A stretch of 64,000 bases of DNA from an uncultured Clostridia bacterium. Lineage in GTDB: Bacteria; Bacillota; Clostridia; Oscillospirales; Ruminococcaceae. Each line of letters opens with the position of its first letter. Within the stretch, counting starts at the first letter, position 1. Both the position numbers and the translations under genes were made by a program. Where the stretch lies: the NCBI GenBank assembly GCA_945873955.1, contig CAMCFA010000008.1, forward strand, positions 1 through 64,000, in the 5' to 3' direction. This document shows, one piece after another, positions 1 through 64,000 of the stretch. Under the pieces are notes generated by a model that ran no database searches, was not told where the DNA came from, and saw only the letters and a program-made list of their open reading frames with translations.

Positions 1-899
1 ATGTAGATAAATCCCGAACGCCGAACAACATAACCTATGTGAAGCGTGACTTGCGAGAACTTTATCACGAGCTATTTGATGAAGCTCTTGCCGAGTACAA
101 CGCAAGGCAAGAACGTCCAGACCGACAAATCCCCGACTACTACGAACACATCAGAAAAGGAAAAAAGGAGAAGCTGTTTCAAGAGATAATCGTGATGTTT
201 GGTAATTCCGAGAACTGCGGCGTTGGCTCGGAAAATTGGGAAACCGCCGTTAAGCTGCTTGATGAGTATATGCGTGAATTTGAAAAGCGCAATCCAAACC
301 TCAAGGTGTTCAACGCCGTAATGCACCTCGACGAAGCAACTCCACATCTGCACATAAACTTTGTTCCCGTGTGCTATGGACAGAAGCAAGGTCTTTCCAC
401 TCGTGTGTCAATGAAACGAGCAATTCAGCAAATGGGCTTTAAGGCAAGCGGCAAAAAAGAAACAGAAGCTATTTTATGGGGCAGCTACGAGCGAGCAAAG
501 CTGACGGAAATTCTGAATAACCACAATATAGTGCGGCAGGTTGTGGGCGCATTTCACGACCATAAGTCTGTCGAGGAATACAAGCGGTATGCTCAAATTA
601 TCTACAGCAAGAATGCACACATCAACGCTCTTAAAAAAGAAAACCCCGTTGACCTGAGCATCACCGATGTTGGTGAAATTCTCAATCAGAATGATTTTCT
701 GCGTGATACTGTTACAAGGAAAAATGAAGAAATATCGCAGTTAAAGGCTATGACTAAATCTCAATTTGTGCCGATTGAGATTTACAACGATGAGAAGCGG
801 CAGTACATAATCGAGCAGTTACAGCGAGTGAATTGTCCGTTTGTCGAGGAGGTTAACTCAATCTACCCCTGTAAAGTGGAACAAGCAACAGCCTTATGA
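1..899 (+). CDS. MobV/Pre-type relaxase (plasmid recombination enzyme family), 5' truncated by window edge
   Basis: Frame is open to base 2 (VDKSRTPNNITYVKRDLRELYHELFDEAL...); motif NAVMHLDEATPHLHINFVPV is typical of the MobV HxDE...PHLHxxxxP signature. Confidence 0.85.
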   Translation, partial: VDKSRTPNNITYVKRDLRELYHELFDEALAEYNARQERPDRQIPDYYEHIRKGKKEKLFQEIIVMFGNSENCGVGSENWETAVKLLDEYMREFEKRNPNLKVFNAVMHLDEATPHLHINFVPVCYGQKQGLSTRVSMKRAIQQMGFKASGKKETEAILWGSYERAKLTEILNNHNIVRQVVGAFHDHKSVEEYKRYAQIIYSKNAHINALKKENPVDLSITDVGEILNQNDFLRDTVTRKNEEISQLKAMTKSQFVPIEIYNDEKRQYIIEQLQRVNCPFVEEVNSIYPCKVEQATAL

Positions 900-903
900 T
901 TTT

Positions 904-1221
904 ATGAACGACCTGACGATTGGGCGTTTGCTGTACTGCCTGAATACGCTGTCCGAGTTGGAAATTAAATCCCGTGAACAGCTTTACGATATAGCTGCCG
1001 ACTTGCGAGAGAAAGCCGAGAACAGCGGTGATGATATTGACCTGAAAACTCAACTTTCACAAATTGAGAATGTGATACGCACTTACGAGGAAATCGTTGA
1101 GGGCAACTACATTGATAATCTCATCAAAGCCGAACGGGAGCGCAAAGAAGCAGAGCAGAAAAAAGAAAACTCTCCCGAACAGCCTATGCAGACTGTTAAT
1201 CGGAAGAAACATAAAAGATAA
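904..1221 (+). CDS. small hypothetical protein after the relaxase (or frameshifted relaxase tail)
   Basis: ORF 841-1221; coiled-coil-like MNDLTIGRLLYCLNTLSELEIKSREQLYDIAADL...; no obvious SD. Confidence 0.45.
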   Translation: MNDLTIGRLLYCLNTLSELEIKSREQLYDIAADLREKAENSGDDIDLKTQLSQIENVIRTYEEIVEGNYIDNLIKAERERKEAEQKKENSPEQPMQTVNRKKHKR

Positions 1222-1238
1222 GGAAAGGAGGCGGGAAT

Positions 1239-1520
1239 ATGACCCAAGCCAAGAAGCAGGACATCATCGCAAAGGTTACCTCGCTTTTGAGCAAGTTGCT
1301 TGATGACGATGAGCCGCTTGTAGAAAGCACAACGGAACACCCTGTCGAAATGCTGACTATAAAGGAATGCACACAGGAAATCCGAGGGCTGAACGAGTTT
1401 ACCGTTCGACAGCTCATAGCGAGAAACGAAATTCCCTTTGTCCGTGCGGGACAAGGGAAAAACGGGAAGATTCTAATCCCAAAAGCCGCTTTGATTGCGT
1501 ACCTCAACGGTATTGCATAA
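1239..1520 (+). CDS. excisionase-like / helix-turn-helix DNA-binding protein
   Basis: AAGGAGG upstream; MLTIKECTQEIRGLNEFTVRQLIARNEIPFVRAGQGKNGKILIPKAALIAYL is MerR/Xis-like; directly precedes integrase. Confidence 0.75.
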   Translation: MTQAKKQDIIAKVTSLLSKLLDDDEPLVESTTEHPVEMLTIKECTQEIRGLNEFTVRQLIARNEIPFVRAGQGKNGKILIPKAALIAYLNGIA

Positions 1521-1742
1521 CGGTACTGAATGACGGTTAGAAGCGCCGACAGGCTTGTTAGTCTGGGCAGTCTGTCGCACTTCTTCAGATTGAGAAATTT
1601 GTTTACAGACATAAATCCAACACAAACCAAAGGCATATTTCTCAATAATATCGTCAAAAAGCGCTTGACAAATCACGCTTTAAAGTAGTAAAATAGAGTT
1701 GCAGAAATATGCCAATGGTTTGACCGACAAGGAGGTAAACTA

Positions 1743-2918
1743 ATGGCATCAATCGAAAAACGAGGCAACTCGTACAGAATTAAGGTATCCTGCGGCTACA
1801 AGGCGGACGGAACACAGGTTTTTCAGCGTATGACGTGGACGCCCGACGAGAAAATGACCGCAAAGCAGATTGAAAAGGAGGTACAGCGACAGGCAATTCT
1901 CTTTGAGGAAGAGTGCAAGCGTGGGCAAATCGTATCGGCGGTAAAGTTTGAAGCCTTTGCCGAGGAATGGTTTGAAGAATACGCAAAGCTCAACCTAAAA
2001 AGTACGACCTACACACGGCAAAGACAGCTCACAAAGCGGGTTTATGCGGCAATCGGACATATCCGGCTGGACAAGATAACCACCCGACTTATTCAGAAAT
2101 TCATCAATTCACTTGCACAGGACGGCGTAAACGAGATTACGAAAAAGCCGCTTTCCCATAAGACGATGGTGCATTATCTTTCGTTCATCTCGACTGTGAT
2201 TGACTATGCGATTAAGATGGATATGCTGACCGATAATCCTTGCCGCCGTGTAACAATCCCGAAAGGCAATAAGAAAGAGCACAAAATCCTCTCGATACAG
2301 GAAACAGAGGAGTTTCTGAAGCTGCTTGAAACAGCACCGCTGAAATGGCGTACATTCTTCACACTTGATATTTACAGCGGTATGCGCCGTGGCGAAATGC
2401 TTGGCTTGGAGTGGAAGGACATTGATTTTGAAACGGGTGTAGTGCATATTCAGCGCACCTCTAATTACACGAAGGCAAAGGGAATTTACACGGACACCAC
2501 AAAAACCGAGAACTCGGTGCGCTTCATCAAGCTGCCGCCCGAGGTGCTTGCAATTCTTGAACAATTCAGAGCAGAACAGGAAAAGGAGAAACAGCGGCTC
2601 GGCGATAAATGGGTCGAGAACGACCGCCTGTTCACAAAGTGGAACGGGCTTCCTATGAACCCGCAAACGCCCTACGGCTGGCTGAAAGAGTTTTGTGAAG
2701 AACACAATTTCCCATTTTATGGCATTCATACTTTTCGACATCTGCACGCGAGCTTGCTTATCGGCGCAGGAATTGACCCGACAACAGTATCGGGAATCCT
2801 CGGACATTCGCAGGTAAGCACGAGCCTGAACATCTACGGGTATATGTTCCGTGAGAACCAAGTCAAGGCTTGTAACGCTGTGGCGGAGGCTCTGGATTTC
2901 AAGAAAAGAGGGGCTTGA
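1743..2918 (+). CDS. tyrosine integrase, Tn916 type
   Basis: SD AAGGAGG; N-terminal MASIEKRGNSYRIKVSCGYKADG, catalytic GMRRGEMLGLEW ... HTFRHLHAS ... LGHSQVSTSLNIYGY. Confidence 0.92.
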   Translation: MASIEKRGNSYRIKVSCGYKADGTQVFQRMTWTPDEKMTAKQIEKEVQRQAILFEEECKRGQIVSAVKFEAFAEEWFEEYAKLNLKSTTYTRQRQLTKRVYAAIGHIRLDKITTRLIQKFINSLAQDGVNEITKKPLSHKTMVHYLSFISTVIDYAIKMDMLTDNPCRRVTIPKGNKKEHKILSIQETEEFLKLLETAPLKWRTFFTLDIYSGMRRGEMLGLEWKDIDFETGVVHIQRTSNYTKAKGIYTDTTKTENSVRFIKLPPEVLAILEQFRAEQEKEKQRLGDKWVENDRLFTKWNGLPMNPQTPYGWLKEFCEEHNFPFYGIHTFRHLHASLLIGAGIDPTTVSGILGHSQVSTSLNIYGYMFRENQVKACNAVAEALDFKKRGA

Positions 2919-3009
2919 GCGAAATAAGACCCAAATAAGACCCATCGGCGGTTTCAGGGCAAAAAGAAAAGCCCACAAAAGGCTTCATTAAGCCAAATGT
3001 GAGCTATGC

Positions 3010-4539
3010 TTATGGTGAACCATAGCAGTACTTATACGAACATTCAGCCGCTTTTTCTATTGCTTCTGTGCTGTCAAGCATGAGCTTGGTGTCTATGTCG
3101 CCCTTATCCAACCCGCAGAGGTTGAAGACGATACGAACCCGGTTATCGTCATACACGTAAACCGCGCTGAGGAAAGAATCAAAAAGCCGCTTCTGAAATC
3201 TTTTATCCTTTATGTCACCGTCCCGAAAACTATCCAGCCAGCCTCCAATCTGATCCTTGCTTACAGTTATGGTTTCGGCTTTCAACAATGTAATGCTATT
3301 CTCTATTCTGGATTTTTCACCCTCGAGCTCCATAAGTCGCTCCTTGGTGCTGGGCGTAATGATTCCCTGCTCAATAGCTGCCATCATATTTTTTATCGAC
3401 TTTTGTGTTTCCGACAGTTGAGCATTCAGCAAAGCCATATCGCCGTCGTTATTATGTTCTTCCTGGAATTTTATAAGCGTGTCGGCAAGCCATGTGATAA
3501 CATCGTCTTGCAGTATATACGCCTGCACTAGACGTGCAACCTCATATTCCAGATCGTCCCTACGCACATTTTTCTTAGTGCAGCGGGGCTTTTCCTTTTT
3601 TCCGGAGCAGCCGTAATAGTAATGCAGCAAGCCGTTCTTCCCTGTTCCGGAAAGACCCATCATGTGGCGGCCGCATTCTCCACAGAATAGCTTGCCTGTT
3701 AAAAGATAATCTCCGTTGACGCGGTGTCGACCTTGTGGATTGCCTTTTGTTCCTAATATTCTCTGCACTTTCAAGAACATCTCCTTACTAATGATTTCCG
3801 GCATACCGCCTTCAATTCTGACATTATCGTATATGTATACACCGGTGTATTTCTCGCATTTCAAGATTGATTGAAAGCTGCTCCTTCCCCACTCGTTTCC
3901 TTTCCTGGTTTTGAGTCCGCGCCGGTTTAGGTCGGTATATATATCTACAAACGGATCGCCGCAGGCTACGCGGGTAAATATTTCTCTGACAACAGCTGCG
4001 GCCGGTTCGTCAATTTCGTACGTTCCATTCTCGCCGGAACGATATCCGTATGGAGCAGGACCGTTAACTTTACATTTGAGCGCATTGTCCTCCATTCCGC
4101 GCTTGATGTCTTCGGCCATGTTTTCGGAATAGAACTGATTGACGTTCATCATCATGCGAAGTGCGAACCTGCCGGCAGCGTTGTTGCCAAATTCCTCCTT
4201 GGCGTAAAACAGCTTAACTCCCAGCTTCTCCATATCATTTTCAAAGGTTAGGGCGTTTACCATATTACGCGCTATTCGGTTTGACTTGTAGGCAATAATG
4301 TTTGAAAACTTGCCTTTCTTAGCATCGCGCTGAAGCCGGAGGAACTGTGAGCGGTTCTCTGTACGTCCAGATTGAGCTGCGTCGGCGTAAACCTCGATGA
4401 TTTCAAGGCCTTGCTGAGCTGCGAACACCTTACACTCCGCGACCTGCTGTTCAATACTCTCTTCGCGTTGATTGTGTGAGGAGAACCGGGCATATATGAC
4501 GGCAATATTGGATAGCGGTTTATCTGATTTACGCGCCAT
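3010..4539 (-). CDS. large serine recombinase / phage integrase
   Basis: 509 aa; IAVIYARFSSHNQREESIEQQVAECKVFA N-terminal resolvase domain, recombinase domain, Zn ribbon FCGECGRHMMG...YYGCSGKKEKPRCTKKN. Confidence 0.95.
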   Translation of the reverse strand: MARKSDKPLSNIAVIYARFSSHNQREESIEQQVAECKVFAAQQGLEIIEVYADAAQSGRTENRSQFLRLQRDAKKGKFSNIIAYKSNRIARNMVNALTFENDMEKLGVKLFYAKEEFGNNAAGRFALRMMMNVNQFYSENMAEDIKRGMEDNALKCKVNGPAPYGYRSGENGTYEIDEPAAAVVREIFTRVACGDPFVDIYTDLNRRGLKTRKGNEWGRSSFQSILKCEKYTGVYIYDNVRIEGGMPEIISKEMFLKVQRILGTKGNPQGRHRVNGDYLLTGKLFCGECGRHMMGLSGTGKNGLLHYYYGCSGKKEKPRCTKKNVRRDDLEYEVARLVQAYILQDDVITWLADTLIKFQEEHNNDGDMALLNAQLSETQKSIKNMMAAIEQGIITPSTKERLMELEGEKSRIENSITLLKAETITVSKDQIGGWLDSFRDGDIKDKRFQKRLFDSFLSAVYVYDDNRVRIVFNLCGLDKGDIDTKLMLDSTEAIEKAAECSYKYCYGSP

Positions 4540-4658
4540 TCTGATTCTCCTTTACAAATTCTGATAAATTATCACGTATTTCCCCACAAACCTTTACAAT
4601 GTGCTATAATAATAACAGCACTGCCGGCATTGACTTCTTGGGAAAGGAAGGATACGTT

Positions 4659-4793
4659 GTGGACGACGAACTCAACACTGCCGAGCCGCTTGATAAAAGC
4701 GACGTTATTAGTGCTGCCGTCATGTTTGAGATGCTCGGCGTTGAAGCGCAGGAAAAAATCCTGGCACTCATGAAACGCCTTCTCGACAAATAG
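4659..4793 (+). CDS. small hypothetical protein
   Basis: GTG start with GGAAGG upstream; VDDELNTAEPLDKSDVISAAVMFEMLGVEAQEKILALMKRLLDK. Confidence 0.5.
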   Translation: MDDELNTAEPLDKSDVISAAVMFEMLGVEAQEKILALMKRLLDK

Positions 4794-4827
4794 CTTGCCT
4801 ATTGCCCTGCTGGAAACAGCGGGGCAT

Positions 4828-5259
4828 TTATTTTTCTTTTGCATTATATGCGTGTGTTGATTCAAGCGTTGTATCAGTCTGATTTCCGACGTTTTTGCAG
4901 ATGGGACACACAAAAGAAGTATTATTGATTTTCACCCTCAAATCGGTACCACAGTATGGACATTTCCCATACTTGACTTTTTGAGCCTTTGTCAAGGCAA
5001 CAAATACGCCAAATACTCCAAGAATAATTAAGATGATTCCAAATCCTAGTGCAATTGTAAATACACCTATTGCAATTAATGCAACACTTGCAAGGGCTGA
5101 AACAATGCCACTAACATATCCAATTTTCTTTGTTTCGGACAGAGGATTGACAACCGGAGTAAACTCGGCCTGAGATTTAATGTTGAATCCACAATTTGGA
5201 CAGGTTTCCGCAGTATCGGAGACCTGGTGATTGCATTCCGGACAATTTATAAGTGACAT
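4828..5259 (-). CDS. zinc-ribbon membrane protein
   Basis: CPECNHQVSDTAETCPNCGF ... two TM stretches ... CPYCGTDL...CPICKN. Confidence 0.75.
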   Translation of the reverse strand: MSLINCPECNHQVSDTAETCPNCGFNIKSQAEFTPVVNPLSETKKIGYVSGIVSALASVALIAIGVFTIALGFGIILIILGVFGVFVALTKAQKVKYGKCPYCGTDLRVKINNTSFVCPICKNVGNQTDTTLESTHAYNAKEK

Positions 5260-5296
5260 GTTATTACCTCCTTATACTTTTCTGCTGTTACCGCAT

Positions 5297-5659
5297 TTAC
5301 TTATCAGAAAGAATGCCTTTGATTTGGGATAGAATCAGCTTTTGTTCTTCGTCATTAAGTCGATTAAACAATTTGATATATTCTGCTGTCCTTGAATTCT
5401 GCTTTTTATCGGATGTTCTCGACAAAGATATTTCCGTATCCCCCATCTTTATTAGCAGTTCGTCAACGGTTATGCCCATGCCTTGAGCAAGAGTATTGAG
5501 CGTCGGCAGCGATGGAATAATCGGCTCGTTTGTTTTTGGGTTTATGCCTTTTTCCAGAAGACTTATGCTTCCATTTGACAGTCCGCACTTTATAGCAAAC
5601 TCTCTCTGAGATAGCTTTTGCTCAGCCCGGTAATTCTTGATTATATCGCCAATAGTCAT
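5297..5659 (-). CDS. XRE-family CI-like repressor
   Basis: HTH_3: IGDIIKNYRAEQKLSQREFAIKCGLSNGSISLLEKG; divergent from cro-like gene. Confidence 0.85.
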   Translation of the reverse strand: MTIGDIIKNYRAEQKLSQREFAIKCGLSNGSISLLEKGINPKTNEPIIPSLPTLNTLAQGMGITVDELLIKMGDTEISLSRTSDKKQNSRTAEYIKLFNRLNDEEQKLILSQIKGILSDK

Positions 5660-5707
5660 TTGTCTTCCCCTTTACAAAATGTTTAATGCTTTTATCATGT
5701 TAAATCT

Positions 5708-5736
5708 ATTATACACCAAATCTCACTGCTTGTCAA
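5708..5736 (-). promoter_or_regulatory. predicted sigma70 promoter of repressor (TTGACA-N17-TATAAT)
   Basis: Reverse-strand TTGACA AGCAGTGAGATTTGGTG TATAAT. Confidence 0.8.
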
Positions 5737-5745
5737 TACATTGAG

Positions 5746-5761
5746 GTTTAAAAAATTAAAC
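5746..5761. promoter_or_regulatory. operator GTTTAA-AAAA-TTAAAC
   Basis: Perfect 6-bp arm dyad between the divergent promoters. Confidence 0.65.
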
Positions 5762-5779
5762 AAAATTTGTTCAAACCAC

Positions 5780-5808
5780 TTGACAAATCAATCGAAATGG
5801 TGTATTAT
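5780..5808 (+). promoter_or_regulatory. predicted sigma70 promoter of cro-like gene (TTGACA-N17-TATTAT)
   Basis: Consensus -35/-10 with 17-bp spacer. Confidence 0.8.
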
Positions 5809-5814
5809 GAATAT

Positions 5815-5830
5815 GTTAAACCGATTAAAC
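5815..5830. promoter_or_regulatory. operator GTTAAA-CCGA-TTAAAC
   Basis: Same dyad with one mismatch, at the predicted TSS. Confidence 0.65.
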
Positions 5831-5861
5831 ACAGTCGGTACCACACAAGGAGGTGATTGAA

Positions 5862-6062
5862 ATGGGAAATAAAATCAGAAAATATCGCAAGAAACTGAAA
5901 ATGACACAGGCTGAGCTTGCCAAGAAGAGCGGCGTAGCGCGTGTTACAATCTCACAGCTCGAGAACGGGAGAGAGAGAAACACAACCTCTCGTACCCTTC
6001 TGGCTATTGCCAAAGCGCTCGGCTCAACTGTTGACCAGATTTTTTTTAACGATAGTGTTTAA
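5862..6062 (+). CDS. Cro-like XRE regulator
   Basis: MGNKIRKYRKKLKMTQAELAKKSGVARVTISQLENG; SD AAGGAGG. Confidence 0.85.
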   Translation: MGNKIRKYRKKLKMTQAELAKKSGVARVTISQLENGRERNTTSRTLLAIAKALGSTVDQIFFNDSV

Positions 6063-6072
6063 CCGATTAAAC
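6057..6072. promoter_or_regulatory. third operator GTTTAA-CCGA-TTAAAC overlapping the cro stop
   Basis: Perfect dyad, same N4 spacing as 5746-5761. Confidence 0.55.
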
Positions 6073-6105
6073 GCTTCTATAATCTAGTAAGGAGGTGGTG
6101 GATAT

Positions 6106-6291
6106 ATGGCAGAAATCAAAGTAGACACAGCGAACATACCGCAGCACATCGCGGACGCTCTCTGCGAAGATCTGCTCAAATCCATAAAAGAATACATAAG
6201 GAATAATCCCGGAGCGGCAGAAGCCCTGGAAGCACGCGGCAAAGCTCTTTTTCAGCGTATAGCCGCCAAGAAAGCACAGCAAGGAGGATAA
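6106..6291 (+). CDS. hypothetical phage protein
   Basis: ORF with GGAGG SD. Confidence 0.6.
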   Translation: MAEIKVDTANIPQHIADALCEDLLKSIKEYIRNNPGAAEALEARGKALFQRIAAKKAQQGG

Positions 6292-6295
6292 TATC

Positions 6296-6550
6296 ATGTC
6301 AATGCTTAAATGCACCAAGTGCGGCGATGAAAAATTATATGTATCTACCGATTTTGACGGCATGGACGGTAACAGCGAGCGCGGTGAGGGTTCGGGATTT
6401 AAGACTATGATCGCGCTGAACTGCCCGTCCTGCGGCTGCATGTATGTTGTTGGTCGCATCAAGCAGTCCGTTGATTTTTCGCTTGACACCAAGTTCAACC
6501 ATTTCGCCTATGAGGGTGAAGAGTCTAGGAAGTTTACTAGAAAGGAGTGA
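6296..6550 (+). CDS. hypothetical Cys-rich protein
   Basis: CTKCG...CPSCGC, SD AAGGAGG. Confidence 0.6.
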   Translation: MSMLKCTKCGDEKLYVSTDFDGMDGNSERGEGSGFKTMIALNCPSCGCMYVVGRIKQSVDFSLDTKFNHFAYEGEESRKFTRKE

Positions 6551-6555
6551 GTACC

Positions 6556-6783
6556 ATGGCAAACCTCAAGGTTTCTGACGCACAGAAAACCCTGCTAAGA
6601 GTCCTTTTATTCAACGAACACGAAAAGTGGGACGAAACATTGAAGCAGCGCCGTAACAGCCTAAACCGAGCTATAAATAATGGCGAGAGCGAGCATTTCA
6701 TCAACGACCTCAAGAGTTTTGTCAGGTATGCTGAGGATTACATAAAGGACCTCGACGACCTTATGTCACAGCTTAACAACTAA
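6556..6783 (+). CDS. hypothetical phage protein
   Basis: MANLKVSDAQKTLLRVLLF; SD AAAGGAG. Confidence 0.6.
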   Translation: MANLKVSDAQKTLLRVLLFNEHEKWDETLKQRRNSLNRAINNGESEHFINDLKSFVRYAEDYIKDLDDLMSQLNN

Positions 6784-6820
6784 TTTTCCATACAGAGAAT
6801 CTTTGAAAGAAGGTGATAAG

Positions 6821-7078
6821 ATGAAGAAAGGCAAAACAAAAGTAGGGCATATATTTTTCAAAACTACCTCCGCAGAATGCGCCAAGTGGGGAGGTTTTGG
6901 GATATGTGACGAATGCAACCAACATTCGGCCGAGGGCTATCTGGTGCCGGTACTGAACTTGTGGCTTTGTCCTAAGTGCTTTGAGAGCTGGCAGAAAAGA
7001 GCAATCTATTACCCCGAAGACCGCAGCTACGAAGAAAGCAAGGCGCAGTACTACGAAAGCATTCTTAAATGCGAATAA
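6821..7078 (+). CDS. hypothetical Cys-rich phage protein
   Basis: CDEC...CPKC motifs; SD GAAGG. Confidence 0.6.
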   Translation: MKKGKTKVGHIFFKTTSAECAKWGGFGICDECNQHSAEGYLVPVLNLWLCPKCFESWQKRAIYYPEDRSYEESKAQYYESILKCE

Positions 7079-7102
7079 TGTTTATGGAAGGAGCAAACCC
7101 CA

Positions 7103-8197
7103 ATGAAAGAAGGAAGAACGCTTAAGCAGCTGGCAGTTGAAATCCAGCGGCAGAGCAAGGCAAAACACGACTACCTCGCCGACGTCTCAAATGTAGAAAT
7201 AGTTCCGTTCGACGCAGGCCCACAGTTCGTAATTCACGGCGATGCGGATATGTATTTCGGCATGGGCGAGAACGCACACCGCCAGATCGGTACCTACACA
7301 GGCATTCCGGCAAGCTATTACGATAAGCTGATGACGTCTCCTGGACTGCTTGCAACTAACGTGAACCACTGGCTTAGAGAAAAGGCGAAATCGCCGGACG
7401 TGGAACGTCGCATGATACGTACACTTGACGGAAATGTCCGCGCTTTCCTTTCTGACAGATACCGCCGTATCGATAATGAGATGGTTGCGGAAGCAGTGCT
7501 TCCGGCTATCGGCAGCATGGACGGGGCTGAAATAAAGTCCTGCGAGATAACCGATGACCGCCTGTATCTGAAAGTAGTGAGCGAACGTCTTAAATCCGAG
7601 GTTTCGGTAGGAGATGTCGTTCAGGCTGGCTTCATGATAACTAACTCCGAGGTCGGGCTTGGTTCGGTGAATGTATCGCCGCTGCTCTATCGCCTGGTCT
7701 GCACCAATGGCATGATAGCCGCTGACCGCAATATGGGCAAGTATAAGAAGACCCATGTCGGCAGGATAAATGAGAGCAACGTTGACATGAGCATATTCCG
7801 CGATGAAACGCTTGAAGCAGATGACCGCGCTTTCATGATGAAGCTGCAGGACGCTGTCCGCGCAGCGATTGATGAAGTCAGGTTTTCGCAGCTCATCGAC
7901 CAGCTACGCGAAGCAAAGGACGCAAGAATTGAAGCGAAGATCATTCCGAAAGTCGTTGAGCTTACGGCACGCGAGGTCGGAATCCAGCAGAATGAGCAGG
8001 ACAGCGTCCTTGGACACCTCATTGAAGGGAAAGACCTGTCGCTTTATGGTCTGGGAAACGCGGTCACAAGATATGCGCAGGAGGTAAACTCCTATGATCG
8101 CTCCACCGAGCTTGAAAGCATAGGCTACAAGGTCATCACCATAGCACCGTCAAGATGGAAGAACATTCTTTCCACAGCAAGAAAGGAGACAGTATGA
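7103..8197 (+). CDS. DUF932-like phage protein
   Basis: 364 aa; GTYTGIPASYYDKLM...RAFLSDRYRRIDN is DUF932-like; precedes DUF1351/RecT. Confidence 0.75.
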   Translation: MKEGRTLKQLAVEIQRQSKAKHDYLADVSNVEIVPFDAGPQFVIHGDADMYFGMGENAHRQIGTYTGIPASYYDKLMTSPGLLATNVNHWLREKAKSPDVERRMIRTLDGNVRAFLSDRYRRIDNEMVAEAVLPAIGSMDGAEIKSCEITDDRLYLKVVSERLKSEVSVGDVVQAGFMITNSEVGLGSVNVSPLLYRLVCTNGMIAADRNMGKYKKTHVGRINESNVDMSIFRDETLEADDRAFMMKLQDAVRAAIDEVRFSQLIDQLREAKDARIEAKIIPKVVELTAREVGIQQNEQDSVLGHLIEGKDLSLYGLGNAVTRYAQEVNSYDRSTELESIGYKVITIAPSRWKNILSTARKETV

Positions 8198-9132
8198 GCT
8201 TTAGATTTACAGAAGACATGACAGACCAGGAGCGCGAAGAAACGTTGAACGAAATCAATGATACGCTCGACGGCAAGAATGACCTCATCGTTGTAGCGCA
8301 GCTTCCTATCATCAAGGAGCAGCTTGCAGCTATCAAGGAGCAGTTCCAGACGGCTGCTGAACGCGCCAAGTCACTTGACTGCACCGAGGATAACCTTACT
8401 GAAATACGCAAGACCCGTGCAAATATAACCAAGGTATTCGAGTCCCTTGAAGAGCGGCGCAAAGAAGCTAAGCGAGCCATAATGGCACCGTATGATGAAT
8501 TTGAAAAGGTCTACAAAGACTGTGTGACAAATATCTACAAGCCTTGTGACGCTGAACTGTCGTCCAAAATAAAGGCTGTGGAGGAATCTCTGAAAGCTGA
8601 GAAGCGTAAGTACGCTGCCGACTTCTTTACCGAAAGCACAAAAGCGTCCGGAATAGACTTTTTGACGCTGGAGCAGGTCGGCTTGAACATAGGTCTGAAT
8701 ACAAGCCGTAAGTCAATCAAGGAAAAAATCTCCGCGTTCGTGACAAAGGTTACAGAGGAAATCGCACTCATTGAAATGCAGCCAAATCCGGACGAGGTGC
8801 TTGTGGAATACAAGCAGACTCTCAACGCCGCAAAAGCTATCAAAACCGTAGCAGACCGCCACACCGCCGCCGAAGCAGAACGTGTTCGCAGAGAACTTAT
8901 ACAGAAGCAGCGCGAAGCTGCTGCCGAAAACGCGGCCAAGGTGGAGGAAATCGCAGCTCAGAATATTCCGATAGTCGAAGACACGGAGGAAGCTGCGGAA
9001 TTTGAAGCTCCCTCCGCCGTTGAACCGGATAACGAGGATATCCTCGAGCTTACCTTTACAGTCCGCGGTAGCAGAGCACGGCTCAAGGAACTTAAGGCAT
9101 ACTTGATTGACAACGGATATGATGTGAGGTGA
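8194..9132 (+). CDS. DUF1351-like phage protein
   Basis: MSFRFTEDMTDQEREETLNEIN... coiled coil, adjacent to RecT. Confidence 0.65.
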   Translation: MSFRFTEDMTDQEREETLNEINDTLDGKNDLIVVAQLPIIKEQLAAIKEQFQTAAERAKSLDCTEDNLTEIRKTRANITKVFESLEERRKEAKRAIMAPYDEFEKVYKDCVTNIYKPCDAELSSKIKAVEESLKAEKRKYAADFFTESTKASGIDFLTLEQVGLNIGLNTSRKSIKEKISAFVTKVTEEIALIEMQPNPDEVLVEYKQTLNAAKAIKTVADRHTAAEAERVRRELIQKQREAAAENAAKVEEIAAQNIPIVEDTEEAAEFEAPSAVEPDNEDILELTFTVRGSRARLKELKAYLIDNGYDVR

Positions 9133-10073
9133 GCGATATGGCACAGAAATACGATAAAAAGCAGCCTGTTATTCAGAAACAGCCTAAGTTTTCGGTGGTT
9201 ATCCAGACCGATACATATCAGAAGCTTGTCAACAACACGCTCGGCGACCCAGAAAAGGCAAAGCACTTTGTCGCTTCTATAACCTCTGCCGTGGCGGTCA
9301 ATCCCGCCCTGCAGGATTGCGAGGCAGGTTCAATACTTGCCGGGGCATTGCTTGGCGAAAGCCTTAATCTTTCCCCTTCACCTCAGCTCGGCCATTACTA
9401 CCTTGTACCGTTTAAGACCAAGACCAAGTTAAAGGACGATAACGGCAACGACATATACACATATAAAGCACAGTTCGTGCTTGGCTATAAGGGCTACATA
9501 CAGATGGCGCTCCGCTCAGCTCAGTACAAGTTCCTCAATGTTGTAGCTGTGAAGCAGGGAGAATTCATAAGTTGGGATCCGTTCCGCGAAGATCTCCGTT
9601 GCAACTGGAGTACAGCAGACAATCGCGACGAACTGGAGACAGTTGGGTATGTAGCGTGCTACGAATATCTGAACGGCTTCCGTAAGACGTTGTACTGGAG
9701 CAAGGAGAAAATGCTTGCACACGCCGACAAGTATAGCCCGGCATTTTCCGCAGCGGCATACAACAAAATTCAAGCTGGACAAGTTCCCGATGATGATATG
9801 TGGAAATATTCATCGTTCTGGTACAAAGATTTTGACGCCATGGGTATGAAAACAATGCTTCGGCAGCTCATAGGCAAGTGGGGTGTCATGAGTATCGAGT
9901 TCCGCAACTCTTACGATAATGACGGAAAGGCGTTGAGAGTGACAGATACGGGTGAATTCCTGCCGGACAACGGAGATGACTTCGATAATACCACGCCGCT
10001 TATTCAGCCTGGTTCGACTATAAACCCCGAAGCAACCAGCACGGCGCAGGCGGTTAATCTCAACGACTTATGA
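9129..10073 (+). CDS. recT: RecT single-strand annealing recombinase
   Basis: LQDCEAGSILAGALLGESLNLSPSPQLGHYYLVPF ... LGYKGYIQMALRSAQY. Confidence 0.92.
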   Translation: MSDMAQKYDKKQPVIQKQPKFSVVIQTDTYQKLVNNTLGDPEKAKHFVASITSAVAVNPALQDCEAGSILAGALLGESLNLSPSPQLGHYYLVPFKTKTKLKDDNGNDIYTYKAQFVLGYKGYIQMALRSAQYKFLNVVAVKQGEFISWDPFREDLRCNWSTADNRDELETVGYVACYEYLNGFRKTLYWSKEKMLAHADKYSPAFSAAAYNKIQAGQVPDDDMWKYSSFWYKDFDAMGMKTMLRQLIGKWGVMSIEFRNSYDNDGKALRVTDTGEFLPDNGDDFDNTTPLIQPGSTINPEATSTAQAVNLNDL

Positions 10074-10747
10074 TACCGTTTGAAATCATCTCAACCGGCT
10101 CGCAGGGCAACGCCGTAGTTCTTAATAAGATAATCCTTGTGGACTGCGGCGTGTGCTTCAAAAAGCTCGAGCCTTACTATCGGGACCTAAAGCTGGTGCT
10201 GCTCACACATATCCACTCCGACCATTTCAACAAGACTGCCATACGCAAGCTGGCGAGCGAGCGTCCAACGCTTCGCTTCGCCTGCGGCGAATGGCTTGTA
10301 AACGACCTGCTTCAATGCGAGGTACCCGCCAGGCAGATAGACGTACTGAAAAGCAGAACGATGTACAATTACGGAGCCTGCAATATCATTCAGTTTCCGC
10401 TTTCTCATGACGTCCCTAATTGCGGGTGGATGATACATTTTCCGGTCGGTAAAGTGATATATGCAACAGATACAAACAATCTTAACGGCGTATCGGCATT
10501 CGGCTACGACCTCTATTTGATAGAAGCGAACTATGTAGAAGAGGATATCTGGGAGAAAATCCGAGAGAAAGAAGCTAACGGAGAATATGCTTACGAGCGG
10601 CGCGTATTGCGAACGCACCTATCAAAGGCTAAGTGCGATGATTTTCTTGTGCGAAACTGCACGGCAAAATCGCATTACGTCTATATGCATTGCCACCGTG
10701 ATGACGATGACGATACAGAAAGGAACGAACAATGTACAACAAAGTGA
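10070..10747 (+). CDS. MBL-fold metallohydrolase
   Basis: LVLLTHIHSDHFNKTAIRKL metal-binding motif. Confidence 0.85.
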   Translation: MIPFEIISTGSQGNAVVLNKIILVDCGVCFKKLEPYYRDLKLVLLTHIHSDHFNKTAIRKLASERPTLRFACGEWLVNDLLQCEVPARQIDVLKSRTMYNYGACNIIQFPLSHDVPNCGWMIHFPVGKVIYATDTNNLNGVSAFGYDLYLIEANYVEEDIWEKIREKEANGEYAYERRVLRTHLSKAKCDDFLVRNCTAKSHYVYMHCHRDDDDDTERNEQCTTK

Positions 10748-11187
10748 TAATGATGGGGCGTATATGCTCCGACCCGGAGTTTAAGACGACTCCCAACGGC
10801 GTGAACGTATGCACGTTCCGCATAGCAGTTGACCGGCGGTTTCAGACGCAGGGCGAGGAACGCAAAGCAGATTTCTTCAACGTAGCCGCTTGGCGGCAGA
10901 CCGGGGATTTTGTACGTCAGTATTTCGGCAAGGGCCGCATGATCTTAGTTGAAGGCGAAATGCAGACAAGGCAGTATACCGACAAGAACGGGAATGCTGC
11001 AACGTGGTATGAGATAAATGCAGAGCGCGTTAGTTTCACAGGAGAAAAGTCAAGCGGAACTCAGACGTCCGCGGCACAGCCTGCGCAGGATTATTCGTCA
11101 AACACCAGCACAGCTGCTCAGACACCGTCTGCTTCCCCCGCGTCCTCTTTCTCACAAGCGGACTCTGATGATGATTATCCGTTCTGA
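10732..11187 (+). CDS. ssb: single-stranded DNA-binding protein
   Basis: MYNKVIMMGRICSDPEFKTTPNGVNVCTFRIAVDRRF...DDDYPF C-terminal tip. Confidence 0.95.
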   Translation: MYNKVIMMGRICSDPEFKTTPNGVNVCTFRIAVDRRFQTQGEERKADFFNVAAWRQTGDFVRQYFGKGRMILVEGEMQTRQYTDKNGNAATWYEINAERVSFTGEKSSGTQTSAAQPAQDYSSNTSTAAQTPSASPASSFSQADSDDDYPF

Positions 11188-11201
11188 TTGGCGGTGGGTA
11201 A

Positions 11202-12077
11202 ATGGCAACAGGTAAAAGATACTACTGGATGAAACTGAAAGAAGATTTCATGACATCGGACACCGTGGACTATTTCATGTCGCTTCCTAACGGAGCAAAT
11301 TACGTCGTACTGTACCAGTTGCTTTGCCTTAAAACAATAAACACCGATGGCAGGCTTTCAAGGCAAATCGGAGAGATAATCATTCCTTATGACGTTGCAA
11401 AAATTCAGCGTGATACAAAATGGTTCACAACCGACACCATTCGTGTAGCGTTGGAACTGTATAAGAAATTCGGCTTGATTTATGAAGACGTAGACGGTGT
11501 ACTGGTGCTTGCTGACCACAACAATCTTGTTGGAAGCGAAACGAATTGGGCGCAGCAAAAGCGAAATCAAAAGCTGAATGCGTCTGATAAGAAATTGCTC
11601 GACAACGGAAACCAAGTGGAAAGTAAGGTGGAAAATTTCCACCCAGAGAATAGAGGTATAGAGATAAGAGATAAAGATACAGATATTAGAGTGGAGGAGG
11701 AAGCTATCGAACCTGCACCACCTTCCTCCACCCCCTGTCCATTTGGCGAAATACAAAGGCTTTGGAATGAAATCTGTATCAGCTTATCCCGTGTCGACAG
11801 TATACAGCACGAGCGGCGAAAATTGGTTCAAGCGCGGTGGAACGAATATCCCTCGATAGCAAAGTTTGAAGAGGTTTTTCGCAAAGTCGAAGCAAGCAAA
11901 TTTCTCAAAGGAGCCAATAAGAGGAATTGGATAGTGAAATTCGACTGGCTGATGAAAGAAGACCATTTCACTAAGACGCTTGAGGGTAATTACGATGACT
12001 ACAAAGCTCCAAAGGACTCCGAATCATCAGTAGACATTGACGAAATAATGGAGGAGCTTCGCCGTCAATACCAATAA
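11202..12077 (+). CDS. phage replisome organizer / DnaD-like protein
   Basis: YYWMKLKEDFMTSDTVDYFMSLPNGANYVVLYQLLCLKT N-terminal replisome organizer domain. Confidence 0.8.
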   Translation: MATGKRYYWMKLKEDFMTSDTVDYFMSLPNGANYVVLYQLLCLKTINTDGRLSRQIGEIIIPYDVAKIQRDTKWFTTDTIRVALELYKKFGLIYEDVDGVLVLADHNNLVGSETNWAQQKRNQKLNASDKKLLDNGNQVESKVENFHPENRGIEIRDKDTDIRVEEEAIEPAPPSSTPCPFGEIQRLWNEICISLSRVDSIQHERRKLVQARWNEYPSIAKFEEVFRKVEASKFLKGANKRNWIVKFDWLMKEDHFTKTLEGNYDDYKAPKDSESSVDIDEIMEELRRQYQ

Positions 12078-12096
12078 GGAAGGAGGGCATATACAG

Positions 12097-12306
12097 ATGA
12101 AATACATAGCATACGCAGCCGCAGCTATTATCGGCCTGTTCATGCGAACAATGGCAGCGTACTCTATTGGCTGGACAACCTACCGCATGGACGGTCACGA
12201 TATTCTCATGGCGTTCTTCGGTATAGTGATTGTGTGGTGCGTCAGAGGTATGTTTATGCCGGCAACCAAGAAGCCACGGAATAGGAGCGATAAGAATGAC
12301 CGTTGA
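12097..12306 (+). CDS. small membrane protein
   Basis: ORF with AAGGAGG SD and hydrophobic segments. Confidence 0.5.
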   Translation: MKYIAYAAAAIIGLFMRTMAAYSIGWTTYRMDGHDILMAFFGIVIVWCVRGMFMPATKKPRNRSDKNDR

Positions 12307-12730
12307 ATTTACAGTCGAGGGAAATCCGTTCGGAAAGCAGCGCCCACGGCATAACCGGGCAACGAACGTGACCTATACTCCCAAAGAAACTACCAACCAT
12401 GAAGAGATGATTGCGCTGTCCTACAAGAGAAAGTACGGACGTACCAGATTTGCACCAGGAACGCCGCTCTGTTTGGCCGTAAAGGCATATATGCCTATTC
12501 CTAAGGGTGCAACCAAGGCAAAGCGTAAACTCATGCTGGAGGGGGCAATACGCCCGATTGTGAAGCCCGATTGGGATAACATTGGAAAGCTCGTAGCCGA
12601 TGCCCTCAACGGCATAGCTTACGATGACGATAAGTGCATTTGCGCTGCCGTCGTCGAAAAATATTACAGCGATCTTCCGAGAACGGAGATCATAATTACT
12701 GAATGTGTTGCCAGCGCCGGCAATACATAA
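12296..12730 (+). CDS. rusA: RusA-family Holliday junction resolvase
   Basis: MTVEFTVEGNPFGKQRPRHNR...KPDWDNIGKLVADALNGIAYDDD. Confidence 0.9.
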   Translation: MTVEFTVEGNPFGKQRPRHNRATNVTYTPKETTNHEEMIALSYKRKYGRTRFAPGTPLCLAVKAYMPIPKGATKAKRKLMLEGAIRPIVKPDWDNIGKLVADALNGIAYDDDKCICAAVVEKYYSDLPRTEIIITECVASAGNT

Positions 12731-12753
12731 TCAACGTGGAAGGAGCATTTACC

Positions 12754-14448
12754 ATGAACGAAAACGAAAAGGCAGCAATAGTCTACATACCCGGGAACAA
12801 GTTGTTCCCTCACCCGGACAACCCCCGAAAGGATCTCGGAGACCTTGACGAACTCACCGAAAGCATTAAGGCGAAGGGCATACTTCAGAACCTTACCGTT
12901 ATCCAGGGTCACCGCGTCACGAGCGAAGAATGGTCAGAACTCGCAAGGGAATATCACGACAATCCCTCCGAAGAGCTTAGAAACAAAATGAACTCGATAC
13001 ACTCAGGAGAGTTTGTTGATGATGGCTACACGATAGTCATTGGTCACAGAAGATGGGCAGCAGGAACCAAAGCCGGTTTGACAGAGTTTCCGTGCGTAAT
13101 ATCCCAGATGACTGAAGCAGAGCAGATTCAGACCATGCTTCTGGAGAATATGCAGCGTTCTGACCTGTCTATTGTTGAGCAGGCGTTTGGTTTTCAGATG
13201 ATGCTTGACCTTGGCGATAGTGTGGCCGACATATCAGAGAAAACCGGCTTTTCCGAGTCAACAGTTCGCCGCCGCGTAAAGCTGCTGGAGCTTGATCACG
13301 AAAAGCTGAAATCCATTGAAAGCGCTCAGTTCTCGCTTGATGACCTCGACAAGCTCAATAAGATTGAGAGCATTGAAACACGGAATGAATTGCTGACCGA
13401 TCTCGGTACCAACAACTTCAATTTCAAATACACAAATGCGCTCAACAAGCAGAAGCGGGATAAGCTGAACAAGGAAGCCGTAGAATATCTGGAATCCATG
13501 GGTATCAAGGAGTATTTCGGTAAGGACTACACAATCAAGAAATCCCTCCTTGATGTCAGCTCGCTTAAGTCGGAGAGTGTGGAAAAATTCTTCGATGAAT
13601 GCAGCACTAATCATATTGAGTTATTTTATGTGATGAATCCGTATTGCTTATATCTCGTAAGCAAGCCTAATCTGGCTGACCCTAATATCATGAGCGAACG
13701 TGAAAGAGAGCGTCAGAGAAGTGTTTGTCTGGCAAATCACAAGCGTGAGATAATTCACAGGACTAACCAAAATATGTACTCTCTGCGCTTCAATTTCATC
13801 AAGCAGTTCACCAAGACCAACGCCAAGAAATATTTCAAGGTGATTGCCAGATATTTTGCCAAGGTAGTAGCAAAAGAATGCTATGAGGTTTCCGGAGATA
13901 GCCTTCGCGAACTGATGGGAATTACCGGCAGCGAAGCAGAGAATGATACTGAGCTGGCTCATGCGGTCGATAGTGCTGTCGATTATTCCCCCGAACTGCT
14001 CATGCTGTACTGCATATATTCTACGTTCGGCGACAGCGAAAGGCTCGGATATTTTAACATGTATTCACCAGATGAATATTATTCATTGAACGAAGAACTT
14101 GATAACATATACGAATTCCTTACAAATATCGGCTATGAGCTGTCAGACGGCGAAATGCAGCTCCGCGATGGTTCTTCTCCGATGTTTGATCCCGACAACA
14201 TGATATACAAGCTCGAAGATGAGCCGAACAAGGCAGTGCCGCTTGATAAGTTCCTGACCGATGTTCGTACATACAACACATTCAAGCGCTGTGGCGTGGT
14301 TGATTCCGAGGACCTGACAAAGAAAGAGCAGGAAGGCAAGCTGTCGGAAATACCCGATACAGTATACGCACGCGCTGTCAAGATGGCACAGGAGCACGGC
14401 GTTGAGCTTCCGAGGAGAAACCCCAATAACGAAGGTGAGGGGCGGTAA
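12754..14448 (+). CDS. ParB/RepB-like protein, large, no adjacent ParA
   Basis: NPRKDLGDLDELTESIKAKGILQNLTV...IGHRRWAAGTKAGL...MLLENMQRSDLSIVEQAFGFQ. Confidence 0.85.
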   Translation: MNENEKAAIVYIPGNKLFPHPDNPRKDLGDLDELTESIKAKGILQNLTVIQGHRVTSEEWSELAREYHDNPSEELRNKMNSIHSGEFVDDGYTIVIGHRRWAAGTKAGLTEFPCVISQMTEAEQIQTMLLENMQRSDLSIVEQAFGFQMMLDLGDSVADISEKTGFSESTVRRRVKLLELDHEKLKSIESAQFSLDDLDKLNKIESIETRNELLTDLGTNNFNFKYTNALNKQKRDKLNKEAVEYLESMGIKEYFGKDYTIKKSLLDVSSLKSESVEKFFDECSTNHIELFYVMNPYCLYLVSKPNLADPNIMSERERERQRSVCLANHKREIIHRTNQNMYSLRFNFIKQFTKTNAKKYFKVIARYFAKVVAKECYEVSGDSLRELMGITGSEAENDTELAHAVDSAVDYSPELLMLYCIYSTFGDSERLGYFNMYSPDEYYSLNEELDNIYEFLTNIGYELSDGEMQLRDGSSPMFDPDNMIYKLEDEPNKAVPLDKFLTDVRTYNTFKRCGVVDSEDLTKKEQEGKLSEIPDTVYARAVKMAQEHGVELPRRNPNNEGEGR

Positions 14449-14654
14449 TGGAAATCATTGACGTTAAGGAAGCTGTCGAGAGAATGAAGCCCAAAAGACC
14501 ACTTGCAAGCGCTTCCGGAAAGTATGGCGCATGCCCTTGCTGCGAGTGCCTAATAAGCAAGTACGAACCGGCGCACGGTAATCTGATAATAAAGCACTGC
14601 AAGTGGTGCGGGCAGGCGCTTGACTGGGAAAAGGAGAAGACCGACAATGGCTAA
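14448..14654 (+). CDS. hypothetical zinc-ribbon-like protein
   Basis: CPCCECL...CKWCGQ; ATGA-type coupling. Confidence 0.6.
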   Translation: MEIIDVKEAVERMKPKRPLASASGKYGACPCCECLISKYEPAHGNLIIKHCKWCGQALDWEKEKTDNG

Positions 14655-15285
14655 TGATTACCAGAACAAGATCGAGCAAGAGTGGTGCGTGAAGCAGTTC
14701 GCAACGCACAAGGCAAAGCTTGTCCAGGACACGGACCGTTATTTCATAGCAGATTGGCGGCGAGCTGATGGCAGCGGCGATTACTACATCAATTTCATCG
14801 TTGATAAAAAGCGCGGCAGCCTTATCATCAGCGGAGACCTTGGAGACTGCATAGCAACATGGTATAATCCTCAAACACCGGAGAATATCAACTCGTTCAT
14901 TCGTCATAACGTTGAATATTTTATCAGCAAATTTCAGGCTTCGTCAGATAAGTACACGTATGATGAGGACGATGTCCTTTCCGGAATAAAAAATATGTTC
15001 AAGGAATACAAAATCGAAATAGTGTCAGGCATTGATTACGAGGACGAAGAGGATTTCTGGGACAGGGTCAAGGAAGAGGTAGCCGAAAGCTGTGATTGTA
15101 AGGTTTACCGCCCCACTCAAAAGCTTGTCGACCTGATTGAAGAATATGACGAGGAATACTGGGAATGGCTCTACCATTGCGGAGAACACGTTGCCAAGCG
15201 CGTGTATCTGTGGGTATACAGTTTCGACCGGGTACTCAGACAGCTTGGCTATATCGGAGGTGAGAAAAATGCAGCTGGTTTATGA
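14647..15285 (+). CDS. hypothetical phage protein
   Basis: MANDYQNKIEQEWCVKQFATHKAKLVQDTDRYFIADWRRADG. Confidence 0.65.
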   Translation: MANDYQNKIEQEWCVKQFATHKAKLVQDTDRYFIADWRRADGSGDYYINFIVDKKRGSLIISGDLGDCIATWYNPQTPENINSFIRHNVEYFISKFQASSDKYTYDEDDVLSGIKNMFKEYKIEIVSGIDYEDEEDFWDRVKEEVAESCDCKVYRPTQKLVDLIEEYDEEYWEWLYHCGEHVAKRVYLWVYSFDRVLRQLGYIGGEKNAAGL

Positions 15286-15523
15286 TGATATGTTAGAGTT
15301 CGCCGAGATTTCTCGGCGTTGTGTTGAAAACGTCGAGAACGGCACTTGCAATTACTGTATTTTCTGTGACCGCTGCCAGATTGATGTGCCGGAAAACCGG
15401 CACATCTTCTGCGGTACAATCATTGACAATGGCTCCGTGAATACCGCCGCTGAACATTCGGCCCAGGTAACACCAGAAAAGAGCGAAAGCGGCGACGCTG
15501 CTGAATGGCAAAAGATGGGCTGA
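15270..15523 (+). CDS. hypothetical Cys-rich phage protein
   Basis: MQLVYDDMLEFAEISRRCVENVENGTCNYCIFCDRC; SD GGAGGTG. Confidence 0.6.
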
Positions 15524-15538
15524 CAGGAGGTAGACACT

Positions 15539-16507
15539 ATGGGAGGGAAACCCTGGTCAGCCGAAGAGTATGAACTGCTTAAATCACATTGGGGTTCAAA
15601 AAGCCTAAGATACATAGCGAAGTTGCTAGGCCGTTCCGAAAACGCAGTAAAAATAAAAGTTGATAGACTAGGGCTAGGTCCATTTCTTGAAAACGGTGAG
15701 TATGTAACATTAAATCAGCTGTTATCAGCAATTGGAATGTGGTATAGCCGAAAGAACAGATTGCTCAAAAACGGATTCCCGATAAAATACATGCGAAATA
15801 ACAAAAACAGGTTCGCTGTTGTTTATATCGAGGATTTCTGGGAATGGGCCGAGCAGCATAAGGAACTGATTGATTTCAGTAAAATTCCGCTGAATATTTT
15901 AGGCAAAGAGCCGGTTTGGGTGAAAGCATCGAGGACCGCAGACTACAATAACAAGGCAAAGACTAGCCCCTGGACACCATCGGAAGACTCTCAGCTTGTC
16001 GATATGCTCAAAAGCTATAGGTACTACATTGACGATATTGCGGCAGCTCTCAACCGCACTGAGGGCGCTGTAAAAAGGCGCATTCACGATTTGGGGATTA
16101 TCTATCGCCCGTTGAAACACCAAAGCAGACCGTGGACAGATAGTGAGGTGCTTCAATTGCTGGAAATGCGGTCGTCTGGATATAGCTGGAGCGCGATAGG
16201 GAAAAAACTCGGACGATCTGGTGCTTCCTGTTCTGGTAAGTTTGACAATCTTGCAAACCCATATTATAACAAACGGTATACTAGAAATAGCAAAGCGGCA
16301 TTGCGAGAGTGCTTTCAGAAAGAAACGTGCAGCCATTGGCACAAGGCAAGCGGGTGTGATGTAAATGGGAATAATTGCGATTCCTGCGAAATGTTCTGTC
16401 GGCTTACTGGAGAGCGCGATACAGGCTGGAACTCCACCAAGGAATGTGAGGCTGCAAAAAAAATCCTAGAGGAGATGATGAACCAGGATAGCAATAACAA
16501 ACAGTAA
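15539..16507 (+). CDS. SANT/Myb-like DNA-binding protein with repeated domains
   Basis: Repeated motif: PWSAEEYELLKSHW, PWTPSEDSQLVDML, PWTDSEVLQLLEMR. Confidence 0.7.
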   Translation: MGGKPWSAEEYELLKSHWGSKSLRYIAKLLGRSENAVKIKVDRLGLGPFLENGEYVTLNQLLSAIGMWYSRKNRLLKNGFPIKYMRNNKNRFAVVYIEDFWEWAEQHKELIDFSKIPLNILGKEPVWVKASRTADYNNKAKTSPWTPSEDSQLVDMLKSYRYYIDDIAAALNRTEGAVKRRIHDLGIIYRPLKHQSRPWTDSEVLQLLEMRSSGYSWSAIGKKLGRSGASCSGKFDNLANPYYNKRYTRNSKAALRECFQKETCSHWHKASGCDVNGNNCDSCEMFCRLTGERDTGWNSTKECEAAKKILEEMMNQDSNNKQ

Positions 16508-16529
16508 GTCGATTTAAGGAGGAGCATTT

Positions 16530-17384
16530 ATGGCTACAAAACGTGTTTATAATCTTGGCACTCATGCGGTCGAGTTCTCAAAGCTTATCCAGTCTATGAC
16601 CGGAAAGCACCAACTTTGGGAGATATGGGCTGACTTTGTAACAATAGCGGCGTGTGGCATTTCCAATAGTGTTGACCATGCGAACAGAGAACAAAGGGAG
16701 GTACTTGGTAGAAAAACCTTGGAGAAATACGATTCTGACGAAATTGTTAAAATGGGTTCGTTGCTGGGGCTCCTGACATTAGGATTGGAGGAAAATCCGG
16801 AGCAGGATTTCCTTGGGGAAATGTATATGCAGCTTGATCTTGGCTCGCATTGGCATGGACAATTTTTCACTCCTTATAACGTCAGTCGCATGATGGCGAG
16901 GATAGGCACCGACAAGGTCGAACTACTGAAGGAACTTGAATATGATATCGTCTCGTTCAACGATTGCGCCTGCGGAGGCGGTGCTATGCTCATTGCTGCG
17001 GCAAACCAAATGAGAGAGCTGCTTAATGATACCTGTTTCAACTGGCAGGAAAAGTGTCTGTTCGTGGGCCAGGATCTGGACGGCATTGCGGCGAAAATGT
17101 GCTACATACAGTTATCGCTTCTCGGCTGCGCCGGTTATGTTAAAATCGGTGATACCCTTAGAAACCCTGTTGCCGACGGTGACGATCCCGCCGATTACTG
17201 GTACACGCCTATGTACTTTTCGGGAACATGGCATTTTCGCAGGGTGTTCAGAAAGCTGGACAAGATTATCGCTGAAGCCAACAAGGACTTCAATCCGAAG
17301 GGCTCAAAATGGGATCTCTCTGAGAACTCGCCGAGGGATTTACAAATAAGTCTTGACGAACTGAGGGATAGCAATGGAAGATGA
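16530..17384 (+). CDS. N-6 DNA methylase-like protein lacking a recognisable NPPY/F motif
   Basis: HGQFFTPYNVSRMMARIG...FNDCACGGGAMLIAAANQM...GQDLDGIAAKMCYIQLSLLG...IGDTL. Confidence 0.8.
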   Translation: MATKRVYNLGTHAVEFSKLIQSMTGKHQLWEIWADFVTIAACGISNSVDHANREQREVLGRKTLEKYDSDEIVKMGSLLGLLTLGLEENPEQDFLGEMYMQLDLGSHWHGQFFTPYNVSRMMARIGTDKVELLKELEYDIVSFNDCACGGGAMLIAAANQMRELLNDTCFNWQEKCLFVGQDLDGIAAKMCYIQLSLLGCAGYVKIGDTLRNPVADGDDPADYWYTPMYFSGTWHFRRVFRKLDKIIAEANKDFNPKGSKWDLSENSPRDLQISLDELRDSNGR

Positions 17385-18357
17385 ACGTGCGCTTAAGATA
17401 ATTCAGCAGCAGCAGAGGATAAGCCTTGAACAGCAACGCTTAATAACAATGCTTATGGGTGCAGATATTTCCCCAGACATTATTGGGGAGACCGCCGATA
17501 TTCGGAATAATATCGGTTCGGATTTTCCAGAACCGAAACTTACTCAAAAAGTAATCACTTCTGAGGATTTCGATGTAAACGCGTTTAAGGAATGGCTTTA
17601 TAGCGAAGGTGTTTCCGGAAACACTGTGGATTCATACGCCTTTGCCGCAAAACAATTTTTCAGCAAATACGGCGAACTTAACACGGATAATCTAAACAAA
17701 TACGCGGAATTTCTCAAGTCAAACTTCAAACCCAAAACCGTAAATCTCAGGTATTCCGGAATGGACAGTCTTTTTAAATTTCTGAATTACAGCGGATACA
17801 AGTTTAAACGGCTTAGGATACAGACAAAATCGTTCTGCGACAACGCTATAAACGAGGAACAGTACAATCAATTCATTCAATACGCGGAAGCTCATTGTAC
17901 AAGAGCTGCGATAATTGCAAAGGTGATAGCAAATACCGGGGTAAGAGTTTCCGAGTTGGTCGAATTGAGAACAGCCAACCTTGATATTGGATATCAGGAT
18001 ATTGTCAGCAAGGCCAACAAGCAGAGACGTATCTATTTCCCAAAATCGCTTGTTTCCGATATAAGGAACAAATGCGGAAAGGTTTACATATGCGAATCAA
18101 GGTTTGGGACAAAGTATTCAACCCGCGGCGTTAGGGAAATGCTTGTAGATTATGCAAAAAAGGCAGGGATTCCGGTTGAGGTCGCGCACCCGCACTCATT
18201 TCGTCATTTCTTTGCGAAAATGTTCCTAAAGCACAACAACGACATCACGCTGCTTGGCGACCTACTCGGACATTCGGATATTACAACGACTGCAATATAT
18301 ACCCGGAAAACATCTGCTGAGCAGCAGCGTGAGCTAGACAAAATAATCAATTGGTAG
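17374..18357 (+). CDS. XerC/D-like tyrosine recombinase inside the prophage
   Basis: TGVRVSELVELR...HPHSFRHFFAKMFL...LLGHSDITTTAIYT. Confidence 0.9.
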   Translation: MEDERALKIIQQQQRISLEQQRLITMLMGADISPDIIGETADIRNNIGSDFPEPKLTQKVITSEDFDVNAFKEWLYSEGVSGNTVDSYAFAAKQFFSKYGELNTDNLNKYAEFLKSNFKPKTVNLRYSGMDSLFKFLNYSGYKFKRLRIQTKSFCDNAINEEQYNQFIQYAEAHCTRAAIIAKVIANTGVRVSELVELRTANLDIGYQDIVSKANKQRRIYFPKSLVSDIRNKCGKVYICESRFGTKYSTRGVREMLVDYAKKAGIPVEVAHPHSFRHFFAKMFLKHNNDITLLGDLLGHSDITTTAIYTRKTSAEQQRELDKIINW

Positions 18358-18599
18358 GAGGTGATACCGTTGTGAAGCAATACTGCAAATATTGTGCATA
18401 TTGCGTAGACGGCGATGCTTATTACTGCACACTCAAAGACATTGTTTTATCAGAAAGCAAAGTGAGAAGAACAAATCGCTGTGCCGACTACCAATATTCC
18501 GTCCTGGGAGACGTGAACAGCGGAAAGCAATACACACCTCGGAATCAGAGGTCAATTACGGATGGCAAAGAAGCTTTCGAGCAGCTTACGCTATTCTAA
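18351..18599 (+). CDS. small hypothetical Cys-rich protein
   Basis: CKYCAYCVDGDAYYC; GGAGGTG upstream. Confidence 0.5.
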   Translation: MVGGDTVVKQYCKYCAYCVDGDAYYCTLKDIVLSESKVRRTNRCADYQYSVLGDVNSGKQYTPRNQRSITDGKEAFEQLTLF

Positions 18600-18646
18600 A
18601 TCAACACATTTGCCTGCATAGGCAAAACGCGAAAGGAGCAAATTAA

Positions 18647-18931
18647 ATGGCTGAAACAGAAGCACAAAGGCTGCTGAGGGAACGAAGGAAAGCTGCCAGA
18701 CTGTGTACACGGTGCGGCTGCAAGAAAGAACCATCTCGATATCAGCAGTGTGAGAATTGCCGTAAATATAACCTCGAAGCACAGCACAAGTGCGACATAA
18801 GGAAGCTGGAAGCAAGACGTCCGCGCCGATTGACGAGCAACACCCTTTCTATTGCTCAGGTATGCAGAATGGCAGCGGAACGCGGACTCAGTTACGGGCA
18901 AATGGTCGCACAAATGGAGAAGGAGAGTTGA
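18647..18931 (+). CDS. small zinc-binding phage protein
   Basis: CTRCGCKKEPSRYQQCENCRKYN. Confidence 0.65.
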   Translation: MAETEAQRLLRERRKAARLCTRCGCKKEPSRYQQCENCRKYNLEAQHKCDIRKLEARRPRRLTSNTLSIAQVCRMAAERGLSYGQMVAQMEKES

Positions 18932-18932
18932 T

Positions 18933-19613
18933 ATGACAAAGCATATAAAAGCAGAACAAGCCCGAAATCTCCGCTTCAAAAAGGGCATAGCACAAGGATT
19001 CAACTTGTCAGATATACAGGACGAGCTGGGAGAGATCAGCAGCCGGTGCGCCGATATACGCTGGATAGCCGAGGGCGATGAGGATACGCTCATAGCGGCG
19101 CTGGATGGCAACGAAGAGGACGCTTACGAATTCCGTATGATGTTCTCTGACCTTGACTACGAGTGCGAACAAATCAGTAACTTACTGAATGAGGAACACG
19201 TTACGGAATACTTTGATGATTTCTTCTGCCGAGTCGCTGGCGGGTGCATGGACATTCTTGGATATGATACAGTTGAGGAGGATTACTTCGAGCTTACCAG
19301 ATTTGAGGGTGGATTGGCACAGAAAGAAAGCGAGAAACGGCTAATGCGGCTGACTAAGCAGGAGATTTTGAATGCAGCGGAGCAGTGCTTCGGTATAGCT
19401 TCGGCGTTCCTCAATGTCCGGTACAAATTCGACTACCTGAAAGCGACCTTTGACATTATTCGGGAGGAGAATACCTCGTATCTGGAAACCATCAAGGGCA
19501 TTGAAAAAGCCTACGAAAATGCGGCAGCGCAGGATTTTTATATATACGGCAAAGAAACAAGGGAATTTGACCGGCTTGTCGCAGAACTGCCGCCACGGGC
19601 GTGGCTTGAATAA
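18933..19613 (+). CDS. hypothetical phage protein
   Basis: MTKHIKAEQARNLRFKKGIAQGF; SD GGAGAGTTG. Confidence 0.6.
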   Translation: MTKHIKAEQARNLRFKKGIAQGFNLSDIQDELGEISSRCADIRWIAEGDEDTLIAALDGNEEDAYEFRMMFSDLDYECEQISNLLNEEHVTEYFDDFFCRVAGGCMDILGYDTVEEDYFELTRFEGGLAQKESEKRLMRLTKQEILNAAEQCFGIASAFLNVRYKFDYLKATFDIIREENTSYLETIKGIEKAYENAAAQDFYIYGKETREFDRLVAELPPRAWLE

Positions 19614-19626
19614 ACGGAGGTGCGGA

Positions 19627-20025
19627 ATGAACAATGAATTGAAGCCGTGCCCGTTTTGCGGAAATACGGACCTGCTGCTGCACCAGACAGAGTATGAAAA
19701 AACGTTATGGGTAATCATGTGTAGCGTCTGTCACTCGGAATTTACCGTAGAACGAGAGCGCCAATTAGTAAATGGCAGAACATACACCGGAAGGTTGTTA
19801 TCCAATCGTGATAACTTGATAAACGCTTGGAACAGGAGGGCTGATAATAAGCCAATCCGCCAATCCTGCAAGAGCTGCAAGCATTACACTCCGGATCCGG
19901 ACTACCGCGACGGTAACATGGGCAATTGCCAGTATCTCGAAAAAATCTGGGAGAAGCCATTTTACGTAAACCAAGCTAGGACAGAATGTGAACATTTCCA
20001 AGCTGCTGGAGGTGAAGCAGAATGA
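19627..20025 (+). CDS. Lar-family restriction-alleviation-like protein
   Basis: MNNELKPCPFCGNTDLLLHQTEYEKTLWVIMCSVCHSEF ... AWNRRA. Confidence 0.75.
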   Translation: MNNELKPCPFCGNTDLLLHQTEYEKTLWVIMCSVCHSEFTVERERQLVNGRTYTGRLLSNRDNLINAWNRRADNKPIRQSCKSCKHYTPDPDYRDGNMGNCQYLEKIWEKPFYVNQARTECEHFQAAGGEAE

Positions 20026-20267
20026 ATGACGAATCTCAGAGAATGCTGATGAAACTAGATTATAATAATCTGGTTCGCAATATTGATGAAACGCTTTCCG
20101 CAAGCCGTTCAAGAGTGGTCAAGGAAAACGCCTTCGGAATTGCGATTGGTATAAACTTATTGACCGAGTACTTAAAGCGTATTGCCGAAAGAGCGCTAGA
20201 GATCAACGATGAGGTATTGATAGAGTTGCTTAAAGATCTCCATGTTCTGAAAGAAAGCGAGGATTAA
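20022..20267 (+). CDS. hypothetical phage protein
   Basis: ORF, translational coupling with upstream gene. Confidence 0.55.
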   Translation: MNDESQRMLMKLDYNNLVRNIDETLSASRSRVVKENAFGIAIGINLLTEYLKRIAERALEINDEVLIELLKDLHVLKESED

Positions 20268-20272
20268 ATATT

Positions 20273-20635
20273 ATGACTGATAGAGGATTGGTACACGACA
20301 TCACAGCCTTGAGAAAACTCATTGCAGAAAACCCAGACCTTCCAATCGTGGTGTTAGCAAGTGATACAGCAAATACAGGTGATTTCGGCTGGATGTATTG
20401 TGAAAACGTAAGCTTTAAAATTGGAGAGGTGCTTGATTGCGATCTGCCTTTTGATAGCGAGTACGTCTTCACAGACCGTGATGAATTTGAGGAAGCTCTT
20501 GCCGACTACTTATGCGACGTGCCGGAAGCCGAGAATCTAATAGGTGCAGATTTCGATAAATTCGTAGATGACGAACTAGCCGAGTATGAGCCTTACTGGA
20601 AAAAAGTAATCGAAATCTGTGCAAGCAATGGTTAA
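20273..20635 (+). CDS. hypothetical phage protein
   Basis: ORF 120 aa. Confidence 0.6.
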   Translation: MTDRGLVHDITALRKLIAENPDLPIVVLASDTANTGDFGWMYCENVSFKIGEVLDCDLPFDSEYVFTDRDEFEEALADYLCDVPEAENLIGADFDKFVDDELAEYEPYWKKVIEICASNG

Positions 20636-20787
20636 GGAGGGATTTAGATTGGATAAGCTCACTTTTGCACAACTTGGAGCGATTGTGCTGATTACGATCA
20701 CACCGCTCCTGTCTGGCATTATGGAAGAACTAATTGGTCTGGCCGCTGCCGCTCGGCGCAGCCGAAAAAACAAGGAGGATAAATCAG

Positions 20788-21159
20788 ATGGTCAATGATG
20801 ATAGCTTTCGCATTATGGTGAATGCATTCGCAAAAGAAATACACCAGAACGCCATAGACCACGGCTGGTGGGAGGAAGGCGGTGCGTTTGAATACGAACG
20901 CAACTTCGGCGAGCTTATAGCACTCTGCCACTCGGAACTGTCAGAAGCGCTCGAAGAATACCGCAGCGGGCACGGCTTCACCGAAACCTACTACCGAGAT
21001 GACGGAAAGCCCGAGGGCATACCGTCTGAACTGGCTGACGTAATTATCCGCATTCTCGATATGTGCGGACACTACGGCATAGACATCGGCAGAATTCTTG
21101 TGGAAAAGAACCAATTCAACAAAACTCGGCAATACAGACATGGAGGTAAGAGAATATGA
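20788..21159 (+). CDS. MazG-like nucleotide pyrophosphohydrolase
   Basis: LIALCHSELSEALEEYRSG...ELADVIIRILDMCGHYGID. Confidence 0.8.
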   Translation: MVNDDSFRIMVNAFAKEIHQNAIDHGWWEEGGAFEYERNFGELIALCHSELSEALEEYRSGHGFTETYYRDDGKPEGIPSELADVIIRILDMCGHYGIDIGRILVEKNQFNKTRQYRHGGKRI

Positions 21160-21494
21160 TGAGCAGCAGGAATGCACTTACACAGCTTCTTGGAGAAGTC
21201 ATTGACGGGAATTATGATTTAGAGAGTGCTGTTAGGTACCTTGAAAGCAACGGCGTTATTGTTATGTCTTTCAAAATCGGCGATACCGTCTACTGGTATG
21301 ACAAGAAGCTGATGAATGAGCCTATGGCTGTCAGAGTGACAGATTATAGAAGCGACCACCACGGAAGAACCAAGTGGATTTGTAGCTTCTTAACAGAATT
21401 CGTCGTCAGCGATGTCGGCAAAACAATTTTCTTAACAAAAGAAGACGTGGAAAAGGCAGTTCTGGAAGGGCGAAACAATGAGCGAACTGAATGA
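21156..21494 (+). CDS. hypothetical phage protein
   Basis: ORF 112 aa. Confidence 0.55.
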   Translation: MMSSRNALTQLLGEVIDGNYDLESAVRYLESNGVIVMSFKIGDTVYWYDKKLMNEPMAVRVTDYRSDHHGRTKWICSFLTEFVVSDVGKTIFLTKEDVEKAVLEGRNNERTE

Positions 21495-22431
21495 AAAGGT
21501 TCAAAAAGCCCTGAAATACCTGCGAGGAATGGAAAGCACTGCTGGTGAAAAAGGTTATTATGTTTGTTATTCCGGCGGCAAAGACAGCGACACAATTAGG
21601 GTACTCTGCGAACTGGCGGGTGTAAAGCACGAGCTTCACCACAACCACACCACCGCCGACGCGCCCGAAACCGTTTACCACGTCCGCAGCATTCCAAACA
21701 TAATCATTCACTATCCAAAACTCACCATGTGGCAGCTTATCGTAAAGAAAGGCTTCCCGCCTACGCGTCTTACACGCTACTGCTGCGAATATCTGAAAGA
21801 GCACGGCGGCGAAGGTCGTTTCAAGGTCATGGGAGTGCGCAAAGCTGAAAGCCCTCGCCGCAATGAACGTTATGACCTTATTTCCGTCATCGGCGGTAAA
21901 GCCCAAGCGCTTCAAGTTATGGCAGACAATTTGGATTGTGCGTATCGGGTGACCAAGGAAGGTTTAGTAATGCACAAGGACGACGGAGCAGCAAGAATGT
22001 TTATCGAGCAGTGCTATCGCACAGAGAATGTTCATACTTCTCTTAATCCTATCGTTGACTGGACAGACGAAGAAGTCTGGAAGTTCCTTAAATACTACGG
22101 CGTTGACGTCAACCCTCTGTATGAGCAAGGAGCGTGCAGAGTAGGCTGCATAGGCTGTCCCCTGGCAGGCGGAAAACAAATGAAGCGCGAATTTGCGCGG
22201 TTTCCGAAATATCGACAGATTTATGTACAGACGTTTGATCGCATGATTGCGGCCAGCAAGGAAAACGGGAAATTCCGGCAAACCGGTACATGGCAAACAG
22301 GCGAAGACGTAATGCGGTGGTGGTGCGGCGATGATCCAAGACAAATCACACTCTACGACTACGAACTAATTGAGCTTTCGGCAGTCCGTGAAGAAGACCT
22401 TGCAGACATCTATAAGGAGGACACAGAATGA
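21478..22431 (+). CDS. PAPS reductase-like PP-loop protein (copy 1)
   Basis: YYVCYSGGKDSDTIRVLCELAG...CCEYLKEHGG...CRVGCIGCPLAGG. Confidence 0.88.
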   Translation: MSELNEKVQKALKYLRGMESTAGEKGYYVCYSGGKDSDTIRVLCELAGVKHELHHNHTTADAPETVYHVRSIPNIIIHYPKLTMWQLIVKKGFPPTRLTRYCCEYLKEHGGEGRFKVMGVRKAESPRRNERYDLISVIGGKAQALQVMADNLDCAYRVTKEGLVMHKDDGAARMFIEQCYRTENVHTSLNPIVDWTDEEVWKFLKYYGVDVNPLYEQGACRVGCIGCPLAGGKQMKREFARFPKYRQIYVQTFDRMIAASKENGKFRQTGTWQTGEDVMRWWCGDDPRQITLYDYELIELSAVREEDLADIYKEDTE

Positions 22432-22670
22432 GTAAAAACACAACAGGAACAGCAGAAGAAAAGGCAATTCACAAAGAAGCCACTAGGCTTAGAAAAATGA
22501 CTGATTCGCAGCTTATAGCAGCTTTTCGAGAAGCTAAAGAAAGCAGTGGACCAGAAAAGAACCCTATACAGGAGCTATTTGATGGACTTGAAGCGGGTAA
22601 ATGCTCAGGTATAGGTTCAGCCACTATTGGTAAGCTTCATCAGTATGCTGTTAAAAACGGGCTGCTGTGA
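22428..22670 (+). CDS. hypothetical phage protein
   Basis: ORF 80 aa, SD AAGGAGG. Confidence 0.6.
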   Translation: MSKNTTGTAEEKAIHKEATRLRKMTDSQLIAAFREAKESSGPEKNPIQELFDGLEAGKCSGIGSATIGKLHQYAVKNGLL

Positions 22671-22691
22671 TTGCAAAGGGGGATAAAGGGA

Positions 22692-23090
22692 ATGACGCTC
22701 AAAGAATTGAAATCCTTGACCGGGAAAAACGGCTTGCTTAACAGGCAAGACGAACAGATAGCGCGAATGGAAGCAATGCTTGTAAGGCGCGGTAACATAG
22801 ATACGAGCGGAATTCCCCGAAATCCAACTCCCAGGAACTCTACCGAAGAACTGATGATTGAGATCATTGCTGCCAAGGAAAAACGTGCTGAGCTGGCTAT
22901 GGAATGTGAACGTATCGAGCAATGGATAAACTCAATCGAAGACGACACAGTAAAGCTCATATTTCTGCGCCGGTTCGTTGATGGTATGCGATGGAATGAT
23001 ATAGCTGCTGAGCTTGGAGGCAACAATACCGAATATAGCGTTAAGAAAACCTGCTACCGATACATCAATAATTCGTCCCAAAATACATAA
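22692..23090 (+). CDS. DUF1492-like / ArpU-type late regulator
   Basis: MTLKELKSLTGKNGLLNRQDEQIARMEAM...LIFLRRFVDGMRWNDIAAELGG sigma-like C-terminus. Confidence 0.65.
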   Translation: MTLKELKSLTGKNGLLNRQDEQIARMEAMLVRRGNIDTSGIPRNPTPRNSTEELMIEIIAAKEKRAELAMECERIEQWINSIEDDTVKLIFLRRFVDGMRWNDIAAELGGNNTEYSVKKTCYRYINNSSQNT

Positions 23091-23095
23091 TAGCG

Positions 23096-23125
23096 AAACC
23101 GCCGATTTTAAAGTCGGCGGTTTTT
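23096..23125 (+). terminator. rho-independent terminator
   Basis: AAACCGCCGA-ttttaaag-TCGGCGGTTT followed by TTG; perfect 10-bp stem. Confidence 0.8.
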
Positions 23126-23167
23126 GAAAAAAATTATAAAAAAATACAGAAAATTTCCAAAAAGTGC

Positions 23168-23196
23168 TTGACAACCACATTAAAATGTGGTATAAT
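23168..23196 (+). promoter_or_regulatory. consensus promoter TTGACA-N17-TATAAT with palindromic spacer
   Basis: TTGACA ACCACATTAAAATGTGG TATAAT; spacer carries CCACATT-AA-AATGTGG. Confidence 0.85.
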
Positions 23197-23228
23197 ATAA
23201 TCAGAAAGAACGAAGGGAGGTGAAGCCA

Positions 23229-23264
23229 ATGGACAATAAAATTAAAGAGCTCATCGTTAAGTAA
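23229..23264 (+). CDS. 11-aa leader peptide MDNKIKELIVK
   Basis: Strong SD GGGAGGTG 7 nt upstream; stop codon followed by SD of the next gene. Confidence 0.4.
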   Translation: MDNKIKELIVK

Positions 23265-23270
23265 GGAGTG

Positions 23271-23480
23271 ATGATCGTGTTTCTGTATATCAAAGCGTAT
23301 CGGCTGCGTGCAAAAATTTCCGTGCCGAAAATGTCCGAAATGACCGGAATTCCAATCAGAACGATAGAGGCACTTGAAAAGCGCGGGGACTGTCTTGTTT
23401 CAAACGCCTTAAAGATTGCACAGGCGCTCGGTATAACCCTTAACGACCTGCTTGTGTCGCCGGCAGATGAAAAAACCTAA
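23271..23480 (+). CDS. small XRE regulator
   Basis: KAYRLRAKISVPKMSEMTGIPIRTIEALEKRGDCLVSNALKIAQALGITLNDLL. Confidence 0.75.
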   Translation: MIVFLYIKAYRLRAKISVPKMSEMTGIPIRTIEALEKRGDCLVSNALKIAQALGITLNDLLVSPADEKT

Positions 23481-23695
23481 AACTTGTCCCGAATGTCCCA
23501 CAAGTCACGGTACAATGTGATATACTATATGCGTGAAATCCTAATCAAGCACACCGTCTGCGGAGCTACCGCAGGCGGTGATTTTTATGGAAAGGAGGGC
23601 TTCGACCGCACTTTACTCCTTATATGCGGTCTGCCGAGGGCTTCTGCTGCCAACAGAATAAATCGGCAATAAAAAAATAAAAGGAGGATAATGCT

Positions 23696-25072
23696 GTGTA
23701 TGGTATTATCACAATAGTCGCTTATGCGGCCATCATGATCGGCGTAACGCTATTTTTGTCCAAGAGGGCAAAAACCGCCGAAAACTTTCATGTGGCAGAC
23801 CGCCACATCGGTACGCTCCAGGCAGGAATGAGTATTGCTGCAACATGGATATGGGCCCCCGCGCTGTTTACCAGCGCAGAAAAAGCATACACGAACGGTA
23901 TTCCCGGCTTGTTCTGGTTTCTCGTTCCGAACGTGCTTTGCTTGTTACTGTTTATTCCCTTTGCCAAGAGGATAAGAGAGAAAATGCCGCAGGGCATAAC
24001 ACTCTCAGACTTTATGGCGACAACCTACAAATCAAAGAAAGTCCGCGGAATATATATCGGGCAGCTTTCGCTGCTGGCTGTGCTTTCAACGGGCGTTCAG
24101 CTTCTCGCAGGCGGTAAGATACTGTCAACAATAACAGGTATTCCCTTCTGGTTGATGACGATTATCCTCGCTGCCATCGCTTTTTCCTATTCGCAGTTTT
24201 CCGGAATAAAAGCTTCAGTGCTTACCGACGCTATTCAGATTATCTTAATGCTCGTTTCCTGCGCTGTATTTGTGCCGTGGGCGCTTTGCAACGAAGGTGG
24301 AGTAGATAACCTTATAAATGGTTTAGGTGGGCGCAGCGGCGATTTCCGGCACCTTTTCGACGAAAATGGAATTAACGTCCTACTGTCCTTTGGAATACCT
24401 ACTGCGATAGGCCTTATCGCTGGACCATTTGGCGACCAATGTTTCTGGCAAAGAGCTTTTGCAACCCGCAAGGACAAGATTGGAAAGAGCTTTGCAATAG
24501 GAGCGGCGCTGTTCGCAATTATTCCCCTGTCGATGGGTATTTTGGGATTTGTTGCTGCCGGTTCGGAGTATCAGGCTGCCGACAGCGGTCTTGTAAATTT
24601 TGAGCTTATCACGAATATGTTCCCGGAATGGACCATGCTTCTGTTCTTGTTCATGGTGATATCTGGACTTCTCTCAACGGTTGACAGCAACCTTTGTGCA
24701 GCAGCTTCACTTACGTCAGACTTTGGCGGCAGCATGAAAATGGCAAAAGGCAGTATGATTGTGCTGCTCATTCTCGGCATTGGTATAGCCAACATTCCCG
24801 GCTTATCAGTAACTCACCTCTTTTTATTCTACTGCACACTCCGCGCGACCACGCTTCTTCCTACGGCTATGACGCTGCTCGGAAAGAAACTTACGGCGAA
24901 CGGAGTATTTTTCGGCGTTCTTTCTTCCTTCGTCGTAGGACTGCCTATTTTCGCCTATGGCAACATTGTAGGCGATTCCCTATTAAAGACTATTGGCAGC
25001 CTTGTGACCGTCTTGCTGAGCGGCATAGTGGCTCTTATCGTATCTCATAAGGAGGCGGTAAGAGAATGCTAG
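23696..25072 (+). CDS. sodium:solute symporter (SSS) family transporter
   Basis: 458 aa polytopic; TAENFHVADRHIGTLQAGMSIAATWIWAPALFTSAEKAY...GPFGDQCFWQRAFATRK...LLSTVDSNLCAAASL. Confidence 0.88.
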   Translation: MYGIITIVAYAAIMIGVTLFLSKRAKTAENFHVADRHIGTLQAGMSIAATWIWAPALFTSAEKAYTNGIPGLFWFLVPNVLCLLLFIPFAKRIREKMPQGITLSDFMATTYKSKKVRGIYIGQLSLLAVLSTGVQLLAGGKILSTITGIPFWLMTIILAAIAFSYSQFSGIKASVLTDAIQIILMLVSCAVFVPWALCNEGGVDNLINGLGGRSGDFRHLFDENGINVLLSFGIPTAIGLIAGPFGDQCFWQRAFATRKDKIGKSFAIGAALFAIIPLSMGILGFVAAGSEYQAADSGLVNFELITNMFPEWTMLLFLFMVISGLLSTVDSNLCAAASLTSDFGGSMKMAKGSMIVLLILGIGIANIPGLSVTHLFLFYCTLRATTLLPTAMTLLGKKLTANGVFFGVLSSFVVGLPIFAYGNIVGDSLLKTIGSLVTVLLSGIVALIVSHKEAVREC

Positions 25073-25845
25073 GACGAAAGCAGAACATTAAAAACGAGGA
25101 ATGGCTTGACGCCGTCGCTCATATCAGCGAAACTGTCACAAAGTCCGAAATTGACGCGCTTACCAAAAAGACCGTATCGGAAATCAAGAAAACCTGCAAA
25201 GGAAAGCGAGCGGCGTATGCGTGGAGCGCGGGAAAGGACAGCATTGTACTCGGTAAGCTCTGTGAGGCTGCTGGATATAAGCAGTCGCTCATAGGCGTTT
25301 GTAATCTTGAATATCCGGCATTTATGGAGTGGATCGAGCAAAACAAGCCGCAGGAGTGTGAGATAATCAACGTGGGCTTGGACCTGGACTGGCTGGCGAA
25401 GCATGAGAATATGCTTTTTCCGCAGGACAGCTCAATCGCCGGGCATTGGTTTTCTATTGTGCAGCACAAGGCACAACGGCAATATTTCCTTCGGAATGAC
25501 CTTGACATCATTATGCTTGGCCGGCGCCGTGCCGACGGGAACTATACCGGAAAAGGCGGCAATATCTACACCGACAGCAAAGGCGTGACAAGGTTCAGCC
25601 CGATAGCGGACTGGACCCATGAACAAGTCTTGGCTTTCATATATTACAACAAAATCCCGCTTCCTCCAATTTACGGTTGGAAGAACGGATATCTGTGCGG
25701 AACGCACCCGTGGCCGGCAAGGCAATGGACGGGAAGCACAGAAAACGGCTGGCGGGAGATCTATGACATTGACCCGTCAATAGTGACAGCTGCGGCCGAG
25801 AAACTTGAAAGCGCCAAGCGCTTCCTTGATGAAAAGGGGGTGTAA
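25066..25845 (+). CDS. PAPS reductase-like PP-loop protein (copy 2)
   Basis: AAYAWSAGKDSIVLGKLCEAAGY...MLGRRRADGN...SPIADWTHEQVLAFI. Confidence 0.85.
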   Translation: MLGRKQNIKNEEWLDAVAHISETVTKSEIDALTKKTVSEIKKTCKGKRAAYAWSAGKDSIVLGKLCEAAGYKQSLIGVCNLEYPAFMEWIEQNKPQECEIINVGLDLDWLAKHENMLFPQDSSIAGHWFSIVQHKAQRQYFLRNDLDIIMLGRRRADGNYTGKGGNIYTDSKGVTRFSPIADWTHEQVLAFIYYNKIPLPPIYGWKNGYLCGTHPWPARQWTGSTENGWREIYDIDPSIVTAAAEKLESAKRFLDEKGV

Positions 25846-25848
25846 AGC

Positions 25849-26460
25849 GTGAAAATCGAGAAAATCAAACTTGTTGACCTGAAGCCGGCTGAAAGGAACG
25901 TGCGAATGCACCCGCCGGAGCAGATCAATGAATACAAGAGATCACTGGAGAAATTCGGCCAAACAAAAGCGATAGTCGTTGACGAAAGCAACAACATACT
26001 TATCGGAAACGGCTTATTCCTTGCAATAACCGAATTGGGCTGGAAAGAAGCGGACTGCTGCCGCAAGACAGGGCTGTCGGAGAACGACAAGAAGAAGCTC
26101 ATGCTCGCAGACAACCGCATCTTTGACCTCGGCTCAGACGATTTATCCGTGTTCGATCAGCTCATTAGGGAGTTGGACGGAGATTTCGATATCCCCGGCT
26201 ACACGGACGACCTTCTGAATTCTCTTGTAATGGATGCGGCTGAAACAACCGAAATGTTGTCAGAATACGGAGTTGTGGACGGCGATGAAGCCGAAACGAT
26301 CCGCACGGCAACGGTTGATGACCGGCCCGCACCCTCTGCAGCTCCAACACCAACACCGGCGACAGAGCGGCAAACGGCCACAAATTCGGCTGCACCGGCA
26401 GAGAACGAAAACACTAATTTCGTAATCTGTCCTGAATGCGGGGCGAAGATATGGCTGTGA
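25849..26460 (+). CDS. ParB-like N-terminal domain protein with C-terminal CxxC
   Basis: KIKLVDLKPAERNVRMHPPEQINEYKRSLEKFGQTKAIVVDESNNILIGNGLFLA...CPECGAKIWL. Confidence 0.85.
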   Translation: MKIEKIKLVDLKPAERNVRMHPPEQINEYKRSLEKFGQTKAIVVDESNNILIGNGLFLAITELGWKEADCCRKTGLSENDKKKLMLADNRIFDLGSDDLSVFDQLIRELDGDFDIPGYTDDLLNSLVMDAAETTEMLSEYGVVDGDEAETIRTATVDDRPAPSAAPTPTPATERQTATNSAAPAENENTNFVICPECGAKIWL

Positions 26461-27608
26461 AAAGAGTCCAAGCCGATATTGATGTTGTAACCGCTGCGAA
26501 AAAACGCATAAAGAACGTCTTTTCAAATGGTCTGACGGTCTATATGTCTTTTTCCGGCGGCAAAGACAGCCTATGTCTGGCGCAGCTCGTTCTTTCCATG
26601 ATAGGAAGCGGCGAGATAAGTGCCAAACAGCTTATTGTCATCTTCATAGACGAAGAAGCCATATTTCCTTGCATTGAGGACACGGTTAAGACATGGCGCA
26701 AAAAGTTTCTCATGGCAGGGGCGCAATTCCGTTGGTATTGCCTTGAAGTTCGTCATTTCTCATGCTTCAATCAGCTCACCGCAGACGAAAGCTTCATCTG
26801 CTGGGACAGCACTAAGCAAAATGTATGGGTAAGGCAGCCGCCTCCATGGGCAATCAGATCGAGTTCGCTTCTTCGTCCCCGCGAAGACAACTATCAAGCA
26901 TTCTTGCCCCGCGTTACCAAAGACGGAATAATGTTGACAGGCGTACGCGCTTCGGAGTCAGTCCAGCGTTTACAATACATGGCGGCGTTATCAATGGGCG
27001 GTAAGGGGATAACCGGAAACAGAATGATTTATCCTATCTATGATTGGAAAACCTCTGATGTCTGGTTATTCCTCAAAGAGCAGCACGTCGACATACCGTC
27101 AATTTACTTGTATATGTGGCAGGCAGGAATAAGCAAGGGGCAGCTCAGAGTATCGCAATTCTTCTCCAGCGATACCGCAAGCTGTCTTGTGAAGATGAAT
27201 GAATATTATCCAGACCTTATGGACAGGGTCATTCGGCGCGAACCAAACGCCTATCTCGCAGCTCTCTACTGGGACAGCGAAATGTTTGGACGGAGTACCA
27301 GAACGCGAAAGACCCTCGAAAAAAAGGATAACATAGATTACAAAGCAGCTCTTTGGAATATGCTCGTTAAGGAGCCGGGCAAGTACTTCCACACAGACCA
27401 CCAGCTCCATGTTGCGGCTCAATACCGCAAGATGATGATTAAGGTGGATAATCTGGCGCGACCTCGTGATTATCGTAAGATGTATGAAGCACTCCAGGCA
27501 GGCGACCCTAAGTTGCGTACCCTGCGTGCAATATATCAAGACGTATTCTGTGCGTATGCAGACCATTGTAAGAAATCCCGCAATAAGGGAGGTGATAGCA
27601 ATGGCTGA
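26451..27608 (+). CDS. IbrA-like PAPS reductase/DUF3440-type PP-loop protein (copy 3)
   Basis: LTVYMSFSGGKDSLCLAQLVLSM...MLTGVRASESVQRLQ...YPIYDWKTSDVWLFLKE; followed by ParB-like partner. Confidence 0.8.
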   Translation: MAVKRVQADIDVVTAAKKRIKNVFSNGLTVYMSFSGGKDSLCLAQLVLSMIGSGEISAKQLIVIFIDEEAIFPCIEDTVKTWRKKFLMAGAQFRWYCLEVRHFSCFNQLTADESFICWDSTKQNVWVRQPPPWAIRSSSLLRPREDNYQAFLPRVTKDGIMLTGVRASESVQRLQYMAALSMGGKGITGNRMIYPIYDWKTSDVWLFLKEQHVDIPSIYLYMWQAGISKGQLRVSQFFSSDTASCLVKMNEYYPDLMDRVIRREPNAYLAALYWDSEMFGRSTRTRKTLEKKDNIDYKAALWNMLVKEPGKYFHTDHQLHVAAQYRKMMIKVDNLARPRDYRKMYEALQAGDPKLRTLRAIYQDVFCAYADHCKKSRNKGGDSNG

Positions 27609-28143
27609 TGTTGATGTATTTGCACCTCTTAGTACGCTGACATGGGTTGACAGAAATATACTGAAGCCGAACGATTACAACCCAAACAAGGTAAGTCGCG
27701 AGAATTTGAAGCTGCTCACTCAATCCATACTCACCAATGGCTGGACGCTACCTATTGTAGTCCGACCTGATTATACTATCATTGACGGCTTCCACAGATG
27801 GACAGTATCGGGCGAAGAACCTCTGCTTTCTATACTTGGTGGAAAGGTGCCGGTGGTGGTGGTAGAGCATAAGGACAAGGACGAAGATATATATGGAACA
27901 GTAACGCACAACAGGGCAAGAGGCACACACCTTCTCGAACCTATGAAGGCAATCGTCAAGCGGCTTCTCAACGACGGAAAGTCTGTTGATGAAATAGGAA
28001 AACAACTGGGCATGAAACCGGAAGAGGTCTTTAGATTATCCGATTTCTCGAAAGATGATTTTCTGCGCATGATGGCGAATAAGCCTACATACAGCAAGGC
28101 GAACCTGTCTTATTCTTTCGCGTGCGGGGTATGCACCGGTTGA
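27601..28143 (+). CDS. IbrB-like ParB-domain protein, C-terminus probably altered by a deletion
   Basis: LKPNDYNPNKVSRENLKLLTQSILTNGWTLPIVVRPDYTIIDGFHRW...RARGTHLLEPM; last ~13 aa NLSYSFACGVCTG look out of family. Confidence 0.75.
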   Translation: MADVDVFAPLSTLTWVDRNILKPNDYNPNKVSRENLKLLTQSILTNGWTLPIVVRPDYTIIDGFHRWTVSGEEPLLSILGGKVPVVVVEHKDKDEDIYGTVTHNRARGTHLLEPMKAIVKRLLNDGKSVDEIGKQLGMKPEEVFRLSDFSKDDFLRMMANKPTYSKANLSYSFACGVCTG

Positions 28144-28234
28144 TTATTGGCTTAATATACCGCTGCAAGAGTTGCAACAGTGGGTAAATGCACACAATGC
28201 ATTATTACGTGAAAAGTGATTCGGAGGGTCTGTA

Positions 28235-31200
28235 ATGAAAGAATATGAGGTATTGTTCAAGCTAGGCGCAGCCCTCGGCTCGAACTTTAACGGAACATTT
28301 AGCTCCGCTCGGAAAGTCATTCAAGCGGCAGAGAAAGAAATACAGACCTTAAACAAGACGCAGGCTGACATTACAGCTTATCAGCGGCAGCAGACTAACA
28401 TTGAGCGGACTAATGCTAAGTTGGAAACCTACCGAAAGCAGCTTGAAAATGTCCAAGCCGAAATGGCGCAATCTGGAACTGCAAGTTCGGAGCTTGCAAA
28501 TCGTGAGCTTGAATTGCAACAGCGAATCCGAAGCGCAGAGGAAGCCATAGCAGATAAAAACCAACGTCTTTCTCAGATGGGCGCGGCGCTGTCCGAAGCT
28601 GGAGTAGATGTCAACGCGCTTGCTGACGAACAGCAGCGTTTACAGCAACGAACACAAGAGCTTACGGAAGAACAAACGCGAGCGGCAGAGGAAGCTGAAC
28701 AATTCGGAAACAGGTCTGCTTCAGCATTTGAGCTGGCAGGAGATGCGCTTGTCACAGCCGGAATAGCCAAAGGGCTGAACGAGATATATGACGCATATAA
28801 GGAATGCGTGAACATATCCATGGAATTCGGCGGTACAATGAGTACCGTCGAAGCTCTTTCCGGTGCTAATGCCGAGGAAATGCAGTCATTGACCGCCGAA
28901 GCAAAAGAGCTTGGCGCAACAACAAAATACACAGCTAATCAGTCGGCAGAAGCTATGACCTACATGGGAATGGCCGGATGGGAAGCTACTGAAATGCTCG
29001 ACGGTATGAGCGGTATGCTCAATTTAGCGGCAGCTTCAGGTGAAGAACTGGGACTTACGGCTGACATTGTGACCGATAATTTGACTGCGTTCAAATTAAC
29101 TGCTGCTGATACAGCGCACTTTGCAGACGTTCTGGCTCAAGCCGCAACTAATTCCAATACTTCTGTGGCTATCATGGGCGAAACGTTTTCCGGATCAGCT
29201 TCAATAGCCGGTGCTCTTGGGTATAGCATAGAAGACGTCGCCACAGCTGTTGGACTCATGGCAAATTCGGGCGTAAAAGGCAGCGTGGCTGGTACCGCAC
29301 TTAAAAACACGTTCAATGGTTTATTGGAGGGCGCTACACTTTCGGCGGCGGCAATCGGCGAAGTCGATTTTACCGCACTTAATTCTGACGGAACGCTGAA
29401 GTCGTTCGGTCAAACCATTGATGAATTACGCGGCTACTTCGACCAAATGACCGAAGCTGAACGCGTGAACAATGCAATGGCAATAGCCGGACAACGCGGT
29501 TATAATGGCTTGCTTGCAATTTTAAATTCGACTGACGAAGAATACAGCTCATTGCGCGACAACATTTACAATTGCACCGGCGCCGCAGAAAGAATGGCCA
29601 AGATCCGCATGGATAACCTTCAGGGCGATGTTACATTGCTTGATTCCGCTGCTGATGGACTTAAGCAGACAATAGGCGAGCTTTACGATGACGAACTGCG
29701 GCAACTTGCTCAGATGGGTGCCGCAATACTCACATCTGTCAACGAATTCTGTCAACAGAATCCTGTTCTTGTTAAGTCTATTATGGCTATCGGTGCTGAA
29801 ATCGGTGTTGTTGTTCTGGCTTACAATGCGTGGAATGTTGCCAAAAAAGCCAAGAATGCACTTGACGAACTTGGAAACGCTCTTAAGGCACGTAAAGCAG
29901 CAGCGGCGGCGGCAGCAGCGGCAGCCGAAGCCGGAGAAGCTACCGCTACAACAGGCGCAGCAGCAGCACAGCAAGGCTGGAACTTAGCTATGTTAGCAAG
30001 CCCGATTTTCATTTTTACCGCTGCCGTAGCAGCACTTACAGTCGGAGTAATTGCGCTCAACAAAGCGTGTGAGGTTGAAGATTTTCAAACAACCACTCTG
30101 ACAGAATCATCTCAAAGGCAGAAAGAAGAACTGGACAGCCTTACTGCAAAGTATGATGAGGCCTGTGAAAAGTACGGTGAAAATAGCGAACAGGCGCAGG
30201 CTCTGAAATACGATGTTGATCAGGCGACAGAAAGCTTTGAAGCGAATAAGCGGACTGTTGAGGATCTATATAATGAGCTGGATAGCCTTCATGCAAACTA
30301 TGAGACCATTCTCGGCACTTATCACGAAACAAATTCCGAAATCTATCGGCAGGAACAGTACACTAATGAGCTGACTGCCAAAATGCGAAGCCTTAACGAC
30401 GCTGCCAAGGACGGTCAAGATATTGATTCTGACCTTTCCGCTATCATCGAAAAACTGAATGAGCAGTACCCCGAACTCGGGCTTAACATTGCCGATGTTA
30501 ACGGTCATCTTGATGAAACTATCGCCAAAGTTAATGGCGTATCAGATGCCGAGAAGAAGAAAGCTGAATACGAAAATGCTCGCAATACCCTTGCACAGCT
30601 TCAAGAAAACCAAGAACAACTTGAAACTCTGCGAGATGAAGCTGAAGCAGCCATGCTCGATGCCGGAAGCGTCCTTGCCAATAATCAAGGAAAAGCAATC
30701 TGGCAGAATTTCGTTGGAGCATTCACAAATACCGAGGGCCAAATACAACAAGCGTATAATGAAGCCCAGGATAAGTATTGGCAGGCAGCAGCCGACGCGC
30801 GTGAAGGTAATGCGGCAATTGAAGAGTGCCTCGCAATCATCAACGAATACGAGGGTATGGTAGAGGGCGCAGCGGACTCCATGGCGACCTCTTACGACGC
30901 TATCCTGTTAGCTACCAATGAGGTAAAACAAGCCTCCGAAGAGCTTATGGAAAGCTATAAAAAAGCCTACGATGAAGCGTATGACAGCATAACAGGTCAA
31001 TACAAAATCTGGGACACAGCAGCAACGGTAATTCCAACCAGCATTCAGACAATAAATGATGCAATGGAAACGCAGATAAGCTACTGGAACAACTACAATA
31101 CTGACCTTGAAAATCTGTCCAAGCGAGCTGATGACATCGAAGGTCTTCAAGAAATGCTTGCCTCATTCTCAGACGGCTCGGAAGAAAGTGTCAATGCAGT

Positions 31201-31888
31201 GGCCGGATTTGCGCAGGCTACTGATGAAGAACTTAAAACTGCCGTCGAAAACTGGAAGAAACTCCAGGAACAGCAGGGAGATACGGCAGAGGGGCTGGCA
31301 GGTCTTAGAGTCGACATGGAAAAAGGCTTACAAGATATTGCCGACACCATGCAGGAAAAAATCGACGCTATGAATCTGTCTGATGAAGCCCAGAAAGCGG
31401 CAGAAGACACATTAAAAGCGTATGTTGACGCGCTTAATTCCGGTAAGACTACTGCTGCGGACGCTGCGGCGGCGGTATCTGCGGCGGTTACAGCCGCGTT
31501 TGCAACAGGCAGTACCGCAAATGTCAGCACCACAGAAGAAAAAGTATACGATGGCTCTGTTCGTGGATTCCGTGAGCTGGAAGATATGTCGCGCTATGCG
31601 TCAGGCACGTTATCAGCCGATTCCGGCTTAGCTCTTGTCGGGGAAGAAGGTCCAGAGTTAATACAGATGTCGGGCGGTGAACGTGTCTACAATGCAGGAG
31701 AAACAAGAGCAATAGCAGCTAATATATCCGGCGGCGGTCAGACTACAATCACCATATCTCCAGTATTCAACGTAAGCGGATCTGCAAGCCAAGCGGATTT
31801 GGAAGGATATTCTGATACGCTAGTGAGCATGGTTATTGACGCACTCGAAAGCGCTGGAGTTGACGCAAGGAGGAATGCGTACGCATGA
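28235..31888 (+). CDS. phage tail tape measure protein
   Basis: 1,217 aa; TMSTVEALSGANAEEMQSLTAEAKELGATTKYTANQSAEAMTYMGMAGW (TP901-type TMP); Ala-rich TM segments. Confidence 0.93.
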   Translation: MKEYEVLFKLGAALGSNFNGTFSSARKVIQAAEKEIQTLNKTQADITAYQRQQTNIERTNAKLETYRKQLENVQAEMAQSGTASSELANRELELQQRIRSAEEAIADKNQRLSQMGAALSEAGVDVNALADEQQRLQQRTQELTEEQTRAAEEAEQFGNRSASAFELAGDALVTAGIAKGLNEIYDAYKECVNISMEFGGTMSTVEALSGANAEEMQSLTAEAKELGATTKYTANQSAEAMTYMGMAGWEATEMLDGMSGMLNLAAASGEELGLTADIVTDNLTAFKLTAADTAHFADVLAQAATNSNTSVAIMGETFSGSASIAGALGYSIEDVATAVGLMANSGVKGSVAGTALKNTFNGLLEGATLSAAAIGEVDFTALNSDGTLKSFGQTIDELRGYFDQMTEAERVNNAMAIAGQRGYNGLLAILNSTDEEYSSLRDNIYNCTGAAERMAKIRMDNLQGDVTLLDSAADGLKQTIGELYDDELRQLAQMGAAILTSVNEFCQQNPVLVKSIMAIGAEIGVVVLAYNAWNVAKKAKNALDELGNALKARKAAAAAAAAAAEAGEATATTGAAAAQQGWNLAMLASPIFIFTAAVAALTVGVIALNKACEVEDFQTTTLTESSQRQKEELDSLTAKYDEACEKYGENSEQAQALKYDVDQATESFEANKRTVEDLYNELDSLHANYETILGTYHETNSEIYRQEQYTNELTAKMRSLNDAAKDGQDIDSDLSAIIEKLNEQYPELGLNIADVNGHLDETIAKVNGVSDAEKKKAEYENARNTLAQLQENQEQLETLRDEAEAAMLDAGSVLANNQGKAIWQNFVGAFTNTEGQIQQAYNEAQDKYWQAAADAREGNAAIEECLAIINEYEGMVEGAADSMATSYDAILLATNEVKQASEELMESYKKAYDEAYDSITGQYKIWDTAATVIPTSIQTINDAMETQISYWNNYNTDLENLSKRADDIEGLQEMLASFSDGSEESVNAVAGFAQATDEELKTAVENWKKLQEQQGDTAEGLAGLRVDMEKGLQDIADTMQEKIDAMNLSDEAQKAAEDTLKAYVDALNSGKTTAADAAAAVSAAVTAAFATGSTANVSTTEEKVYDGSVRGFRELEDMSRYASGTLSADSGLALVGEEGPELIQMSGGERVYNAGETRAIAANISGGGQTTITISPVFNVSGSASQADLEGYSDTLVSMVIDALESAGVDARRNAYA

Positions 31889-32097
31889 TAACCTATACAA
31901 CTGTGCAGGGTGATATGTGGGATAAAATCGCCAAGGATCAGTTGGGAGATGAAAAATACACCGACCTTCTTATGAGCGAAAATCCCGAATATGGGCTTGT
32001 GTATATTTTCTCGGCGGGGATCGAACTTAATATCCCGGAGGTGAACGAATACACGGCGGCAGACGACCTGCCGCCATGGAAGGTGGCTAAAGGATGA
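31885..32097 (+). CDS. tail protein X-like (LysM-type) protein
   Basis: MITYTTVQGDMWDKIAKDQLGDEKYTDLLMSENPEY. Confidence 0.8.
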   Translation: MITYTTVQGDMWDKIAKDQLGDEKYTDLLMSENPEYGLVYIFSAGIELNIPEVNEYTAADDLPPWKVAKG

Positions 32098-33944
32098 GCG
32101 ATAAGAATCAGGCGCGGCGAGCGGCGTTTCAAGTTAAGTTTTCCGGCGCAGACATCACGTCATCAATGAAAGAGTACCTTATGCAGCTAACCTACACCGA
32201 TAACGAAGAAGATGAAACAGACGACTTGCAAATCAAATTGCAAGATCGTGATGGTATTTGGCTGAAAAAGTGGCTTAATAATGCAATACAAGCTGCCGCA
32301 GAAGGTGGTAAAACGCTTGACAGCATTCCGGTTGACGAAAGCAAATCCGATGAATACACGACGATCTATACCTACAAGGTTACAGCGGCAAGCGGCGTCA
32401 AAGTTCATGGTCGGGCTGGTGAACAGTATTATGTATACGGGACACTTCCTTACGGAAGCGTAATTACTGCAAAAGGTACTGCTGACGGCTGGGTGAATTT
32501 TGATTACGAGCGAAAAAACGCCTATGTTAGTATGTCTTATCTTACATGTATAGGTTCGCAGCAAGTCAAAGTCGAGAACAGTTCTTCTTCAAAAAAATCC
32601 ACAACTAAAGCTGCCACGAACACAGTCACAGCCACATCTTCCGTTTCCACCGTTCAGGCCGGAAATTGGAATATTGGTGATGAGGTTATCGCCAACGGAC
32701 AACCGCAATACTCAAGCTGGGGAGACGGTACGCCGGGAGCTGCCGTGACAAACTACAAGGGCAAGATCTCGTATCTTAATCTGAAAAGCGGCGTTCCTTA
32801 TCCGATTTGCGTCGGATATCTCGGCTGGTTTTCTGAGGAACAAGTTAAGCTGACAGGAGAATCGGCTGTATCGTCTGGGAGTTCGCAGGAACGGGCAGCA
32901 AGCAAAGGGTTGAAAATATCCGCCGTGATCCTCCGCGAAAACTGGAATTCTGACGGCAAAGATGATATGCTCGATTGCGGTCAATTTGAGCTTGACAGTA
33001 TCGACGCTTCCGGCCCGCCGGCAACCATAACGATAAAAGCTACAAGCCTATCATATTCCTCCACCGTACGGCAGACAAAGAAAAGCAAGTCTTGGGAGAA
33101 CACCACGCTTTCTGCCATCGCTAAGAAAATCGCGGAAGCCAACGGAATGGCTTGTATGTTTGAATGCGGTACAGATCCGTCGTACAAACGTGTTGAGCAA
33201 TACCAGACAAGCGATATTGTCTTTCTGCAAAAGCTGTGCCATAATGCAGGCTGTTCGCTGAAGGTGACAAATAACATTCTCGTAATTTTCGACCAGTCAA
33301 AATATGAGAAGAAAAAGTCAGTATTCACGATTAAGCACGGAGCAGCCGGAGGGTACACCAAGTACAAACTTTCCACCGGCGACAACGACACATATACGTC
33401 TTGCCGAGTGAGCTACACAACATCGAGCGGCGCGGTAATCTCTGCGACAGCTTATGTCGAGGATTATAAAGAACCCAACGATGACGACCAGACAAAAAAT
33501 CAGTGCCTGGAAATACATCAGAAAGTCACCAGCAAGGACGAAGCACAAGCGCTGGCTCATAAAATGCTGCGGCTGCACAACAAGTATGAGTTTGAAGCCA
33601 GCTTTACGTTTCCGGGAGATCCGAAGCTTGTAGCCGGAAGCTCGGTTACGCTATCCGGGTGGGGAGCGTTTGACGGCAAGTATATCATCAAACAAGCTAA
33701 GCACAGCATTGGGTCATCTGGTTACACCACTCAGATAAGCCTTAGAAAAGCACTCGAATCAGACGCTGAGAGCGCCGTAGAGAGCAGTTCAACATCTAAG
33801 GCTAGTGATAACCTTGATGATATTGCTATGGCGGTAATACGGGGCGACTGGAGCAACGGAGAGGAACGAAAGCGTAGGCTCACCGAAGCCGGGTATGACT
33901 ATGCCGCTGTGCAGAAGCGAGTTAACGAATTACTGGGGGTATAA
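32094..33944 (+). CDS. baseplate hub / late control gene D-XkdQ-like protein with internal SH3-like insertion
   Basis: Position and FSGADITSSMKEYLMQLTYTDNEEDETDDLQIKLQDRDGIWLKKW...; internal ASGVKVHGRAGEQYYVYGTLPYGSVITAKGTADGWVNFDY. Confidence 0.78.
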   Translation: MSDKNQARRAAFQVKFSGADITSSMKEYLMQLTYTDNEEDETDDLQIKLQDRDGIWLKKWLNNAIQAAAEGGKTLDSIPVDESKSDEYTTIYTYKVTAASGVKVHGRAGEQYYVYGTLPYGSVITAKGTADGWVNFDYERKNAYVSMSYLTCIGSQQVKVENSSSSKKSTTKAATNTVTATSSVSTVQAGNWNIGDEVIANGQPQYSSWGDGTPGAAVTNYKGKISYLNLKSGVPYPICVGYLGWFSEEQVKLTGESAVSSGSSQERAASKGLKISAVILRENWNSDGKDDMLDCGQFELDSIDASGPPATITIKATSLSYSSTVRQTKKSKSWENTTLSAIAKKIAEANGMACMFECGTDPSYKRVEQYQTSDIVFLQKLCHNAGCSLKVTNNILVIFDQSKYEKKKSVFTIKHGAAGGYTKYKLSTGDNDTYTSCRVSYTTSSGAVISATAYVEDYKEPNDDDQTKNQCLEIHQKVTSKDEAQALAHKMLRLHNKYEFEASFTFPGDPKLVAGSSVTLSGWGAFDGKYIIKQAKHSIGSSGYTTQISLRKALESDAESAVESSSTSKASDNLDDIAMAVIRGDWSNGEERKRRLTEAGYDYAAVQKRVNELLGV

Positions 33945-33946
33945 TT

Positions 33947-34228
33947 GTGAATGATATTGTGCGTATCGGTGAGGTTACCGAGGTCAACGATCTTGAACGA
34001 ACGGTGAGAGTACATTTCCCCGACGTTGATATTGTTTCAGATTGGCTCAAGGTGCTTAAATCGCCGCCGTATATACCGGCAAAAGGCGTTGAGCAACAGA
34101 CCGAAATCGAAGACCTGCATGCGCACAAGATTAAGATTGAGCCATGGTTCCCGGATATCGGGGACTTTGTATTATGCATTTACAACCCCGGATTCAACGA
34201 AGATGGGTATGTGATAGGAGGTCTATAA
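33947..34228 (+). CDS. baseplate assembly protein V-like
   Basis: MNDIVRIGEVTEVNDLERTVRVHFPDVDIVSDWLKVL OB-fold-like. Confidence 0.7.
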   Translation: MNDIVRIGEVTEVNDLERTVRVHFPDVDIVSDWLKVLKSPPYIPAKGVEQQTEIEDLHAHKIKIEPWFPDIGDFVLCIYNPGFNEDGYVIGGL

Positions 34229-34626
34229 TGAAAGTTGGAACGCTAGGTGATATTGTGTTTCAGGTATCTGATAGTACCGTCCTTACCCTGCGAAACGTCA
34301 AGTGGACAGAATCAGCGGACTACTCCACGCATAAACGTCATGGAGGGACAACGTTAAACGAATTCGTAGGATCAAGTCCCGGCTCTATTACGTTCTCAAT
34401 AAGGCTGTCCGAATTTCTTGGTGTGAACACGGTCAAGCAGCTTAAACAAATCATGAAATATATGCGCGATGGAAAGACGCTGCGACTCGTTATTGGCCGA
34501 AAGATATATGGTCGGTATCGCTGGGTAATTACAAAGACAAGCAACACCATGGAATACTATGATAGGTGCGGAAACCTTACGCAGGCCGACGTACAATTAA
34601 CCTTGTCGGAATATATCAAAAAGTAG
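34228..34626 (+). CDS. P2 gpU-like tail protein
   Basis: MKVGTLGDIVFQVSDSTVLTLRNVKWTESADYSTHKRHGG. Confidence 0.75.
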   Translation: MKVGTLGDIVFQVSDSTVLTLRNVKWTESADYSTHKRHGGTTLNEFVGSSPGSITFSIRLSEFLGVNTVKQLKQIMKYMRDGKTLRLVIGRKIYGRYRWVITKTSNTMEYYDRCGNLTQADVQLTLSEYIKK

Positions 34627-34634
34627 GTGATTAT

Positions 34635-34952
34635 ATGGCCAATTACATCGTTTCCTCGGAAGAAGGCGCACTCCAGCTGAACCAGAACGATCCTAATTTG
34701 TCTGTATTGCAGAATATAGCACTTATTCTCAAAACAAAACGTGGCACCGTACCGCTTGACAGAGATTTCGGCCTTGAAATGCAATTTATTGACAAGCCTA
34801 TTGATATTGCTGAAACAATAGCATATACCGAGGTTACAGAAGCGGTGGAAGAATACGAACCGCGTGCGTCTGTCACCGACGTGTCTTTTTCGGCCGGAGC
34901 AGATGGTAAGATGATATTGAATGTGGAGGTAGAGATCGAAGATGAGCCGTAG
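34635..34952 (+). CDS. gp25/gpW-like baseplate wedge protein
   Basis: LSVLQNIALILKTKRGTVPLDRDFGLEMQFIDKP...EAVEEYEPRA. Confidence 0.85.
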   Translation: MANYIVSSEEGALQLNQNDPNLSVLQNIALILKTKRGTVPLDRDFGLEMQFIDKPIDIAETIAYTEVTEAVEEYEPRASVTDVSFSAGADGKMILNVEVEIEDEP

Positions 34953-36318
34953 CAATTACAAGTTCGTGCAGACCGATACATCTGCTGTCATCGAGCAGCT
35001 TATTACTGCATACGAGGAAAAGACAGGCAGAACGTTGCAGGTTGGAGATCCCGACAGGCTGTTCATACTTTGGGTCGCAGATATAATCGTGCAGGACAGA
35101 GTATTTACAAATTATGTTGGCAACCAGAACTTACCAAGCCGTGCGGTAGGGGAAAATCTTGACGCCCTTGGAGAATGGATATACGACTTAAAACGTCAGG
35201 AAGCTCAACCAGCTATTTGCACAATGCAGTTTTCAATTTCAAAGACGCAGGAAACAGCGATTTTAATTCCGCAGGGTACCCGCGTCACGGACAGCAGCAA
35301 GAAGCTGACATGGTATACCACATCAGACGCGCTCGTTGCTATCGGCAATAGAACGACAACTGTAATGGTACAATGCGAAACTGCTGGAACTGTTGGCAAC
35401 GGCTATGTTCCCGGTGAAATAAACACGCTGCTCGATATTGACAACATAAAGTACTTTTCCTCATGCGCCAATATTGATACCAGCAACAGTGGGGCCGAAC
35501 GCTCCACTGACGAAGAATACTATGAGCTTATGCGGTCAAGGCTCGACGCGTATAGCACAGCAGGCCCAAAAGGTGCATACGAATACTGGGCCAAGAGTGT
35601 TTCCTCGGAGATAGCTGATGTTTGCGTGATTCAGCCGCGCAAAAACATAACCAAAACATATGAGGTCAATACAGTTGGCGGCAATAAATTATGCTACATA
35701 GGAGGCAACTACATTGACGAAACCTCCGTTGTGGTTTATAAACCGAGCGGCGCGGCAGCCGCCCTTAACGTTGACTACACGCTGTCGTATGCAGATAACC
35801 TGTTGACGGTCACACTTAAATCGGACGGCGAACTTAGCGCCGCTTCAAGCGTGACAATATCTCATATCGAGAGCAATGCCGGATACGTCAACATATTCGC
35901 TATAATGGACGATGGATCCATTGCCGATGACGGAACAAAGGCGGCTATACTCGCAGCCTGCAACGATAATTGCGTGCGTCCTTTGACCGATATTGTGGAG
36001 GTCAAGGACGCTGATGTTGTGGAGTATGACATTGACCTGACATACTACATAAATCTCAACGCCGAACGTTCGCTTACAGATATACAAGCTGCGGTCAACG
36101 CAGCGGTGAGTGAGTATGTTGCTTGGCAACGCGGTAAAATCGGGCGCGACATCAATCCCTCAAAGCTCGAATGGCTACTCCATGACACCGGCATAAAGCG
36201 TGTAACCATCGCTAGTCCGTCATTTACTCCGCTGAAAGACGGCAAGGATAACTACACGCCACAGATAGCCAAGCTCAAGGATATCAAGATAACCAACGGA
36301 GGATATGAAGATGAGTAA
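34942..36318 (+). CDS. baseplate J-like protein
   Basis: NQNLPSRAVGENLDALGEW...GTRVTDSSKKLTWYT...ERSTDEEYYELMRSRLDAYSTAGPKGAYEYWAKS. Confidence 0.92.
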   Translation: MSRSNYKFVQTDTSAVIEQLITAYEEKTGRTLQVGDPDRLFILWVADIIVQDRVFTNYVGNQNLPSRAVGENLDALGEWIYDLKRQEAQPAICTMQFSISKTQETAILIPQGTRVTDSSKKLTWYTTSDALVAIGNRTTTVMVQCETAGTVGNGYVPGEINTLLDIDNIKYFSSCANIDTSNSGAERSTDEEYYELMRSRLDAYSTAGPKGAYEYWAKSVSSEIADVCVIQPRKNITKTYEVNTVGGNKLCYIGGNYIDETSVVVYKPSGAAAALNVDYTLSYADNLLTVTLKSDGELSAASSVTISHIESNAGYVNIFAIMDDGSIADDGTKAAILAACNDNCVRPLTDIVEVKDADVVEYDIDLTYYINLNAERSLTDIQAAVNAAVSEYVAWQRGKIGRDINPSKLEWLLHDTGIKRVTIASPSFTPLKDGKDNYTPQIAKLKDIKITNGGYEDE

Positions 36319-37108
36319 GGATATATCAGCTATCAACCTCGTTGAAGGGCTGCCTTACGTTTTATCCTCTGATAAGGAAAAGCTCGCCCTGGCTTCTTGT
36401 ATCGCTGATGAGCTTGAAGCCCTTTTCCGAGAAAAGGACATAATCTCTCTATATGCCAGAATAGATCAACTCGACGAAGCTCTACTGGATATTATTGCAG
36501 TCGATTGTAAGGTTGACTGGTACCTTTATGACGGTACCCTTGAAAGCAAGCGTGCGCAAATAAAATCGTGCTTCAAGCTGCACCGCTGCCTTGGAACAAA
36601 GTATGCCCTACTTACTGCGATAAGCGACGTATTCCCCGGATCAGACGTTGAAGAATGGTTTGAGTATGGCGGCAAGCCATATCACTTTACGCTGGTCCTT
36701 GATGTTACCAAAACAGGTGATGGCATACCTATCACGCAAGACATATTAGAGCGCGTTGTAAACGCTATCAAGCCGGTACGTTCGGTTCTGGAAAGCGACA
36801 GCATAACCTATCGTGTGCGCAACTCTATTCTTGTGTCAGTGCAAAGTGGATATGCAGTTTACGAGGTACGGCGCAGCGGTACTTTTCCGTATCCTGCTGT
36901 GCAGGGTGGTATTTCCGATAATGAGATAACCGTCATGGCTGCGCCGAAATATGCCGGTGTGCAAGCCAAAACTAACGGCACGGTAGGCACCTATCCGCGC
37001 CCGGCAATCGAAGGCGGCGTGAATGACGATTATGTATCATTTACAACCAGCGGTGGGAGTGCAGCTTATAGCACCCGTGTGTGCGGAACACCGTTCGGAA
37101 CGTTGTAG
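36305..37108 (+). CDS. tail protein I (gpI-like)
   Basis: LALASCIADELEALFREKDIISLYARIDQLDEALLDIIAVDCKVDWY. Confidence 0.82.
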   Translation: MKMSKDISAINLVEGLPYVLSSDKEKLALASCIADELEALFREKDIISLYARIDQLDEALLDIIAVDCKVDWYLYDGTLESKRAQIKSCFKLHRCLGTKYALLTAISDVFPGSDVEEWFEYGGKPYHFTLVLDVTKTGDGIPITQDILERVVNAIKPVRSVLESDSITYRVRNSILVSVQSGYAVYEVRRSGTFPYPAVQGGISDNEITVMAAPKYAGVQAKTNGTVGTYPRPAIEGGVNDDYVSFTTSGGSAAYSTRVCGTPFGTL

Positions 37109-37125
37109 AAAGGAGGTTAAGCGAT

Positions 37126-37431
37126 ATGGCTCTTGACACAGCAGCCTTGATCGACCTGCGGAATTTTGTCAAGCACCGGGCGGGATATCTGCAATACCGC
37201 GCTGGCGGAACAATGAAAAGGGTACCTATAACCGACGCACAGGTACTCACCGACGGCACGGTAAGGGTGCAGGCAATGATAAGCCCCGGGGAAGCGAACC
37301 ATATAGACCGTGTTGAAATTTACAACAACAATGGAGATCTGTGGGCGCACCAGGACGTCAACATCACAATAAACCAGGGACAAATGGGTGTTTTATACTG
37401 GTTTGACTTTTCGATTAAGGAGGGAAGCTAA
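37126..37431 (+). CDS. tail fibre-associated hypothetical protein
   Basis: MALDTAALIDLRNFVKHRAGYLQYRAGGTMKRVPITD; SD AAGGAGG. Confidence 0.65.
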   Translation: MALDTAALIDLRNFVKHRAGYLQYRAGGTMKRVPITDAQVLTDGTVRVQAMISPGEANHIDRVEIYNNNGDLWAHQDVNITINQGQMGVLYWFDFSIKEGS

Positions 37432-37940
37432 TGTACAATCGTACATACTGGCAAGATCATGTTCTCAGCGAGTCTGGGAAGTATGTAGTTGTTCGCGCTG
37501 ACGGCGGCGACAACGTATTCACGATTACGCCGTTCGGAGAAGTCATGCAGCAGGGCACGTTTCAGGACGCTGCGCACTTCAACAAGGTCGAGGAAGCATT
37601 AGTTGCGCAGGAGATGGCTATAAATCTGCTTATCACCCACGCAAAACAGCAGGAATGGAATCAAGACGATATTCGCACCGCCGTTTCATCTGAAACTGGC
37701 ACGGTAACGCTGACTAACAGCGCAAGGTTTCCGTTCAATAACTCCCAAAAGACTGTTGCTCTCAAAACGGCACGTCCGAATGCTCAATATGTGGTTGTGG
37801 CGCAAATTGCTGCAAGCAACGGCAATGTCGGCGAAATTGAGGTAAGCGACATTTTGGAAAATGGCTTTAAACTCGCATACACCGGCAGCGCCAAAAGCGT
37901 AACTATCAACTACAAAATCATAGGAGGATATACGGTATGA
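37431..37940 (+). CDS. tail hypothetical protein
   Basis: ORF 169 aa in tail operon. Confidence 0.65.
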   Translation: MYNRTYWQDHVLSESGKYVVVRADGGDNVFTITPFGEVMQQGTFQDAAHFNKVEEALVAQEMAINLLITHAKQQEWNQDDIRTAVSSETGTVTLTNSARFPFNNSQKTVALKTARPNAQYVVVAQIAASNGNVGEIEVSDILENGFKLAYTGSAKSVTINYKIIGGYTV

Positions 37941-38284
37941 TAATCGTTAACAAAAACGAGGGTGAGAAGATACCCTACGAACAGAACGGAAATAAGCTGT
38001 GTTTTGACGATGACCTTTCTATCAACCTTGCCAAGCGCGAGGAAGATGACGCGGTACACATCGACATCTGCTTTGATGGTGACGGTGCGCTGGTAGTCGG
38101 AGCTGCGGCAGGCAGACGGTACGTTGCAGAGATCGACATACCCGCAAGGGAGTACATCGAAACCGAGGATGAAGCCGAAGAGGAAGAGCAGCGTAAAACG
38201 CGGCGCGAACCCGTCCCGCTGGACATGGACAAGGTAACACTCACACTGTGGGCAATCGGAAAGGAGAACGAAGATGAGCAGTAA
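37937..38284 (+). CDS. tail hypothetical protein
   Basis: ORF 115 aa, overlaps DGR target start. Confidence 0.6.
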   Translation: MIIVNKNEGEKIPYEQNGNKLCFDDDLSINLAKREEDDAVHIDICFDGDGALVVGAAAGRRYVAEIDIPAREYIETEDEAEEEEQRKTRREPVPLDMDKVTLTLWAIGKENEDEQ

Positions 38285-39380
38285 TTTCGACGTCGCAAAT
38301 ATTGCGCTACAGGCGGTATGCCCGAGCAACGAGCTTGTGTATGATGACAAGGGTATGCCCTCCGTCATGGTAAAGATACCGAAAATGACATGGGCGCAGC
38401 TTGGCGTAGGTGACTCTACCGAGGTATTCCCCGCATTCATCGTGAACGGACAAACCGTTGACGCACTGTATTTCCCTAAATACGAGAATATCGTACAGAA
38501 CAACAGAGGCTATTCCCTTCCTGCACAAGATCCGGCTGTTTACGTTACCCACGACCAGTCCATTGAATACAGCACCAACAAGGGTGCAGGCTGGCACAGC
38601 ATGACGCGTCTGGAGTGGTGCGTAATTGCGCTGTGGTGCCTGAAGAACGGCTTTCAGCCTAATGGCAATAACAACTTTGGTAAGGATATTTCCGAAAGCA
38701 CCTACAAGGCAATTCCGACCGTATTCAATGCGGATGGAATTCCTGCAAGAGTAGCAACAGGAACAGGTCCGCTTACATGGTACCATAACAATGCGCCGGA
38801 CGGCATTGCCGATCTCAACGGCAATGTATGGGAATGGACGCCCGGCATACGCCTTGTCTATGGTGAACTGCAAGTGCTGTCCCACGATGGCGTAACATTC
38901 GGCAACGACGCTGCCGATCCGGTCAACAGTCAGGGTGAAAATTCATCGCTGTGGCGTGCCATCGACGGCACCACCGGCGCACTTATCGTTCCCAATGGCA
39001 GCGGAACAACAGCAAACAGCTTGAAACTTGACTTTGTATCGTCCGCATGGAAATGGATCACAGGAACAATATCGAGCAAATCAGATAGTACCAGAGGAGC
39101 AGTTTTTGAAAACACGACAGTTGATTCCACTATATGTGCATCAGCACAGAGGATTCTCCAAGCTTTGTGTTTGTACAAGGCAAGTGATGTAACAGGAGCG
39201 TACAAGGAAGATATTTTCTGGGCAAACAACAGCGCAGCCGAACGGTGTTTCTTTGCCGGCGGCCACTGGACTGTTTCTGTGGGGGCTGGCGTTTTCGACG
39301 TCGACGGCTACGGCCCCCGTTCCGACTCGGGCGCCAACCTCGGCTTCCGCTCCGCTTTCTGTGTTCTGCCTACTGCGTGA
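38274..39380 (+). CDS. DGR variable (target) protein, C-type-lectin/FGE-sulfatase-like fold
   Basis: ADLNGNVWEWTPGIRL...CFFAGGHWTVSVGAGVFDVDGYGPRSDSGANLGFRSAFCVLPTA; C-terminal VR matches TR. Confidence 0.93.
   Translation: MSSNFDVANIALQAVCPSNELVYDDKGMPSVMVKIPKMTWAQLGVGDSTEVFPAFIVNGQTVDALYFPKYENIVQNNRGYSLPAQDPAVYVTHDQSIEYSTNKGAGWHSMTRLEWCVIALWCLKNGFQPNGNNNFGKDISESTYKAIPTVFNADGIPARVATGTGPLTWYHNNAPDGIADLNGNVWEWTPGIRLVYGELQVLSHDGVTFGNDAADPVNSQGENSSLWRAIDGTTGALIVPNGSGTTANSLKLDFVSSAWKWITGTISSKSDSTRGAVFENTTVDSTICASAQRILQALCLYKASDVTGAYKEDIFWANNSAAERCFFAGGHWTVSVGAGVFDVDGYGPRSDSGANLGFRSAFCVLPTA
39245..39358 (+). repeat. DGR variable repeat (VR)
   Basis: 114 bp, gap-free alignment to TR; 14 mismatches, all at TR adenines. 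Confidence 0.96.
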
Positions 39381-39391
39381 TGTGTTCTGAA

Positions 39392-39415
39392 CCGGCTCTG
39401 CGATAGCAGAGCCGG
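39392..39415. promoter_or_regulatory. DGR target hairpin downstream of VR
   Basis: CCGGCTCTGC-GATA-GCAGAGCCGG; 10-bp perfect stem with GRNA-type tetraloop. Confidence 0.8.
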
Positions 39416-39429
39416 AAAATCGAATTTTT

Positions 39430-39450
39430 AAATAACGTATTTCGTTATTT
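39430..39450. promoter_or_regulatory. dyad AAATAAC-N7-GTTATTT upstream of avd promoter
   Basis: AAATAAC GTATTTC GTTATTT; same arms and spacing at 44783-44803. Confidence 0.6.
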
Positions 39451-39462
39451 TATAACATTTTC

Positions 39463-39491
39463 GCGACAAAATACAGTGGTTTTGGTATAAT
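39463..39491 (+). promoter_or_regulatory. predicted promoter of avd-TR-RT cassette
   Basis: GCGACA-N17-TATAAT. Confidence 0.6.
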
Positions 39492-39522
39492 GTATTTAAC
39501 AATTCGGAAAGAAGGATAAGCT

Positions 39523-39867
39523 GTGGCAGAGGAAATGAAGATCCTCCAGAAAGTCTTTGACATGATGGAGTATGGTTATCTCGCTCTAGCGCAATTCCCG
39601 AAATCTGAAAAGTTCGCTTTGGCGACAGACATAAAGCATTGCATGAACGTTATGCTTGAACGCTGCATTGAAGCGCAAAAAAAGTATTACAAGAAATCTA
39701 CTTTGCAGGAATTTGACGTTGAGAACACAAAGCTCAAGGCATACCTGCGGCTCTCTTTTAACCTTGGCTTTCTTCCTCCGAAAAAATACGAGATATGGAG
39801 CGCCAAGGTAGTAGAGATTGGAAAGATGCTTGGGGGTTGGCTGAAATCCGTCAACACCAACTCCTGA
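39523..39867 (+). CDS. avd: DGR accessory variability determinant (Avd) protein
   Basis: 114 aa helical; MMEYGYLALAQFPKSEKFALATDIKHCMNVMLERCIEAQKKYYKKSTLQEFDVENTKLKAYLRLSFNLGFLPPKKYEIWSAKVVEIGKMLGGW. Confidence 0.92.
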   Translation: MAEEMKILQKVFDMMEYGYLALAQFPKSEKFALATDIKHCMNVMLERCIEAQKKYYKKSTLQEFDVENTKLKAYLRLSFNLGFLPPKKYEIWSAKVVEIGKMLGGWLKSVNTNS

Positions 39868-39870
39868 CAT

Positions 39871-40071
39871 AAGGAACAAATCGTTGCGTGTTTCATTGCC
39901 GGCGGCAACTGGACTAATTCTGTGAGGGCTGGCGTTTTCAACGTCAACGGCAACAACCCCCGTTCCAACTCGAACGACAACCTCGGCTTCCGCTCCGCTT
40001 TACCCCCACGTCAGATATTGATCACCTACCGGGTATCACTCAGCACAAGGGTATAAAGGGATTTGTTCCTT
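39871..40071 (+). ncRNA. predicted DGR RNA core: TR enclosed by a 12-bp perfect inverted repeat
   Basis: AAGGAACAAATC (39871-39882) and GATTTGTTCCTT (40060-40071). Confidence 0.55.
39888..40001 (+). repeat. DGR template repeat (TR)
   Basis: 114 bp; 22 adenines, 14 of them substituted in VR; rich in AAC/AAT codons; 3' 21 bp identical to VR. Confidence 0.96.
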
Positions 40072-40153
40072 CGACTTGCTGAAAGGCAGGGAGAAAAAAG
40101 ATCTAGTTGCGTAAGCTGCGAACGCCGCTAAGCGTAACAAGGAGGCGCTGTGT

Positions 40154-41263
40154 ATGGATAAGCACGAACACGTTTTCGAGCGCTTTATTGAATTCGAGAA
40201 TTTGTATGACGGATATCTGGCAGCACGCAAATGTAAACGCTACCAGGAAGATGTGCTTTCCTACACCGCAAATCTGGAAGAAAATCTTATCAATGCACAG
40301 AACCACCTCATGTGGAAAACATACGAGGTGACTGGTATGCATGAATTCATCGAATACTATCCAAAGAAACGCATTATTACTGTAATGCCTTTTGAAAATC
40401 GTGTAGTCAACTGCGCGGCGTATAACGTCCTATGGCCGATATACAGCCGTTCTTTTTATGAGCATAGCTATGGTTCGATCAAATCACAAGGACCTATCAA
40501 GGCAGTGGAGCAGCTTCAATACTGGCTAAAGCTGGTTCGCAATAAGCCCGGGAAATGGTGGGTTTGTAAGATGGACATAGCTAAATTCTTTTTCCGAATA
40601 CCTTACGAGGTTCAGCTCGAAGCACTTGGAAAACCTCTCAACGATCCCGACATGATGTGGTTTCTTGAGAAAGCTATAAAATGCGACGGCCGCCCTTTTG
40701 GTCTGCCCGTTGACGCTACAAACGTAACCGAATGCGAACGTATCACGGGTATCGGTATGCAGGTAGGCAGTTTGATTTCTCAGCTTACCGGAAACGTAGT
40801 GATGACGGCAGCCGACCACTTCATAAAGCGTGAGCTTCGCGCACCATATTACATACGGTATATGGATGACATGATTTTTCTTGTTCCAAGCAAGGAACAG
40901 GCGCATGAGATATTAGGAAGATTTCAGATATTCCTCGAGGACAGGCTCGGACTAGTTCTCAACAATAAAACCTGTATTGTTCCATACGATTCCGGCATTG
41001 AATTTGTCGGAAAAGTAGTGTGGCCGGACAAGGTGCTTATGAGGAAATCCACCTCGCTGCACATGAAGCGTCATTTGAAATACATTATGGAACACTACTC
41101 AACAGGCGAGATCAGCCTTGATTATGCTCTTGCAACTATAAGAAGCTATCTTGGATATATGCGTCATTGCGATTGTATTGCGTTTCGGAAGAAGCTTCTC
41201 GATGACTTTGTGCTGGTTCGGCATTATGCCGAGGATCAACATAATAATTGCCCCGATGAATAG
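40154..41263 (+). CDS. DGR reverse transcriptase
   Basis: YIRYMDDMIFL active site; VGSLISQ matches the DGR-type (I/V/L)GxxxSQ motif. Confidence 0.96.
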   Translation: MDKHEHVFERFIEFENLYDGYLAARKCKRYQEDVLSYTANLEENLINAQNHLMWKTYEVTGMHEFIEYYPKKRIITVMPFENRVVNCAAYNVLWPIYSRSFYEHSYGSIKSQGPIKAVEQLQYWLKLVRNKPGKWWVCKMDIAKFFFRIPYEVQLEALGKPLNDPDMMWFLEKAIKCDGRPFGLPVDATNVTECERITGIGMQVGSLISQLTGNVVMTAADHFIKRELRAPYYIRYMDDMIFLVPSKEQAHEILGRFQIFLEDRLGLVLNNKTCIVPYDSGIEFVGKVVWPDKVLMRKSTSLHMKRHLKYIMEHYSTGEISLDYALATIRSYLGYMRHCDCIAFRKKLLDDFVLVRHYAEDQHNNCPDE

Positions 41264-41294
41264 TCGGGGCATTTCTTTTGAAAGAGGTGTTGTT

Positions 41295-41762
41295 ATGGAA
41301 AAGGTTGAACGAATAGGCATTACCGCTTTGTTATCTGCCTTGTTCTCCTGGATAGGGATTGTTGCAGTTCCTTTTCTTTTGCTGGTAGTTTTGCAAATCA
41401 TCGACTACGCTACTGGTCTTTGCGCAGCTAAATACCGGGACGAGGCAATAAGCTCATACAAGTCCTTCAAGGGCATAGCCAAAAAGATATGTATGTGGCT
41501 GCTGGTGGTAGTTGGAGGCGTACTCGACTGGCTCATTTCGTACGCCGGCGAAAACATGGGATTTGAGTTCCAGTCGATAATCGTGGCAACAATAGTCTGC
41601 GTCTGGCTGATGTGCAATGAGATTATTTCTATTCTGGAAAACATGGCTGACATTGGAGTGAAATTGCCGCCGTTCCTTCTGAAAATTACAAAACGTATTC
41701 AGGGCGGGGTTGAAAAGGCGGCAGATGTTGACGACGAAGATAAGGAGGATAACGATGGCTAA
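41295..41762 (+). CDS. phage holin (TcdE/holin_4 type)
   Basis: VPFLLLVVLQIIDYATGLCAAKYRDEAISSYKSFKGIAKKICMWLLVVVGGVLDWLI. Confidence 0.88.
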   Translation: MEKVERIGITALLSALFSWIGIVAVPFLLLVVLQIIDYATGLCAAKYRDEAISSYKSFKGIAKKICMWLLVVVGGVLDWLISYAGENMGFEFQSIIVATIVCVWLMCNEIISILENMADIGVKLPPFLLKITKRIQGGVEKAADVDDEDKEDNDG

Positions 41763-42534
41763 ATACATGGGCGTAGATCTGAGCTACTGCAATACGAACG
41801 TGGACTACAAGAAGCTCAAAGCAGGTAAAATCGACGGCGGCGCGGTCAAATTCGCTATGCTGCGAACTTCTTACGGCTGTAAGAAAGATACGCTGCTAGA
41901 CAAGCACTATGCCGGCTGCAAATCCGCCGGAATATATGTCGGCGGATATCATTGGCTTAAGGCACAGAACCTCACCCAGGCAAGACAGGAAGCTGAATGG
42001 CTCTGCAATCTCCTTAAGGGATATGCGTTTGACTACCCGATCGCCCTCGATTTTGAGGACAGTGCTTTATTTGCGCTTAAACTCGGCAAAGAAAAGTACA
42101 GTGCTATTATTGACGCATTTATGGCCGTACTGGAAAAGAACAACTACTACGTTGTACTCTATACCAACCCGGACAGCATAGCTAACCGAATCACCGATAC
42201 AACGCTGAAGAAATACGATCTTTGGCTCGCTCATTGGACACACGGCAAGCCTGCTGCTTCATACGGACAAACAATGTGGCAGTATGCCGCATACGGAACT
42301 GCTGCAGAGGTCGCAAAGAAGTATGCAACGGACGTCGGAACCGTCAATGGATCCGGCGGAGCTATTGACGTAGACATCTCATACGTTGGTTATGCGTCGA
42401 AAATTAAGAAGTTTGGCAAAAATGCACCCCTTATCACAGTAACTGCAAGTAAAACTGTAACATCTGCGGAGCTTGCCAAAATCAAGACGCAGCTTACAAG
42501 CCTTGGGTTTACTGTGACCTCGGAAAGTACTTGA
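41755..42534 (+). CDS. GH25-family endolysin
   Basis: KYMGVDLSYCNTNVDYKKLKAGKIDGGAVKFAMLRTSYG...GGYHWLKAQ...YPIALDFED. Confidence 0.9.
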   Translation: MAKYMGVDLSYCNTNVDYKKLKAGKIDGGAVKFAMLRTSYGCKKDTLLDKHYAGCKSAGIYVGGYHWLKAQNLTQARQEAEWLCNLLKGYAFDYPIALDFEDSALFALKLGKEKYSAIIDAFMAVLEKNNYYVVLYTNPDSIANRITDTTLKKYDLWLAHWTHGKPAASYGQTMWQYAAYGTAAEVAKKYATDVGTVNGSGGAIDVDISYVGYASKIKKFGKNAPLITVTASKTVTSAELAKIKTQLTSLGFTVTSEST

Positions 42535-42559
42535 CAGTTTCAGTTCCCTGTGATACAAT
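42531..42559 (+). promoter_or_regulatory. consensus promoter TTGACA-N17-TACAAT
   Basis: Overlaps the endolysin stop codon; 17-bp spacer. Confidence 0.75.
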
Positions 42560-42565
42560 AATAAT

Positions 42566-42637
42566 GCTACACAATACAAACTCCTCATTTCGCAAGGATT
42601 TACCCCCGGAGCTTCGGCTTCGGGGGTTCTTTTATTT
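42566..42637 (+). ncRNA. candidate small RNA (about 70 nt)
   Basis: Consensus promoter upstream, strong terminator, no credible ORF between. Confidence 0.45.
42603..42637 (+). terminator. rho-independent terminator
   Basis: CCCCCGGAGC-TTCG-GCTTCGGGGG followed by TTCTTTTATTTT. Confidence 0.85.
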
Positions 42638-42645
42638 TGAAACGC

Positions 42646-42674
42646 TTGACATATATTTTCCTTAGTGTTATAAT
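42646..42674 (+). promoter_or_regulatory. consensus promoter TTGACA-N17-TATAAT
   Basis: TTGACA TATATTTTCCTTAGTGT TATAAT upstream of ORF 42699. Confidence 0.85.
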
Positions 42675-42698
42675 CAAATAAAAAAAGGTAGGCTTGAA

Positions 42699-43013
42699 AT
42701 GGAATTTGAGGAAAGAATGTATCATGTTGCATTATCGCGAGGTGACGCCGCTGCGAAAGCTCTTGCGCATTTCATTTTCCGAGAGGTAATTGAAAATGCC
42801 CATGTTAAATACAATATATCGCAGGAAGATATGTGTGAAATGAATAAAGACGCTGTCAACCGAGCTGCAATGTATCTTTCGCTTTCTGACAAGGAAAAAG
42901 AAGCGTTCGTAGTCGAAGCTATCAACTGTGAGAATTGGGATAACGCTGAATTAACGGAAGATATCGCGGCGCGGAAAGCATTCTACAAGGAATTGGCTGA
43001 TATGCTAAAATGA
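42699..43013 (+). CDS. hypothetical protein under its own promoter (possible lysogenic-conversion cargo)
   Basis: 104 aa; MEFEERMYHVALSRGDAAAKALAHFIFREVIENAHVKY. Confidence 0.65.
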   Translation: MEFEERMYHVALSRGDAAAKALAHFIFREVIENAHVKYNISQEDMCEMNKDAVNRAAMYLSLSDKEKEAFVVEAINCENWDNAELTEDIAARKAFYKELADMLK

Positions 43014-43017
43014 TTAT

Positions 43018-43056
43018 GCCCCTGGATTGGAGTTTTCCAATCCAGGGGCTATTTTA
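43018..43056. terminator. bidirectional terminator
   Basis: GCCCCTGGATTGGA-gtttt-CCAATCCAGGGGC flanked by A/T-rich runs. Confidence 0.8.
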
Positions 43057-43230
43057 TTTTTGTTGGGGAAAGACCCTTTCAAGAAACGCTTCAACCATTT
43101 TGGGTAACCATTCTGGCGGCGTTCGTGTTCCTCTGTCCCAAGCTTCGATTGTAGGCTTGGGTATTCCAGTAACCTCCGACATCTGCTTCTGCGTCAGTCC
43201 GTACCTTTTTCTGATATCCGTCATCGTCAT
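43054..43230 (-). CDS. 58-aa XRE/HTH protein not in the supplied ORF track
   Basis: AAAGGAG SD; MTMTDIRKRYGLTQKQMSEVTGIPKPTIEAWDRGTRTPPEWLPKMVEAFLERVFPQQK. Confidence 0.75.
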   Translation of the reverse strand: MTMTDIRKRYGLTQKQMSEVTGIPKPTIEAWDRGTRTPPEWLPKMVEAFLERVFPQQK

Positions 43231-43278
43231 TGATTGCTCCTTTCCCCCGTCTGGCCGTTGGGTCAGCCATAAGTAATC

Positions 43279-44202
43279 TTATGCTACGTCAGCCTGCCTG
43301 TTCTGGAAAGCACTTGTTAAGTGGTATCGGCAGGTCTTGAATTCCGGTCCTTTTAGTCCGAGGCGGTTGACAAGTACCCTTTTCATCAGCTCCGCTTTCT
43401 GCTCCTGTGTGTAGCCTGCGCAAGACTTGTAATACATCTTATCCGGAGCAGTTATTGCCCATGCGCTCATCGCGAGACAAAACTGAATGTATGCCTTTAT
43501 TTTCCCGGCGTGAGTGGTACCGTTAAAAAGCCTAAATTCTACCGTTCCTTTTGTAAAGAAGGCGTGGAGGTTTATTCCGTGATACCGAGTTGCATTGTAG
43601 TGCGCATGGTCTATGCCTCCGACATAGCCGTCATTCGCCGAACTGTACCAAACTGCTTCCATGCTTGCCCTGGTCTTGTCAGCCTTCTTCATTTTACCAA
43701 GAAGTTCGCGGCTCATTTTGTGACACCAGTGGTCTGCGCGGTTGGTAATCTGGAGAGCTTCATAGAACAAATCCTGTCTGCCAATTGCAAAATTGAGCAA
43801 TCTGGTGAGGGATTCTGGTGTATGATTTGCACCGTCAACGTGAACATGAATTCCGCAGGAAGAGTTTGCAACTGCTCCGTTCTTCACCAGTTCCCGTACT
43901 ATGTTCTGAAGATCCTCAATGTCGTCATACTGGAGTATCGGAGTAACAAGTTCGCAACTGTAAGCTCTGTCGGCAGCTACCTGTCTGTCGCGAACGCGTC
44001 TAGTAGTATTGATACTGCCATCGGTCATTAGTTTCCAGGTGCGGTCCTTTCTGTCCTTAGCTCCATATACATCGTAATAAGAACCGATCGGGAAAGAGCT
44101 TGTACCGAAATAGTTTGCTATAGTCTGAGCAGCCAGCGGACGTGTGATACCGGTTAATTCAATTTCTACTCCGAAATTCTGTTCCTTGATAAGCATTGTC
44201 AT
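43279..44202 (-). CDS. amidoligase-family protein
   Basis: NFGVEIELTGITR...YDVYGAKDRKDRTWKLMTDGSI...SCELVTPILQYDDIEDLQ...SCGIHVHVDG...VEFRLFNGTTHAGKI. Confidence 0.88.
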   Translation of the reverse strand: MTMLIKEQNFGVEIELTGITRPLAAQTIANYFGTSSFPIGSYYDVYGAKDRKDRTWKLMTDGSINTTRRVRDRQVAADRAYSCELVTPILQYDDIEDLQNIVRELVKNGAVANSSCGIHVHVDGANHTPESLTRLLNFAIGRQDLFYEALQITNRADHWCHKMSRELLGKMKKADKTRASMEAVWYSSANDGYVGGIDHAHYNATRYHGINLHAFFTKGTVEFRLFNGTTHAGKIKAYIQFCLAMSAWAITAPDKMYYKSCAGYTQEQKAELMKRVLVNRLGLKGPEFKTCRYHLTSAFQNRQADVA

Positions 44203-44209
44203 ATCCTCC

Positions 44210-44238
44210 TTGACAGTAACGCCATACTGTGTTATAAT
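44210..44238 (+). promoter_or_regulatory. consensus promoter TTGACA-N17-TATAAT, divergent from amidoligase
   Basis: TTGACA GTAACGCCATACTGTGT TATAAT. Confidence 0.8.
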
Positions 44239-44244
44239 AGGAGG

Positions 44245-44325
44245 TGACTGGGGCATGGCTCCCAGCACTCCATTCCTTGGGGTAGGAGCGGCGTTCTTTC
44301 CACGGGCGGCCGCTCCTGTTTTTTT
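44245..44325 (+). ncRNA. candidate small RNA (about 80 nt), antisense to the amidoligase 5' leader
   Basis: Between a consensus promoter and a 9-bp-stem terminator. Confidence 0.5.
44284..44325 (+). terminator. rho-independent terminator
   Basis: AGGAGCGGC ... GCCGCTCCT followed by GTTTTTTT. Confidence 0.8.
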
Positions 44326-44355
44326 GTAAGTGTATTTCCTTTTTCTTACAAGTCT

Positions 44356-44384
44356 ATTGTACCATACATTGTATGGTTTGTCAA
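44356..44384 (-). promoter_or_regulatory. promoter TTGACA-N17-TACAAT with palindromic spacer
   Basis: Reverse-strand TTGACA AACCATACAATGTATGG TACAAT; spacer dyad CCATAC-AAT-GTATGG. Confidence 0.75.
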
Positions 44385-44465
44385 CTACTTTTTACAAAAA
44401 ACTAAAAATTTTTTTAAAAAAATTTCCCCGAAAGACGTAGGTCTTCCGGGGAATTGGACACTCGG

Positions 44466-44729
44466 CTACTTATGTTCCTGCAAAGCAAATCCTGTTCTGC
44501 TTTTTACCTGCGTATCAGGGCTTGGTACCCTTTCGATAATTTCCGACAGGTCGCAGTCAAGTGCTTCGCAGATTAGGTCGAGGTGTTCAAGGTTTACCCG
44601 TTCGCACAAATCGTGATACAACTCGTTTATTGTTGACGGTCGAATCCCGGTGGCGCGGGCGAGGTCTGCTTGTGTCCAGCGTAGCTCGCCAAGCTTACGA
44701 CTGAGTGTGATCCTAATCAAGCAAATCAC
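44466..44729 (-). CDS. XRE-family regulator
   Basis: RKLGELRWTQADLARATGIRPSTINELYHDLCERVNLEHLDLICEALDCDLSEII. Confidence 0.85.
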   Translation of the reverse strand: MICLIRITLSRKLGELRWTQADLARATGIRPSTINELYHDLCERVNLEHLDLICEALDCDLSEIIERVPSPDTQVKSRTGFALQEHK

Positions 44730-44782
44730 TCCTTTCGTAAAATTCTAACACTTTTTGGAGCTTTTTGCAGGATTTTGTTAGA

Positions 44783-44803
44783 AAATAACGAAATTAGTTA
44801 TTT
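44783..44803. promoter_or_regulatory. dyad AAATAAC-N7-GTTATTT upstream of XRE gene
   Basis: AAATAAC GAAATTA GTTATTT; matches 39430-39450. Confidence 0.6.
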
Positions 44804-44941
44804 GTCGATGTCATAATTAACGCGATAAACAAAAAACCCACCGCTAATGCGATGGGTAAAAATTTACATATTCAAGCGAACCTCCAAAATAAACATTCCA
44901 TTTATCATGAAAAGCTGGGAGGGGTTCGCTTGGCTCTTGTA

Positions 44942-44964
44942 TGGTGACCCGTACGGGAATTGAA
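44942..44964 (-). other. tRNA 3'-end-like fragment, putative ICE attachment-site remnant
   Basis: Reverse strand TTCAATTCCCGTACGGGTCACCA resembles T-loop/T-stem/acceptor plus CCA; no pairing 5' T-stem. Confidence 0.5.
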
Positions 44965-45297
44965 TTTTGGCTTACGCTTGTTCTCCCGTAAGTCCATTTA
45001 CCACAAATCCCCTATTTAAGCGGAAAAAGAGCAGTTTATCCCAAGCATAAAATCGGTTAATTTGTCCCGATATTTCTCCTGTTGATGGACAGATAAGGGA
45101 CAGAAATCAAATTTAGAAAACAACAGCACATAACCCCACCTTTTCCACAAACAACATCAATTCAGTTGAAACCGTGGGAAATTTGTGCGATTATCATACA
45201 AATAACCGTTGGCGGATACGATTGTGTCCGCCTTATTTTTTTGGTTACTAGCTCTGAACGCAAGAGTATTGTATGCGTTGTCATGAGCTGATAACAA

Positions 45298-45361
45298 GCG
45301 TAGATAGGTTTGATCAACCGAAACGGCGGCATAGGTTAGGGTTCTTGCCGCCTTTCTATGC
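45298..45361 (+). promoter_or_regulatory. structured leader element A upstream of rep
   Basis: Outer stem GCGTAGA/TCTATGC, inner stem GGCGGCA/TGCCGCC, 5' hairpin GGTT-TGATC-AACC. Confidence 0.45.
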
Positions 45362-45394
45362 AATATTTTCCCACAGAACCCTATAATAGATTGA

Positions 45395-46714
45395 TTGGAG
45401 AACCAATATGACCTACAAATCAATTCTCACACACTGGTGCTGCAAGAAAACGAGGCTCTTATGAATCCGTTTTACCTTGTACTTAACCCCGATAATACAA
45501 TCTCGTTCAACCGTCCGCTTGCCCACGCCATTGGACTTTGCGAAACCATTCTGTATGGTGCGCTTGTTGCAAAGTGGTACTATTACTCCGAGCGAGATAT
45601 GCTCGATGAGGACGGCTGGTTCTATTCTACTGTCCCCGACCTGCAGGAAAGCACATCTCTCTCCGAGAAGCAGCAGAAACGGTGTATCAAGACTCTTATC
45701 GACCTTGAGCTTATCAAGTGCGAAACAAGAGGTATGCCCGCCCGAAGAAGTTTCTACCTTATTGACGATTATGAGAAAATCGTTGACCTCATTGAAAGAG
45801 GCAAGGTGATTTCTGAAGAAATAAAACCTGCTGCTTACGAGAAAAACCAACTCAAGGTTTTGGCGAGAGAAGAACGAAAAACCAATGTTGAAAGTGTTGA
45901 AAACCCCGAATCAACCACCGAGGAAAATTCTTCTTTCAGCAATTACGACAGCGAAAACCTTGATACAGACTCGTTCCCAAAAGGACAATTCCGGCAGTCG
46001 GAGGAAGAAGATACTCACGAAAACGGCGGCGAAAACACAGCAGTTTCCGATGAAAACAGCCCACAAACCGCATGGTTGCCCAGTTCCGCCAAAAGGTCGG
46101 AACAAGTTCCGCCGAAAGGTCAGAACAAGTTCCGCCAAAAGGTCGGAACAGGTTCCGCCGAAAGGTCAGAACAGGTTCCGCCGAAAGGCCAGAACAGGTT
46201 CCGACCAAAAGGCAGAACAAGTTCCGCCCAAAGGGAGGACAAATCTAAATATAATCAATCAAAAAGAAATAATCCTAATATGATTGATAAGTCCTGCCCT
46301 GCCGAAAGCACGGAACCTTCGATTGTTGAAAACTCACCGGAGGAACTTGCCGAAAAGGTTCGTGCGTCTATCGGTTATCCGTTTATCGCGTCAGTTGCCG
46401 GACCAAATTTCGCCGATTGCGCTGTCAAGGCAATATGCGAACTAATGACATCGGACAAGCCCGTAAAGCTGGGTCCCTGCACGGTAGCCCCCGATTATAT
46501 CAAGAAAACGATATGCCATGTCAACAAGGATATTATCATGCAGGTGTCCGACAAGGTTTATCGAAAACACGGAAAGATACACAACCTTCCGGCATACTTA
46601 AAGACAGCTATCTTTCAGCAGACCTGTGAATACCTGATGCTGCCGCAGAATGAGTTTGGTTTTGAGGGCTATGCTGAAATGAGAGATTTCTACAAGATTT
46701 ATCTCAGTTTGTAA
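45395..46714 (+). CDS. replication initiator (RepA_N-like) containing internal iterons
   Basis: N-terminal FYLVLNPDNTISFNRPLAHAIGLCETILYGALVAKW...; internal 23-bp tandem repeats; upstream of parAB. Confidence 0.8.
   Translation: MENQYDLQINSHTLVLQENEALMNPFYLVLNPDNTISFNRPLAHAIGLCETILYGALVAKWYYYSERDMLDEDGWFYSTVPDLQESTSLSEKQQKRCIKTLIDLELIKCETRGMPARRSFYLIDDYEKIVDLIERGKVISEEIKPAAYEKNQLKVLAREERKTNVESVENPESTTEENSSFSNYDSENLDTDSFPKGQFRQSEEEDTHENGGENTAVSDENSPQTAWLPSSAKRSEQVPPKGQNKFRQKVGTGSAERSEQVPPKGQNRFRPKGRTSSAQREDKSKYNQSKRNNPNMIDKSCPAESTEPSIVENSPEELAEKVRASIGYPFIASVAGPNFADCAVKAICELMTSDKPVKLGPCTVAPDYIKKTICHVNKDIIMQVSDKVYRKHGKIHNLPAYLKTAIFQQTCEYLMLPQNEFGFEGYAEMRDFYKIYLSL
46083..46243 (+). repeat. seven 23-bp iteron-like tandem repeats inside rep
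   Basis: GTTCCGCCRAAAGGTCRGAACAR x7; unit not a multiple of 3. Confidence 0.92.
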
Positions 46715-46742
46715 GGCATCAGCTCACAAGAGCTTTAGCAGC

Positions 46743-46813
46743 GCATAGACGGACTAGCTACCCGACAGGCGGTGTCGGCGAACAGCCGAATCTTCCTCGC
46801 CGCCTCTCTATGC
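46743..46813 (+). promoter_or_regulatory. structured leader element B upstream of parA
   Basis: Outer stem GCATAGA/TCTATGC, GGCGG/CCGCC, hairpin TCGGC-GAACA-GCCGA; same layout as element A. Confidence 0.45.
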
Positions 46814-46859
46814 GTATATTCACCCAAAGGAAGAACAACGATTTTAGGAGGAAACGACA

Positions 46860-47624
46860 ATGAAAATATTCGCAGTTGCAAACCAGAAAGGCGGAGTTGG
46901 TAAAACCACTACCGTCGTAAACATAGCAGCAGCTATTGCTGAAAAAGGAAAGAAAGTGCTTTGCATAGACGCCGACCCGCAGGCAAACCTTTCCGATTAC
47001 CTCGGCTACGATTTCGATACAAGCCGCCGCACCCTGCTCCACATACTCAAGGGCGAGGCTGAACCCCATGAGTGCATTGTAACCAACAAGGACGAGCATA
47101 TCGACTACATACCCGCCGACATAATGCTTTCCAGCGCCGAGATGTTCCTTGTACAGATGATGTGCAGAGAGCAAATTCTGCGTAACGCGCTCAAAAATGA
47201 CAGGGAGCTTGACAGCTATGACTACATCATTATCGACTGCCCACCCTCGCTTGGAATGCTTGTTCACAACGCTCTTGCGGCAGCGGACAGCATAATCGTA
47301 CCCGTTCAAACACAGATGTTCAGCGTAAATGGTCTGATACAGTTTGAGCAGGTCGTAAACGCTATCCGCAGGAACATCAATAAGGACTTGACAATATGCG
47401 GCATAGTTGAAACAATGGTTGACAACACGAAGATGACCAAAGAAGTTGACGAGGTGCTTACGAAAGAATACTCCGACCTTGTTTACACAACAAAGATAAC
47501 CCGCCGCATTGAGGCAGCATACAGCTCCGCCGACAGGAGGTCGCTTATACGCAGGAAAAACAGCAGCATGGGTACGCAGTACAGAGAGCTTGTGGACGAA
47601 ATTCTGGCAAGGGAGGAATTATAA
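46860..47624 (+). CDS. parA: ParA-family ATPase
   Basis: KIFAVANQKGGVGKTTTVVNIAAAIAEKGKKVLCIDADPQANLS. Confidence 0.96.
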   Translation: MKIFAVANQKGGVGKTTTVVNIAAAIAEKGKKVLCIDADPQANLSDYLGYDFDTSRRTLLHILKGEAEPHECIVTNKDEHIDYIPADIMLSSAEMFLVQMMCREQILRNALKNDRELDSYDYIIIDCPPSLGMLVHNALAAADSIIVPVQTQMFSVNGLIQFEQVVNAIRRNINKDLTICGIVETMVDNTKMTKEVDEVLTKEYSDLVYTTKITRRIEAAYSSADRRSLIRRKNSSMGTQYRELVDEILAREEL

Positions 47625-48694
47625 TGGGTCTGAATTTATCTAGGAACCGCGGCACTTACGATGGAGCAGCTTTCTTCCAGGACGAAACAAAGATTGCTGA
47701 AAAGAAAATTCCTCTGAACAGCCTTGTTTCATGGGAGGGGCAGCCGTTCGAGCCGTACACGGACGAGGCTCTGGAAAGCCTTGCTGCTTCCATAGCAGAA
47801 AACGGTTTGCTCTCCCCGATAATCGTTACCGCGGACGGTGACAAGTACCGCATTATCGCGGGACACAACCGCGCAAGAGCCTGTGAAAAGCTCGGCTGGA
47901 CGGAAATTGACGCTATTGTCAAGGACACCGATGAGGACCATGCGCAGCTTATGATGTTGGACACAAACCTCTGCCAGCGTCACAGCCTGTCGGTCGTTGA
48001 GCTGATAAAAGCCTACAAAATGCAGTTTGATGTTCTCAACAGGATAATGGGCAAGAAAAAGGGCTTAAAGACATTGATGGCTGAACAGTACGGCGTTACC
48101 CGCAAGACTATCGAGCGCTATCTCAAATGCGCTAATCTTGAAGAATGCCTGCTCACGCTGCTGAACGACGGCAGATTCAATATACTGACGGCGGTTCATC
48201 TCGCCAACCTGTCCGCGGGAAATCAGTCCGTCCTTGCCGATTGGCTGAACGACAACCCGAAAGCGGTTATTGACGAAAAGGCGGCAATGCTGCTCATATC
48301 AAGAAACGGATTCGGTTTTGACGAGGACGATATTTCCGAAATCATATCGGGAAAGGCAGCAAAGCCTAAATCACGGCCCTCTGAACCTCATAACGACAGC
48401 GAAATCACCGAGGACGAACCTCCGGAAAAGCCTGCCGAAAGCAATTCAGACAAGAGCAAGACACAGCCCGACGAGGTTCTCAACAATCCGTCAACTTCGG
48501 TTGAAACCTTACCTATAACAAGCGAGGTTGAATACGATGACCTGCCCGACATCTCCGTCAGCTTTGACCGCGAAACGATACGCAGGACTCTCGGCAAGGT
48601 CGGTGAGGATATGGTTCGTGAGTATCTGAACTACTGCTTACAGCAGGATGATGTGTTTAATAATTGGTTGCAGATATTCAACAAACAAAGGTAA
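47624..48694 (+). CDS. parB: ParB-family partition protein
   Basis: ESLAASIAENGLLSPIIVTADGDKYRIIAGHNRARACEKLGW. Confidence 0.93.
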   Translation: MGLNLSRNRGTYDGAAFFQDETKIAEKKIPLNSLVSWEGQPFEPYTDEALESLAASIAENGLLSPIIVTADGDKYRIIAGHNRARACEKLGWTEIDAIVKDTDEDHAQLMMLDTNLCQRHSLSVVELIKAYKMQFDVLNRIMGKKKGLKTLMAEQYGVTRKTIERYLKCANLEECLLTLLNDGRFNILTAVHLANLSAGNQSVLADWLNDNPKAVIDEKAAMLLISRNGFGFDEDDISEIISGKAAKPKSRPSEPHNDSEITEDEPPEKPAESNSDKSKTQPDEVLNNPSTSVETLPITSEVEYDDLPDISVSFDRETIRRTLGKVGEDMVREYLNYCLQQDDVFNNWLQIFNKQR

Positions 48695-48765
48695 ACAGGG
48701 CAATTCCACTTGACGAATTCAAATATTTGTGATAAAATAAAATCAGAACAGCATGGAGGTTCTAT

Positions 48766-49551
48766 ATGGACGAACAGACAAGGGATAAAAGACGCGCTGA
48801 AATAATTGAAAAGATTCAGCAAATGCGTCTTATGGACGATAACTTTATGACCGCCGTCCTCTCTGACAAGGCTTGTGCGGAGTTGGTCATAAGAATTATC
48901 CTTGACAGAGATGACATTATCGTTAAGGAAACCAAGACACAGTACACGATAAGCAGCTTGAGGACTCACTCGGTAAGACTTGACGTGTATGCCGAGGACA
49001 CAAACGGCACAAAATACGACATTGAGATACAGCGCAGCGAGGGCGGAGCAAATCCCAGACGCGCCCGTTATATCAGCAGTATGATAGACTCCGATACCCT
49101 GCTTGTGGGTGATGATTATTCAAAGCTGCCGGAAAGTTTCGTGATTTTTATTACGGAAAGCGATGTTCTCAAGGGCAACAAGCCGCTGTACGTCATCGAC
49201 AGAACAGTAAACGGAACAGCGGATAAATTCAACGACGGTTCGCATATTATATATGTGAACAGCCGAATACAGGACGACACCAAGCTCGGAAAGCTGATGA
49301 GAGATTTCTCCTGCGTTGACCCAAGCGCTATAAGCTACAAAGTCCTTGCGGACAGAGCCGGCTACTATAAAAACTCAAAGGAGGGCGTACAGACTATGTG
49401 CAGAATTGTTGAAGAAATCGTTAAAGAAGATAGGATTGAAACTGCTCTCAGAATGCTTGCAAAGAAAACCTACTCCATTAAGGAGATTGCAGAAATCGCA
49501 GGTCTTGATGAAGCAGTAGTAGAGGAGCTTGCTAAAAAGACCTCTGCTTAA
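48766..49551 (+). CDS. Rpn-family PD-(D/E)XK nuclease / putative transposase
   Basis: DNFMTAVLSDKACAELVIRIIL...RLDVYAEDTNGTKYDIEIQRSEGGANPRRARYISSMID. Confidence 0.85.
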   Translation: MDEQTRDKRRAEIIEKIQQMRLMDDNFMTAVLSDKACAELVIRIILDRDDIIVKETKTQYTISSLRTHSVRLDVYAEDTNGTKYDIEIQRSEGGANPRRARYISSMIDSDTLLVGDDYSKLPESFVIFITESDVLKGNKPLYVIDRTVNGTADKFNDGSHIIYVNSRIQDDTKLGKLMRDFSCVDPSAISYKVLADRAGYYKNSKEGVQTMCRIVEEIVKEDRIETALRMLAKKTYSIKEIAEIAGLDEAVVEELAKKTSA

Positions 49552-49626
49552 CACAGCACACAATTGAACACTCAAAAGCCGATTGCAGAAATGTAATTGG
49601 CTTTTTGTTTTCAGAAAGGAAAAACG

Positions 49627-50352
49627 ATGTCCAATATCAGAAATGAACTGCTGTTCAGCGGTGATGAGTCAGCCATAATGAATATGCTTGAAAGCGTAGT
49701 TAACCGCAAGTCTCAAACGCTCAACTTAAATGATATTCTCCTTGTTCCAAGCGAGTTGGTACCTATCCCCGCAAACCTTGCTCGGGTAAAAATAGATTGC
49801 TACCTTACGGCGGTTAATCCTAAAACGGCGGATTACCACCGCGAAAAGCTGTCTGCCGATGAGTACGACAGACTGTTCAAGCTAGTCACGGATTATTTCG
49901 ATTGCAACGACGGCTACTGCCACCGTATCACAGGCGAGTACATTCCACCCCGCGCGGCGTTTTTCGATGACGGCAGTAAGATGGTGGAGTTTCTGCGAAG
50001 ATACGGAGCGCCGCATTGGTATGATTGGTGCAGGCAGAATTGGGGACAGGCAGAAAACCCGCGAATTACCGTGTGCAACCATAACAGATTGGTTTTCGAC
50101 ACCGATACTGCCCCGTCAAGAAAGGTTGTGGAAAAGCTCGCGGAACTTTACCCGTCAGTAGAAATCCGCTATCGTTGGGCAAGTTGGGGCGGTCGGTTTG
50201 CCGGTGCTGCCACCTACGAAAACGGGCATTCAATCTCCGAGCAGGTGTTTCTTCCGTTTTCCGAGGAGGCAAGGCAGATAGAAATGCTGCTGTTTCCCAC
50301 GGTATTCAAAGCCGAGCAGAGCAGCGATTGTGAGCAACCCGAACCTGTATGA
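49627..50352 (+). CDS. hypothetical ICE protein
   Basis: MSNIRNELLFSGDESAIMNMLESVVNR; SD AAAGGA. Confidence 0.65.
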   Translation: MSNIRNELLFSGDESAIMNMLESVVNRKSQTLNLNDILLVPSELVPIPANLARVKIDCYLTAVNPKTADYHREKLSADEYDRLFKLVTDYFDCNDGYCHRITGEYIPPRAAFFDDGSKMVEFLRRYGAPHWYDWCRQNWGQAENPRITVCNHNRLVFDTDTAPSRKVVEKLAELYPSVEIRYRWASWGGRFAGAATYENGHSISEQVFLPFSEEARQIEMLLFPTVFKAEQSSDCEQPEPV

Positions 50353-50443
50353 TATGTAAAAGCACCGAGCGGATAACTCGGTGCAGGTATGGGTTGGATT
50401 AAGTTGTTGGGAACTGCTCGACTTATGGGAATTTACAATCTCA

Positions 50444-50878
50444 TCATACTTCGTCATGATAATATCGTGTGAGTAGTTCTGCAATGTTTGAAGCAACCTG
50501 CTTCCAGCAAAACTCTTCATGTTCCCAAAAATAGATAGAGGTTTCATCAATAACTCCGTCATCATTTGCATGATAGCAGTAGTAATCCCCACAGCCATTT
50601 GTGGCAAAGAAGATAAACTTATCCAATTCCTTCGCAAATTCCTCATCCTTGTACTCTTCTTGAATTTCACGGTTGAGTTTGGCTTGTTTAACAATTTCTT
50701 CAACAGATAAAAGAAGATATTTGTCGCCGTTCATCTCCAGAAGAAGTTCCCTGAGTTCCTTTGGGAAGAGATAACCAACTGCTTTTTCGGCGGTATTTAT
50801 ATCGTTTTCCGAACAAGGAGGTTGGATTTTTACCCACTGATTTTCTCGTGTCAATTCTGATATCAATTCTTTATACAT
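50444..50878 (-). CDS. SMI1/KNR4-family protein
   Basis: PPCSENDINTAEKAVGYLFPKELRELLLEMNGDKYLL...FFATNGCGDYYCYHAN. Confidence 0.8.
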   Translation of the reverse strand: MYKELISELTRENQWVKIQPPCSENDINTAEKAVGYLFPKELRELLLEMNGDKYLLLSVEEIVKQAKLNREIQEEYKDEEFAKELDKFIFFATNGCGDYYCYHANDDGVIDETSIYFWEHEEFCWKQVASNIAELLTRYYHDEV

Positions 50879-51028
50879 TTTATTCACTTCTCCACAAATT
50901 ACGATATGTCGCTCCGTTGTTTTCCAACTTATTATACCACATCTGACAACATAAGTCAATCAATTCCCACTAATAACGGGACAAGATGTCTCGTTTCACA
51001 TACGATTACTATATAGAAAGGAACAACC

Positions 51029-51916
51029 ATGAACAACAAAAACAGAACCGTAGCCGGTTACAAGATAATCAAGTCGCTTACCGTTGCCAACGCGGAGTAT
51101 GTTATCGGGCAGAACGAGAATAACCCCGAATTCTACGCAACATGGCGCGTTTTCGACCACGACAATTTTCAGTGGGGAGCGTATTTCACGGGCAAGGACG
51201 GCACCCAGAACCTCCTTGCGGCAGAAAAGTCGCTTTGCCAGCGCGCCTTGACCGAGGTCAACAACAATTACCCCAAAGAAGAAATTGAGTTCACCACATC
51301 TGCTATCTTCCGCACTTTGTTCGGCGAACGCCACCGTTTCGGGCTTACGCAAGGCGAGATGTATATGATACATCATGCAGTTGAGCAATATAACATAATT
51401 GCGTCAATCTCGGAGAAGATTGCTGATAGAAACATTGACCCATTTTCAGAGAACAATGCAAAGGTCATTGCCGAAATCGCCAACAAGTTTATAAGCGATT
51501 TCAATCGGGGCTTAGGTCACGATGTTGCACTTGAGGAATACATCACCGAACATATCGCCGAGTTTGAAAAAGACCTTGCTCCCAAACTGTACGACATGAG
51601 CTATCTTGACACATCTCCCTGCTCGGACTACACAGGCATGGTAATGCTGCTGCGTCCCGACGCACTTTCAGAGGAATACAGAGAATCAAAGTATCAGCTT
51701 TTTCTTGCGGAGGGCGGCTTTGGCTGTAATCCCGAATCCAGCGGTCGTGCGGTAATCGGGCATTTCCTGTTCGATAAGGAAGATACCCGAATGAACCGCG
51801 AGGACTTTTTCGGGGTGTTCGATGAGAGATATCTTCCCGAATGGGCAAAAGAAAACCTTGCAGAACTTCGCGGCGATAACAACTCCGAGGATAACGACTC
51901 GCCCGATATGAACTGA
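51029..51916 (+). CDS. DUF3849-like ICE protein
   Basis: VAGYKIIKSLTVANAEYVIGQNENNPEFYATWRVFDHDNFQWGAYF. Confidence 0.65.
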   Translation: MNNKNRTVAGYKIIKSLTVANAEYVIGQNENNPEFYATWRVFDHDNFQWGAYFTGKDGTQNLLAAEKSLCQRALTEVNNNYPKEEIEFTTSAIFRTLFGERHRFGLTQGEMYMIHHAVEQYNIIASISEKIADRNIDPFSENNAKVIAEIANKFISDFNRGLGHDVALEEYITEHIAEFEKDLAPKLYDMSYLDTSPCSDYTGMVMLLRPDALSEEYRESKYQLFLAEGGFGCNPESSGRAVIGHFLFDKEDTRMNREDFFGVFDERYLPEWAKENLAELRGDNNSEDNDSPDMN

Positions 51917-51924
51917 GGTGCTAT

Positions 51925-52944
51925 ATGTATAAATACAGCAAAGAAGATTACATGAAACTTGCGGGTGCAAGCTGTCTTGATGTCGCTCTTGCCCTTGGAA
52001 TGACGATTGACGAGGGCAGCAAGACTACATCAAAGTCTGTTCACATCAAGGATAGCGGCGGTTTGTATGTATTCCCCGACAAAAACAACTGGTACAGGCA
52101 TTCAGACGGAGCAAAGGGATTTCCGATAGACCTTGTTACTGATACACTGGGCTGCAACCGCGAGGAAGCCCTTGACTTTATTGCTAAGTATGTTGTGAAC
52201 GGCGTTTATGCGCAGGAAACTCACTATACTCCCAAACCAAAAACCGAATCGCCGAAAGCGGTCTTTGCCGTACCGCCGCACCACATTACCCCGTCAAGGG
52301 TAATAGCCTATCTAATTCAGACGCGGGGTATTGACAGGGACATCGTTCTATCGCTCATACAACACAGAATGATAGCCGAGGACGAAATACATCACAACTG
52401 CCTGTTTTTCGGCAAGGACGGCGACGGTAATATAAAAAGCTGCGCCCTCCGTGGCACAACTCCGATACAATTCCGCGGCGAGGTCGCAGGCGGCGACAAG
52501 TCCTATTCTTTCGTGATGAAAGGCACCTCCAATACTCTCCGTGTGTTCGAGTCCCCAATTGACGCAATGTCTCACGCCACATTCACCAAGCTGCTCGGAA
52601 AGGATTGGACAAAAGACCACCGTATCAGCACAAATGGCTGCGGTAATTTCAATTCAGTTCAACGGTATATTTCAGACCACCCTGAAATACGCAGAGTTAG
52701 CATAGCGCTCGACAATGACGCAGCCGGTCAGAAAGCCGCGCTTGAACTTCAGCGCAAGCTGCTATCCCTATACCGCGACAGGCACATTATCGTTGGAACG
52801 GTGAGTCCTATCTTCAAGGATTGGAACGAGGATTTGCTGAAATACCGCGGCTGTTCAATTCCTGTTAATGAGTTTCTGGCGATGACCGCAGCGGAGATTG
52901 AGAACGCTCCCGATGAGAGTGAGCAGCAGGAGTGTTCTATGTGA
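51925..52944 (+). CDS. DUF3991/Toprim primase-like protein
   Basis: HIKDSGGLYVFPDKNNWYRHSDGAKGFPIDLVTDTLGCNREEALDFI...SIALDNDAAGQKAALELQRKL. Confidence 0.85.
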   Translation: MYKYSKEDYMKLAGASCLDVALALGMTIDEGSKTTSKSVHIKDSGGLYVFPDKNNWYRHSDGAKGFPIDLVTDTLGCNREEALDFIAKYVVNGVYAQETHYTPKPKTESPKAVFAVPPHHITPSRVIAYLIQTRGIDRDIVLSLIQHRMIAEDEIHHNCLFFGKDGDGNIKSCALRGTTPIQFRGEVAGGDKSYSFVMKGTSNTLRVFESPIDAMSHATFTKLLGKDWTKDHRISTNGCGNFNSVQRYISDHPEIRRVSIALDNDAAGQKAALELQRKLLSLYRDRHIIVGTVSPIFKDWNEDLLKYRGCSIPVNEFLAMTAAEIENAPDESEQQECSM

Positions 52945-53020
52945 AGAACGGGACATGATGTCGCAATTCAAAAGAAAAGCACCGAGCAGACAACTCGGTG
53001 CGAATTTATAATGAGATATT

Positions 53021-53299
53021 CTACTTAATTTCATACCACGGCATTGCAGAAATTCCATTCGGATGACCGAATGCAGGATATAATTCTTTTCCTTTTATTT
53101 CAAACCAAGGCAATGCTGAAATTCCATCTGGATGACCGAATGATGGGTATAGTTCATTTCCTTTTATCTCAAACCAAGGCATTGACGATATTCCATCAGG
53201 GTGACCAAATGATGGGAATAGTTCTTTGCCACGTATTTCAAACCATGGCATTGCTGAGATTCCATTTGGGTGACCATATGAGGGATAAACTTTTGACAT
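53021..53299 (-). CDS. tetra-repeat protein (4-fold beta-flower-like)
   Basis: Four 23-aa repeats FGHPDGISxMPWFEIKGxELYPS. Confidence 0.75.
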   Translation of the reverse strand: MSKVYPSYGHPNGISAMPWFEIRGKELFPSFGHPDGISSMPWFEIKGNELYPSFGHPDGISALPWFEIKGKELYPAFGHPNGISAMPWYEIK

Positions 53300-53407
53300 G
53301 CTTTCTCCTTTCACATTCCATAAACAAAAAAACAATTGTACCTTACACTATTATTTTACCATACCTATAAATAAAAGTCAATAATCCACTAAAGAAAGGA
53401 ACAATAA

Positions 53408-53563
53408 ATGTTCGAAGAAGAAATCAAGGTTAAATCAGACGACGATACAAACCGTCCTCGCAAACCTCCCAAGCTGCTTATCTTCGGAATAGCAATAATC
53501 AGCGGGTGTACTCTTGCGGCGCTGCTGCTCAGAGTATTGATGTATATTACAGGCGCATTATAG
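53408..53563 (+). CDS. small single-TM protein
   Basis: MFEEEIKVKSDDDTNRPRKPPKLLIFGIAIISGCTLAALLLRVLMYITGAL; below ORF-track length cut-off. Confidence 0.6.
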   Translation: MFEEEIKVKSDDDTNRPRKPPKLLIFGIAIISGCTLAALLLRVLMYITGAL

Positions 53564-53606
53564 TGCGCTCTTTTTTATTCTCCCAAAGAACCGAGGTGAA
53601 AATAAC

Positions 53607-53867
53607 ATGGTCAAGAAGATAGCCGAATACTTAGTTGAAACCGGTATCAACAGCACAACAACGGGCAACTGGCACATTGACTTTGACGAGATAAATGCCA
53701 AGTTTGGCACAACTCTCCCTGCCGATAACGATGTTCTTGAAAAAGTGCAGGATTATATCTTTACGGAATACCCCGACAAGGTGGTTGATATGGACTGCTC
53801 CGAGGATTTTGATTTGATTTTCTACACGGATTGTTGCCCGAACTACATCGAAGAAAATGAGCCGTAA
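53607..53867 (+). CDS. hypothetical ICE protein
   Basis: ORF 86 aa. Confidence 0.6.
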   Translation: MVKKIAEYLVETGINSTTTGNWHIDFDEINAKFGTTLPADNDVLEKVQDYIFTEYPDKVVDMDCSEDFDLIFYTDCCPNYIEENEP

Positions 53868-53887
53868 TCGGCAGAAAGGAAAAAACT

Positions 53888-54475
53888 ATGAACATCAAAA
53901 AGGAGAACTACACCAACCTCCCCGACTATTTGAGAGTGCTTGTCAACTACAACTGCGGAGGGCAGAACCCCATAAGAAAACACGACCTTGTTCGCTTGGC
54001 GAAAACTGCCGTAATAAGGCTCGATTCTCGCGCAAGCAAGGACGAGTATTTCGTTAATCTTTGCAAGGTTGTAAGCCCCTCTGACATAGCAGCTGTTTTC
54101 CGTATCGGCGCGACCGAGGAGGACTTTCAGCGCAAATTCAACATTACGCACGACAATTTAATCGAACTTGTTTCAAAGGGGTGTATTCGCCCTATGATGA
54201 AGAACGCTAACGGCAAGGACTCTCTTTATAATTTATCCGACTACTACTGCCTGACAAGTGAGAAAGTCGCAGCGGTATTATGCTCCGATGACGCTGATTC
54301 GCCAGACAATGAGGATTTCGGAATCTACTGCTCAGATGTGATTGATGAAGTATTAGCCGTGTTAGAGCGAGCTTCCGATGAAATCACTGACATTCTGAAT
54401 GAAGAAACGTCGGAAGTCCGCGCCGTGGTAGTAAACGCTCTTATTGAGAGCGCACTCCTTAACAATATAGAATAA
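53888..54475 (+). CDS. hypothetical ICE protein
   Basis: ORF 195 aa, SD AAAGGA. Confidence 0.65.
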   Translation: MNIKKENYTNLPDYLRVLVNYNCGGQNPIRKHDLVRLAKTAVIRLDSRASKDEYFVNLCKVVSPSDIAAVFRIGATEEDFQRKFNITHDNLIELVSKGCIRPMMKNANGKDSLYNLSDYYCLTSEKVAAVLCSDDADSPDNEDFGIYCSDVIDEVLAVLERASDEITDILNEETSEVRAVVVNALIESALLNNIE

Positions 54476-54545
54476 GAAATCTGATTAACACTACATTTAT
54501 GGGCATTGTAAAAAAAGCAATGCCCCTTTTTACAATGGAGACAAC

Positions 54546-55754
54546 ATGAACCTTTCAAATATAAGCAAACACGCGAAAGCCGCCAGAAATGCGGATACAA
54601 AGCGTATTGATACAACGACAGCGCAAACAAAACAGCCTGCCTACGATAGTCCGGCTGTTGATAATATACCCGACACATTCGTACCCGACGAGGTACACAC
54701 AGAGATACCCGACGAGGTACTGATGGATATGACAGAGCTTGATATGCGTGAGGCTGCCGAGCGAAAAGCCGCAGAGGAAACCAAAGCTGCCGAGCAGAGT
54801 AAGCCTGACGCAGTGCCTGTCGAAACCGAGTCTGAGCAATCCCCGCCCGATTTTATCGAACCTGCCCCACCCAAACCGGAATACATATCCAACGACGACT
54901 TGAAAGCGTTTGTCAAGAATTTCGTGAACAAATATTTTCCCATAGACGATATGCCGATTGATATATCGCGGTTAATCCCCTATCACGATATGATGTTTGC
55001 ACCGCTTGACAAGCAGGCTATGAAACGGCTGTGTGACGAAATTGCCGATGAGGGAATGTCTGAATCATTGCTTGTAATTTCTGCCGATGACGGCATTTAC
55101 AAGATAATCTCCGGTCACAACAGAAAACAGGCAGCTATTACGCTTGGCACATGGTCAAAGCTGTATTGCAGAGTCGGCAGAAAGAGCGTTCTCACGGACG
55201 AAATCTGTCATCAGGTGATGGCAGTAACCAACCTGTTTCGCGCAAAGGATATGACAGCGCTTGAACTCATTAAGACGATAGCTGTACTGGAAAACTGCGA
55301 GGAAATCAACCACAGAATAAGCTATTTCACCCGAATACCCGAAGATGACCTCAAAAAACTCGCTCTGATTTCGGATATGAACCTAACGATACTGAACATA
55401 GTCGGTCCTGTTATTCCGCTTGATGTGGCAGTAATCATTCGTGACCTTGACCGTAAATATCAGGAAATGCTTGCACAAGCCCTCATCAGTACCGACAGAA
55501 AGCTGACCGCCAAAGTTGCCGCAGAGGTTATGGACGCTGCCCTGCATAAGCCGTCCGGCAGTAAGGACGCGATCACAACCCAGCTTATGCGGGACATCGT
55601 AACGGAAAAGCCAAAGCCTGCGCCGAAAATCAGAATACCCGACTCCGTGCGTGAGCGTTGGTTCCGCGGAAAGACAGCGGATTTCGCAGAGCGAATCATC
55701 GCAGAGGCGCTTGAGGAATACTTTGCAAAGCATACAGACATAGAGGTAGAATAA
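54546..55754 (+). CDS. ParB-like ICE protein
   Basis: DISRLIPYHDMMFAPLDKQAMKRLCDEIADEGMSESLLVISADDGIYKIISGHNRKQAA. Confidence 0.85.
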   Translation: MNLSNISKHAKAARNADTKRIDTTTAQTKQPAYDSPAVDNIPDTFVPDEVHTEIPDEVLMDMTELDMREAAERKAAEETKAAEQSKPDAVPVETESEQSPPDFIEPAPPKPEYISNDDLKAFVKNFVNKYFPIDDMPIDISRLIPYHDMMFAPLDKQAMKRLCDEIADEGMSESLLVISADDGIYKIISGHNRKQAAITLGTWSKLYCRVGRKSVLTDEICHQVMAVTNLFRAKDMTALELIKTIAVLENCEEINHRISYFTRIPEDDLKKLALISDMNLTILNIVGPVIPLDVAVIIRDLDRKYQEMLAQALISTDRKLTAKVAAEVMDAALHKPSGSKDAITTQLMRDIVTEKPKPAPKIRIPDSVRERWFRGKTADFAERIIAEALEEYFAKHTDIEVE

Positions 55755-55852
55755 TGCGCAGAAACAATACATCATTTATCGAAGCGGTGGAGATAGTCAC
55801 ATCTGCTGTGATTATCTCCGGAATAATTGTAGGAATACAGCAGTTCTTCTAA
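55754..55852 (+). CDS. 32-aa hydrophobic peptide
   Basis: MRRNNTSFIEAVEIVTSAVIISGIIVGIQQFF, overlaps upstream stop. Confidence 0.4.
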   Translation: MRRNNTSFIEAVEIVTSAVIISGIIVGIQQFF

Positions 55853-55868
55853 ACAGCGAGGTAACACA

Positions 55869-58800
55869 ATGTCATCAAAATACGATAAGGTCGAACAGCT
55901 TTACCGTCAGCTTATTCCCCGTCTTTCACGCGCTGCCTATTGGGATAAAATGCTGCGGCAGATTGCCCCGTTCTGGAAACTCGCAAACTTTACGGAGGGT
56001 ATGCTGCTTACCGAACAGCTCCCAAACGCAACAGCGGTCGCCTCTTTTGAGCAGTGGAAGAAGATGGGGAGATTTGTCAAGTTCCGCGAAAAGTCTGTTC
56101 TGATTTTCGCAAGCGAATTTGACACCGAGGTCAAATATCTGTTCGATATTTCCCAGACCTATGGAAACGCGATAACTCCCAAGTGGGAAATGAACGAACG
56201 GCTGGCTAATAGCATTATCACCAAATACAATACAGAGTTTGGTGAAAATGTAACAAACTTACAGTCTGTAATCTCGAAAAGCCTTGACAAAAAATTAGTT
56301 TGTAGTTATAATTATATTTGCAAGGGCATACCTTCGGCGGCGACCGACAGCAGAGTAAGACAGCTTATCTACGACTCCGCGAAAGTAATCTGCATGACGC
56401 GCTGCGGTATCGACCCTTCCGAGATAAAGGCAGACTTCTCTAACATCGAATTGCTGAAAAAAGAAATTTCGAGGATAGAGATAGGAAACGCCGGTTTTGA
56501 ACTTGCCAAGCAGGTATTGCGAGAAATCGACAGAATGGTAAGGAGTGAAATCAATGAGCGAAACAACGATGAAAGTGATGTTCGCGGACGACATCTGCGA
56601 GATTCCCTACACGGAGAAGAACGGAGTCTATTACGCGAAGATGGACAGCTACGGCAGGAAGGACATGAGCATACTCGCTCTGAAAGCCCTCGATATGATG
56701 GCGGAGCTGGACAGGACGGTTCTTCAGTGCATAAACATGAGCGGGCTGTATCGGACGATATGGGAGGAAATCGCTCAGAAAGCAGAGAACAGCCGCAGCG
56801 AAACGCTGGAGGCGCTGAAACAGAAAACAAAGTTCAGCCCGAACACCGAGATGAGAGAGCAGCAGTTAACGGAGATATTCACAGCGGCGCAGAACTCGGC
56901 ATGGGATACAATCAGGAGCTGCGTGAACTGGCTGATAGCGGAGTGCCGGTCGAGGAACACGATAGCGGAACTGAGTACGATAACGCTCTCAATGATGACG
57001 GCGGCTTAACCGAAACAGAAACAACCGAATATGAGGACGAGGTGGATTTTTCAGACGGAGAATCCGCCTCGTTCCTTTATGGTGAACAGTTTTCTCTGTT
57101 TGAGACCGAACCGCCCGCTGCCGAAACAAGCAAGGAAGAAAACGACGCCGCGCTGATTGAGGTTATAATGGGCGGCACAGGGTTTGAGGGCGGAAAATGG
57201 CGCGTTGACGATTTCTATAAAACCGGAAATCCCTCTATTGACGAACTTGCGGCTTTTCTTAAAAAGGAATACGGCATAGGCGGCTCGTCAAGCCGCACGG
57301 ATAACTTTAAGTTCTCATGGTATGACGCAAAGGGTATCAAGATTACCATGAACAACGGTGAAGATGTGCTGTTCAAATGGAACACCGTTGCAAAAGCGGC
57401 TGCAAAGCTGCTTGCCAACGACGAGTACATCACGCAGAAAGACAAGGACGACCGACTTAAATCCTGCGTCTACCATGCCAGATACGGCATTGACCACCGC
57501 GACTCATACGATATTAAGGTACAGGAAGAAGCCATCGCTTACCTTGATTCTATCGGTTATGATTATTGCATTGGCGAGGAAAACGGCACAGGTTATTACC
57601 TTTTTCCCGACTCCGTATGTGTTGTTAATCTCCTGCGAACAAATCAAGCAGACAGATATGTTATCTGCGCTCCGAAATGTACGCTGTCAGACGATTATTT
57701 GAGCGAACACAATATCACATTCCTAAAGATAGGCAGAGATGTCGCCTTAAAGGATATGTGCTATTCGTCAAACGACAAGCTGCTCAAGGAAATCAAAGCC
57801 GCAATGGACGCAGAACCGGGACATGATGTCTCGTTTCCCACTCTAAAAGAGCAGCTCATCAAGCGCGATTTTTATTATCGAGAGCTTTACGAGGCAATAC
57901 GAAACGCCGAAGAAGTCCCTCTCATAAACACCCATGAGGTCGGGGATAAATGCTATACCATAGAGGACGCAGACTCCTTACAGTTCGAGAATTGGAAATT
58001 AGTTCCCGATGGGACAGGCTTTATTCTCCGAGCAGACAACATTGGCTTTGGCGGCACCCGCGTAGTTGATTGCTTTATTCAGTCATTTAAGGATATTGAC
58101 GCGGCTATTGACTATCTCAACAGCCATGGGCTTGAAATTGAAATCGAGATTGCTGAAAAAGAAAATGCGGTTTCGGCTGAACAGCCTGCTCCGAGCGTTC
58201 CCAATAATGACAGCACAGGTTCAAAGAGTATCGACAAGCTGATGGTCGGCGATGTTATTGAGTACGGAGATGAAACATGGAGGATAACCGATATTGACGG
58301 AGATTTCATGCTTTGTCTTGAAAATCTCGGCAAATACAATAACCTTGCTGCTGAATCAATTGTCGGCAACTGGAAAGACAAAATAATAAAAGGAGGTGGG
58401 TTTAAACTCATATCCTCTGCCGAGCCTGCCGAAGTCCCCGCAGAAACGGGACAAGATGTCTCGTTTCCGGAGGAAAAACCCGCTGTCGAAGAAAGACCAA
58501 GACCGGAGAATTTCGTTATCCCCGACGATTTTGCTTACTCTCACGGCAAAAAAGCAAAGTACCAAGACAACATCGCTGCCATAAAGCTGCTCAATCTGCT
58601 TGAAACTGAAAAGCGCTTTGCAACGCCCGAAGAACAGCTTATTCTGGCACGATACAGCGGCTGGGGCGGCATTCCCGAAGCCTTTGACAAGGGAAACGAC
58701 AGTTGGAGCAGCGAATATACCGAGCTGAAAAATCTGCTGTCTAAAACCGAATACCGAAACGCACGGGCAAGCACAAACACAACTTTCTACACAGACCCGT

Positions 58801-61800
58801 TAATCATCAAGTCGATATACAAGGGTCTGGAACATTTCGGGTTCAAAAGCGGGCGCATACTTGACCCCTCAATGGGTACCGGTAACTTTTTTGGCAATAT
58901 GCCCGAAGAAATGCGCAACAACAGCACCCTTGACGGTGTGGAGCTTGATACTCTTACTGCAAGGATAGCGCATTATCTCTATCCTCGTGCAAGCATTCAG
59001 AACAAGGGCTTTGAACGAGCAAGAATAAACACGCCTTACGATGTGGTTGTCGGCAATGTTCCCTTTGGTGATTTTAAGCCCTACGACCAACAGTACGACA
59101 GCCAATTCCTTATCCACGATTACTTTTTCATAAAGTCACTGGACAACCTCAAACCCGGCGGTATTGCCGCGCTTATTACCTCAAAGGGTACGCTCGACAA
59201 GTACCAATCACAGCCAAGAGTTGAGATGTTGAAACGAGCCGAGCTTATCGGCGCAGTTCGTCTTCCAAACAACGCTTTTGAGTCGGCGGGAACCGAAACG
59301 GTAACAGACATTCTTTTCTTTCAGAAAAGGGATACCGTCCTTTCCGACGAGGAAGTTGAGGATATGGATTTGGACAAGGACGCTCCGTGGGTAACTGCCG
59401 GAGGCAGCCTGAGAGTCGGCGATGTCTGGTATCAGGGAAACCGATACTATGAAAAGCACAGCGACAATATTCTCGGCGAAATGAAAGAAATAACAGGTCG
59501 TTTCGGGCGAGAGATTACCGTTATGCCGGTCGGAGATTTGCAGGAGCAGCTTGACGCGGCTATTTCCCGAATGTCGGCGACCTTCTCCGCAGAGCCTACC
59601 ATTGAAGAAATGGACGAGGGCGAAATTGAAGAAATCTCAATCCCCGATGGAGTAAAGCCGTTCACCTACTACATCGAGAATAACAGGCTCTACTTTGCGG
59701 ACAACCGCACAGCAAAGCCATATTCCGGCGACGCCAATTCAGAAAGAGCAATCAAGCTGATGGTAGAGATAGTTCAGCGCTATGACCATATCATCATGAG
59801 TCAGCGCAGCGGCTGCTCCGACGAGGTGTTTGAGAGCGAACGTATTGCGCTCAATAACACCTATGATATGTTCGTCAAGAAATACGGTTATCTGTCCTCC
59901 GCGGTTAATCAGCGCAGGTTTGCCGATGATGTACGCAGCCCGAAACTGTTTTCTCTTGAAATAGAAACCCGCGATGAGAACAACAAGGCGGTTATCAAAA
60001 AGGCGGATATTTTCTATGAGCGCACCGTAAATCAGTACCGCAACCCAACCCATGCTGACAGCGCTATAGAAGCTATGCACCTTTCCCTCAATCTAAAGCA
60101 GAAGATAGACCTGTCATATATGGCTAGACTATGTGGCAAAACCGAGGACGAGGTTATCGAGGAGCTTGGCGACCTTATCTACTGCGACCCCGCCCTAAAC
60201 TACGGCGACAAATACAGCGGCTGGGTGACGGCGGAGGAATACCTTTCGGGCAGAACGCGCGATAAGTTAGGTCTTGCCATTGTAAAGGCTGAAGAAAATC
60301 CGGAGCGTTTCATCAGAAATGTGGAGGCGCTCAAAGAACACCAGCCGCCGCAGTTAAGCATAGCGGACATCAGCTTTCGGCTAGGTTCGTTTTTCATTCC
60401 CTCGGAGATGTTTACGCAGTTCATGTATGACACATTTGAAACCAATATGTGGGCGCGTAACTCCGCTTTACCTCGCGGAGTGATAAGCTGCGAATATATC
60501 GCAGCCACCAACGAATGGCGCATACCGAACAAAACCGCAGAACACAGCGTTAAGGTTGATGAGGAATTCGGTACAAAGCGTCTGAACGCTTATGAACTGA
60601 TGGAACTTGTTTTAAACCAGCGCAAAGCCGAGGTAAAAGACAAGGTAACTTACCGCGACGAGGACGGAGAGCATGAAAAGTATGTTCTGAACCGCAAAGA
60701 AACCATTCTTGCCCGTGATAAACAGGCTAAGATAGAACAGGCTTTTCGCGAATGGATACTTGCAGACCCCACCCGCATAAAAACCATTGAGGAGATATAC
60801 AACAACCGTTTCAACGCGATTACTCCCCGAAAGTATGACGGAAGCTACATTGAAATTCCCGGCATGGCAAAAAGCCTTTCACTCCGTCCTCATCAGAAAG
60901 ATGTAATCGCAAGATTTGCGGCAACAGGCGGCGGACTTATGGCTCACGAGGTAGGCGCAGGCAAAACAGCAGCGTCCGCGGCGCTTGGAATGTACCTAAA
61001 ATCAATCGGTGCGATAAACAAGCCCCTGTATGTTGTCCCCAATGCCGTCATCGGTCAGTTTGGAGAGGAATTTCAGCGGTTCTTCCCGCAAGCAAATATT
61101 CTTGTGGCAACGGAAAAGGATTTTCAGACCAACAACCGCCGCAGATTCCTCGCGAAAATCTCATCATGCAACTTTGACGCAGTTATCATTTCACAGTCGC
61201 AGTTTGAGAAGATACCCGTTTCTCTTGAAAGACAGGAGGAATATTATGGACGAAAGATAGACGCACTCACAGCTTCCATTGAGATGATGAAACAAGACAA
61301 AGGGCAAAGGCTTTCGATAAAAAAGCTGGAGAGCATGAGGAAAACTATCTCCACAAAGATTGAAAAGCTGAGAGCAGCCTTCAAAAAGGACAATCTCCTT
61401 TGCTTTGAGGACCTCGGCTGTGACTATCTTGTTGTGGACGAGGCTCATGCTTACAAGAACCTTGCAATCTTCTCCAAGATGAACAATGTCGCAGGCGTAA
61501 ATGTAAGCTCAAATTCACAGCGAGCCTTTGACCTTGAAATCAAGATACGCTACATACAAGAACTGAACAACGGCGGCGGTGTGTGCCTTATGACGGGTAC
61601 TCCTATTTCCAACGCTATCTCCGAAATGTTCGTGTGGCAGTATCTTCTGCAATTCCCCACGCTGCGCGAACTCGGCATTGAGTATTTCGACAACTGGGCG
61701 TCCATCTATGGAGAGATAACACAGGCAATGGAGGTAAAGCCCTCCGGCAGCGGTTTTCGTATGCGCACCCGTTTCGCAAATTTCGTCAATCTTCCGGAGT

Positions 61801-63365
61801 TATGCAACCTGTTCGGCGAGGTCACAGACCTTGTAAAAACGGGCGACCTTGATTATCTTAAACTGCCGCAGATAGCAGGTGGAAAGCCCGAAATGATAAT
61901 CTGCGAACCCTCTCCCTCACAGGAACAACAGCGCGACGAGGGTATGGAGAGAGCAAAGAAAATCGAGGCGGGAATTGTTAAGCCGGATGAAGACAATATG
62001 CTTGCTATCTGCACATATATGACAAAGGTAGCTCTTGACGGACGAATACTTGACCCCGAATCGGAGGACTACGAAGGTTCAAAGATAAACCAATGCGTAA
62101 GGCGTATTCTTGAAATCGACCGGCAGCACCCGAATACGGCGCAGGTAGTTTTCTGCGATACCAATACGCCAAAGTATGACGGCAAATTCACCGTTTACGA
62201 GGATATAAAGCGAAAACTTGTGGAGTCCGGTCTGTATAAACCAGAAGAAATAGCTTTTGTCCATGACGCTAAAAACGACAAGCAGCGCCTTGAAATCTTT
62301 GAAAAGGTAAACAACGCCCAAATAAGGCTCATAATCGGTTCTACGGGAAAACTCGGCACGGGCGTCAATATTCAGAGAAACCTTATTGCAATGCACCACT
62401 TGGACGCTCCCTACCGTCCTTCCGACATCGAGCAGCGAAATGGTCGCGGCATAAGGCAGGGTAACAACAATCCCGAAGTAACCGTAATCTACTACGCTAC
62501 CAAAGGCACTTTCGATACCTACCGTTGGCAGTTGTTGGAGAAAAAACAGGAAACCTCATCAAAGGTGTTGTCGGGCAAGCCCGTATCCCGCAGCTGCAAG
62601 GACATCGACGAGGTTGCTCTTACTTTTTCAGAAATGAAAGCAGCCACAACAGACAATCCGCTGATAGCCGAAAAGCTCACGGTTGACAACGAGGTTGCCC
62701 GTCTTTCGCTGCTTGAAACCGACTACCTATCTCACCACAGACAGCTTGCCCACGATATTCAGGAGGTGTATCCCAAGAACATTCAAAGCTATACCAGACA
62801 GCGCGACAATGCCATTTCCGATATTCAAACGCTGAACAGCAATCCCTATGTAGAAGATTGTTTCCACATAGAAATGAACGGGCAAATGATTGCTGAAAAA
62901 GAAATAGCTGCTGCTGAAATCGAAAAGCAGGCTCACGCATATATGGTCAGCGAGGCTTTCCGCGGTGGGGAGCCGATTTTCTTTGCCAAGTACCACGGCT
63001 TTGAAATAGGATTGCGCCGTTCGGATCAGTACAATTGCAGCATACTTGTCAAGGGTGCGAACCTTTACAGGTCAGACTACAACAACAGCGGAACAGGCGC
63101 TATCACCCGAATTGACAATATGCTCCAAAGGCTTGAAAAGCAGCCGGAGGAATTTGCGGCGGCTATCGAAAAAGCAGAAAAACAGCTTGCAAACGCTCAA
63201 TCCCTCTATGACCGCCCGTTTGAATACGCTGCCGAGCTGAAAGAACTGGTCGAAAAACAGGCGTACCTAAACGCACAGCTTGAATTCGGCAGCGACAGCA
63301 ACGACAACCAAATCGTTGATGACAATGGCGAGGACGAGGGCGAAAGCGCAGAAATGGAAATTTAA
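55869..63365 (+). CDS. giant ICE methylase/SNF2-type helicase fusion
   Basis: 2,498 aa; GRILDPSMGTGNFFGNMP, NVPFGDF, MAHEVGAGKTAASAALGMYL, DEAHAYKNL, LMTGTPISNAISEMFVWQYLLQFP, PYRPSDIEQRNGRGIRQGN. Confidence 0.93.
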   Translation: MSSKYDKVEQLYRQLIPRLSRAAYWDKMLRQIAPFWKLANFTEGMLLTEQLPNATAVASFEQWKKMGRFVKFREKSVLIFASEFDTEVKYLFDISQTYGNAITPKWEMNERLANSIITKYNTEFGENVTNLQSVISKSLDKKLVCSYNYICKGIPSAATDSRVRQLIYDSAKVICMTRCGIDPSEIKADFSNIELLKKEISRIEIGNAGFELAKQVLREIDRMVRSEINERNNDESDVRGRHLRDSLHGEERSLLREDGQLRQEGHEHTRSESPRYDGGAGQDGSSVHKHERAVSDDMGGNRSESREQPQRNAGGAETENKVQPEHRDERAAVNGDIHSGAELGMGYNQELRELADSGVPVEEHDSGTEYDNALNDDGGLTETETTEYEDEVDFSDGESASFLYGEQFSLFETEPPAAETSKEENDAALIEVIMGGTGFEGGKWRVDDFYKTGNPSIDELAAFLKKEYGIGGSSSRTDNFKFSWYDAKGIKITMNNGEDVLFKWNTVAKAAAKLLANDEYITQKDKDDRLKSCVYHARYGIDHRDSYDIKVQEEAIAYLDSIGYDYCIGEENGTGYYLFPDSVCVVNLLRTNQADRYVICAPKCTLSDDYLSEHNITFLKIGRDVALKDMCYSSNDKLLKEIKAAMDAEPGHDVSFPTLKEQLIKRDFYYRELYEAIRNAEEVPLINTHEVGDKCYTIEDADSLQFENWKLVPDGTGFILRADNIGFGGTRVVDCFIQSFKDIDAAIDYLNSHGLEIEIEIAEKENAVSAEQPAPSVPNNDSTGSKSIDKLMVGDVIEYGDETWRITDIDGDFMLCLENLGKYNNLAAESIVGNWKDKIIKGGGFKLISSAEPAEVPAETGQDVSFPEEKPAVEERPRPENFVIPDDFAYSHGKKAKYQDNIAAIKLLNLLETEKRFATPEEQLILARYSGWGGIPEAFDKGNDSWSSEYTELKNLLSKTEYRNARASTNTTFYTDPLIIKSIYKGLEHFGFKSGRILDPSMGTGNFFGNMPEEMRNNSTLDGVELDTLTARIAHYLYPRASIQNKGFERARINTPYDVVVGNVPFGDFKPYDQQYDSQFLIHDYFFIKSLDNLKPGGIAALITSKGTLDKYQSQPRVEMLKRAELIGAVRLPNNAFESAGTETVTDILFFQKRDTVLSDEEVEDMDLDKDAPWVTAGGSLRVGDVWYQGNRYYEKHSDNILGEMKEITGRFGREITVMPVGDLQEQLDAAISRMSATFSAEPTIEEMDEGEIEEISIPDGVKPFTYYIENNRLYFADNRTAKPYSGDANSERAIKLMVEIVQRYDHIIMSQRSGCSDEVFESERIALNNTYDMFVKKYGYLSSAVNQRRFADDVRSPKLFSLEIETRDENNKAVIKKADIFYERTVNQYRNPTHADSAIEAMHLSLNLKQKIDLSYMARLCGKTEDEVIEELGDLIYCDPALNYGDKYSGWVTAEEYLSGRTRDKLGLAIVKAEENPERFIRNVEALKEHQPPQLSIADISFRLGSFFIPSEMFTQFMYDTFETNMWARNSALPRGVISCEYIAATNEWRIPNKTAEHSVKVDEEFGTKRLNAYELMELVLNQRKAEVKDKVTYRDEDGEHEKYVLNRKETILARDKQAKIEQAFREWILADPTRIKTIEEIYNNRFNAITPRKYDGSYIEIPGMAKSLSLRPHQKDVIARFAATGGGLMAHEVGAGKTAASAALGMYLKSIGAINKPLYVVPNAVIGQFGEEFQRFFPQANILVATEKDFQTNNRRRFLAKISSCNFDAVIISQSQFEKIPVSLERQEEYYGRKIDALTASIEMMKQDKGQRLSIKKLESMRKTISTKIEKLRAAFKKDNLLCFEDLGCDYLVVDEAHAYKNLAIFSKMNNVAGVNVSSNSQRAFDLEIKIRYIQELNNGGGVCLMTGTPISNAISEMFVWQYLLQFPTLRELGIEYFDNWASIYGEITQAMEVKPSGSGFRMRTRFANFVNLPELCNLFGEVTDLVKTGDLDYLKLPQIAGGKPEMIICEPSPSQEQQRDEGMERAKKIEAGIVKPDEDNMLAICTYMTKVALDGRILDPESEDYEGSKINQCVRRILEIDRQHPNTAQVVFCDTNTPKYDGKFTVYEDIKRKLVESGLYKPEEIAFVHDAKNDKQRLEIFEKVNNAQIRLIIGSTGKLGTGVNIQRNLIAMHHLDAPYRPSDIEQRNGRGIRQGNNNPEVTVIYYATKGTFDTYRWQLLEKKQETSSKVLSGKPVSRSCKDIDEVALTFSEMKAATTDNPLIAEKLTVDNEVARLSLLETDYLSHHRQLAHDIQEVYPKNIQSYTRQRDNAISDIQTLNSNPYVEDCFHIEMNGQMIAEKEIAAAEIEKQAHAYMVSEAFRGGEPIFFAKYHGFEIGLRRSDQYNCSILVKGANLYRSDYNNSGTGAITRIDNMLQRLEKQPEEFAAAIEKAEKQLANAQSLYDRPFEYAAELKELVEKQAYLNAQLEFGSDSNDNQIVDDNGEDEGESAEMEI
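56554..57009 (+). CDS. overprinted ORF in +1 frame of the giant helicase gene
   Basis: AAGGAG SD 8 nt before ATG; 151 aa protein-like ORF overlapping a low-complexity linker. Confidence 0.5.
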   Translation: MSETTMKVMFADDICEIPYTEKNGVYYAKMDSYGRKDMSILALKALDMMAELDRTVLQCINMSGLYRTIWEEIAQKAENSRSETLEALKQKTKFSPNTEMREQQLTEIFTAAQNSAWDTIRSCVNWLIAECRSRNTIAELSTITLSMMTAA

Positions 63366-63412
63366 TAATTCTTGTGGCAGCTTTAGGGCTGCCTTTTTAT
63401 GTGGAGGATAAA

Positions 63413-63682
63413 ATGGACAGACATCTTGCTAAATACTACAAAGAGCATTATCCTGCGGGAACGCGGATAATGCTTGTTCACATGAACGATGATGACCCGC
63501 GCCCCATTCCCGATGGAACTAAGGGAACGGTAAATTGCGTTGACGACGCCGGAACTCTGCATTGCACCTTTGATAACGGCAGAATGCTTGGAATATGCCC
63601 CGAAGTCGATTCCTTTCACAAAATTGAGGAACACGAACACGACAACGGCGACGATTCCGAGGACAACGAGCATGAGATGTGA
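63413..63682 (+). CDS. DUF4314-like protein
   Basis: YPAGTRIMLVHMNDDDPRPIPDGTKGTVNCVDDAGTLHCTFDNGRMLGICPEVDSF. Confidence 0.85.
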   Translation: MDRHLAKYYKEHYPAGTRIMLVHMNDDDPRPIPDGTKGTVNCVDDAGTLHCTFDNGRMLGICPEVDSFHKIEEHEHDNGDDSEDNEHEM

Positions 63683-63683
63683 G

Positions 63684-64000
63684 GTGAGCATTTTGGACGC
63701 TGTTGACGCTTATGCTGCTGATTATCAGCTATGCGAGATTATGGGGCAGAAAGCAATTTACACGGAATCCCTTATCGACAGGCATTCTGTCCCCGACGGA
63801 TACTATGCTTACGATATACGCGACCCTATCGGAGACGGTGAAATCTGCGAGATACGCAACTTTATCCGCCACGGACGCGATGGAACTTTCATAATCTGCA
63901 AGCCGATTGACGGCGCGGATTGCGGTGTTGTCATTACTGAAGAAGAAATGACGCTGTTTGGGAAAACCACAACACTGAATGACTATATCAACTCATGGCG
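63684..64000 (+). CDS. LPD28-like/hypothetical ICE protein, truncated by window end
   Basis: AADYQLCEIMGQKAIYTESLIDRHSVPDGYYAYDIRDPIGDGEICEIRNFI. Confidence 0.6.
   Translation, partial: MSILDAVDAYAADYQLCEIMGQKAIYTESLIDRHSVPDGYYAYDIRDPIGDGEICEIRNFIRHGRDGTFIICKPIDGADCGVVITEEEMTLFGKTTTLNDYINSW

Follow-up and report, generated by a model that had tools for sequence, protein, structure and literature searches.

Knowledge of the template RNA of DGRs comes mostly from the Bordetella phage BPP-1. A cryo-EM paper on the RNP of this phage probably already shows pairing between the RNA upstream and downstream of the template (TR). The BPP-1 element (Rfam RF03022, Phage_DGR; RT in PDB 8ub7-8ube) has the same order of target gene, avd, TR, spacer and reverse transcriptase (RT) gene as the locus described here. 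According to a recent study, bRT-Avd is recruited to a structure formed by the spacer, cDNA synthesis is primed in the TR 3' junction by an adenine inside the spacer, and it is terminated by a motif at the avd 3' end (PMC12875486). DGR targets carry a hairpin or cruciform with a 7-10 bp stem and a GRNA loop, which acts as DNA and has a role in retrohoming (PMC3240598). Other DGR loci match the Rfam RNAs RT-14 (RF02921), RT-18 (RF03021) or Phage_DGR.

The window, a 64,000-nucleotide stretch of DNA from an uncultured Clostridia bacterium, contains a complete Avd-type DGR in the order target gene, avd, TR, spacer, RT, with the following features:

38274-39380, + strand: target gene, with a weak FGE-sulfatase match
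39245-39358: VR, inside the target gene, paired with the TR by homology
39392-39415, + strand: hairpin 3' of the VR, a 10-bp GC-rich inverted repeat with a GATA loop, 33 nt past the VR
39523-39867, + strand: avd (Pfam PF22296 bAvd, E 5e-31)
39871-39882, + strand: 5' arm of the closing stem, AAGGAACAAATC, non-coding, with covariation
39888-40001, + strand: TR, 88% match to the VR, with 14 of 14 mismatches at TR adenines
39998-40002, + strand: P1 5' strand, the last TR bases, predicted to pair with 40054-40058 (49 loci)
40020-40037, + strand: predicted P2 hairpin of the proximal spacer, covarying (RNAalifold columns 236-254)
40054-40058, + strand: P1 3' strand, adjoining the 3' arm, with an invariant AAGG at 40056-40059; candidate priming site
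40060-40071, + strand: 3' arm of the closing stem, GATTTGTTCCTT, with covariation
39998-40137, + strand: match to the Rfam RT-14 RNA (39.2 bits, model positions 1-144 of 144)
40154-41263, + strand: DGR reverse transcriptase (Pfam PF00078, RVT_1, E 1.3e-18; PDB 8ub7 chain A, E 1e-29)

Consistent with an Avd-type DGR, a DGR-type RT adjoins the TR, avd lies upstream of the TR and the TR/VR mismatches are adenine-specific; the window RT is also related to BPP-1 brt by tblastn. The GRNA-loop hairpin expected after the VR is found at 39392-39415, where the loop reads GATA, and it fits the target-recognition DNA hairpin or cruciform of PMC3240598. That element is likewise an inverted repeat and has a function in retrohoming, but it is short-loop DNA in the target, whereas the stem described below is RNA around the template. 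Between the target gene and avd lies an AT-rich imperfect inverted repeat (39425-39455), perhaps a terminator or regulatory element; a similar sequence, AAATAACGTATTTCGTTATTTTT, occupies the corresponding position in the locus L001.

The original prediction was that a 12-bp inverted repeat brackets the TR and that its arms would pair in the transcript, closing off the TR and the proximal spacer as one RNA domain. The arms, AAGGAACAAATC at 39871-39882 and GATTTGTTCCTT at 40060-40071, are indeed perfectly complementary. Because homology to the VR sets the TR at 39888-40001, the 5' arm ends 5 nt upstream of the TR and the 3' arm starts 59 nt beyond its end at 40001, in agreement with the predicted positions. 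The 5' arm starts 3 nt after the avd stop codon, the loop between the arms is 177 nt, and 82 nt separate the end of the 3' arm from the RT start. A repeat of at least 12 bp between the 60 nt before the TR and the spacer arose in 2 of 20,000 dinucleotide shuffles. Perfect 12-bp repeats with 100-400-nt loops occur three times in the whole window, this one included; thus, the single sequence can only suggest a stem, and the comparative data decide. Single-sequence folding was uninformative, as the overall stability of the 293-nt RNA was unremarkable (z -0.62); its minimum-energy fold nevertheless contains the stem. We dropped a reading of the repeat as a transcription terminator, given the lack of a T-run and the length of the loop.

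DGR loci were collected from viral contigs and genome contigs using the window RT, and BPP-1 and other phages were added. TRs were placed independently, by a VR match with mismatches at TR adenines; in the same-genus loci L315 and L316 this search gave no usable TR. The window's clade comprised 49 non-redundant loci, including BalMu-1, FP_Lagaffe and L081, a second, divergent DGR of the same host genome (contig C1, RT at 173269-174285, RT 41% identical), and these were aligned by MAFFT, blind to pairing. A search restricted to perfect repeats had found the stem in the window alone, seemingly unconserved, a result that was reversed by allowing G.U pairs and aligning the relatives.

In the 49-locus alignment, 94.1% of cells in the window's 12 column pairs were paired, compared with 74.2% after shuffling, and sliding by 1-3 columns lowered pairing to 31-57% (at most 57.3%). 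There were 136 double-change cells (36.8 shuffled), 10 of the 12 pairs had changes on both sides, and the covariation score was 0.679, as against 0.277 shuffled and no more than 0.188 slid. The alignment held 44 distinct 5' arms and 45 distinct 3' arms, with at least 10 pairs kept in 48 of the 49 loci. RNAalifold found the stem unaided, as the main structure, and stem pairs accounted for 8 of the top 12 column pairs by APC-corrected mutual information. When the arms of each locus were compared with arms swapped from its nearest relative, its own were better in 34 loci, equal in 12 and worse in 3. Individual pairs behaved differently: one, which is never broken, is C-G 27 times, U-A 21 times and U-G once among the loci; the fifth is unpaired in 20 of 48 loci; and the fourth is G.U in 35 of 48 (A1 columns 27/295), the window itself having G-C there. 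Across the clade, G.U cells (63) exceeded A.C cells (12), as expected if the + strand RNA folds, an argument that is only moderate because A.C cells are not zero. A same-genus relative from another collection (L314) carries the arms AAGGTGCAAATC/GATTTGTATCTT, the same as L089, and forms 12 of 12 pairs, one of which differs from the window's in both bases. The closing stem of L081, GGGGACAAGCT/AGCTTGTTTCC, differs in its letters from that of the window. One seeming exception, L061, was a misaligned locus in which the stem sits further upstream. Covariation had been proposed as the check on the stem, and by RNAalifold, pair counts and permutation, used in place of R-scape, this check was strongly passed in the window's clade. 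As the two halves change together and stay paired in dozens of related elements, these data strongly argue that the inverted repeat is a real, conserved stem in the RNA, with the template enclosed in its loop.

The stem also holds its position relative to the TR. Between its 5' arm and the TR/VR homology lie 0-23 nt (median 5); the arm overlaps that homology in 0 of 48 loci and has no copy beside the VR (2.9 of 12 positions identical, 48 loci). For 43 of 48 loci, the distance from the TR end to the start of the 3' arm is 57-66 nt; the remainder, with longer proximal spacers, have 72-83 nt. Inside the loop, P1 (39998-40002 with 40054-40058) is paired in 87.3% of cells and has two pairs with double changes among the 49 loci. 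The motif AAGG directly 5' of the 3' arm (40056-40059; A1 columns 283-286) is invariant or nearly so in these loci, and together with the preceding bases it pairs with the last TR bases as P1, making this P1 3' strand a candidate priming site. AAGG is also present in an AT-rich DGR class. The stem therefore closes a domain made up of the TR, P1 and P2.

Equivalent stems were found in other DGR classes. Over 80 loci of all classes, the helix score of a locus's own flanks was 24.2, compared with 17.25 (sd 0.35) for permuted flanks (0 of 20,000 permutations). For the RT-18 class (51 loci), own arms scored 26.9 versus 16.5 permuted (0 of 5,000), and the de novo helix had 13 pairs and was 90.1% paired; for the BPP-1 class (40 loci), the scores were 20.9 and 18.7 (0 of 5,000), with a de novo helix that was 96.6% paired in 33 loci. 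As their fourth pair, 43 of 50 RT-18-class loci and 31 of 33 BPP-1-class loci have G.U, and this wobble, conserved across three DGR classes, is possibly a protein contact. The RT-18 helix likewise joins upstream and downstream flanks and has AGGG at its outer end, but its 3' arm is mostly found 15-29 nt beyond the TR, just before the start of the RT-18 model, unlike that of the window.

A covarying helix between the pre-TR region and the spacer, as expected of a BPP-1-like core DGR RNA, is present in the window's clade, as it is in the BPP-1 class. One strand of the helix in BPP-1 comes from the end of avd, within the final ~20 nt ahead of the TR (L082:1495-1506); the other is spacer sequence (L082:1705-1717), and the outer end reads A-U, G-C, G-C, G.U. 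The BPP-1 spacer belongs to a different Rfam family from that of the window, and the BPP-1 5' arm lies inside avd in a bulged helix, whereas the window 5' arm is non-coding, follows avd and forms a perfect helix. Since the BPP-1 arm lies in avd codons, part of the conservation there may be coding. Pairing of 1495-1506 with 1679-1690, the best in the single sequence, was dropped, as the class alignment supports 1705-1717. The 3' arm at 1705-1717 begins two bases after adenine 1703. If the BPP-1 spacer is numbered from 1648, this adenine is A56, reportedly the priming adenine.

In a further class with AT-rich flanks (L114, L115, L118-L120, L122-L124, L130, L132-L134, L138 and L146), the VR follows the RT start at a distance of ~1.3 kb downstream. 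Those members that were inspected seem to carry a closing stem ~46-54 nt before the TR, and in a few loci the putative stems compensate each other's changes (AAGAGAAAAATTT/GAATTTTTCTCTT; AAGGGAAAAGGTT/AACCTTTCTCTTT). The crAssphage LMMB locus (L087) has a strong long helix, AAGGTTATATTTCTTAAGATGAT / ATTATTTTGGGAAGTATAACCTT, around its TR and may represent another DGR class carrying the same kind of stem. Hankyphage p00 (L085) showed no clear or convincing equivalent stem, and Vibrio VHML (L084) had weak stems at best.

These comparisons bear on the RT-14 model. The window spacer matches RT-14 over its full length but, at 39.2 bits, falls below the gathering score of 48.1, whereas relatives, among them L089 (52.4 bits), pass the threshold; judged by sequence, the window spacer would thus be a divergent RT-14 relative rather than a formal member. 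The RT-14 model begins at the TR end and includes the 3' arm as a conserved stretch drawn unpaired, without its covarying partner, which sits upstream of the TR. The idea of a closing stem that isolates the TR and proximal spacer is supported by covariation in the window's clade and by the equivalents in the RT-18 and BPP-1 classes. The further suggestion that the stem delimits the functional DGR RNA holds in part: the stem closes the TR domain, but on the 3' side the RNA continues to ~40137, as judged from the RT-14 match.

We consider it very likely that the repeat forms a helix within the DGR template RNA and so closes the TR/P1/P2 domain, with inferred roles at the start and stop of cDNA synthesis. 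The helix would form in the avd-TR-RT transcript when the segment immediately preceding the TR pairs with one ~60 nt inside the spacer. The closed domain would contain the TR, which is the copied template; P1, in which spacer bases adjoining the 3' arm on its 5' side pair with the 3' end of the TR; and P2. By holding the template loop within the RNP, the helix may let RT-Avd keep the priming strand next to the 3' end of the TR as cDNA synthesis begins, bringing the P1 template-primer duplex into place. It may also form a block 5' of the TR, so that RT stops on reaching the TR 5' end and no sequence from outside the TR is transferred to the VR. The regions named in BPP-1 for termination (the avd end) and priming (the spacer) are the two that the helix joins there. 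The alignments establish the helix and its held position relative to the TR; from these we infer the roles in priming and termination, of which priming is plausible from the geometry.

Chance complementarity within an otherwise conserved DGR RNA has virtually no likelihood left: 12-bp repeats with loops of similar size do occur twice more in the window, and the RNA on its own shows no unusual stability, but compensatory change recurs at the same columns in 49 relatives, is lost on a one-column slide and is matched by the same result in two further DGR classes. An inverted repeat acting at the DNA level, as a cruciform or protein site, has a precedent in the DGR hairpin after the VR, which does act as DNA (PMC3240598). 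We regard it as highly improbable here in view of the conserved G.U pair in 35 of 48 loci, the overall excess of G.U over A.C cells, the 177-nt loop and the recovery of the stem by RNAalifold using RNA energies. Only slightly more credible is a stem that regulates expression, by transcript protection or by translational coupling of avd and RT, while taking no direct part in reverse transcription. The arms do lie in short gaps between avd, TR and RT within one transcript unit, the 3' arm 82 nt before RT; yet the spacing is held to the TR ends and not to the RT start, which lies ~94-350 nt after the TR across classes, and the 5' arm is within the end of avd in the BPP-1 class but after avd in the window.

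A stem that is real but purely a block, stopping RT at the TR 5' end with no part in priming or RNP assembly, is unlikely, although it deserves more weight than these three. It would account for a 5' arm that lies a median of 5 nt outside the TR/VR homology and is never copied beside the VR, and in BPP-1 termination maps to the avd 3' end (PMC12875486). However, a mere block would not need a 3' arm whose distance from the TR is fixed (57-66 nt for 43 of the 48 loci) and which adjoins P1 and the invariant AAGG. We therefore favour the helix that closes the TR/P1/P2 domain and may act at both ends of cDNA synthesis.

The locus is a DGR with an RNA near RT-14, and because a BPP-1 counterpart has probably been seen in the cryo-EM RNP, the stem is a well-supported addition to a known kind rather than a new system. 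New here is the demonstration, from covariation, of a closing stem conserved across DGR classes that differ in their spacer RNAs, a stem that also completes the RT-14 model. More tentatively, but as a serious possibility, a helix whose outer end is shared (5' A-G-G-G opposite U-C-C-U 3', with a conserved G.U as the fourth pair) may close most DGR templates across RT-14, RT-18, Phage_DGR and perhaps the AT-rich class; it could be an ancestral part of the DGR RNP, hitherto not annotated as one element, that sets where cDNA synthesis begins and where it ends.

The stem is backed by covariation in more than 100 gut and environmental loci. It supplies the missing partner of a conserved RT-14 segment and helps to locate TR boundaries. 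Those annotating DGR template RNAs, or replacing the TR for directed evolution, should keep both flanks, including ~20-50 nt upstream. With this stem, the start and stop of DGR cDNA synthesis become testable outside BPP-1.
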